From assembly GCA_003165415.1 (NCBI GenBank), contig PLUC01000095.1, positions 1 through 34,848 on the forward strand: a stretch of 34,848 nucleotides of DNA. Direction: 5' to 3'. The position numbers and the translations under genes are program-made. This stretch comes from Holophagaceae bacterium (GTDB taxonomy: Bacteria > Acidobacteriota > Holophagae > Holophagales > Holophagaceae). A model generated the notes under the pieces. The model did not search any database and was not told the DNA's origin. It worked only from the letters and a program-made list of their open reading frames with translations. Below, piece after piece: positions 1 through 34,848 of this stretch. Each line of letters opens with the position of its first letter. Position 1 is the first letter of the stretch.

Positions 1-1660
1 AGACCAGGGTGGCGCCGGCCAGGATGACCGTGCCCGCGCGGGTGAGGAACAGCCGGCCCTTCTCCCACATATGGATGGCGGTGGCCTTCAGCACCGGCAT
101 GCGGTAGGGCGGCAGCTCCATGACGAAGGGTGTGCTCTCGCCCCGGAACAGGGTCAGGCGCAGCACCTTGCCCATGACCATGGCCAGGCCGAAGCCGAGG
201 ATGTGCAGGGCGATGATGGCCAGGGCCGCCTGCACCGGCCGGAAGAAGGTGCCCGCGATCAGGATGAACACCTGCAGCCGGGCCGAGCAGGACACCAGGG
301 GCGCCACCAGGATGGTGATGAAGCGGTCGGTCCTGGACTCGATGGTGCGGGTGGCCTGCACCGCAGGCACGTTGCAGCCGGTGCCCATGATCAGGGGGAT
401 GAAGCTCTTGCCGTGCAGGCCCATGAGGTGCATCAGCCGGTCCATCATGAACGCCGCCCGGGACATGTAGCCGGTGTCCTCCAGGAAGGAGATGCAGCCC
501 ATGAGGATCATGATCACCGGCACGAACACCACCACCGCGCCCACCCCGGGGATGATGCCGTCCACCAGCAGGCTGGTGAGCTCGCCGGTGGGCAGGTGCG
601 CCGCCGCCAGGTCATGGCACCAGGCGAAACCGGCGGTGATCCAGTCCTGGGGATACTGGCCCAGGACGAAGGTGAGGGTATACATCGCCGCCATGATGGC
701 GATGAAGATGGGCAGGCCCAGCCAGCGGTTGGTGAGCACCTGGTCCAGGCGGGTGGTCCACCCGTGCTGGGCCTCGTGGGAGTGCTTGAGCACTTCCGCC
801 ACCAGGCCGTGGGTGAACCCGTAGCGGCGCTCGGCGATCAGGGTGCCGGGGTCGGCGCCCAGGTGCTCCTCCAGGAACCGGGCGCTGGTCTGGCGCTGGG
901 TTTCCACGGCCTGGCGGGCGTGGCTGGCCTGGGCCAGGGCCAGGGCGTCCGGGGCGCGCTCCAGCAGGCCCAGGGCGAGCCAGCGGGGGATGCGCGCCTG
1001 GGCCAGCTCCTCGTCCCGGCGGATCTCCGCTTCCAGCTTCGTCAGCTCCCCTTCGATGTCGGGACCGAAGGAGGCGCGCACCGGCCAGACCCGCGGGTCA
1101 TCGCCCTGGGCCACGCTCAGGATGGCCGCCTTCAGTTCCGGCACCCCGTCCCCGCGGTTGCCCACGGTGGGGATCACCGGGCCTCCCAGCAGGGTCTGCA
1201 GCCCCTGGATGTCCAGGGTCACGCCCTGCCGCTCGGCGTCGTCCATCATGTTCAGGACGAACACCATGGGCTTCTTCAGCTCCAGCACCTGGGTGGTGAG
1301 GTAGAGGTTGCGCTCCAGGTTGGAGGCGTCCAGCACGTTGACGATCACGTCCACCACCGGCTCGCCCAGGAAGGACGCGGCGATCCGCTCGTCCTCGCTC
1401 TGGGCCGAGAGGGAGTAGGTGCCCGGGAGATCCACCACCTGGACCTCCACCCCGTCCTGCTGGAAGTGGCCGAAGCGCTTCTCCACCGTCACGCCGGGCC
1501 AGTTGGCCACGTGGTGCCGGGAACCGGTCAGCGCGTTGAAGATGGAGGTCTTGCCGCAGTTGGGGTTGCCGGCGATGGCCACCGTGGGCATCTTCGGCCC
1601 GGCGGCCGCTTCCGGGCCCTCCAGGACTTGGCTGGATTGGGGTGAATGCACTGGATCCAT
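1..1660 (-). CDS. feoB: Ferrous iron transporter B (FeoB), C-terminus cut by window edge
   Basis: Inner-membrane Fe(II) importer with an N-terminal G domain. About 553 codons are visible; the frame is open to base 1, so the last part of the transmembrane domain lies outside. The G1 loop GNPNCGKT is at residues 31-38, followed by the G2 region WPGVTVEK, G3 DLPGTYS and G4 NMMD. The membrane half shows the FeoB signatures [13 protein letters not shown] and [10 protein letters not shown] place the start at the ATG at 1660; an in-frame ATG 23 codons later ([11 protein letters not shown]) would give the more usual short N-terminus. No FeoA gene lies upstream; instead feoB is divergent from a histidine kinase across a 181-bp region carrying two inverted repeats, so it may be the first gene of its transcript. 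The frame and family are clear; only the start is uncertain. Confidence 0.95.
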
Positions 1661-1728
1661 TGGCTGGCCCTTCCCGGCAGGGGAAATTGAAGAGGTCGAA
1701 GTCGTTTTGCCCTCGATCCATGCTAATT

Positions 1729-1741
1729 GAGACGTCGTCTC
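1729..1741. promoter_or_regulatory. Inverted repeat in feoB/kinase intergenic region
   Basis: Perfect 6-bp arms GAGACG/CGTCTC around one base, about 70 bp upstream of the feoB start. An outer TTGAG (1727-1731) is matched by CTCAA (1745-1749). It could be an operator for feoB. It does not resemble a Fur box, and the regulator is unknown. Confidence 0.35.
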
Positions 1742-1777
1742 TTTCTCAAGGGAAAAGCATTTGGCGATCCCAACAAA

Positions 1778-1791
1778 GTGATGGAAATCAC
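1778..1791. promoter_or_regulatory. CRP/FNR-like palindrome GTGA-N6-TCAC
   Basis: The sequence GTGATGGAAATCAC is a perfect palindrome apart from its centre. It matches the GTGA-N6-TCAC core of CRP-type sites and, read as GTGAT-N4-ATCAC, is one base per half from the FNR consensus. It lies 50 bp upstream of the kinase ATG and 117 bp upstream of the feoB start. An FNR/CRP-family regulator would suit an Fe(II) transporter used under low oxygen. This is motif evidence only. Confidence 0.4.
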
Positions 1792-1806
1792 GGCGATCGC
1801 CTTGTT

Positions 1807-1836
1807 TTGAGAACTGGACTCGGAATCTGCTAAAAT
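1807..1836 (+). promoter_or_regulatory. Sigma-70-like promoter of histidine kinase
   Basis: TTGAGA (1807-1812), 18-bp spacer, TAAAAT (1831-1836). The -10 box ends only five bases before the kinase ATG at 1842, so transcription would start at or next to the start codon and the mRNA would be leaderless. Confidence 0.5.
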
Positions 1837-1841
1837 GACTC

Positions 1842-3026
1842 ATGTTGAATCAATCCGAAGCTGGAATGGCCCCCTGGCCGCTGGTCGAGCGGCGGGCGGC
1901 GGATCCGCGCTTGGCGGAGGAACTGGCCGAGCTCAGGGGCTACAAGGCGGCCATGGACGCCCACGCCATCGTGGCGGTGACCGACCTCCAGGGGCGGATC
2001 ACCTACGCCAACGACATGTTCTGCGCCATCTCCCGCTACTCCCGGGAGGAGCTGCTGGGGCGGGACCACCGCATCATCAACAGCGGCCACCATCCCAAGG
2101 CCTTCTTCGCCGACTTGTGGCGGACCATCCTGGCCGGCCAGGTCTGGAAGGGGGAGATCCAGAACCGGGCCAAGGACGGCACCTGCTACTGGGTGGACAC
2201 GACCGTCGTCCCGCTCCCGGGCGCCGACGGGAAGCCCAGGCAGTTCGTGGCCATCCGGGCCGACATCACCCAGCGCAAGCTGGGCGAGGAGGCCCTGCGC
2301 CTGTCCCAGAAGCTGGAGAGCCTGGGCGTGCTGGCGGGCGGGATCGCCCACGACTTCAACAACCTGCTCACCAGCATCCTGGGCAACTGCAACATGGCCG
2401 CCATGGGCCTGCCTGAGGCGAGCCCGGCGCACGGCCACCTCGCCCAGATCGAGAAGGCCTCGCTGCGGGCGGCCGACCTCACCCGGCAGATGCTGGCCTA
2501 CGCAGGCAAGGCCAGGGCCGCCATGGAGAAGGTGGACCTCAACTGGCTGCTGCTGGGGCTGCGCCCGCTGGTGGAGGCCGCCGCGGCCCCCGGCGCGGAC
2601 CTCCGGTTCGAGCTGGCGCCGCAGCTCCCCGAGATCCTGGGCGACCCCTCCCAACTGCAGCAGGTGGTCATGAACCTGGTCACCAACGCCCGGGAGGCCA
2701 TGGGCGAGGGGGGCCGCGGGACCATCACCGTGCGCACCGGGGAGCAGGTGCTGGAGCGGGAGGCGGTGAACAGCGCCGCGCCGGCCATTCCCATCCCGCC
2801 CGGGCGCTACGTGACCCTGGAGGTGGCCGACACTGGCTGCGGCATCCCCCCGGACATCCTCGGCCGGATCTTCGATCCCTTCTTCTCCACCAAGTTCCTC
2901 GGGCGGGGGCTGGGCCTCTCGGCGCTCCTGGGGATGCTGCGCGGCCACGGCGGGAGCGTCCAGGTCCAGAGCGAACCGGGGCAGGGCTCCCGCTTCCGCC
3001 TGTTCCTGCCGGTACCGGACCCGTAA
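1842..3026 (+). CDS. Soluble PAS-domain sensor histidine kinase
   Basis: Two-component sensor kinase of 394 residues with no membrane segment, so it should sense a cytoplasmic cue. A PAS domain spans about 35-145 (VTDLQGRITYAND, ending VAIRADITQRK). It is followed by a dimerisation helix with the phosphoacceptor in GIAHDFNN (His170). The ATPase domain shows an N box around 278-287 (VMNLVTNAREAM), G1 DTGCGIP (330-336), F box FDPFFST (344-350) and G2 GRGLGLS (354-360). No receiver domain or partner regulator gene is adjacent, so it is probably an orphan. The ATG at 1842 has no Shine-Dalgarno but sits just after a good promoter; an in-frame ATG at 1866 is the alternative. The signal is unknown. 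Confidence 0.92.
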   Translation: MLNQSEAGMAPWPLVERRAADPRLAEELAELRGYKAAMDAHAIVAVTDLQGRITYANDMFCAISRYSREELLGRDHRIINSGHHPKAFFADLWRTILAGQVWKGEIQNRAKDGTCYWVDTTVVPLPGADGKPRQFVAIRADITQRKLGEEALRLSQKLESLGVLAGGIAHDFNNLLTSILGNCNMAAMGLPEASPAHGHLAQIEKASLRAADLTRQMLAYAGKARAAMEKVDLNWLLLGLRPLVEAAAAPGADLRFELAPQLPEILGDPSQLQQVVMNLVTNAREAMGEGGRGTITVRTGEQVLEREAVNSAAPAIPIPPGRYVTLEVADTGCGIPPDILGRIFDPFFSTKFLGRGLGLSALLGMLRGHGGSVQVQSEPGQGSRFRLFLPVPDP

Positions 3027-3088
3027 CAATGGTGTTAAGCCCTCCAGGAGCGCTGGATTATTGCCCGGCGCCTGGATAAGATCCAGCC

Positions 3089-3256
3089 ATGGCCTCCAAA
3101 AAACGCCTTGAGAAACCCCTTTCGCCGGCCGAAGCGCGCGCGGTGAAGTTCATGGCGGCGCGGCTCCGGGAGGACCAGGCCCGCTACGAGGCATTCCTGG
3201 CTACCCTGGATCCTCGGCAGCGGCGCGACCTGGGCTGCGCCGTGGAGACGGAATGA
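3089..3256 (+). CDS. Small hypothetical protein translationally coupled to aroA
   Basis: 55 codons starting MASKKRLEKPLSP, basic at the N-terminus and then helix-prone and charged, with no signal peptide or membrane segment. Its TGA overlaps the aroA ATG as ATGA, a typical coupling arrangement and the main argument that it is real. A hairpin (CTGGAT-AAG-ATCCAG, 3072-3086) and a -10-like TAAGAT (3077-3082) lie directly before the ATG; there is no clear ribosome site, so it may be leaderless. I do not recognise the family. Confidence 0.6.
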   Translation: MASKKRLEKPLSPAEARAVKFMAARLREDQARYEAFLATLDPRQRRDLGCAVETE

Positions 3257-4491
3257 TGCATGTCCCACCCGGATCCGTGCGCGGTCGCCTGCGGGCGCCC
3301 GCATCCAAGAGCCACCTGCAGCGGGTGATCCTGGCCGCCTCCCTGGCGGACGGGGAGTGCCGGATCCTGGATCCGGGCCGCTCCGCCGACGGCCAGGCCT
3401 GCCTGGGGGTGATCCGCGCCATGGGCGCCCAGGTGGCGCAGGAGGGCAACCTGCTGCGCATCCTGGGCGGCGGCCCGGTGCGCTCCCGGATCCTGCACTG
3501 CGGCGAATCGGGCTTCTGCCTGCGGGCCTCGGCGGCGGTGGCGGCCCTGGGCGAGGTGAGCTTCACCCTGACGGGGCAGGGCTCCCTGGCCACCCGGCCC
3601 ATGGCCATGGTCCTGGACCCGCTGGTGCAGCTGGGCGCCCTGTGCGCCACCCGGGGCGGCCTGGCCCCCATCACCGTGCGCGGGCCCCTGCGCGGCGGCC
3701 GGGCCCTGGTGGACGGCAGCGCCAGCAGCCAGTTCCTCAGCGGCCTGCTGCTGGCCCTGCCCCGGGCCGGGGCGGACAGCGAACTGGAGGTCAGCGGGCT
3801 GCGCAGCCTGCCCTACGTGCGCATGACCCTGGACGTGCTGGCCGCGTTCGGGGCCCAGGTCGAGGCCGAGCCTGACTTCAGCCGGTTCCGGGTCCGGGGC
3901 GGCCAGCGCTACCATCCGGTGGAACTGCAGGTGGAAGGGGACTGGTCCGGGGCGGCCTTCCTGCTGGTGGCGGGGGCCGTGGCCGGGGAGGTCACGGTGG
4001 ACGGGCTGGATCCCGCCTCGGCCCAGGCGGACCGGGCCATCCTGCAGGCCCTGGCCGCCGCCGGCGCCCGGGTGGAGTGGCAGGGCGCCGCGCTCCGGGC
4101 CGGGCAGGGCGACCTGCGCGCCTTCGAGTTCGACGCCACCGACTGCCCGGACCTGTTCCCGCCCCTGGCCGCCCTGGCCTGCCACGCCCGGGGCACCAGC
4201 CGCATCGCCGGGGTCGCCCGGCTCGGGCACAAGGAGAGCGACCGCGGGGCGGCCCTGGTCTCGGAGCTGTCCGCCCTGGGAGCCGCGCTCCAGGTGCGGG
4301 ACGGCGCCCTGGAGATCACCGGCGGGCCCCTGGAGGGCGGCACCGTCGATCCCCACAACGACCACCGCATGGCCATGGCCTGCGCGGTGGCTGGCCTCCG
4401 GTCCCGCTATGGTGTGAAGATGGAAGGCGAGGCCTGCGTGGCCAAGTCCTATCCGGAATTCTTCCAGGCGCTGGAATCCCTTCGAGGCTGA
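3253..4491 (+). CDS. aroA: 3-phosphoshikimate 1-carboxyvinyltransferase (EPSP synthase)
   Basis: Joins phosphoenolpyruvate to shikimate-3-phosphate, the sixth shikimate-pathway step, in the cytoplasm. 412 residues, near the usual 420-430. Visible signatures are SKSHLQR (18-24), GSASSQFLSG (about 155-164), DCPDLFPPLA with the likely catalytic Asp297, KESDR (327-331) and DHRMAM (370-375). The second substrate loop reads GESGFCLR (84-91) rather than the NAGTAMRPL of E. coli, so this belongs to a more divergent branch. The start is ATG 3253, overlapping the stop of the small upstream ORF; a second ATG follows at once at 3256, and GGAG lies just upstream. aroC begins 2 bp after its stop. Confidence 0.95.
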   Translation: MMHVPPGSVRGRLRAPASKSHLQRVILAASLADGECRILDPGRSADGQACLGVIRAMGAQVAQEGNLLRILGGGPVRSRILHCGESGFCLRASAAVAALGEVSFTLTGQGSLATRPMAMVLDPLVQLGALCATRGGLAPITVRGPLRGGRALVDGSASSQFLSGLLLALPRAGADSELEVSGLRSLPYVRMTLDVLAAFGAQVEAEPDFSRFRVRGGQRYHPVELQVEGDWSGAAFLLVAGAVAGEVTVDGLDPASAQADRAILQALAAAGARVEWQGAALRAGQGDLRAFEFDATDCPDLFPPLAALACHARGTSRIAGVARLGHKESDRGAALVSELSALGAALQVRDGALEITGGPLEGGTVDPHNDHRMAMACAVAGLRSRYGVKMEGEACVAKSYPEFFQALESLRG

Positions 4492-4493
4492 CC

Positions 4494-5489
4494 ATGAACA
4501 CCCTAGGCCGCAGTTTCCGCCTCTCCATCCTGGGCGAGTCCCACGGGCCCTGCGTCGGCATCCTGCTGGACGGGTGCCCGGCGGGCCTGGCCCTGGACCC
4601 GGCGGACTTCGCCGCGGACATGGAACGGCGGCGGGGCGGGGGCGCCCCCGGCACCACCCCGCGCCGGGAGGACGACCTGCCCATCTTCCAGACCGGGGTC
4701 CACCAGGGCCGGAGCACCGGCGCGCCGATCCTCATCCTGTTCGAGAACAAGCAGGTGGATTCCAGCGCCTACGAGGCCGTCAAGAGCATCCCGCGGCCCG
4801 GCCACGCGGACTGGGTGGCCCTGAAGAAATACGGCGGGTTCGCCGACATGCGCGGCAGCGGCCATTTCTCCGGGCGGCTGACCACGGCCCTGGTGGCGGC
4901 CGGGGTGGTGGCCAAGAAGCTGCTGGCGCCAGCGCGGGTTTCGGCCCGGCTGCTGGAGGCCGGCGGCAGCCCCGACATCGAGCGGGCGGTGGCGGAGGCC
5001 ATGGCGGCCCAGGATTCGGTGGGCGGGCTGGTGGAGTGCCGGGTGCGGGACCTGCCCCCGGGGCTGGGGGAACCCTTCTTCGACTCGGTGGAGTCGCTGA
5101 TCGCCCATGCGGTGTTCGCCATTCCCGCCATCAAGGGCATCGAGTTCGGGGACGGCTTCCAGGCCAGCCGGATGCGCGGCAGCCAGGTCAACGACCTGCT
5201 GGAGGACGCCGACGGGCGCACCGCCAGCAACCACGCCGGCGGGATCAACGGCGGCATCAGCAACGGCAACGAGCTGGTGTTCCGGGTGGCGGTGAAGCCC
5301 ACCTCCAGCATCCGCGCCGCCCAGCTGACCCTGGACCTGAAGACCAACCAGCCCGCCCTGCTGTCCATGGGCGGCCGGCACGACGCCTGCATCGCCCTGC
5401 GCGCGCCGGTGGTGGTGGAGGCGGCCGCCGCCGCGGTGCTGGCGGATCTCTTGATGCTGGAAGGCTTGCTGCCGCGGATCATGCCGTAG
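4494..5489 (+). CDS. aroC: Chorismate synthase
   Basis: Converts EPSP to chorismate using reduced FMN, completing the shikimate pathway begun by the preceding aroA. The ATG is 2 bp after the aroA stop, with GAGG six bases upstream. The product is 331 residues, somewhat short beside about 350-360 for typical homologues, yet the conserved blocks are all present: GESHGPCVGILLDG near the N-terminus, RPGHADW, GSGHFSGRLT, NHAGGINGGISNGN and GRHDACIALRAPVVVEA. It ends GLLPRIMP without a long tail. The gene order aroA-aroC and tight spacing indicate one transcript. Confidence 0.96.
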   Translation: MNTLGRSFRLSILGESHGPCVGILLDGCPAGLALDPADFAADMERRRGGGAPGTTPRREDDLPIFQTGVHQGRSTGAPILILFENKQVDSSAYEAVKSIPRPGHADWVALKKYGGFADMRGSGHFSGRLTTALVAAGVVAKKLLAPARVSARLLEAGGSPDIERAVAEAMAAQDSVGGLVECRVRDLPPGLGEPFFDSVESLIAHAVFAIPAIKGIEFGDGFQASRMRGSQVNDLLEDADGRTASNHAGGINGGISNGNELVFRVAVKPTSSIRAAQLTLDLKTNQPALLSMGGRHDACIALRAPVVVEAAAAAVLADLLMLEGLLPRIMP

Positions 5490-5502
5490 CCGAGGAGTCC
5501 CG

Positions 5503-6405
5503 ATGTTCTGGGCCGTGGCCATGTTCCTCACGACACTCTGCTGGGCCGGCGCCTTCATCGCCGCCAAGGTCGGCGTGCGCTCGGCCTCGCCGCTGGCGCT
5601 CACCTACTTCCGCTTCCTGGTCGCGGCGGCCTGCCTCTACGGCTACGCGCGCGCCATGCGCATCCCGCTGCGGATCCGGGCGCGGGACTGGGGGGTCATG
5701 CTCCAGCTGGGCTTCGTGGGCATGGTCTGCTACCACCTGCTGTTCTTCGAGGCGCTGCGCACTACCACCGCCATCAAGGCCTCCATGATCATGGCCACCA
5801 ACCCGCTGATGATCGCCGTCCTGGCGGTCTTCCTGGCGGGGGAGCGCATGGGCCGGGCCAAGGTGGTCTGCATCCTCGCGGCCCTGCTGGGCGTCCTGCT
5901 GACCATCAGCCGCTGGAACCTGGCGCGGCTGGCCCAGGGCCATGCCGCCCCCGGGGACCTGATCATGCTGGTGGCGGTGGTGTGCTGGTCCCTGTACTCG
6001 GTCCTGGTCCGGCGCTACGTGGGCCGCTTCGATCCGGTGGTGACCACATTCTACAGTTTCGTCACCTGCGTCATCCTGCTCACCCCGTTCGAGGCCTGGG
6101 AAGTGGCCTCGGGAGCCAGCCACATCCGGCTCGACGGCTGGCTGGCCATCGCCTACATGGGCGTGTTCCCCACCTTCTTCGGCTACACGGTGATGCAGCA
6201 GGGCATCAAGCACCTGGGGCTCAGCCGCACGGCCCTGTACGTGAACCTGGTGCCGGTGTTCGCCATGTTCATGGCGGTGCTGCTGCTGCACGAAGCCTTC
6301 TTCCCGCTCAACGCGGTGAGCGCCGCCCTGATCATCGCCGCGGTCATGAGCTACTCGCTGCTCGGACCCAGGACCCCGAAGCCATTGGCGCAAGGGCCAG
6401 CCTAG
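5503..6405 (+). CDS. EamA/DMT-superfamily transporter
   Basis: Inner-membrane permease of 300 residues with about ten hydrophobic helices arranged as two EamA halves, roughly 1-140 and 150-295. Typical features are an N-terminal helix with CWAGAFIAAK and the conserved stretch TTAIKASMIMATNPLMIAVLAVF. Family members export amino acids or other metabolites; the substrate cannot be read from sequence. It starts 13 bp after aroC with GAGGAG seven bases upstream, so it may be co-transcribed with the aromatic pathway genes, which makes an aromatic metabolite a conceivable cargo (inference). Its last 62 bp overlap the end of lysC on the other strand. Confidence 0.9.
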   Translation: MFWAVAMFLTTLCWAGAFIAAKVGVRSASPLALTYFRFLVAAACLYGYARAMRIPLRIRARDWGVMLQLGFVGMVCYHLLFFEALRTTTAIKASMIMATNPLMIAVLAVFLAGERMGRAKVVCILAALLGVLLTISRWNLARLAQGHAAPGDLIMLVAVVCWSLYSVLVRRYVGRFDPVVTTFYSFVTCVILLTPFEAWEVASGASHIRLDGWLAIAYMGVFPTFFGYTVMQQGIKHLGLSRTALYVNLVPVFAMFMAVLLLHEAFFPLNAVSAALIIAAVMSYSLLGPRTPKPLAQGPA

Positions 6406-7777
6406 CCGCAGGTTTGGTCCTCGGGGCGCTCTTCGCCGGGGGATTGGGGAACAGGGCCGCGTGCAGGGCCCTCAGCGCCGCGCCGGCGTCCTCCTGGCGC
6501 ACCACGAAGCTCAGGTTGGTCTCGTTGGCGCCCATGCTGATCAGTTCGACGTTGATGGCCTCCAGGGCGCCGAAGCAGTGGCCGGAGATGCCGGGGGTGC
6601 GCTTGAGCCGCTCGCCGACGACGGCCACGATGGCCCGGCCCCGCGCCACGCCCACGTTGCCGAACCCGGCCAGGTCCCTCAGCAGGCCTTCCAGGGGCGC
6701 GGCGCCATCCACCGTGAGGGAGACGCTCCCTCCGGTGGTGGCGATGAGGTCGATGCTGATGTGGTGGCGGGAGAACACCTGGAACAGCCCGGCCTTGGCC
6801 TGGAAGCCGTCCTGGTCGAGCCCGGCGCCGGTGTTGATGGTGAGCACGGTGACGGGGCCCCGCTGGGCCAGGGCGGTGACGGAGCGGTGGGTGCGCGCCT
6901 CGGCGGTGATGGTGGTGAAATGGCCCCGGGGCCGGCGGGTGGAGCGCACCGTGACCGGGATGCCGGCGGCCATGGCCGGCTGGATGGTGGCCGGGTGCAG
7001 CACCTTGGCGCCGAACGCCGCCAGCTCCGAGGCCTCCTTGAAGCTCAGCTGGGCGATGGGCCGGGCCCCGGGCACCACCCGGGGATCGCAGGTGAGCACC
7101 CCCTCCACGTCGGTCCAGATCTGGATATCCGAGGCCCCCAGAGCGGCGCCGAACAGGGCCGCGCTGAAATCGCTGCCGCCCCGGCCCAGGGTGGTGGTGA
7201 CGCCGCCGGCGGTGGCGCCGATGTAGCCCTGGGTCACCACCGTCCGGCCGGCGCCCAGCAGGGGTGCCAGGTGCCGCCCGGCCAGGGCCGGGATCTCCTC
7301 CTGCCGGGGCCGGGCGGAGCCGAAGCCGTCATCGGTGCGCAGCACGGTGCGGGCGTCCACCCAGGCGGCCCCCAGGTGGGCGGCCAGGATCCGGGTGGAA
7401 AGGCGCTCGCCGATGCTGGCGATGGCGTCCATGCTCCTCGGGCTGAGCTCGCCCAGCATGGCCACGCCGCGCAGCCGCAGGTCCAGCTCCCCGCCCAGCT
7501 CCGCCAGGGCCTGGTCCAGGGACGCGGGCAGGCCGTCCGGGAACAAGTCCCGGGCGATGCCGAGATGGCGCGCCATGAGGCTCCGGTGCAGTTCCAGGGC
7601 CGCGGGCAGATCGCCCCGCTCGGCCCGGCGGCCCGCCTCGAACAGCGCGTCGGTGGTCCCGCCGGTGGCCGAGAGCACCACCAGGGGCGCCCGGGGCGAC
7701 TGCGCCGCCAGCGCCGCGGCCTCGCGCATGCGGTCGGCGTCCGCCACCGAACTGCCGCCGAATTTCATGACGATCAT
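6344..7777 (-). CDS. lysC: Aspartate kinase (LysC type)
   Basis: Phosphorylates aspartate, the first step towards lysine, methionine, threonine and diaminopimelate. 477 residues from MIVMKFGGSSVAD. The kinase domain (about 1-285) shows KFGGSS, SIGERLSTR, GGVTTTLGRGGSDFSAAL and WTDVEGVLTCDPR. Two ACT-type regulatory domains follow (FQVFSRHHISIDLIATTGGSVSL and the GANETNLSFVV region), as in feedback-inhibited monofunctional LysC. The start at 7777 has GGGGGAA eight bases upstream; ATG 7768 is also possible. The last ~28 residues, rich in Pro, Ala and Ser, extend beyond the usual end and are encoded opposite the 3' end of the EamA gene. I looked upstream for a lysine riboswitch and saw none. Confidence 0.94.
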   Translation of the reverse strand: MIVMKFGGSSVADADRMREAAALAAQSPRAPLVVLSATGGTTDALFEAGRRAERGDLPAALELHRSLMARHLGIARDLFPDGLPASLDQALAELGGELDLRLRGVAMLGELSPRSMDAIASIGERLSTRILAAHLGAAWVDARTVLRTDDGFGSARPRQEEIPALAGRHLAPLLGAGRTVVTQGYIGATAGGVTTTLGRGGSDFSAALFGAALGASDIQIWTDVEGVLTCDPRVVPGARPIAQLSFKEASELAAFGAKVLHPATIQPAMAAGIPVTVRSTRRPRGHFTTITAEARTHRSVTALAQRGPVTVLTINTGAGLDQDGFQAKAGLFQVFSRHHISIDLIATTGGSVSLTVDGAAPLEGLLRDLAGFGNVGVARGRAIVAVVGERLKRTPGISGHCFGALEAINVELISMGANETNLSFVVRQEDAGAALRALHAALFPNPPAKSAPRTKPAARLALAPMASGSWVRAASSS

Positions 7778-7975
7778 TCCTGCATTTCCCCCGTGGTCCG
7801 GCTGGGGAGGCTCCTGGGAAGGATCTGAGCACATGAACACGAAAGGTCTCCTGTCTGGCCGCGGGTGGATCGTGGGACCCGGCGTTCCAGAAGCAAGGAT
7901 CGGCTCGGGATGGTCAAGATAGTGTCAACTGTGCCGGCCCTTGCGTAAAGAAATGGTCATCATTTTCGGTTCGTC

Positions 7976-7981
7976 TACAAT
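7976..7981 (+). promoter_or_regulatory. -10 box candidate for alpha/beta hydrolase
   Basis: TACAAT, 29 bp upstream of the hydrolase ATG. No good -35 hexamer sits 16-18 bp before it, so only the -10 is proposed. Confidence 0.3.
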
Positions 7982-8010
7982 GTCCTCCAGCCCGGTCCCG
8001 GAAGGTGCCC

Positions 8011-9006
8011 ATGAAAGCGTTCCTGCTCGCCGCCACCCTTGTCTGCGCCGCCTTCGCCGCACCGCCGGAACCGGTCTACGGCCCGGAGCTGGAAGGCTTC
8101 GACTACCCCTTCCCGGTGAAGACCTTCCCGTTCAGTTCCCAGGGCAACGCGCTGCGCATGGCCTTCATGGACGTGGCCCCGGCGGCGTCCCGGACGCCCA
8201 ACGGCCGCACCGTGGTGCTGCTGCACGGCAAGAACTTCACCGCGGCCACCTGGGAGCCGACGATCCGCATCCTCGCCGGGGCCGGCTACCGGGTGGTGGC
8301 CCCCGACCAGATCGGGTTCGGCAAGTCCACCAAGCCCGCCCACTACCAGTACAGCTTCCGGCAGCTGGCCCGCAACACCCGGGACCTGCTGGCGTCCGCC
8401 GGGGTGGGCCGGATCACGCTGGTGGGGCACTCCACCGGCGGCATGCTGGCGGTGCGCTACGCCCTGATGTACCCGGACCAGGTGGAGCGGCTGGTGCTGG
8501 TCAACCCCATCGGCCTGGAGGACTGGCAGGCCGAGGGCGTCCCATACCTGACGGTGGACCAGTGGTACCAGCGGGAGCTGGGCACCACGGCCCAGGGGAT
8601 CCGGGCCTACGAGCAGGCCACCTACTACGCCGGCCAGTGGCGCCCGGAGTTCGAGGCGCCCGTGGCCATGCTGGCGGGCCTGAACCGGGGGCCCGGGCAC
8701 GAGCTGGTGGCCTGGAACTCGGCGCTCATCTACGACATGATCTGCACCCAGCCGGTGGTCTACGAGCTGGACCGGCTGGCCATGCCCACGCTGCTGCTCA
8801 TCGGCCAGCGCGACACCACCGCCATCGGCAAGGACGCCGCGCCGCCGGAGGTGGCGGCCAGGCTCGGCCACTACCCGGAGTTGGGCCAGCGGGCCGCCCG
8901 GCGCATCCCCAGGGCCACCCTGGTGGCCTTCCCGGACCTGGGCCACGCCCCCCAGATCCAGGATCCCGAAGCCTTCCACCGGGCGCTGCTGGAGGGCCTG
9001 AAGTAG
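8011..9006 (+). CDS. Exported alpha/beta-fold hydrolase
   Basis: 331 residues from MKAFLLAATL, with a Sec signal peptide (hydrophobic core, Ala-rich cleavage region near residue 17), so probably periplasmic. The fold is recognisable from the oxyanion strand VVLLHGKNF, the nucleophile elbow GHSTGG (Ser141), the acid in IGQRD (Asp268) and the base in DLGHAP (His312), a complete catalytic triad. PDQIGFGKS is typical of epoxide-hydrolase/haloalkane-dehalogenase-like relatives, but the substrate cannot be assigned. GGAAGG lies about five bases before the ATG at 8011; a GTG at 8005 would overlap that site. It ends 3 bp from the stop of the convergent glycosyltransferase. Confidence 0.9.
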   Translation: MKAFLLAATLVCAAFAAPPEPVYGPELEGFDYPFPVKTFPFSSQGNALRMAFMDVAPAASRTPNGRTVVLLHGKNFTAATWEPTIRILAGAGYRVVAPDQIGFGKSTKPAHYQYSFRQLARNTRDLLASAGVGRITLVGHSTGGMLAVRYALMYPDQVERLVLVNPIGLEDWQAEGVPYLTVDQWYQRELGTTAQGIRAYEQATYYAGQWRPEFEAPVAMLAGLNRGPGHELVAWNSALIYDMICTQPVVYELDRLAMPTLLLIGQRDTTAIGKDAAPPEVAARLGHYPELGQRAARRIPRATLVAFPDLGHAPQIQDPEAFHRALLEGLK

Positions 9007-9009
9007 CTC

Positions 9010-11313
9010 TCATCCGGCGGCGGCGCGGTCCAGGCACCAGCGCCGCCACATCTGCCGGAGCGCCCCCTCCAGGCCGCGGGCGAAGCGGTCCCCGTCCATG
9101 AGGGGCGAGGCCTCCATGCGCGCCCGCAGCCCGGCCCGGAGCCCGGCCAGGCGCGGGCGGTCCAGGGCCAGCTCCGCGGCGATGCGGACGAAGTCCCCGG
9201 TGCCGGCCGCCGCCAGGTCCCGCAGGCCCAGGTTGCACAGCTGGCTCCAGCCGGCCCGGCCCACCACGGTGCCGCCCAGGAGGGTCACCACCGGGACCCC
9301 CATCCAGGCGGCGTCCAGGCTGGTGGTGTGGCCGTTGTACGGGAAGGTGTCCAGCCCCAGGTCCACCCGCCGGTACAGGGCCAGGTACGAGGGCCGGGGC
9401 TGGGAGGGGGCGAACTCCACCCGCTCCGGCCCGATCCCGCCCGCCGCCAGGCCCTCCAGGGCCCGCTGCCGCTGGGCTCCGGGCTCGGCCAGCAGCAGCA
9501 GCCGGGAATCCGGCACCGCGGTCAGCACCCGGGCCCAGGCGGCCAGCGCGGCGGGGGTGACCTTGCAGAAGTTGTTCAGGGAACCGAAGGTGATGTGGCC
9601 GTTCGCCAGGGCCGGCAGGGGGCCGGGGAGGGGTTCGGCGGTGAGCGGGTCGTAGCACCAGAACGTGTCCGGAAGGCGGATGGAGGTCTCGGAATACCAG
9701 TCGTCATGTTCTCCCGGCGGGTCCAGGTAGGGGTCGGTCAGGCGGTAGTCCATGGCCGCGAGGCCGGTGGTGCCCGGATAGGCGAGCCAGGCCACCTGCA
9801 CCGGCGCGGGCCTGCGGGTGAACATCCCGGGCCGGCCGCCGGCCATGTGCATGGTGAGGTCCACCAGGATGTCGATGCGGTCCGCCCGCACCAGGTCCGC
9901 CACCTGCTCGTCGTCCTGGGCGGCGGTGTCGCGCCAGACATCGGCGTACCCGGCGATGCGGCGGGTGACTGCGTCGGGGCTGGGCACCCTGGCGTAGCAG
10001 AAGATCTCGAACCGGCTGTGGTCGTGGCGGGACAGCAGGGGGATGGTGAAGAAGGACTGGCAGTGGTCCCGGAAATCGGGTGAGACGTAGCCGACGCGCA
10101 GGCGGCGCTCGGGGTCGGGGTCGCTGCCGTGGGGGCGCCGGTCCCCCCCGGGTGAGGCATGGGCCCGGTCCCACGCCAGGTTCTCGCCGAGGATGTCCGC
10201 CGCGCTGCATCCCGGGAGGAAGTTCAGCGAATAGGCGAGGTTGCTGTGGGTTACGGGGTCGCCGGGGTTCAGCTTCAGGGCCCTGCGGAAGCTCTGGACG
10301 GCTTCGGCCACCAGGCCGGAGTCCTTGAGCAGGCTGCCCAGGTTGCCGTGGGTGATGGCGTAGCCCGGCCGCAGCTCGGCGGCGCGCCGGAGCAGGGCCA
10401 CCGCTTCGTCCAGGCGGCCCAGGGCCCGGGCGGCGGCGGCCGCGTGGTTGCAGGTGTCCGCGGAGCACGGGTCCATGCCCAGGGCCTCCCGGTGGACCGC
10501 CAGCGCCTCCTCCCACTGGCCCATGGCCTGGAGCGCCCGGCCCAGGTTGTTGCGCGCCGCGAGGTTGGCCGGAGCCAGGGCCAGGGCCCTGCGGCAGGCC
10601 CCGGCGGCCTCCTGGAACAGGCATTCCCTCAGGTTGGCGCTGCCCAGGTTGTACCAGCCAAGGGCGAAATCCGGCCAGCGGGCCACGGTCCCGCGCAGCT
10701 CGGCCAGGGCTGGGCCCACCTGCCGGTTCGCCAGCAGGGCGTTGCCCAGGTTGTTGTGGGCGAGGGGGAAGTCATCCTTCAGCTCCAGTGCGCGGCGGAA
10801 GGCCTGGATGGCTTCGGGCACCTGTCCCGAGTCCTGGAGGGCGATGCCCAGGTCGTTCTGGGCTTCGGCCTGGTCCGGCCGCAGGGCCGCCGCGCGGGCG
10901 ATGGCGGCCAGGGCTTCCGGGCGCCGGCCCAGGGCCCGGCAGGCTTCGCCCGCGCCCCGCCAGGCCTCGAGGCAGGCGGGGTTCAGCGCCGTGGCGCGGT
11001 GGAAGGCTTCGATGGCCTCCGGCAGCCGGCCCAGGGCCTGCAGCGTCTGGCCCAGACTGCAATGGGACCACCAGGCGGCGGGGTCCAGGGCCACGGCCCG
11101 TCCGAGCAGTTCCAGGGCCTTCTCCAGCCGGCCCCGTCCCACCTGCAGGGCCAGACTCCCCAGCAGGTGCAAAGCCGTCCCGTGGTCCGGCTGCCGGGCC
11201 AGCACCAGCCGGTAGCCCTCCTCGGCATCCGCCAAACGGCCGGCCAGATGGCTCTCCGCGGCCGCCTTCAGGAGCTGCTCCAGCGTCAGGTCAGGCTCGG
11301 GGGAGGAAGCCAT
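9010..11313 (-). CDS. TPR protein with SPINDLY/O-GlcNAc-transferase-type catalytic domain
   Basis: 767 residues. An N-terminal superhelix of about ten tetratricopeptide repeats (residues ~10-385, repeated LG-AL--G-EA and A-NNLG patterns) is joined to a GT41 domain from about residue 402. That half contains RLRVGYVSPDFRDH, VQVAWLAYPGTTG, FGSLNNFCKVTP (Lys near 582, matching the UDP-binding Lys of human OGT) and LDTFPYNGHTTSLDAAWMGVPVVT around 660. Known relatives put GlcNAc or fucose on Ser/Thr of cytoplasmic proteins; bacterial members also modify adhesins or flagellins, so the donor and target here are open. The start at 11313 has GGAG five bases upstream. There is no signal peptide. It stands alone, convergent with the hydrolase. 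Confidence 0.93.
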   Translation of the reverse strand: MASSPEPDLTLEQLLKAAAESHLAGRLADAEEGYRLVLARQPDHGTALHLLGSLALQVGRGRLEKALELLGRAVALDPAAWWSHCSLGQTLQALGRLPEAIEAFHRATALNPACLEAWRGAGEACRALGRRPEALAAIARAAALRPDQAEAQNDLGIALQDSGQVPEAIQAFRRALELKDDFPLAHNNLGNALLANRQVGPALAELRGTVARWPDFALGWYNLGSANLRECLFQEAAGACRRALALAPANLAARNNLGRALQAMGQWEEALAVHREALGMDPCSADTCNHAAAAARALGRLDEAVALLRRAAELRPGYAITHGNLGSLLKDSGLVAEAVQSFRRALKLNPGDPVTHSNLAYSLNFLPGCSAADILGENLAWDRAHASPGGDRRPHGSDPDPERRLRVGYVSPDFRDHCQSFFTIPLLSRHDHSRFEIFCYARVPSPDAVTRRIAGYADVWRDTAAQDDEQVADLVRADRIDILVDLTMHMAGGRPGMFTRRPAPVQVAWLAYPGTTGLAAMDYRLTDPYLDPPGEHDDWYSETSIRLPDTFWCYDPLTAEPLPGPLPALANGHITFGSLNNFCKVTPAALAAWARVLTAVPDSRLLLLAEPGAQRQRALEGLAAGGIGPERVEFAPSQPRPSYLALYRRVDLGLDTFPYNGHTTSLDAAWMGVPVVTLLGGTVVGRAGWSQLCNLGLRDLAAAGTGDFVRIAAELALDRPRLAGLRAGLRARMEASPLMDGDRFARGLEGALRQMWRRWCLDRAAAG

Positions 11314-11370
11314 GAATGCTCCGTGAGGTTCCCTGTATTGTGCCGCCAACGGGCCGCATGGGACCGTGGA

Positions 11371-11376
11371 TATACT
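11371..11376 (+). promoter_or_regulatory. -10 box candidate for hemerythrin-HAD gene
   Basis: TATACT, 28 bp before the ATG of the hemerythrin fusion and in the 91-bp divergent gap with the glycosyltransferase. No convincing -35 is visible. Confidence 0.35.
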
Positions 11377-11404
11377 CAAACCGGGAAGCCAGCGGAGCGG
11401 ACTC

Positions 11405-12418
11405 ATGGCCCAAGTGCCTTGGCAGGAAGAATACAGCATCAACTACAAGGACATCGACCAGCAGCACAAGGCGCTGCTGGCCGTCGTAAACGAGCTGATG
11501 GATCTCATCGGGCAGAGGGCGGAGCCGGAGCGGGTGACCGCCATCTTCAGGGCGCTGTGCCGTTACGCCACCTTCCATTTCAACACTGAGGAACGCTACC
11601 TCCAGGCCAGCGGCTACGATGGCCTTTCCCGGCAACGCTCCGAGCACACCTGGTTCATCGAAAAGCTGCTGGAGCTGGACCGGACCTACGACGTGTCGGA
11701 TCCGATCCTGTTGGGGGAAACCCTGTCGTTCCTGGAGAAGTGGTTCGTCGGCCACATCATGACCCAGGACCAGGCCTATGCCGGCTGGGTGAAATCCTTC
11801 CGTCACCGCGCCGAGATCCGGGCCATCATCTTCGATTTCGGCAAGGTCATCGCCGATTACGATCACGGGCTGTTCGTGGAGCGCCTGGCCGCCGTCTGCG
11901 CCATGTCCGCGGACGAGTTGGCCGGCCGCTTCCGGGAAGAGGGGTCGCTGTTCAACGATTTCGAAGTGGGCGCCATCTCCCCGGCCCAGTTCCTTGGGGA
12001 AATGTCCCGCGTCTGCGGCCATGCCTTGAGCGAGGCCGTGCTCTTTCCGATCTTCACTGACATCTTCACGCCCATCCCGTCCACCTGCGAGCTGATCCGG
12101 AAGCTGAAGGGCCGCTACCGGCTGGGGCTCATCTCCAACACCAACCCGTGGCACTACCAGCACGGCATCCAGGACTCGGAGGCCTTCCCGCTGTTCGACA
12201 CCGTGACCCTGTCCTTCCAGGCGAAAGCCCTCAAGCCCAGCCCGCGCATCTTCGAGGACGCGCTGGAAAAGCTGGATCTGGTTTCCGAGGAATGCGTGTT
12301 CATCGACGACATCCCGGCCTTCGTGGAGGCCGCCAACGGCCTCCGGTTCCACGGCATCCAGTACCGCGGACCCAAGGAGCTGCTGGAGGACCTGGAAGCA
12401 ATGAATATATTATTCTAG
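11405..12418 (+). CDS. Bacteriohemerythrin-HAD phosphatase fusion protein
   Basis: One uninterrupted 337-residue frame with two domains. Residues 1-~130 are a hemerythrin fold: DIDQQHK (His21), HFNTEE (His58, Glu62), SEH (His81) and HIMTQD (His117, Asp122). The position that should be the fourth His, four residues before His81, is Gln77. Residues ~138-337 are a HAD-IA phosphatase: motif I FDFGKV (Asp144), motif II SNTN (Ser244), motif III KP (Lys277) and motif IV FIDD (Asp301/Asp302). This motif set resembles YihX, a glucose-1-phosphate phosphatase. Glycogen phosphorylase lies two genes downstream on the same strand. GGAG lies about eight bases before the ATG. O2- or redox-gated phosphatase activity is my inference; HAD substrate prediction is weak. 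Confidence 0.9.
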   Translation: MAQVPWQEEYSINYKDIDQQHKALLAVVNELMDLIGQRAEPERVTAIFRALCRYATFHFNTEERYLQASGYDGLSRQRSEHTWFIEKLLELDRTYDVSDPILLGETLSFLEKWFVGHIMTQDQAYAGWVKSFRHRAEIRAIIFDFGKVIADYDHGLFVERLAAVCAMSADELAGRFREEGSLFNDFEVGAISPAQFLGEMSRVCGHALSEAVLFPIFTDIFTPIPSTCELIRKLKGRYRLGLISNTNPWHYQHGIQDSEAFPLFDTVTLSFQAKALKPSPRIFEDALEKLDLVSEECVFIDDIPAFVEAANGLRFHGIQYRGPKELLEDLEAMNILF

Positions 12419-12488
12419 GTGCCGCGCCTCTCCTGGCGGCGGTAAACCTTGGCGTTTCCATGGGGTCTCTAGCCTGAGGAGGTGGCAC

Positions 12489-13217
12489 ATGAAAGCTCGA
12501 GAGTCTTCCTCCCGTTCCTCGAAGCGCCTGGTCCTGCTGGCGTTCCTGGTGTGCGCCCAGGCCTTCGGCGGCATGCCCGAGGGCCGGTTCAATCCGGGCT
12601 TCCGCGGCGGCTACCGCGGCGGCTACGGCTTCCGCGGCGGCTACGGCTACCGCGGCGGCTATTACGGCCGGCCCGGCTGGTACCGGGGCGGCTTCGGCTG
12701 GGGACCCGGCTGGTTCCTGCCGGTGCTGCCCCTGGGCTGCGTGACCATCGGCTTCGGCGGGGCGGCCTGGTACTACGGCGGAGGCTATTGGTACCAGCCC
12801 TATGGCGGCGGCTACATGATGGCGCTCCCGCCGGTGGGGATCGCGGTTGCGGTCCTCCCGTCCGGCTGTTCCACCCTCGTCCTGGGAGGCGTGACCTACT
12901 ACTGCGCCAACGACGTGTACTACACCGCCGTGCCCGGAGGCACCGGTTACGTGGTCGCCGCGCCCCCGCCCGGGCAGCCGCGGGCCGGAAGCCTCGACGC
13001 GGTCGCCCTGGATGCCCTGGTGATCATTCCCAGGAACGGCCAGAGCGACGATAAGATCATGTCCGACCGCCGGGACGCGCAGCGGTTCGCCATGGACCAG
13101 TCCAGCTATGACCCCGCCGACAGCGACCCGGCCGATCCCGGCACGCCCAGGGCGCGGCAGGCCTATCTCCGGGCCATGAAGACCTACCTGGAGGGGAAGG
13201 GCTACACCGTGAAATAG
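12489..13217 (+). CDS. Secreted glycine-rich protein with RGGY repeats
   Basis: 242 residues. The N-terminus (basic, then LVLLAFLVCAQA) is a signal peptide with cleavage probably near residue 25. Next come four RGGY units in a Gly/Tyr/Phe/Trp-rich stretch (about 35-80), then two aromatic Gly-rich hydrophobic segments containing VTYYCANDVYY. The C-terminal region includes PRNGQSDDKIMSDRRDAQR and ends with YLRAMKTYLEGKGYTVK, a pattern I associate with uncharacterised exported DUF families whose C-terminus reads like R-GQS-------D---C--WA--Q. The function is unknown; a surface or periplasmic location is likely. A strong ribosome site, GAGGAGGTGG, precedes ATG 12489. It lies between the hemerythrin-HAD fusion and glgP. 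Confidence 0.8.
   Translation: MKARESSSRSSKRLVLLAFLVCAQAFGGMPEGRFNPGFRGGYRGGYGFRGGYGYRGGYYGRPGWYRGGFGWGPGWFLPVLPLGCVTIGFGGAAWYYGGGYWYQPYGGGYMMALPPVGIAVAVLPSGCSTLVLGGVTYYCANDVYYTAVPGGTGYVVAAPPPGQPRAGSLDAVALDALVIIPRNGQSDDKIMSDRRDAQRFAMDQSSYDPADSDPADPGTPRARQAYLRAMKTYLEGKGYTVK
12597..12665 (+). repeat. In-frame tandem repeat encoding RGGY units
   Basis: Imperfect 12-18 bp units built around CGCGGCGGCTAC, repeated four times and coding for the RGGY motifs of the glycine-rich protein. Near-identical codons in all copies suggest recent slippage expansion. Confidence 0.7.
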
Positions 13218-13238
13218 CCGGCCCGTGCGCCGATTAGG

Positions 13239-13268
13239 TTGGGCAAAGTCCGCGCGAAGGGATATGCT
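13239..13268 (+). promoter_or_regulatory. Promoter candidate for glgP
   Basis: TTGGGC (13239-13244), 18-bp spacer, TATGCT (13263-13268), 36 bp before the glgP ATG, in the 87-bp gap after the glycine-rich protein gene. It would allow glgP to be transcribed separately. Confidence 0.4.
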
Positions 13269-13304
13269 TGCGCAATCTCATACGGATACAGGACATAACC
13301 CACA

Positions 13305-15767
13305 ATGGCGATCGGCATCCGGAACATCCCCCAACCCGCCCCCGGCCGGCTCGATGTCCCGGGGATCATCGACGGCTTCGCCCACCGGATGATGTACTCG
13401 GTGGCCCAGGACCAGTTCACGGCCCGGACCTTCGACGTGTACCAGGCCCTGGCCAGGACCGTGCGCGACCGGCTGATGGAGCGCTGGTTCAAGACCCAGA
13501 ACACCTACTACCAGCGCGACGCGAAACGGGTCTACTACCTGTCCCTGGAGTTCCTGATGGGGCGGTCGCTGCGCAACAACATCCTCAACCTGGACGCGGA
13601 GGACGCCTACGGCCGGGCCATGGAGGAGGTGGGCTTCCGCATGGAGGACATCGCCGAGCAGGAATGGGACGCGGGCCTGGGCAACGGCGGTCTCGGGCGC
13701 CTCGCCGCCTGCATCCTGGACGCCGCGGCCACCCTGGAACTGCCCTTCTTCGGATACGGCATCCGCTACGAGTACGGGATCTTCCAGCAGAAGATCATCG
13801 ACGGCGCCCAGGTGGAGTTCCCCGACAACTGGCTGCGCTACGGCAATCCCTGGGAGATCCGGCGCTCCGACGTCATCTACCCCGTGCGCTTCCACGGCCG
13901 CACCCAGGCCGGCCTGGACGCCCAGGGCGACTACCGGGTCGACTGGGTGGACACCCAGGATGTCTGGGCCATGGCCTTCGACACCCCCATCGCCGGGTTC
14001 CGCAACAACACGGTGAACACCCTGAGGCTCTGGTCCGGGCGCTCCAGCCGCGAGTTCGACCTGGGCCGCTTCAACGCCGGCGAGTACGTCAAGGCGGTCC
14101 AGGACAAGACCCTGTCCGAGAACATCTCCAAGGTCCTCTATCCCGCCGATGACCAGAGCGCCGGCAAGGAGCTGCGGCTCAAGCAGCAGTTCTTCTTCGT
14201 TTCGGCGACGCTCCAGGACGTGGTCCGGCGCTTCAAGAAGCGGCCCCGGTGGCGGTGGGAGGAGTTCCCGGACAAGGTGGCGGTCCAGCTCAACGACACC
14301 CATCCCTCCCTGGCCATCCCGGAGCTGATGCGGGTCCTCATCGACCAGGAAGGCCTGGGCTGGGACCTGGCCTGGGAGCTGACCCAGAACGTGTGCGCCT
14401 ACACCAACCACACGATCCTCCCCGAGGCCCTGGAGGTCTGGTCCACGGAGCTCCTTCGCCAGGTCCTGCCGCGGCACCTGGAGCTCATCGAGGAGATCGA
14501 CCGCCGCTTCCGGGTGGTGGTGCGCGGCCAGTATCCCTTCAACGACGCCAAGCTGGACCGCCTGGCCATCGTCGACCACGGGCACAGCGTGCGCATGGCC
14601 AACCTCGCCATCGTCGGCAGCCACTCCGTCAACGGCGTGGCCCGGCTGCACACGGACATCCTGAAGGCCTCCACGTTCTCGGAGATGAACGAGCTGTTCC
14701 CGGGCCGCATCAACAACAAGACCAACGGCATCACCCCCCGCCGCTGGCTGCTGCGCTGCAATCCGGGCCTGTCCGCGCTCATCACCGAGGCCATCGGCGA
14801 CGGCTGGACGAAGGATCTCGACCAGCTGCGCGGGCTCGCCGCATTCGCCGGCGACGCCGCCTTCCAGGACCGGTGGACCCGGGTCAAGCGCGCCAACAAG
14901 GAGGCCTTCGCGGCGGCGATCCAGGCAGCCCAGGGCGCGGTCATCGACCCGTCCTTCCTGTTCGACGTGCAGGTAAAGCGCATCCACGAGTACAAGCGGC
15001 AGCTCCTGAACCTGATGCACGTGGCGGCCCTCTGGAACCGGCTGCGCGACGGCGGCGACGCCGGGGTCCCGCGGGCGGTCATGCTCGGCGGGAAGGCCGC
15101 GCCCGCCTACTGGGTGGCCAAGACCATCATCCAGCTCGCCGTGGCCCTGGGGGCCGCCATCAACGCCGACCCCATGTGCCGGGGCCGCCTGAGCGTGTCC
15201 TACCTGGAGAACTACCGGGTCACCCTGGCCGAGCAGGTGTTCCCCGCGTGCGAGCTGTCCGAGCAGATCTCCACCGCGGGCACTGAAGCCTCCGGCACCG
15301 GCAACATGAAGGCCGCCCTCAACGGCGCCCTCACCATCGGCACCCTGGACGGCGCCAACGTCGAGATCAAGGACGAGGTGGGCGAGGCCAACATCTTCAT
15401 CTTCGGCCACACCGCCGAGGGGATCGTGGCCCTGCGGGACCGGGGCTACCAGCCCCGGGCCTGGGCCGGCGCCGACCCGGAACTGGCGCGGGCCATCGAG
15501 ACCATCGCCCGCCTCGAAGGCGGACGGTTCGCCTCCGTCGCCGGCATCCTGCTGGACTCGGACCACTACTTCCACTGCGCCGACTTCGCCGCCTATGTGC
15601 AGACCCAGGCCCGTGCCTCCGCAGCCTACGCCAGGACCCGGGACTGGGCGCGCATGTCCATCCTCAACGTCGCCGGCATGGGCCGCTTCTCCATCGACCG
15701 CACCGTGCGGGACTACGCCGCGGAGATCTGGAACGCCGCGGCCGTGGCGGTGCCGCCGGTGCGCTAG
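13305..15767 (+). CDS. glgP: Glycogen/starch (maltodextrin) phosphorylase
   Basis: PLP-dependent GT35 enzyme that splits alpha-1,4-glucan with phosphate, releasing glucose-1-phosphate. 820 residues, the normal length of the classical family. Conserved blocks include YYLSLEFLMGRSL and GLGNGGLGRLAACILD near the N-terminus, VQLNDTHPSLAIPELMR, NGITPRRWL, VQVKRIHEYKRQLLN and the PLP site EASGTGNMKAALNGALT with Lys669. No regulatory extension is visible. The ribosome site is weak (AGGA about ten bases before the ATG). The stop abuts the stop of the convergent aldo/keto reductase with no base between. No other glycogen gene is visible in the window, but a HAD protein with glucose-1-phosphatase-like motifs lies upstream. 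Confidence 0.97.
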   Translation: MAIGIRNIPQPAPGRLDVPGIIDGFAHRMMYSVAQDQFTARTFDVYQALARTVRDRLMERWFKTQNTYYQRDAKRVYYLSLEFLMGRSLRNNILNLDAEDAYGRAMEEVGFRMEDIAEQEWDAGLGNGGLGRLAACILDAAATLELPFFGYGIRYEYGIFQQKIIDGAQVEFPDNWLRYGNPWEIRRSDVIYPVRFHGRTQAGLDAQGDYRVDWVDTQDVWAMAFDTPIAGFRNNTVNTLRLWSGRSSREFDLGRFNAGEYVKAVQDKTLSENISKVLYPADDQSAGKELRLKQQFFFVSATLQDVVRRFKKRPRWRWEEFPDKVAVQLNDTHPSLAIPELMRVLIDQEGLGWDLAWELTQNVCAYTNHTILPEALEVWSTELLRQVLPRHLELIEEIDRRFRVVVRGQYPFNDAKLDRLAIVDHGHSVRMANLAIVGSHSVNGVARLHTDILKASTFSEMNELFPGRINNKTNGITPRRWLLRCNPGLSALITEAIGDGWTKDLDQLRGLAAFAGDAAFQDRWTRVKRANKEAFAAAIQAAQGAVIDPSFLFDVQVKRIHEYKRQLLNLMHVAALWNRLRDGGDAGVPRAVMLGGKAAPAYWVAKTIIQLAVALGAAINADPMCRGRLSVSYLENYRVTLAEQVFPACELSEQISTAGTEASGTGNMKAALNGALTIGTLDGANVEIKDEVGEANIFIFGHTAEGIVALRDRGYQPRAWAGADPELARAIETIARLEGGRFASVAGILLDSDHYFHCADFAAYVQTQARASAAYARTRDWARMSILNVAGMGRFSIDRTVRDYAAEIWNAAAVAVPPVR

Positions 15768-16676
15768 TCAGGTACGGGCCTCCCGGGCGATGTCGGCGAC
15801 CTCCCCGGCGGTCAGGCGGATGGCGCGGGCGGCCCAGTTCTCCTCCAGGTGCGCCAGGGAGGCGGTGCCGGGGATGGGCAGCATCACCGGAGACCGCGCC
15901 AGCAGCCAGGCCAGGGCGATCTGGGCGGGGGTGGCGCCGTGGCGGGCCGCCACGGCGTCCAAGGCCCCGTGGGGCCGGCCGTAGGTGCCCATCCCCAGGG
16001 GGAAGAATGGCAGGAAGGGGATGCCCTTGGCGGTGCAGAAGTCCAGCACCTCCTCGGGGGCCTCCACTTCGGCATGGGTCGCCTTGGCCAGGAAGCCGGT
16101 GCCCCCGGAGACGTTGTAGAGGTTCTGCACGGTCACCACCGGGGTGCGTTCCAGGGCGGCCTTGATCTGGGCGACGTTCACGTTGCTGAGGCCGATGTGG
16201 CGCAGCTTGCCCTCGGCCCGGAGCTGGATGAGCGCGTCCAGGCACTCCAGGAACGGCACCTCGTTGGCGAGGCAGCGCAGGTGCACCAGCTCCAGGGTCT
16301 CCATGCGCAGCTCGCGCAGGTCGTGCTCGCAGCCCTGGCGCAGCTCCTCCGGGCGGTTGAAGGCGGCCCAGCCCTTGTCCAGGGTGCGCCGGCCGCCCAG
16401 CTTGGTGGCGATGACCAGGTCGGCGGGGTAGGGGTAAAGGGCCTCGGCGATGATCGGGTTGGAGACGTGGGGGCCGTAGTACCAGGAGGTGTCGATGAAC
16501 TGGACGCCCAGTTCCACGGCCCGCCGGACCACCTTCCGGGCAGTCTCCGGGTCCTCGGGCGGACCCCACACGTCCTTCCCGGGCAGGCGCATGGCGCCGT
16601 AGCCCAGGCGGCGCACCTCGTGGCCGCCCAGATCGAGGGTGGAGGGGGGGTGGGCGAAGGCGGTCTGGCTGTCCAT
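15768..16676 (-). CDS. Aldo/keto reductase
   Basis: Cytoplasmic NADP(H)-dependent oxidoreductase with a TIM-barrel fold, 302 residues. The catalytic tetrad is visible: Asp62 and Tyr67 in FIDTSWYYGP, Lys92 in IATKLGG and His132 in LVHLRC. GKLRHIGLSNVN and LAWLLARSPVMLPIPGTASLAHLEEN are standard AKR blocks and suggest the YajO/YdbC-like bacterial group. The start is set at ATG 16676; ATG 16685 is in frame three codons earlier. The frame stays open far upstream, but that part is antisense to the divergent ABC gene and is not coding. The substrate is unknown. Confidence 0.92.
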   Translation of the reverse strand: MDSQTAFAHPPSTLDLGGHEVRRLGYGAMRLPGKDVWGPPEDPETARKVVRRAVELGVQFIDTSWYYGPHVSNPIIAEALYPYPADLVIATKLGGRRTLDKGWAAFNRPEELRQGCEHDLRELRMETLELVHLRCLANEVPFLECLDALIQLRAEGKLRHIGLSNVNVAQIKAALERTPVVTVQNLYNVSGGTGFLAKATHAEVEAPEEVLDFCTAKGIPFLPFFPLGMGTYGRPHGALDAVAARHGATPAQIALAWLLARSPVMLPIPGTASLAHLEENWAARAIRLTAGEVADIAREART

Positions 16677-16727
16677 GGCCCGCATTGTGCCACGAGCCCT
16701 GCGGCCACAGTAGGATAAAGAACGGAG

Positions 16728-17543
16728 ATGCTTGTGCCCCAAGACCACCCCCTTCTGTCCCTGCGCTCCGCGACCCTGGTCCGGGGCGGCCATCCGGTCC
16801 TGCGGGACCTGGCCTTCGACATCCGCCTGGGCGAGCACATTGCCATCCTGGGACCCAACGGCTCGGGCAAGTCCTCCCTCATCCGCCTGGTGACCCGCCA
16901 GGACTACCCCCTGGCGCGGGCCGACGAGGCCCCGCCCATGCTGATCCTGGGGCAGGAGCGCTGGGACGTCTTCGAGCTGCGCTCGCAGCTGGGCATCGTC
17001 TCCGCGGACCTGCGGCACGCCTTCACCCACGGCGAGGGGTTCGGTCGCATCAAGGGCTTCGAGGCCGTGCTGACGGGCTTCTTCGCCAGCCTGGGGCTGT
17101 TCGAGCACCAGCACGTGACCGGAGCCATGCGCGAGCGGGCGCGCCAAGCGCTGGCCCTGGCCGACGCGGAGCACCTGGCGGAGCAGCGGGTGGACACCCT
17201 GTCCACCGGCGAAGCCCAGCGCGTGCTCATCGCCCGGGCCCTGGCCCCGGACCCGTTCGCCCTCCTGCTGGACGAGCCCACCACCGGTCTGGACCTGGCC
17301 GCCCGCCACCACCTCCTGGGGCTGCTCTCCAAGCTGGCCGGCCTGGGCAAGACCCTCATCCTGGTCACCCACCACATCGAGGAGATCCTCCCCGAGATCG
17401 ACCGGGTGATCCTGCTCAAGGACGGGCGGGTGTTCGCCGACGGGCGCAAGGACGAGGTGCTCCGCTCCGGCAGCCTTTCCAGCCTGTTCGGCCTGCCCGT
17501 CCAGGTCACCCGCCACGGCGACCGCTACAGCGCGAGAAGCTGA
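16728..17543 (+). CDS. Stand-alone ABC transporter ATP-binding protein
   Basis: 271 residues, single nucleotide-binding domain: Walker A GPNGSGKS (42-49), signature LSTGEAQR (a variant of LSGGQ), Walker B LLLDEPTTGLD and H-loop VTHH. The spacing and the STGE signature recall the YlmA/ModF group of ATPases found without permease genes, and none is adjacent here, so transport is not assured. The ATG at 16728 has GGAG directly against it; GTG 16734, six bases from that GGAG, may be the true start. It is divergent from the aldo/keto reductase with a 51-bp gap that holds TAGGAT as a possible -10. Confidence 0.88.
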   Translation: MLVPQDHPLLSLRSATLVRGGHPVLRDLAFDIRLGEHIAILGPNGSGKSSLIRLVTRQDYPLARADEAPPMLILGQERWDVFELRSQLGIVSADLRHAFTHGEGFGRIKGFEAVLTGFFASLGLFEHQHVTGAMRERARQALALADAEHLAEQRVDTLSTGEAQRVLIARALAPDPFALLLDEPTTGLDLAARHHLLGLLSKLAGLGKTLILVTHHIEEILPEIDRVILLKDGRVFADGRKDEVLRSGSLSSLFGLPVQVTRHGDRYSARS

Positions 17544-17651
17544 TCCGGATTTCGCAACAACACCTAAACTCGATCGGGTGTTTGACCGATAATGAGACTA
17601 TCTGGTCCTCCGAGCGGGCGTGGCGGAGAGACCGGGTCGGAAACCGAACCC

Positions 17652-17954
17652 ATGGCCCAGGAACTCAAGCCGGAAGACCTGATCGTCACCGCCGCCGACG
17701 GCTCGACGCACGTCAACCACGGCCTGCTGGAAGCCTATGGCCTGTTCAACCTCCCCGTCCCGCTCATGCGCAGGGCGCTGACGGTCTACCACGAGAACGC
17801 CAAGCGCCAGGGGCAGGAGGCGGCGCGGGACGTGGAGGCCTTCATCGCCCTCATCCAGGCCATCCGGCGGTTCCCCAGGCCCATGGGGATCCATTTCACC
17901 CGAGGGGCGGCCTATTTGAGGAATCTGGAGATGCTGGAGCGGTACTCCAAGTAA
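17652..17954 (+). CDS. Small hypothetical protein
   Basis: 100 residues starting MAQELKPEDLIVTAADGS, cytoplasmic, mostly helical and rich in Arg and Ala, with no cysteine and no membrane segment. An in-frame ATG at 17592 would add 20 low-complexity residues (MRLSGPPSGRGGETGSETEP) that look non-coding, so I prefer 17652, although its ribosome site is poor. Upstream, 17559-17582 carries short inverted arms AACACC/GGTGTT of doubtful meaning. The following thioesterase starts 8 bp after its stop, suggesting a shared transcript. I do not recognise the family. Confidence 0.65.
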   Translation: MAQELKPEDLIVTAADGSTHVNHGLLEAYGLFNLPVPLMRRALTVYHENAKRQGQEAARDVEAFIALIQAIRRFPRPMGIHFTRGAAYLRNLEMLERYSK

Positions 17955-17962
17955 CATGGGAC

Positions 17963-18397
17963 ATGAGCATCTGGAAGCAGCCCATCACCGTGGATTCCCT
18001 CACCGCCGTCAGCCGCGGCACGGCGGTGGAGCGGCTGGGGATCGAGTTCCTGGAAGTGGGGCCGGACTTCATCAAGGGCCGGGTGCCGGTGGATGAGCGC
18101 ACCCGCCAGCCCTACGGCATCCTGCACGGCGGAGTGTCGGTGGTGCTGGCCGAGACCCTGGGCTCCTGCGGCGCGGTCGCCTGCGTCCACCACGGCTACC
18201 ACTGCGTGGGCCTGGACATCAACGCCAACCACCTGAAGGCCACCGCCGGCGGCTGGGTGACGGGCGTGGCGCGCCCGCTGCACCTGGGCCGCACCACCCA
18301 GGTGTGGCAGATCGACCTGAGGAACGAGGCCGGGGAGCTGACCTGCGTGTCCCGTCTGACCCTGGCGGTGCTCACGCCGAAGATGCCGATCACCTAG
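17963..18397 (+). CDS. menI: Hotdog-fold acyl-CoA thioesterase, MenI/YdiI-like
   Basis: 144 residues, single hotdog domain of the PaaI/YdiI family. The pattern of VPVDERTRQPYGILHGG, VVLAETLGS, GLDINANHLK and PLHLGRTTQVWQIDL matches E. coli YdiI (MenI) almost throughout, including the catalytic Glu64 and His55. MenI hydrolyses 1,4-dihydroxy-2-naphthoyl-CoA in menaquinone synthesis; YdiI-like enzymes also accept other aryl- and acyl-CoA esters, so the assignment is by family. No clear ribosome site is present; TAACAT lies five bases before the ATG. The gene sits 8 bp after the small unknown ORF and 10 bp before the Fe-S protein gene. Confidence 0.85.
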   Translation: MSIWKQPITVDSLTAVSRGTAVERLGIEFLEVGPDFIKGRVPVDERTRQPYGILHGGVSVVLAETLGSCGAVACVHHGYHCVGLDINANHLKATAGGWVTGVARPLHLGRTTQVWQIDLRNEAGELTCVSRLTLAVLTPKMPIT

Positions 18398-18407
18398 GAG
18401 GTTGTCC

Positions 18408-19229
18408 ATGCTTCTGAGCGATCTGCAGGACACGGCCGAAGCCTTTCTCGCCGGAAGCGGCCGGAACCACGTCGAGCACCCGGACCCCATCTCCACCCCG
18501 GCCATCGCCGCCGGGCCGCTGAGGATCTACGACCCGCCCCTATTCGCCGTGGCCGACGCGGGGGATCCGCTGTGGGCCAAGCTGAAGGAGCCCGAGGTGA
18601 TCGGGCCGCGCCACCGGACCCCGGAGGAATGGCTGGCGGGGGCCCGGTCCGTGGTCTCCTATTTCCTGCCCTTCAGCGAACGGGTGCGCAAGGCCAACCG
18701 GGTGCCCGGGGTCACGGCCACGGAGTGGATCTATGCCCGCTGGGAAGGGGAGGCCTGCAACGCCGCCCTGGCCACCCTGCTGGCCGGGACCCTGGAAGCT
18801 TCGGGCGCCCGGGCGCTGGCGCCCATGGCCGATCCGCGCTTCCAGGTGGTGGACCTGCGCAGCAACTGGTCGGAACGGCACGCCGCGTTCATCGCCGGGC
18901 TGGGCACCTTCAGCCTGACCCGGTCCATGATCACCCGACTGGGCGCGGCCGGGCGCTTCGGCAGCGTGGTCACCGACGCCGTTCTGCCGCCCACCCTACG
19001 CCCCTACCAAAGCATCTATGAGCACTGCAGGGACTGCGGCATCTGCATCGACCGCTGCCCGTGCCGGGCCATCGACGCCACCGGCAAGGACCACCAGGTG
19101 TGCAAGGTCTATCTGGACCAGACCCGGGTGCTCTACGCGCCCCGCTACGGCTGCGGCAAATGCCAGACCGCCGTGCCCTGCGAGCGCCGCATCCCTGGTG
19201 ACCCGCACCCGAATCATTTCGTCCTATAA
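18408..19229 (+). CDS. QueG-like double [4Fe-4S] cluster protein
   Basis: 273 residues. The C-terminal third holds a ferredoxin motif CRDCGICIDRCP followed by CKVYL and CGKCQTAVPCE, ligands for two [4Fe-4S] clusters arranged as in epoxyqueuosine reductase QueG. The preceding region (WLAGARSVVSYFLPF, SERHAAFIAGLGTFSLTRSMIT) also matches the QueG/reductive-dehalogenase-like fold. It is about 100 residues shorter than QueG, so the queuosine role is not assured; an electron-transfer or cobalamin-linked reductase is possible. AGGAGG lies six bases before ATG 18408, a textbook ribosome site. Its last 16 bp overlap the end of the convergent secreted-protein gene. Confidence 0.85.
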   Translation: MLLSDLQDTAEAFLAGSGRNHVEHPDPISTPAIAAGPLRIYDPPLFAVADAGDPLWAKLKEPEVIGPRHRTPEEWLAGARSVVSYFLPFSERVRKANRVPGVTATEWIYARWEGEACNAALATLLAGTLEASGARALAPMADPRFQVVDLRSNWSERHAAFIAGLGTFSLTRSMITRLGAAGRFGSVVTDAVLPPTLRPYQSIYEHCRDCGICIDRCPCRAIDATGKDHQVCKVYLDQTRVLYAPRYGCGKCQTAVPCERRIPGDPHPNHFVL

Positions 19230-19786
19230 GAGGGATTGGGAATGAGCTTGTAAACCGGGCCCTTTTGCGTGGCTGGGTCCGCTATGGATATTCTCATCAG
19301 AAATGCCTGTGGAGGGAAATGATAAGGTGTACCCAGAGCCCGGTCGGTCGAAAGAGCCAGACGCTCGTCAATGTATGAATATGGGTTCGGTCCCACAACC
19401 ATGAATGTGGCTCTTAAGTTAGCGTTTTGGAGGAGGTCAAGGCTCGACCTCATCTCAACCCCACTCTCTTTATCTTTGTGTAAATCACCCCCATCTCCGA
19501 TTGAAAAATTTGCCCAGGTCTCCGGGGTGCCAGCAGGGAAAGTGCCGGTTAGCTCAATAAATACAGAACCGTTGTTGGGGATACTAATAAAGGTGTCTGG
19601 ATTATAGGTCATGCGTTTCGCACTCGTCCAGATTGAGAATTTAGGCTGGGCCATGAACCCAGCGGGCATCCTCAGGACTACTGATCTCCCGAATTCATTC
19701 TTGATCTCGATCGGCAGGGCAGCGTACGCCGCTATCCCAGTTGCGAACAACAACGCCAGTGTTGTTGATTTCAATAGTTTGAACAT
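19214..19786 (-). CDS. Secreted protein of unknown family, AT-richer than surroundings
   Basis: 190 residues with a clear Sec signal peptide (MFKLLKSTTLALLFATGIAAYA, cleavage probably after residue 22). The mature part is about 168 residues, without cysteine, rich in Asn, Pro, Ser and Phe and probably beta-strand. I recognise no domain. GGGAGG lies six bases before the ATG and an almost perfect promoter lies upstream, so it should be well expressed. Base composition is close to 50% G+C against about 70% around it, and codon use differs from its neighbours, suggesting recent acquisition. No integrase, IS or repeat flanks it. Its 3' end overlaps the QueG-like gene by 16 bp. Confidence 0.8.
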   Translation of the reverse strand: MFKLLKSTTLALLFATGIAAYAALPIEIKNEFGRSVVLRMPAGFMAQPKFSIWTSAKRMTYNPDTFISIPNNGSVFIELTGTFPAGTPETWANFSIGDGGDLHKDKESGVEMRSSLDLLQNANLRATFMVVGPNPYSYIDERLALSTDRALGTPYHFPPQAFLMRISIADPATQKGPVYKLIPNPSYRTK

Positions 19787-19819
19787 GAAGGACCTCCCAA
19801 AGTCGGAAAACTGCCCTGA

Positions 19820-19848
19820 ATCATAGTAATTATTTATTAAAATGTCAA
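19820..19848 (-). promoter_or_regulatory. Near-consensus sigma-70 promoter of secreted protein gene
   Basis: TTGACA (19848-19843), 17-bp A/T-rich spacer, TATGAT (19825-19820) on the minus strand. The expected transcript start is near 19813, giving a short leader of about 27 bases containing the GGGAGG ribosome site. It is the best promoter match in the window. Confidence 0.75.
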
Positions 19849-20057
19849 CCGCTACCCAAGGTCGTAGGTTAAGAAATGACATTCTCACGCCTAGGCAGGT
19901 GGGATGGCGAACCTTGCATTCGAACCCGGACACACCCCCGTTTCTGATCCAACCTTCAGCCGTCATTATGCCTTCGGCCATCCTCCTCTCATCGCGCCGC
20001 CAGAGGCCGTGCCGGTCAATGCTGGCGTGAGACTCTCTGCCCCCCCTCCGTTGGTCT
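19849..20057. other. Intergenic remainder between secreted protein and metallophosphoesterase
   Basis: Mixed composition, intermediate between the AT-rich gene on its left and the GC-rich operon on its right. I see no conserved ORF, hairpin terminator, tRNA or repeat in it. It could mark the edge of the acquired segment. Confidence 0.3.
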
Positions 20058-21194
20058 CTATTGCAACCGCTCTGCAAAACCCAAGTACAGCTCGATCAAG
20101 GTGAGTTCCGGCGGCACCAGGAAACGGTTGGGCGGCCCCCAGAAGCCGGTGCCGACGCTGGTGTAGATCCACATCCGCCCGCTCCGGCCCAGGCCTTTGG
20201 GATGGGCGTACAGGGCCGGCACCACCAGGCTCCAGGGGAAGTACTGCCCGGCGTGGGTGTGGCCGGACAACTGCAGGCCCACCCCGGCGCGCTCGGCCGC
20301 CTCGGCCCCGGTGGGCGGATGGAACAGCAGGAGGCGGAAGGCGTCCGCGGGGATGCCCGCCAGGGCCCGGGCCAGGTCGGGCCCGTGGACGCTTCCGGCG
20401 GTGGGATCGGGCATGCCGGCCACCGCCAGGCGCGCGCCTCGGTGCTCCAGCAGTACGTGCTTGTTGTCCAGCACCCGCCAGCCGAGTTCCTGGAACAGCC
20501 GCAGCCAGCGGGCCACCCCTGCGTAGTACTCGTGGTTGCCGGTGACGAAGCAGACCCCGTGGGTGGCCTGGAGCGCGCCCAGGCGCTCGGCCTTGGCCCG
20601 GGTCCCATCCGCGCCGCCGTCCACCAGGTCGCCGGTGATGGCGATGAGATCGGGTTTCAGGGCGTTGCCCGCGGCCACGATGTGGTCCACCTGGGACCGG
20701 CGCACCAGCGGGCCCAGGTGCAGGTCCGAGATCTGCAGGATGCGGAAGCCCTCCAGCCCGGGCGGCAGGTCCGGGATGGGCACCCGCACCCGCCGGGTGG
20801 GCACCGGGCGCAGGGCCGTGACCAGCCCCAGCAGCACCGAGACCAGGGCCCCGCCCGCGGCCAGGGCGAAGGCCCAGGTTCCGGCCCGGATTCCGGCCAG
20901 GCGCAGCAGGGCCTGGGCCAGGTCCGCCGCGGCCAGGTAGACGACGAAGGTGGAGAGGAACCCGAACCAGGTGTAGCCCAGCCCGTAGAGCGGATCCACC
21001 CAGCGGCCCAGGCCCGGCACCCCGTGCTGCACCGGCCCCGCGAACATCACGACCAGCATTCCCAGGGCCACGCCCCGGACCAGGGCGGGATGGCCGGCCA
21101 GGGCCGGGCACAGCGCCAGGGAGCGCTCCGCCATGTAGACGCTGGCGCCCCCCAGCACCAGCAGGGCGATGGTCAGGAAGACGAGGATGCGCAT
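20058..21194 (-). CDS. Membrane-anchored metallophosphoesterase
   Basis: 378 residues. Three or four hydrophobic helices (about 1-20, 40-55, 75-100, 105-128) precede a calcineurin-like phosphoesterase domain from about 150. The metal-binding motifs are all present: SDLHL (Asp157, His159), GDLVDG (188-193), GNHEYY (219-224), FHPP (His292) and GHTHAG (311-316). This layout matches the YkuE/YaeI group, which includes UDP-diacylglucosamine-type and other lipid-linked pyrophosphatases; the substrate here is unknown. The ATG is 3 bp after the guaA stop and lacks its own ribosome site, so it is probably translated by coupling to guaA. Confidence 0.9.
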   Translation of the reverse strand: MRILVFLTIALLVLGGASVYMAERSLALCPALAGHPALVRGVALGMLVVMFAGPVQHGVPGLGRWVDPLYGLGYTWFGFLSTFVVYLAAADLAQALLRLAGIRAGTWAFALAAGGALVSVLLGLVTALRPVPTRRVRVPIPDLPPGLEGFRILQISDLHLGPLVRRSQVDHIVAAGNALKPDLIAITGDLVDGGADGTRAKAERLGALQATHGVCFVTGNHEYYAGVARWLRLFQELGWRVLDNKHVLLEHRGARLAVAGMPDPTAGSVHGPDLARALAGIPADAFRLLLFHPPTGAEAAERAGVGLQLSGHTHAGQYFPWSLVVPALYAHPKGLGRSGRMWIYTSVGTGFWGPPNRFLVPPELTLIELYLGFAERLQ

Positions 21195-21197
21195 CTA

Positions 21198-22727
21198 TTA
21201 TTCGTATTCAATGGTCGCCGGCGGCTTGCTGGTGATGTCGAACACCACCCGGTTGATCCCCTTCACCTCGTTGACGATGCGCTGGGCCACCTTCTCCAGC
21301 AGGTCGTGGGGCAGCCGGGCCCAGTCGGCGGTCATGAAGTCCTCCGAGGTCACGGCCCGCAGCGCGCACATGTTCTCGTAGGTGCGCTCGTCGCCCATGA
21401 TGCCCACGGTCATGACCGGCAGCAGCACGGCGAAGCACTGGGAGGTGGTGCGGTACCAGCCGCTGGCCCTGAGCTCCTCGATGAAGATGGCGTCGGCGTT
21501 CTGCAGGATCTTCACCCGCTCCGGGCTGACGCAGCCGGGAATGCGCACCGCCAGGCCGGGGCCGGGGAAGGGGTGGCGCCAGACCATGTCCTCGGGCAGG
21601 CCCAGGGCCAGGCCCACCCGCCGCACCTCGTCCTTGAACAGCTCGCGCAGGGGCTCCACCAGCTTCAGCTTCATGAAGTCGGGCAGGCCGCCCACGTTGT
21701 GGTGGGATTTCACCAGCACGGCGCCGCCGATGCCGGAGCTCTCGATCACGTCGGGATACAGGGTGCCCTGGGCCAGGAAGTCGGCCTTGAGCTGGCTCGC
21801 CTCCCGGTCGAACACGTCGATGAAGATCTTCCCGATGATCTTGCGCTTGGCTTCGGGGTCGCTGACCCCCGCCAGGGCCCCCAGGAATTCCGCCCCGGCG
21901 TCCTTCCAGCGGATCTGCATGTCGAACGGGGCGAAGGCCTCCTGCACCTGGAGCTGCTCGTCCTTGCGCATGACCCCGGTGTCCACGAACACGCAGGTGA
22001 GCTGCTTGCCGATGGCCTGGTGCAGCAGCAGGGCGGCGACGCTGGAGTCCACCCCGCCGGACAGCCCCAGCACCACCCGGCCGTCGCCCACCTGGGCGCG
22101 GATGTCCTTGAGTTTCTCCTCGATGAAGTGGCCCGCGTTCCAGTCCAGCTTCATGTCGCAGGCGTGCAGGAAGTTGCGCAGGATGGCGGCGCCGTGGGTG
22201 GTGTGGGTCACCTCCGGATGGAACTGGATGGCGAAGCGCCGTAGCGCGAGGTTTTCCATGGCCGCCACCGGCACCCCAGGGGTCTTGGCGGTGACCGTGA
22301 AGCCGGCGGGCGCCTGCTCCACGTGGTCGCCGTGGCTCATCCAAACCTGCTGCTCGGGGTCCAGGCCATGGAACAGGACGCTGTCCGCGCCCTGGACCTG
22401 GATGGCGGCCTTGCCATACTCCCGGTGGGCCGAACGGTGGATGACCCCGCCGGCGTTGCGGGCCAGCAGCTGCTGTCCGTAGCACACGCCCAGGATCGGC
22501 ACGCCCAGCTCCAGGATGGCCGGGTCCAGGTCCGGGGCGCCTGCCTCCAGCACGGATTTCGGCCCGCCGGACAGGACGATGCCGCGCAGGTCGGCGCCCT
22601 GGATCTCCGCGGCGGTGGCCGTGGGCCCGTAGACCAGGCCGAACGCGCCCAGGTCCCGCAGCCTGCGGGTGATCAGGCGGGTGTACTGGGACCCGTAGTC
22701 GAGAATGGCGATGCGTTCGTGGTGCAT
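21198..22727 (-). CDS. guaA: GMP synthase (glutamine-hydrolysing)
   Basis: Aminates XMP to GMP with ATP and glutamine, the last step of guanine nucleotide synthesis. 509 residues. The glutaminase domain has its triad in GVCYGQQ (Cys82) and FHPEV (His170, Glu172). The ATP-pyrophosphatase P-loop is SGGVDSS (223-229). The dimerisation domain carries HPFPGPGLAVRI and ends in KPPATIEYE, close to the family's usual IEWE end. The start is ATG 22727, with GGGG six bases upstream. It is first in a two-gene unit with the metallophosphoesterase. I see no purine riboswitch in the short leader region. Confidence 0.97.
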   Translation of the reverse strand: MHHERIAILDYGSQYTRLITRRLRDLGAFGLVYGPTATAAEIQGADLRGIVLSGGPKSVLEAGAPDLDPAILELGVPILGVCYGQQLLARNAGGVIHRSAHREYGKAAIQVQGADSVLFHGLDPEQQVWMSHGDHVEQAPAGFTVTAKTPGVPVAAMENLALRRFAIQFHPEVTHTTHGAAILRNFLHACDMKLDWNAGHFIEEKLKDIRAQVGDGRVVLGLSGGVDSSVAALLLHQAIGKQLTCVFVDTGVMRKDEQLQVQEAFAPFDMQIRWKDAGAEFLGALAGVSDPEAKRKIIGKIFIDVFDREASQLKADFLAQGTLYPDVIESSGIGGAVLVKSHHNVGGLPDFMKLKLVEPLRELFKDEVRRVGLALGLPEDMVWRHPFPGPGLAVRIPGCVSPERVKILQNADAIFIEELRASGWYRTTSQCFAVLLPVMTVGIMGDERTYENMCALRAVTSEDFMTADWARLPHDLLEKVAQRIVNEVKGINRVVFDITSKPPATIEYE

Positions 22728-22774
22728 GGTAACCCCATTATCCTGTCAAATTCGAGGATACCGGACGCCGGGCG

Positions 22775-23326
22775 TCATTGCGCCTTTTTGAAGGATTCGT
22801 CCGTATCCACCATGATCCAGCTGCGCCCTTCCCGCCGGTAGGAGGCGTGCCGCTCCTTGGTCTCCCCCACCCGGACGCCCGGATGCAGGGCCAGGAAAAT
22901 CGGGAAATGCTCGGTGGGATGCACCAGCCGGATCAGGTAGGTGACCCGCACCCCCTCCCGGGTGGTCTCCAGCCGGGGCAGGATCCGCACGAACTCCGCT
23001 TCGGCCGCCGGCAGTTCGAAGCCGCTGGCGGTGCTGTTGATGGTCCTGGGGGCCTGGGGCTTGACCTTGAACTGGAACTTCTCCCGGTCCCCTTCCGGGG
23101 CCCGGGCCACGGTGAACCAGCCGGTGCGGGCGAGGGCCTCCTGCAGCCCTACCAGCTTGGCGTGCTCGGGCGAGCCCTTGATGGCCGACGCGGTTTCCGG
23201 GACCCGCACCGACACCACCACCGGGTAGTCCTTGCGGATGTCGTTCTCCGCCTCCCGCCGGGACAGCTGGGAAGGGCCGCAGGCCAGCGCGGCGGCCAGC
23301 ACGGGGACGGCGATCAGGTGGCTCAT
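22775..23326 (-). CDS. Putative lipoprotein of unknown function
   Basis: 183 residues from [19 protein letters not shown]. The lipobox LAC places the lipidated cysteine at residue 16. The mature protein is hydrophilic and mixed alpha/beta, with no domain that I recognise; the segments [16 protein letters not shown] and [20 protein letters not shown] give little clue. GGAGGA lies about twelve bases before this ATG and only five before an in-frame GTG at 23332, so the GTG may be the true start (adding Met-Pro). It is divergent from kbl and ends 47 bp before the guaA start, on the same strand. Confidence 0.75.
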
Positions 23327-23409
23327 CGGCACAGCATCCTCCAGCGAACGGCATGGCCCCATTCTGGCCGGGCGGGAAGGTCGTGACTAGCCTCACTTCA
23401 GGAGCGTCC

Positions 23410-23415
23410 TATAAT
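23410..23415 (+). promoter_or_regulatory. Consensus -10 box of kbl-tdh operon
   Basis: TATAAT, 24 bp before the kbl GTG. The -35 region is poor (GTGACT 21 bp upstream is too far), so an activator may be needed. Confidence 0.5.
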
Positions 23416-23439
23416 TGCGCAGCCTCATGGGGGAAAACC

Positions 23440-24633
23440 GTGAACAACCAATATCTTGATTACCTGTCGGCGGAACTGGATCGGTTGCGGGAGCAGGGGC
23501 TCTTCAAGACGGAGAGGATCATGGCCTCGGCCCAGGGCGCCTGGGTGAAGGTGAATGGCCAGAAGGTCATGAACCTTTGCGCCAACAACTACCTGGGTCT
23601 GGCCAACCACCCGGACCTGGTGCGCGCCGCCCAGGAGGGCCTGGCCCAGCGCGGGTTCGGCATGTCCAGCGTGCGCTTCATCTGCGGCACCCAGGACATC
23701 CACAAGGAACTGGAGGCCCAGCTCAGCGCCTTCCTGGGCATGGAGGACACCCAGCTCTACTCGAGCTGCTTCGACGCCAACGGCGGCGTGTTCGAGGCGC
23801 TCCTGGGCGAAGCGGACGCCATCATCTCCGACGCCCTCAACCACGCCTCCATCATCGACGGCATCCGTCTGTGCAAGGCCCAGCGCTTCCGCTACGCCAA
23901 CAGCAACATGACCGAGCTGGAAGCCCGGCTGAAGGAGGCCGACGCCGCCGGCGCCCGGTTCAAGCTGGTGGTGACCGACGGCGTGTTCAGCATGGACGGC
24001 TACCTGGCCAACCTGCCGGCCATCTGCGACCTGGCCGAGCGCTACGGCGCCATGGTCATGGTGGACGACAGCCACGCGGTGGGCTTCATCGGCGAGCACG
24101 GCCGCGGCACCCACGAGCATCACGGCGTCATGGGCCGGGTGGACATTCTCACCGGCACCCTGGGCAAGGCCCTGGGCGGCGCCAGCGGCGGCTACATCGC
24201 CTCCAGCAAGCCGGTCATCGACATGCTGCGCCAGAAGTCCAGGCCCTACCTGTTCTCCAACACCCTCGCCCCGGCGATCACCGCCACCAGCATCAAGGTG
24301 CTGGAGATGCTGAGGGAGGGGGACGGCCTGCGCCGGCAGCTGCGGGCCAACGCCCTGCAGTTCCGCGCCGGAATGGAGAAGCTGGGCTTCAAGCTGCTCC
24401 AGGGCGAGCACCCCATCATCCCGGTCATGTTCTACGATGCGCCGCTGGCCCAGGCTTTCGCCTCGGCCCTGCTGGAGGAGGGGGTCTACGTCACCGGGTT
24501 CTTCTTCCCGGTGGTGCCCAAGGGCCAGGCCCGCATCCGCACCCAGATGTCGGCCGCGCACAGCTCGGCGGACATCGACGCGGCCATCGCGGCGTTCGCC
24601 AAGGTGGGCCGCGCCCTGGGCGTGATCAAGTAG
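23440..24633 (+). CDS. kbl: Glycine C-acetyltransferase (2-amino-3-ketobutyrate CoA ligase)
   Basis: PLP enzyme that cleaves 2-amino-3-ketobutyrate with CoA into glycine and acetyl-CoA, acting on the product of the next gene, tdh. With the GTG start at 23440 the protein is 397 residues, matching E. coli Kbl (398); GGGGGAAAA lies just before it. Conserved blocks include [54 protein letters not shown] and the PLP lysine in [15 protein letters not shown] (Lys243). In-frame sequence upstream of the GTG shows no homology-like stretch and includes the promoter, so it is not coding. Confidence 0.96.
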
Positions 24634-24660
24634 CCCCGCAAACGAATCCAGGAGGATCAC

Positions 24661-25692
24661 ATGAAGGCATTGGTCAAGAGCAGACGCGAACCCGGACTCT
24701 GGATGGAAGACGTGCCCATCCCCACCATCGGCCCCAACGACGTGCTCATCCGCATCCATACGTCGGCCATCTGCGGCACCGACATGCACATCTGGGACTG
24801 GAACCCCTGGGCCCAGAAGACCATTCCGGTGCCCATGCACGTGGGCCACGAGTACGCCGGGGTGATCGAGCAGGTGGGCGACGAGGTGGAAGGCTACAAG
24901 GTGGGCGACCGGGTTTCCGGCGAAGGCCACATCGTCTGCGGCCACTGCCGCAATTGCAAGGCCGGCAAGCGCCACCTGTGCCCCAACACGGTCGGGGTGG
25001 GGGTGAACCGGCCCGGCTCCTTCGCCGAGTACCTGTCCCTGCCCGCCACCAACCTGTTCAAGCTGCGCGACGGCATCTCCAACGAGATGGCGGCCATCTT
25101 CGATCCGTACGGCAACGCCGCCCACACCGCCCTCTCCTTCAACATGGTGGGGGAGGACGTGCTGATCACCGGCGCCGGCCCCATCGGCTGCATGGCCGCG
25201 GCCATCGCCCGGTTCGTGGGGGCGCGCAACGTGGTCATCACCGACGTCAACCAGTACCGCCTGGACCTGGCCCGGAAGATGGGCGCCACGAGGGCCGTGG
25301 ACGTGAGCAAGGAAAGCCTGAAGACGGTCATGCACGAGCTGGGCATGACCGAGGGCTTCGACGTGGGCCTGGAGATGAGCGGCAACGGCGGCGCCTTCAA
25401 GGGCCTGATCGACAGCATGGTGAACGGAGGGCGGGTCGCCATGCTGGGCATCTTCCCCGAGGACGTGGCCATCGACTGGGGCAAGGTGATCTTCAAGGGC
25501 CTGTTCCTGAAGGGCATCTACGGCCGGGAGATGTTCGAGACCTGGTACAAGATGGCCGCCATGATCGAAGGGGGCCTGGACATCAGCCAGGTCATCACCC
25601 ACCGCTTCCCCATCGATGACTTCCGCCAGGGCTTCGAGGTCATGGGCAGCGGCAAGTCGGGCAAGGTCATCCTGGATTGGGGCGTCAAGTAG
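24661..25692 (+). CDS. tdh: L-threonine 3-dehydrogenase
   Basis: Zinc-dependent MDR dehydrogenase oxidising threonine to 2-amino-3-ketobutyrate with NAD+. 343 residues. Catalytic zinc ligands are Cys38 (AICGTDMH), His63 and Glu64 (GHEYAG). Structural zinc ligands are Cys93, 96, 99 and 107, numbered as in E. coli Tdh. The NAD-binding stretch is [20 protein letters not shown]. It lies 27 bp after kbl with a perfect AGGAGG ribosome site, forming the kbl-tdh threonine degradation operon. A weak hairpin follows its stop. Confidence 0.97.
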
Positions 25693-25715
25693 CCCGTCAA
25701 GCGGGCGCAAGTCTT
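25692..25715 (+). terminator. Weak possible terminator after tdh
   Basis: GCCCG/CGGGC arms around TCAAG (25692-25706), then GCAAGTCTTTT. The stem is short and the T run is not adjacent, so termination is doubtful. Confidence 0.25.
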
Positions 25716-25752
25716 TTCGACAGAGCATTCCCGCTTGCTTTTGCCGGGGGCC

Positions 25753-25968
25753 ATGTCTACAGTTTGGAATACTTCTCAGACCGTGCCCGCCAACTGGACC
25801 CTGCGCACCTCCGCGCGCCGGGAATGGGGTTGGGGCTGGGCCCAGGTCTCCATCGAGGACCTGACCAACAGCCGCCGGCGGGACCTGGTGGCGCCGGAAT
25901 ACCAGCCCATCACCTGGATGGAAGGGGACGGACGGGCGGTGTACGCCACCCTGGGCCTGAAGCTCTAG
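25753..25968 (+). pseudogene. Possible remnant of a TonB-dependent receptor C-terminus
   Basis: A 71-codon open stretch from MSTVWNTSQTVPANWTLRTS. It reads like the last three strands of an outer-membrane beta barrel: an alternating RREWGWGWAQVSIEDLTN strand and turn, a loop, then the final strand GRAVYATLGLKL, as in TonB-dependent receptors. It continues in the same frame as tdh after that gene's stop. No ribosome site, signal peptide, plug or upstream barrel is present, so I call it a decayed or transplanted gene end. A genuine short protein is the alternative. It ends 6 bp from the stop of the convergent lipoprotein gene. Confidence 0.4.
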
Positions 25969-25974
25969 AAAAAA

Positions 25975-26595
25975 CTATCGTACCGGCTGGGGCTGGGGTA
26001 TGAGCGGCAGGGTCTTCTCTTTGTAGAACTCCCCGTCGACGACGAAGGTGTCCGCGGCCAGGCCTTCGCCCCCGGGCAGGAGGTCCACGCCCAGGCAGGC
26101 CAGGTGGTAGCTGTCCAGCTTGGTGCCCAGCACCTGGACCGGGCGGCCCCGGCGGTCCTTGGTGTTCAGGATCGGGTTGGAGACGAAAGGGCGGTAGAAG
26201 AACGGATGCTTCCAGGGGGTTTCCGGCTCCTGCTCCAGGTAGTCCGGCACTAGGCTGGACAGGAAGCGGGGATATTCGCCGTGCTTGGTCTTGTAGCGGG
26301 TGAGGGCGTCGGCGGTGCGCTTCATGATGCTGTGGAGCTGGCGCTGGTGCTCCTGGAGATCCTGGCGGAGCAGGGCGTCCATGAGGTAGAGGTCCTTGCT
26401 GGCCTGCTGCCCGATGGGATTGTCCGGGTACCTGGCCGCCAGCTGCGCCATGAGCGTCCTGGCCTCCAGCTGCTTGCCCTGCTGGTTCAGGTGGATGGCC
26501 TCGTCATAAAGCTGCTGGGGCAGCCGCGGGTCCTCCGAATGGCAGGCCGCGAGGGCCAGCACCACCGGGAGCGCCATACTGCGAAGGAGAGCCAT
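25975..26595 (-). CDS. Lipoprotein with TPR-like N-terminus and pseudopilin-like C-terminal segment
   Basis: 206 residues from MALLRSMALPVVLALAACHSED, with lipobox LAAC and lipidated Cys18. Residues ~25-70 look like one TPR pair (YDEAIHLNQQGKQLEARTLMAQLAARYPDNP, in the style of YfiO/BamD repeats). Residues ~95-135 (ALTRYKTKHGEYPRFLSSL and the following PW-HPFFYRPF) resemble the C-terminal part of type II secretion/type IV pilus major pseudopilins. It may therefore sit at an outer-membrane assembly machine, but this is inference. The ribosome site is weak; ATG 26577 is an alternative start. Divergent from the Nudix gene. Confidence 0.75.
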   Translation of the reverse strand: MALLRSMALPVVLALAACHSEDPRLPQQLYDEAIHLNQQGKQLEARTLMAQLAARYPDNPIGQQASKDLYLMDALLRQDLQEHQRQLHSIMKRTADALTRYKTKHGEYPRFLSSLVPDYLEQEPETPWKHPFFYRPFVSNPILNTKDRRGRPVQVLGTKLDSYHLACLGVDLLPGGEGLAADTFVVDGEFYKEKTLPLIPQPQPVR

Positions 26596-26680
26596 GGCCG
26601 AACCATAGCACCAATGGCGCCAGGGGTGAAGAGACGCACCGTTGAATCACGGTTTGATTTTGCGTCCAGGCTTGGCACAA

Positions 26681-26714
26681 GCAGCCGTAAGGTCGCAAGC
26701 GACCTGACGGCTGC
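26681..26714. other. Strong 16-bp inverted repeat upstream of Nudix gene
   Basis: Arms GCAGCCGTAAGGTCGC (26681-26696) and GCGACCTGACGGCTGC (26699-26714) around AA, with one mismatch. No T run follows on the plus strand, so it is not a standard terminator for that direction. It ends just before AGGAGG (26716-26721) and covers the -35 position of the candidate promoter, so it could be an operator or an RNA hairpin. Confidence 0.75.
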
Positions 26715-26722
26715 TAGGAGGC

Positions 26723-26728
26723 TACAAT
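26723..26728 (+). promoter_or_regulatory. -10 box candidate for Nudix gene
   Basis: TACAAT ends six bases before the Nudix ATG at 26735, the spacing expected for a leaderless transcript. The -35 position falls inside the large inverted repeat and has no good hexamer. Confidence 0.4.
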
Positions 26729-26734
26729 GACGGC

Positions 26735-27355
26735 ATGCGAATGTTGGCCGAGCACTCTCCCGGGTTCGACCCAGCCACCCCCTGGCTGGATTGCGAGACT
26801 TTGCCCACCCGAGAAAGCCGGCTATTCCAGCACTTCAAGGTGCGCCGGCGCTCGCCGCACACCGAACGGGAGCACGACTTCACCCGCCTGCTCTGTCCGG
26901 ACTGGGTGAACGTGCTGGCCTTCACCGCCCCGGGCCAGGGGGGCGAACTGCTGCTGGTGGAACAGTTCCGCCACGGCATCGACGCCAGCACGCTGGAAAT
27001 CATCGGCGGGGTGTGCGACCGCGGCGAGGCGCCCGCCCTGACCGCCCGGCGGGAGCTGCTGGAGGAGACCGGCCACGCCGCGGGCCGGTGGCTGGAACTG
27101 GGGAGCTGCATGCCCAACCCGGCCGTGCAGAACAACCGGTGCCATTTCTTCCTGGCCCTGGACTGCGCGCCTGTGGCGGAACTGGACCTGGATCCCTCCG
27201 AGGAACTGCGGGTCTGGGCTGCGCCCTGGGCCGAGGCCGAAGCGCTGCTGCGGGCGGGGACTCTGGACCACGCGCTGGTCATGGCCGCCTTCCTGCGGCT
27301 GTTCCTGTGGCCGGGCTGGGGGGAGCTGGAACGGACCCTGCGGGCCTGCGGGTGA
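26735..27355 (+). CDS. Nudix hydrolase (ADP-ribose pyrophosphatase-like)
   Basis: 206 residues. The Nudix box G-x5-E-x7-RELxEETG is intact: GVCDRGE followed by ARRELLEETG, around residues 90-112. The preceding EQFRHGI and EIIGG are typical of the ADP-ribose/ADP-sugar pyrophosphatase branch (NudF-like), hydrolysing a nucleotide diphosphate linked to another moiety. The ATG at 26735 is 13 bases after AGGAGG, too far for that ribosome site, which is instead spaced for an out-of-frame ATG at 26727. Either translation is leaderless from 26735 or there is a one-base error or frameshift in the first codons. A short gap leads to the YajQ gene. Confidence 0.9.
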   Translation: MRMLAEHSPGFDPATPWLDCETLPTRESRLFQHFKVRRRSPHTEREHDFTRLLCPDWVNVLAFTAPGQGGELLLVEQFRHGIDASTLEIIGGVCDRGEAPALTARRELLEETGHAAGRWLELGSCMPNPAVQNNRCHFFLALDCAPVAELDLDPSEELRVWAAPWAEAEALLRAGTLDHALVMAAFLRLFLWPGWGELERTLRACG

Positions 27356-27380
27356 CCTTGGCTGCTGATCGCTGCTACAT
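27352..27380 (+). promoter_or_regulatory. Promoter candidate for YajQ-family gene
   Basis: GTGACC (27352-27357), 17-bp spacer, TACATT (27375-27380), 22 bp before the ATG. Four of six bases match the consensus at each hexamer. Confidence 0.35.
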
Positions 27381-27402
27381 TTAAAAAGTTCCGGAGGCAT
27401 AG

Positions 27403-27900
27403 ATGGCCAATGAATGCACATTCGACGTGGTTTCCAAAGTGGACATGGACGAGGTCAAGAACGCCGTCGCCCAGGCCATGAAGGAGATCGGCCAGCGCTT
27501 CGATTTCAAGGGTTCGATCTCGAAGATCGAGTTGAAGGACGAAGGGGCGCTCACCCTCACCAGCGACGACGAGGTGCGGCTCAAGGCCGTGATCGAAGTG
27601 CTGCAGAGCAAGCTGGTGAAGCGGGGCGTCAGCATCCGGGCCATGGAGTTCGGCAAGGTCGAGCCGGCCAGCAAGGGCTCCGCCCGCCAGGAGGTGAAGA
27701 TCCTCCAGGGCATCCCCGCGGAGAAGGCCAAGGGCCTGGTGAAGACCCTCAAGGACACCAAGCTGAAGGTCCAGGCCTCCATCCAGGGCGATCAGCTGCG
27801 CATTTCCGGCAAGAGCAAGGACGACCTCCAGGAGGCCATGGCCCTGCTCAAGAAGCACGACCAGGGGCTGGACCTGCAGTTCACCAACTTCCGGTCCTAG
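27403..27900 (+). CDS. yajQ: YajQ-family nucleotide-binding protein
   Basis: 165 residues, the standard length. The opening FDVVSKVDMDEVKNAV, then RFDFKGS and the ending QEAMALLKKHDQGLDLQFTNFR, are hallmarks of YajQ/UPF0234. Members bind nucleotides, and in Xanthomonas a relative binds cyclic di-GMP and acts with a transcription factor; the role here is not shown by sequence. GGAGG lies six bases before the ATG. Its stop codon lies within a small hairpin (CTAGGA/TCCTAG, 27897-27913) that ends one base before the start of the polyprenyl synthase gene, which may couple their translation. Confidence 0.95.
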   Translation: MANECTFDVVSKVDMDEVKNAVAQAMKEIGQRFDFKGSISKIELKDEGALTLTSDDEVRLKAVIEVLQSKLVKRGVSIRAMEFGKVEPASKGSARQEVKILQGIPAEKAKGLVKTLKDTKLKVQASIQGDQLRISGKSKDDLQEAMALLKKHDQGLDLQFTNFRS

Positions 27901-27914
27901 GACAGGCTCCTAGA

Positions 27915-28910
27915 GTGTCCCGCATCGATCTGCTCCGCTACTTCCTGCCCATCGCCCCCAAGCTGGCGCTGGTGGAGGCGGAGCTGCAGCGCACCCTGCA
28001 GTCCGACCTGCCCGTGGTGCGCCGGCTGGCCGGGCATGTGGGCAGCGGCAAGGGCAAGCGCCTGCGCCCGGCCCTGGTGCTGTTGTGCTGCCGGATGTGC
28101 GGGGTGGACTCCCGGGAGGACGTGCGCTTCGCGGCCGTGTTCGAGCTGGTGCACACCGCCACCCTGGTGCACGACGATGTCATCGACCACGCCGAGACCC
28201 GGCGCAGCAGGCCGACCCTCAACGCCCTCTGGGGCAACACCCTCACCGTCCTGTTCGGCGACCTGCTCTACATGCATTCCATGTCCTCGGCCATCGCCGG
28301 CCGTTCCTTCCGGATGCTGGAGATCCTGGCGGAAGTGACCACCCGGATGATCGAGGGAGAGCTGATCCAGAACGATTTCCTCTACAACCTGGACACCACC
28401 CGCAAGGAGTACTTCGAGATCCAGGAGCGCAAGACCGCGCTGCTGTTCTCCGGGTGCACCGAGACCGCCGGGGTCATCGCCCAGCGGCCCCAGGGGGACT
28501 GCGAGGCCTTGGGGAGGTTCGGCCTGGAGATCGGCCGGGCCTTCCAGCTGGTGGACGACCTGCTGGACTACACGGCCACCAGCGCGCAGATGGGCAAGCC
28601 GGTCTTTTCCGACCTGCGCGAAGGCAAGCTGACCCTGCCGCTGCTCACCCTGCTGGAGCGGGCGCCGGAGGCGGTCCGGCCCATCATCCAGCGGATCTGG
28701 GACGCCGGCGAGGAGGTCCCCATCACCGCCGGGGACGAGCAGGTCCTGCGCCTGCTGCTGGAGACCCACGACGCCTATGCCGAGACCCGTGCCCTGGCCC
28801 GGCAGGCATCCCTCGCGGCCACCGCGGCCCTGACGGCGGTGGACGGGGACAAGGGCACCAAGAAGCTGCTGCTGGAGATCCCGGAGTTCCTGCTGGCCAG
28901 GAGTTCCTGA
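27915..28910 (+). CDS. Polyprenyl diphosphate synthase (long-chain trans-prenyltransferase)
   Basis: Elongates allylic diphosphates with isopentenyl diphosphate to make the side chain of menaquinone or ubiquinone. 331 residues from a GTG start. It has GKGKRLRPALVL, the first Asp-rich motif DDVIDHAETRR (87-91), IEGELIQNDF and the second Asp-rich motif DDLLDYT (214-218). The arrangement matches IspB-type octa/heptaprenyl synthases; chain length cannot be set from sequence alone. The GTG is 14 bp after the yajQ stop and has no good ribosome site, so it may be translated by coupling. With the MenI-like thioesterase it supports a quinone-based respiratory chain. Confidence 0.92.
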   Translation: MSRIDLLRYFLPIAPKLALVEAELQRTLQSDLPVVRRLAGHVGSGKGKRLRPALVLLCCRMCGVDSREDVRFAAVFELVHTATLVHDDVIDHAETRRSRPTLNALWGNTLTVLFGDLLYMHSMSSAIAGRSFRMLEILAEVTTRMIEGELIQNDFLYNLDTTRKEYFEIQERKTALLFSGCTETAGVIAQRPQGDCEALGRFGLEIGRAFQLVDDLLDYTATSAQMGKPVFSDLREGKLTLPLLTLLERAPEAVRPIIQRIWDAGEEVPITAGDEQVLRLLLETHDAYAETRALARQASLAATAALTAVDGDKGTKKLLLEIPEFLLARSS

Positions 28911-29103
28911 GCGGTATCAGATGCTGTAGTCCGGGTCCAGGAACACGTCCAGGCGCCGGGGCAAACGGGCCCGCGGGCGGGACGAACTTCCTGCACCCGG
29001 ACGGGCCCCTCGGCGGAGAGGGTCAAAAGCGACCCGAGCAACAGGGTGAGGAGAGGCAGGCATGGGCCGCGAATAATGAATTAAGTATAATACTGATGCC
29101 TTT

Positions 29104-30648
29104 TCAGTCCAGGGCCCCCGGCTGGGTCCGGGGATCCCAGTCGATGCCCGCCCGCTTGAGGGCGGCCATGTAGGTCTCCTTGTCCGGCGCCTTCAGGTAG
29201 GCCTCCTTCAGCTCCACCTGGCCGGACTGGATGAGTTCGATCAGGACGTCGTTCATGAGCTTCTGGCCATAGGCGCGGCCGGTCTGCATGGCGCTGGGGA
29301 TCTGGAAGTTCTTGCCTTCGCGGATGAGGTTGCTGATGGCCGGGTTGATGAACAGCGATTCCAGCGCGGCGATGCGGCCGCCGCCCTTGCGCTTGAGCAG
29401 GATCTGGCTGACCACGCACTTCAGCGAGTCCGCCAGCATCACCCGGATCTGCTGCTGGCGTTCGGCCGGGAACTGGTCGACGATCCGGTCGATGGTGCCC
29501 ACCGCGCTGCTGGTGTGCAGGGTGCCGAACACCAGGTGCCCGGTGACCGCGGTCTCCAGGGCGATGGCGATGGTCTCCAGGTCGCGCATCTCGCCCACCA
29601 TGACGATGTCGGGATCCTCCCGCAGGGCGGCGCGCAGGCCGCTCTTGAAGGATTCGGTATGGTTGCCGGCCTCCCGCTGGTTCACCAGGCAGCGCTTGCG
29701 CTGGTGCACGAACTCTATGGGGTCCTCGATGGTCAGGATGTGGTCCGAGCGCTGCTGGTTGGCCAGGTCGATGAGGGCGGCCAGGGTGGTGGACTTGCCC
29801 GAGCCGGTGGGGCCGGTGACCAGCACCAGGCCCTTGGCCAGCTGGGCCAGGCGCTGGATGGGCAGTTCCAGCCCCAGGCGGGCGGGGTCGGGAATCTCGT
29901 TGGGGATCACCCGGCACACGAAACCGGGACCCAGCCGGTCCAGGAAGAAGTTCACCCGCAGGCGGCAGTGGCCGCTTACGAAGGCATAGGCGAAATCCGC
30001 GTCGTTGTGCTCCTGGAACTGGAGCCAGGCCTGGGGCGAGGCGATGGCCTCCATGACCTCCAGCAGCTGGTTGGGCCCCAGGATACCGAAATCCATGAGG
30101 TCCTCCAGGTCCCCGTGCACCCTGCAGAGGGGGTTCTCGAAGGAGCTGCAGTGGAGGTCCGAGCCCTTCCGTTTGATCAGCTCGGCGAACAGGGCCTCGG
30201 TGAGGGGGTGGGTGCGGTCCGCGGAGGAGCGGTCGGGCTGGGGCCTGGCCGGCGCCGGGGGCCTGGGCGGCAGCTGGGTGAGGGTCCCGCCCGGGAGCGG
30301 CGCGAGGGTCCCGCCCGGGAGCGGCGCGAGGGCCGAGGGCGCCCGGGACGGGGCGGCCGCCTGGATGCGCAGGCCCTGGGGGCCCCGGGTGAGGGTCAGG
30401 CGGAACGTCTCGCTTCCGGCCACGTGGTCGAAGCTGGCCTCGCCCCGGCTGTTCCAGCCCTCCTCCAGGTGGTGGGGGAGCACTTCCCGGGCCAGCATCT
30501 CGATCATGGTGGAGGGGATGGGGTTGGGCAGGAGGGCGAGGTCGACGCCGCTGGCCATCAGCAGCATCGGCTGACGGTCGGCCTCCATTGACAGGCCCAT
30601 GCCGCCCCGGGGCGCGATGTGGGCCAAGAGCTTGTCCAGCTGAGCCAT
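29104..30648 (-). CDS. pilT: PilT-family type IV pilus retraction ATPase with extended N-terminus
   Basis: Hexameric cytoplasmic ATPase that pulls in type IV pili. 514 residues against about 345-375 for PilT/PilU. Residues ~148-514 form the PilT core: KRKGSDLHCSS, Walker A GPTGSGKST (279-287), LTIEDPIEFVH, the Walker B region DIVMVGEMRD, His box HLVFGTLHTSS and the PilT-type AISNLIREGK. Residues 1-97 look like a worn second copy of the N-terminal PAS-like domain (LDKLLAHI, FRLTLTRGPQGLRI), joined by a Pro/Gly/Ala-rich linker (98-145) that contains an 8-residue duplication. AAGGAG lies six bases before the ATG. No other pilus gene is visible. PilU-like function is the alternative. Confidence 0.9.
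   Translation of the reverse strand: MAQLDKLLAHIAPRGGMGLSMEADRQPMLLMASGVDLALLPNPIPSTMIEMLAREVLPHHLEEGWNSRGEASFDHVAGSETFRLTLTRGPQGLRIQAAAPSRAPSALAPLPGGTLAPLPGGTLTQLPPRPPAPARPQPDRSSADRTHPLTEALFAELIKRKGSDLHCSSFENPLCRVHGDLEDLMDFGILGPNQLLEVMEAIASPQAWLQFQEHNDADFAYAFVSGHCRLRVNFFLDRLGPGFVCRVIPNEIPDPARLGLELPIQRLAQLAKGLVLVTGPTGSGKSTTLAALIDLANQQRSDHILTIEDPIEFVHQRKRCLVNQREAGNHTESFKSGLRAALREDPDIVMVGEMRDLETIAIALETAVTGHLVFGTLHTSSAVGTIDRIVDQFPAERQQQIRVMLADSLKCVVSQILLKRKGGGRIAALESLFINPAISNLIREGKNFQIPSAMQTGRAYGQKLMNDVLIELIQSGQVELKEAYLKAPDKETYMAALKRAGIDWDPRTQPGALD
30280..30327 (-). repeat. Perfect 24-bp tandem duplication inside pilT-family gene
   Basis: Two identical 24-bp units (30280-30303 and 30304-30327), followed by a partial third (GAGGG). 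They encode two copies of APLPGGTL in the linker between the N-terminal region and the PilT core, keeping the frame. Confidence 0.9.
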
Positions 30649-30762
30649 GGCCTGCTCCTTGTTAGGAAATTATTCTATCCGGCAGTTTAGAAGGTTTTCG
30701 CTACACTTGTTCCTCAACTCCGTCCCCTCCCGTCCAACCCGTTCATTCCCAGGAGTCTCTTG

Positions 30763-31920
<1,158 letters not shown>

Positions 31921-31964
31921 TCCCCGCTTTCGACCCATCACCCATCCAGCTCAAGAGGTAAGGC

Positions 31965-32846
31965 ATGTCCATCCTGGTCGGCTCCCACACCAAACTGATC
32001 GTGCAAGGCATCACTGGCCGTGAAGGCCTCTACCACGCCAAGGGCTGCCGCGACTATGGCACCCAGGTGGTGGGCGGCGTCACCCCGGGCAAGGGCGGCA
32101 CCGAGATCGAAGGCTTCCCGGTGTTCGACAGCGTGCGGGAGGCCGTGGCCCGCACCGGGGCCAACGCCTCGATGATCTTCGTGCCGCCCGCCGGGGCCGC
32201 CGACGCCATCCTGGAGGCCGCCGACGCCGGCATCGCCCTGGTGGTCTGCATCACCGAGGGCGTGCCCATCCTGGACATGGTCAAGGTCAAGGCGGCCCTG
32301 GCCAACCACCCCGGCACCCGGCTGGTGGGTCCCAACTGCCCCGGCGTCATCTCCCCGGGCCAGGCCAAGATCGGGATCATGCCCGGCCGCATCCATCTGC
32401 CCGGCCACGTGGGCATCATCTCCCGCTCCGGCACCCTGGCCTACGAGGCGGTGGGCCAGCTCACCGCCCTGGGCATCGGCCAGAGCACCTGCGTGGGCAT
32501 CGGCGGCGACCCCATCAACGGCACCAATTTCATCGACGCCCTCAGGCTATTCCAAGCCGACCCCGACACCCAGGCCCTGGTCCTGGTGGGCGAGATCGGC
32601 GGCAGCGCCGAGGAGGACGCCGCGGCCTACATCCAGGCCAGCTTCACCAAGCCGGTGGTGGCCTTCATCGCCGGCCAGTCGGCCCCGTCGGGCCGGCGCA
32701 TGGGCCATGCCGGCGCCATCATCAGCGGCGGCAAGGGCACCGCCGCCGCCAAGATGGAAACCCTCACGGCGGCCGGCATCACCGTGGTGGCCAGCCCCGC
32801 GGACATGGGCCAGGCCATGGCCAGGCTGCTGGCCGCCAAGGCCTGA
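31965..32846 (+). CDS. sucD: Succinate-CoA ligase, alpha subunit
   Basis: CoA-binding and phosphohistidine-carrying partner of SucC. 293 residues. [14 protein letters not shown] opens the Rossmann CoA domain, followed by [12 protein letters not shown] and [12 protein letters not shown]. The active-site histidine is His248 in [21 protein letters not shown] lies just before the ATG. The next gene, an M20 hydrolase, begins 3 bp after its stop. Confidence 0.97.
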
Positions 32847-32849
32847 CGC

Positions 32850-33953
32850 GTGGAGACCAGCCTCATCGCAGCATTCGACCGGCTGCACGCCATGCCCGAA
32901 GTGGGTTTCGCCGAGTTCAGGACCTCCGCCTGGCTGGCGGAGCAGGTCCTGGCCGCCGGCTATGCCGTCACCACCGGCGTGGCCGGCACCGGCGTCGTGG
33001 CCGTCCTGCGGGGCGGAGCGCCGGGTCCGTCCGTGGCTTTGCGCGCGGACATGGACGCCCTGCCGCACCAGGTGGACGGGCGGGAGGTGACGGTGCATTC
33101 CTGCGGCCACGACGCCCACTGCGCCATGGTGCTGGCCGCGGCCCGGCAGCTGGCCCGCACCGGGATCCAGCGCGGGACGCTGACGATCATCTTCCAGCCG
33201 GGGGAGGAGACCCTGTTCGGGGCCACCCGGATGATCGAGGCCGGCGTGCTGGACGGCCTGGACATCCTGCTGGGCATCCACCTGCGCCCGATCCAGGAGG
33301 CCCGCACCGGCCAGGCCACCCCGGCGCTCTGCCACGGCGCCGGCACAATCCTGGCGGCCACCCTCACCGGCCGCCCGGCCCACGGCGCCCGGCCCCACCT
33401 GGGCATCAACGCCATCGACGCCGCCGCGGCGGCCATCAACACCGTGAACACCATCTACCTCGACCCGATGGTGCCCTGGAGCTGCAAGGTGACCCGCATG
33501 CACGCCGGCGGCGCCTCGCCCAACATCATTCCGGACAAGGCCGAGCTGACCATGGACCTGCGCGCCCAGCGCAACGACACCATGCGGGCCCTCATCGAGC
33601 GGGTGGAGCAGGCCGTCCACGCCGGCGCGGCGACGGTGGGAGCCGTGGCCGAAACCACGGTCCTGGGCACCATTCCCAGCGCGGTGTACGCCCCGGAGAT
33701 CGTCGATCTGGCCCGGGAGGCGATCCGCGCGGTGCTGGGTCCCCAGGGCCTGCTGGACCCCATCCTCACCCCCGGCGGTGACGATTTCCACCACTACGTG
33801 GAGGCCAAGCCCGCCCTGAAGACCGGCTTCATCGGCCTGGGCTGCGACCTGGCGCCGGGACTGCACGACCCGGCCATGAGCTTCGACCGTTCGGCCCTGG
33901 CGCACGGCGCGGACATCCTGCTGCACATGGTGCGCAAGCTGCTCGGGTCTTGA
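32850..33953 (+). CDS. M20-family metal-dependent amidohydrolase (AmhX/hippurate-hydrolase-like)
   Basis: 367 residues from a GTG start 3 bp after the sucD stop, so almost certainly translated with sucD. Two-metal hydrolase motifs: RADMDALP (Asp68), HSCGHDAH (Cys85, His87), PGEET (Glu119/120), GIHLR (His144) and GGDDFHHY near the C-terminus. The short loop before HSCGHDAH and the cysteine ligand place it in the M20D aminoacylase/carboxypeptidase group, closest in style to AmhX. Such enzymes cut N-acyl amino acids; the substrate is unknown. A TTGACA begins one base before its stop codon and probably belongs to the next gene. Confidence 0.9.
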   Translation: METSLIAAFDRLHAMPEVGFAEFRTSAWLAEQVLAAGYAVTTGVAGTGVVAVLRGGAPGPSVALRADMDALPHQVDGREVTVHSCGHDAHCAMVLAAARQLARTGIQRGTLTIIFQPGEETLFGATRMIEAGVLDGLDILLGIHLRPIQEARTGQATPALCHGAGTILAATLTGRPAHGARPHLGINAIDAAAAAINTVNTIYLDPMVPWSCKVTRMHAGGASPNIIPDKAELTMDLRAQRNDTMRALIERVEQAVHAGAATVGAVAETTVLGTIPSAVYAPEIVDLAREAIRAVLGPQGLLDPILTPGGDDFHHYVEAKPALKTGFIGLGCDLAPGLHDPAMSFDRSALAHGADILLHMVRKLLGS

Positions 33954-33977
33954 CAATTTGCATTAATAGACAATACT
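33950..33977 (+). promoter_or_regulatory. Promoter of PAP2 phosphatase gene
   Basis: TTGACA (33950-33955) overlaps the stop codon of the M20 gene; AATACT (33972-33977) follows after 16 bp. The expected start is near 33984, leaving a leader of about 34 bases with GGAG before the ATG. Confidence 0.5.
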
Positions 33978-34017
33978 TTCCGGATCCAGCCGGCTTGACC
34001 ACTCTCGGAGATCCTTG

Positions 34018-34827
34018 ATGAACAGGGCAGGGGCGTTCCTGATGTTTTGTCTCCTTCCCGGGTTCGCCCGGGCCCAGGAAGCGCCCGGCTTCCAGGTGGA
34101 CCGGTTGCCCGCCCTGCCGGGCCTGCTCTGGGATGACACCAGGGTCCTGGTCCAGGCGCCCGGCGACTGGAGCGGCCGGCAGTGGACCGAGGTGGCCCTG
34201 GGCGCGGCCGCGGTGGTGGCCACCGGCTTCGCCCTGGACCACGCCGTGGACCAGGCGGTGCTGCGCAACCCCAGCCCGTCCCTGAACAACGCCGCCAAGA
34301 ACATGGCCCAGCTGGGCGGGGCCGGGGGGCTGGTGCTCATCGGCGGGGGCTACCTGGGCAGCAGCCTGCTGGGCAAGGACCAGGCCCGTGCCATGTGGGT
34401 GGACGCCGGCATCGCCACCGTGCTGGCCCGGGGCACCGCCTTCGCCGCGCAGATGGTCGTGGGCCGCGCCGTGCCTTCGGACAACCAGGGCAGCAGCCGG
34501 TTTCGCCCTTTCAGCGGCGACGATTCCTTCCCCTCGGGGCACGCCTCCCAGGCCTTCGCCATGGCCTCGGTGATCGCACTGCACGCGGACAGCCCCTGGG
34601 TGAGCGCCGCCGCCTATGGCCTCGCCGGGCTGGTGGGCCTGGCGAGGCTGGAGACCCGGGACCATTTCAGCTCAGACGTGCTGGCCGGCGCCCTGATCGG
34701 CACCGGCATCGGCCGGGCGGTGGTGCGGATGGACCAGGGCAGGCGCCTGGGCACCCGCGCGGAGATCCGCTTCGCCCCGGTGCTGGCCCCTGGGTTCCGG
34801 GGGCTCAGCGTGATGGCTAAGTTCTAG
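34018..34827 (+). CDS. Exported PAP2-family phosphatase
   Basis: 269 residues with a signal peptide (MNRAGAFLMFCLLPGFARAQ, cleavage near 20). The acid-phosphatase signatures are visible: a loose first motif ending RFRP (161-164), PSGH (172-175) and RLETRDHFSSD (210-220) with the catalytic Arg-Asp-His. Two or three hydrophobic stretches (57-72, 103-117, 195-210) suggest membrane attachment, as for lipid phosphatases of the undecaprenyl-pyrophosphate or phosphatidic-acid type; the substrate is not determined. GGAG lies about seven bases before ATG 34018. The window ends 21 bp after its stop. Confidence 0.9.
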   Translation: MNRAGAFLMFCLLPGFARAQEAPGFQVDRLPALPGLLWDDTRVLVQAPGDWSGRQWTEVALGAAAVVATGFALDHAVDQAVLRNPSPSLNNAAKNMAQLGGAGGLVLIGGGYLGSSLLGKDQARAMWVDAGIATVLARGTAFAAQMVVGRAVPSDNQGSSRFRPFSGDDSFPSGHASQAFAMASVIALHADSPWVSAAAYGLAGLVGLARLETRDHFSSDVLAGALIGTGIGRAVVRMDQGRRLGTRAEIRFAPVLAPGFRGLSVMAKF

Positions 34828-34848
34828 TGTGGGTCGCCTAAAATATTT

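Follow-up and report, generated by a model that had tools for sequence, protein, structure and literature searches.

The question raised by this locus is whether a single polypeptide joins a bacteriohemerythrin to a phosphatase of the HAD-IA type and, if so, whether the first domain governs the second. The window, which is the whole stretch of DNA analysed (34,848 nucleotides; contig PLUC01000095.1 of the Holophagaceae assembly GCA_003165415.1), carries on its forward strand a gene at 11405..12418 that encodes 337 amino acids plus a stop (ATG at 11405, TAG at 12416-12418), and translation of the window revealed no internal stop in this frame. The ORF listing opens the frame earlier, with a GTG at 11366; in most homologues, however, the alignment begins at the 11405 ATG, and a possible ribosome-binding site, GGAG (11394-11397, +), was read by eye from the sequence. 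The N-terminal bacteriohemerythrin domain (amino acids 4-130; 11414..11794, +) was delimited by PF01814, NF033749, TIGR02481, an AlphaFold2 model and PDB sequence matches. Pfam Hemerythrin (PF01814) matches amino acids 15-128 above its gathering score (7e-14), and the NCBIfam bacteriohemerythrin models NF033749 (7.7e-31; 106.9 bits against a cut-off of 84) and TIGR02481 (106.7 bits against 51.75) were both passed. A linker (amino acids 131-137; 11795..11815, +) leads to a HAD-IA domain with a helical cap (amino acids 138-335; 11816..12409, +), assigned from PF00702, TIGR01509 and Foldseek, in which Pfam Hydrolase (PF00702) covers amino acids 138-310 (1.8e-12; 48.5 bits against 26.4) and HAD-SF-IA-v3 (TIGR01509) scores 46.8 bits against 29.4. 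The GC content by codon position is 0.61/0.37/0.88 across the fusion gene, with similar values in the hemerythrin and HAD halves. With exact coordinates and with Pfam and NCBIfam scores above their cut-offs, the unbroken frame from a bacteriohemerythrin into a HAD-IA domain that had been described in the initial annotation was borne out.

A fusion of this kind could in principle be produced by two genes joined through a sequencing or binning error, and the assembly, a bin of 273 contigs with 7.38% contamination, gives some reason for such doubt, as does a duplicated aspartokinase gene. One lysC copy lies at 6344-7771 (-) of the window and the second, 74% identical, on another contig (G000:C10) of the same bin. 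Nevertheless, a first search of 100 relatives recovered fusions that match over their whole length, at 42-50% identity, together with remoter fusions at 29-32%. Since homologous in-frame fusions are present in many other assemblies (full-length, same-frame and 42-52% identical in other genomes), a joined-genes artefact is ruled out for practical purposes. The second lysC, a second GT41 copy (71% identical) and the contamination indicate instead that the contig may belong to a related organism, i.e., another member of the Holophagaceae, which affects the name of the host and not the gene.

HAD phosphatases have a nucleophilic Asp in motif I, a Ser or Thr in motif II, a Lys in motif III and an acidic pair in motif IV; the second Asp of motif I (DxD) is the general acid/base. 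In the window protein, motif I is D144-F-G146 (11834..11842, +), with D144 as the predicted nucleophile and Gly in place of the second Asp, motifs II and III were aligned to S244 (12134..12136, +) and K277 (12233..12235, +), and D301-D302 (12305..12310, +) form motif IV as predicted Mg2+ ligands. Residues were counted in 19 catalytic-type fusions, the window included and one broken copy omitted, and in eight fusions with a degenerate HAD domain, hereafter dead fusions. D144, K277, D301 and D302 are present in all 19 catalytic-type fusions and in all 14 stand-alone HADs of the family, and S244 in 18/19 and 14/14, respectively. The change of the second motif-I Asp to Gly (G146) was found in 18 of the 19 catalytic-type fusions and in all 14 stand-alone relatives, and alignments revealed DxG in the PDB relatives 2i6x, 4jb3 and 4dcc as well; on these alignments, DxG is a subgroup trait. 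The only catalytic-type fusion with a DxD motif I, which also has Ala for S244, is a second copy in genome G048 (L100, 4382-5506, +). Thus, the earlier description of a complete HAD-IA phosphatase stands with respect to the domain and the five catalytic residues, and needs amendment in motif I, which is DxG and not DxD.

The best PDB sequence matches of the HAD part were 4jb3, 2i6x, 4dcc and YihX, and its predicted fold is nearest to 4jb3, YihX, 2i6x and 3cnh (Foldseek TMt 0.85 for the YihX structure 8pno and 0.89 for 3cnh). YihX/HAD4 (8pno, 8pne, 2b0c), BT_0970, BT-2542 and 2i6x have the fold and the HAD motifs in common with the window protein, but they lack a sensor domain and are only ~23-27% identical to the window HAD. 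Stand-alone HADs from the Holophagaceae, and others from the phylum of a Syntrophobacteraceae record (L067), belong to the same HAD family with the same motifs (up to 55% identity in the Holophagaceae) and, unlike the window protein, have no hemerythrin match. Two specific models were not reached: the window protein scores 47.5 bits with the YihX equivalog model (PRK09456), whose cut-off is 295, and 69.6 bits against 125.4 with TIGR02247 (epoxide hydrolase N-terminal-like phosphatase).

The conserved ligand motif of bacterial hemerythrin sensors is given as H-HxxxE-HxxxH-HxxxxD in the part of a review available to us (PMC9388753). In the window protein the ligand positions, identified by alignment, are H21, H58, E62, Q77, H81, H117 and D122 (11465..11770, +; codons starting at 11465, 11576, 11588, 11633, 11645, 11753 and 11768), so that six of seven ligands are found and Gln occupies the first His of HxxxH. 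The domain part of the initial annotation's O2/diiron module therefore held, whereas its iron site has one Gln where a His is normal. Six of the positions (H21, H58, E62, H81, H117 and D122) are invariant in all 27 fusions, catalytic-type and dead; position 77 is His in 20 and Gln in seven, all of the latter being catalytic-type and including the window, and the full seven-ligand set is thus present in 12/19 catalytic-type and 8/8 dead fusions. The seven Gln77 fusions cluster in the hemerythrin tree with a support of 86/75, column 77 itself being among the tree data. Outside the fusions and their two truncates, Gln was found at this position in one (L034) of 24 distinct hemerythrin domains, namely those retrieved in this analysis after one overlapping duplicate was dropped. 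We take position 77 to be a ligand of Fe1 and not of the O2-binding Fe2; judged from the alignment, Q77 may alter or weaken the diiron site, and the Gln-ligand clade offers a test of how a single ligand swap tunes a sensor. A 2008 survey, in the portion available, reported departures from the motif in about one in five prokaryotic hemerythrins, chiefly in those with a single domain (PMC2556348). The window's genome has nine more hemerythrin matches, on several contigs; four lie in frames of 582-955 amino acids and may be multidomain sensors.

In the AlphaFold2 model of the window protein (alignment of 34 sequences; mean pLDDT 93.9, pTM 0.85), the hemerythrin helices span residues 17-36, 41-69, 74-94 and 100-135; the last of these, which carries H117 and D122, runs unbroken into the linker, and the first HAD strand begins at 140. 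No insertion or deletion was observed in the linker of the 27 aligned fusions. The relative orientation of the two domains is a prediction of the model. In a scan of amino acids 137-337, the only position found to differ between fusions and stand-alone HADs was the C-terminal Phe337 (12413..12415, +), which is Phe in 22/26 fusions (L033 excluded) vs 1/14 stand-alone HADs, a post hoc observation; a contact between Phe337 and the hemerythrin is possible.

Taken together with known sensors, this layout leads us to propose, with moderate confidence, that the window protein is a soluble HAD-IA phosphatase gated by redox state or oxygen through its hemerythrin sensor. The N-terminal diiron site would report the oxygen or redox state, and the short fixed linker would join this sensor to a HAD-IA enzyme of the YihX-like DxG subgroup acting as a Mg2+-dependent phosphomonoesterase. 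When the diiron site is oxidised or binds O2, the last hemerythrin helix would shift, and through this helix the diiron state may set phosphatase activity, as we infer by analogy with Bhr-DGC and Bhr-HD-GYP; the binding of iron, the phosphatase activity, and both the gating and the direction it takes are putative here. Direct oxygen or redox gating, as the initial annotation had envisaged, appears plausible from the analogy and the modelled junction. Both Bhr-HD-GYP of Ferrovum and Bhr-DGC of Vibrio cholerae consist, like the window protein, of an N-terminal bacteriohemerythrin and a C-terminal enzyme of phosphate chemistry in one chain, but they are redox-gated c-di-GMP enzymes unrelated to HAD, whereas the window protein is known from sequence and has Gln for one ligand His. 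According to the accessible part of the review, Bhr-DGC is ten times more active in the diferrous form, Bhr-HD-GYP is active in the reduced form only, and hemerythrin sensors in general have a larger substrate tunnel, rapid autooxidation and O2-binding or redox-dependent catalysis (PMC9388753).

The best PDB sequence match of the window's N-terminal domain is the hemerythrin of DcrH (2avk, 2awc), a chemoreceptor that differs from the window protein in its C-terminal hemerythrin and canonical ligands. How the diiron site of DcrH signals onward is called unclear in the same review text (PMC9388753), and a phosphatase-like protein of 337 residues with a short invariant junction would be a simple setting in which to follow signalling from a diiron site to an enzyme.

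The characterised outputs named in the available part of that review are MCP, GGDEF, HD-GYP and P1B-5-ATPase only, and the sensors govern chemotaxis or c-di-GMP, with the P1B-5-ATPases as the odd case (PMC9388753). A HAD phosphatase-like domain is a new output for a known kind of sensor. The P1B-5-type ATPases, whose catalytic domain we take to be a member of the HAD superfamily, resemble the window protein in that a hemerythrin-like domain and such a core share one chain. Unlike the window protein, they are membrane transporters with a C-terminal hemerythrin and an HxE ligand motif (PMC9388753, in part). A literature search on titles and the start of abstracts, the scope of which excluded a figure of 56 architectures in PMC4919030 and French 2008, found no paper recognisable as dealing with a hemerythrin-HAD fusion. 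The earlier suggestion that such an enzyme had not been described is therefore sustained by the search and qualified by the partial precedent of the P1B-5-ATPases. For Acidobacteria, the parts of two surveys available to us mention long hemerythrins with extensions that lack a Pfam match (PMC4919030) and eight single-domain hemerythrins with no chimeric one (PMC2556348).

How widely is the fusion distributed? A scan of 84,980 species with an alignment of the fusions, seeded by two short peptide patterns, yielded 38 loci, of which 17 match both domains (L038-L054; Holophagaceae, Geothrix or Acidobacteria), six the HAD alone (L055-L060) and 14 a single domain in other groups, the remaining one (L061) being a dead fusion in which the HAD is shortened. 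Among 77 genomes of the Holophagaceae, which live in soil and sediment, 38 were matched at E<=1e-30; with classes assigned by matched ranges and the residue table, a catalytic-type fusion was present in 18 (one broken, G107), a stand-alone HAD in 14 and a dead fusion in eight, two of which also have a catalytic fusion. Catalytic fusion and stand-alone HAD were found together in none of the 77 (Fisher p 0.03, phylogeny ignored). In the window's phylum, 119 of 396 genomes were matched at E<=1e-15, mostly with the best five candidates per genome scored, and the full-length matches among those listed were all in the Holophagaceae. Two further phyla gave single domains: each listed match was single-domain in the 58 of 297 genomes matched at E<=1e-30 in the L067 phylum, and hemerythrin only in the two of 398 in the phylum of a Rhodospirillales record (L062), at most seven and five candidates per genome, respectively, being scored among the rows listed. 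Thus, no fusion was found outside the Holophagaceae in the genomes searched, by a method that fusions of hemerythrin with unrelated HADs would escape. One catalytic-type fusion (L040/L084/L108) has an in-frame stop near its start.

In a rooted tree with eight HADs from other families as outgroup, the catalytic fusions are nested inside the stand-alone HADs of the family, and two stand-alone HADs (L022 and L030) are placed among the fusions; a tree with 11 more HADs from the L067 phylum was less resolved around the fusions. Hemerythrin is missing from the matches of the outgroup HADs, so that the enzyme is most likely the older part, and the sequences suggest that hemerythrin was probably added onto a pre-existing HAD enzyme. 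A single origin of the fusion is not proven by these sequences. The free trees contain no single fusion clade, and neither the catalytic and dead fusions constrained as one clade (p-AU 0.72; 9.5 log units above the free search) nor the catalytic fusions alone (p 0.47; p 0.49 in the larger tree) were rejected; the tree program warned of possible attraction between the outgroup and the long branch of the dead fusions. Of the 11 stand-alone HADs taken from the L067 phylum (L128-L138), nine join the Holophagaceae HADs in a group (100/99) from which HADs of the other families in the window's phylum are absent, a hint of transfer.

Many Geothrix-type genomes have the gene flanked on one side by a small membrane protein, which is divergent, and on the other by mutS, which is convergent, with an upstream ABC transporter of nitrate/sulfonate type as read from the sequences. 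As delimited by a rough gene caller, this locus holds a catalytic fusion, a dead fusion or a stand-alone HAD, depending on the species, and thereby offers a natural experiment with a plain HAD, a hemerythrin-HAD, a hemerythrin-dead HAD and tandem pairs. The small membrane protein, which has no Pfam match (L101, 4428-4751, -), is near the HAD in this and 18 others of 34 loci, whether hemerythrin is attached or not.

That sister species fill the same locus with plain HADs implies that gating is dispensable, and is consistent with a different role of the hemerythrin, i.e., as a module that oligomerises, handles iron or ROS, or buffers O2 locally, without gating, the HAD performing house-keeping phosphate hydrolysis. 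This explanation would also accommodate Q77 in the window protein and six relatives, the dead-HAD paralogue and the hemerythrin that two genomes keep alone beside a dead fusion. On the other hand, a linker of constant length and six iron ligands never lost in 27 fusions exceed what a loose tether would need, and we consider a non-gating hemerythrin possible but rather unlikely. Since the paralogue retains the iron site without the catalytic residues, switching catalysis cannot be the only role of the hemerythrin throughout the family, a point that counts against gating of the phosphatase, which we continue to prefer for the window protein.

In the eight dead fusions (L027, L028, L029, L031, L033, L081, L082 and L090) the set of seven iron ligands is complete, and each of the five catalytic residues has been replaced. 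The replacements are consistent (8/8): D144 to Gly or Ala, S244 to Gly, K277 to Leu or Pro, D301 to His or Gly and D302 to Arg, with His-Arg in place of D301-D302 in seven of the eight. Pfam recognised the hemerythrin in the two dead fusions submitted and the HAD below cut-off only, and the one that was modelled (of L042) keeps the HAD fold (pLDDT 90.2, pTM 0.82; best matches 2i6x and 3cnh). The dead HAD domain gave NG86 dN/dS values of 0.15-0.40 in 15 pairs without L028 and 0.52-0.66 in six pairs with it, in seven of the eight dead fusions (L033, with its shortened HAD, omitted) and by a simple method that ignores GC bias; close catalytic-type pairs, from ten of the 19 fusions, gave ~0.11-0.31, with low values in both domains. 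A decaying pseudogene is thus unlikely. In both trees a single branch separates the eight from the remaining sequences (100/100 and 96/99). The existence of this dead twin implies that some members of the family keep the hemerythrin-HAD pair for a role beyond catalysis, most simply for binding or regulation.

Dead and catalytic fusions are adjacent on one strand in two of the eight dead-fusion genomes (G108 and G110), the tandem partners being 53-55% identical in hemerythrin and 29-32% in HAD; G043 and G106 have, directly after the dead fusion, a hemerythrin gene ~50% identical to the window domain, which ends within some 15 residues after the domain. Control of an active enzyme by a dead paralogue has a precedent in trypanosome AdoMetDC/prozyme, as far as the available part of that paper goes (PMC5201418). 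Tandem pairs, purifying selection on the dead HAD in the pairs without L028, and consistent replacements with a retained fold in the one model made could reflect allosteric control of the catalytic fusion by a partner, the hemerythrin-pseudoHAD, acting as a sensor of a ligand or of the redox state. The pairs with L028 argue against this, as does the distribution: at E<=1e-30 six of the eight dead-fusion genomes lack a catalytic fusion, 16 of the 18 catalytic-fusion genomes, that of the window included, lack a dead one, and the two are not associated (Fisher p 1.0). As an explanation of the catalytic fusion, such control is improbable. For the family as a whole we only tentatively suggest a redox-sensing enzyme/pseudoenzyme system, in which an active fusion and a dead twin acting as an O2- or ligand-sensing regulator, perhaps as a heteromer, would occupy one locus, with one, the other or both in a given species.

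The window's own neighbourhood raises one more candidate function. A glycogen phosphorylase gene, glgP (13305-15767, +), is located two genes downstream on the same strand, and YihX, which the HAD resembles, is a specific alpha-glucose-1-phosphate hydrolase in the part of the report available (PMC4251788), so that the substrate could be glucose 1-phosphate from the phosphorylase. Within genus g1, fusion and glgP both occur in the window genome only (1/6), glgP being unmatched (E<=1e-50) in the five other genomes; its nearest matches (84-85%) are in genus g3. In the family, glgP is present in 22/77 genomes and is commoner with the dead fusion, 5/8 (Fisher p 0.04, uncorrected, phylogeny ignored). 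For the catalytic fusion, however, the glycogen link is unsupported, glgP being matched in 4/18 genomes with this fusion vs 18/59 without it (Fisher p 0.57), the YihX equivalog score is far too low, and comparison with 33 other loci by a rough gene caller gave no neighbours in common with the window. We regard this substrate as very improbable; gating of a HAD phosphatase, whatever its substrate, remains our preferred reading.

No operon partner common to relatives was found for the window locus, and a scan for promoters and terminators yielded 0 promoter-like and one terminator-like site, not above shuffled sequences. Between the fusion and glgP lies a DUF6515 gene (12489-13217, +), Gly/Tyr-rich and with a likely signal peptide as read by eye. 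Upstream and divergent is a TPR-GT41 gene, O-GlcNAc-transferase-like (9010-11310, -), a second copy of which, 71% identical, was found elsewhere in the same assembly.
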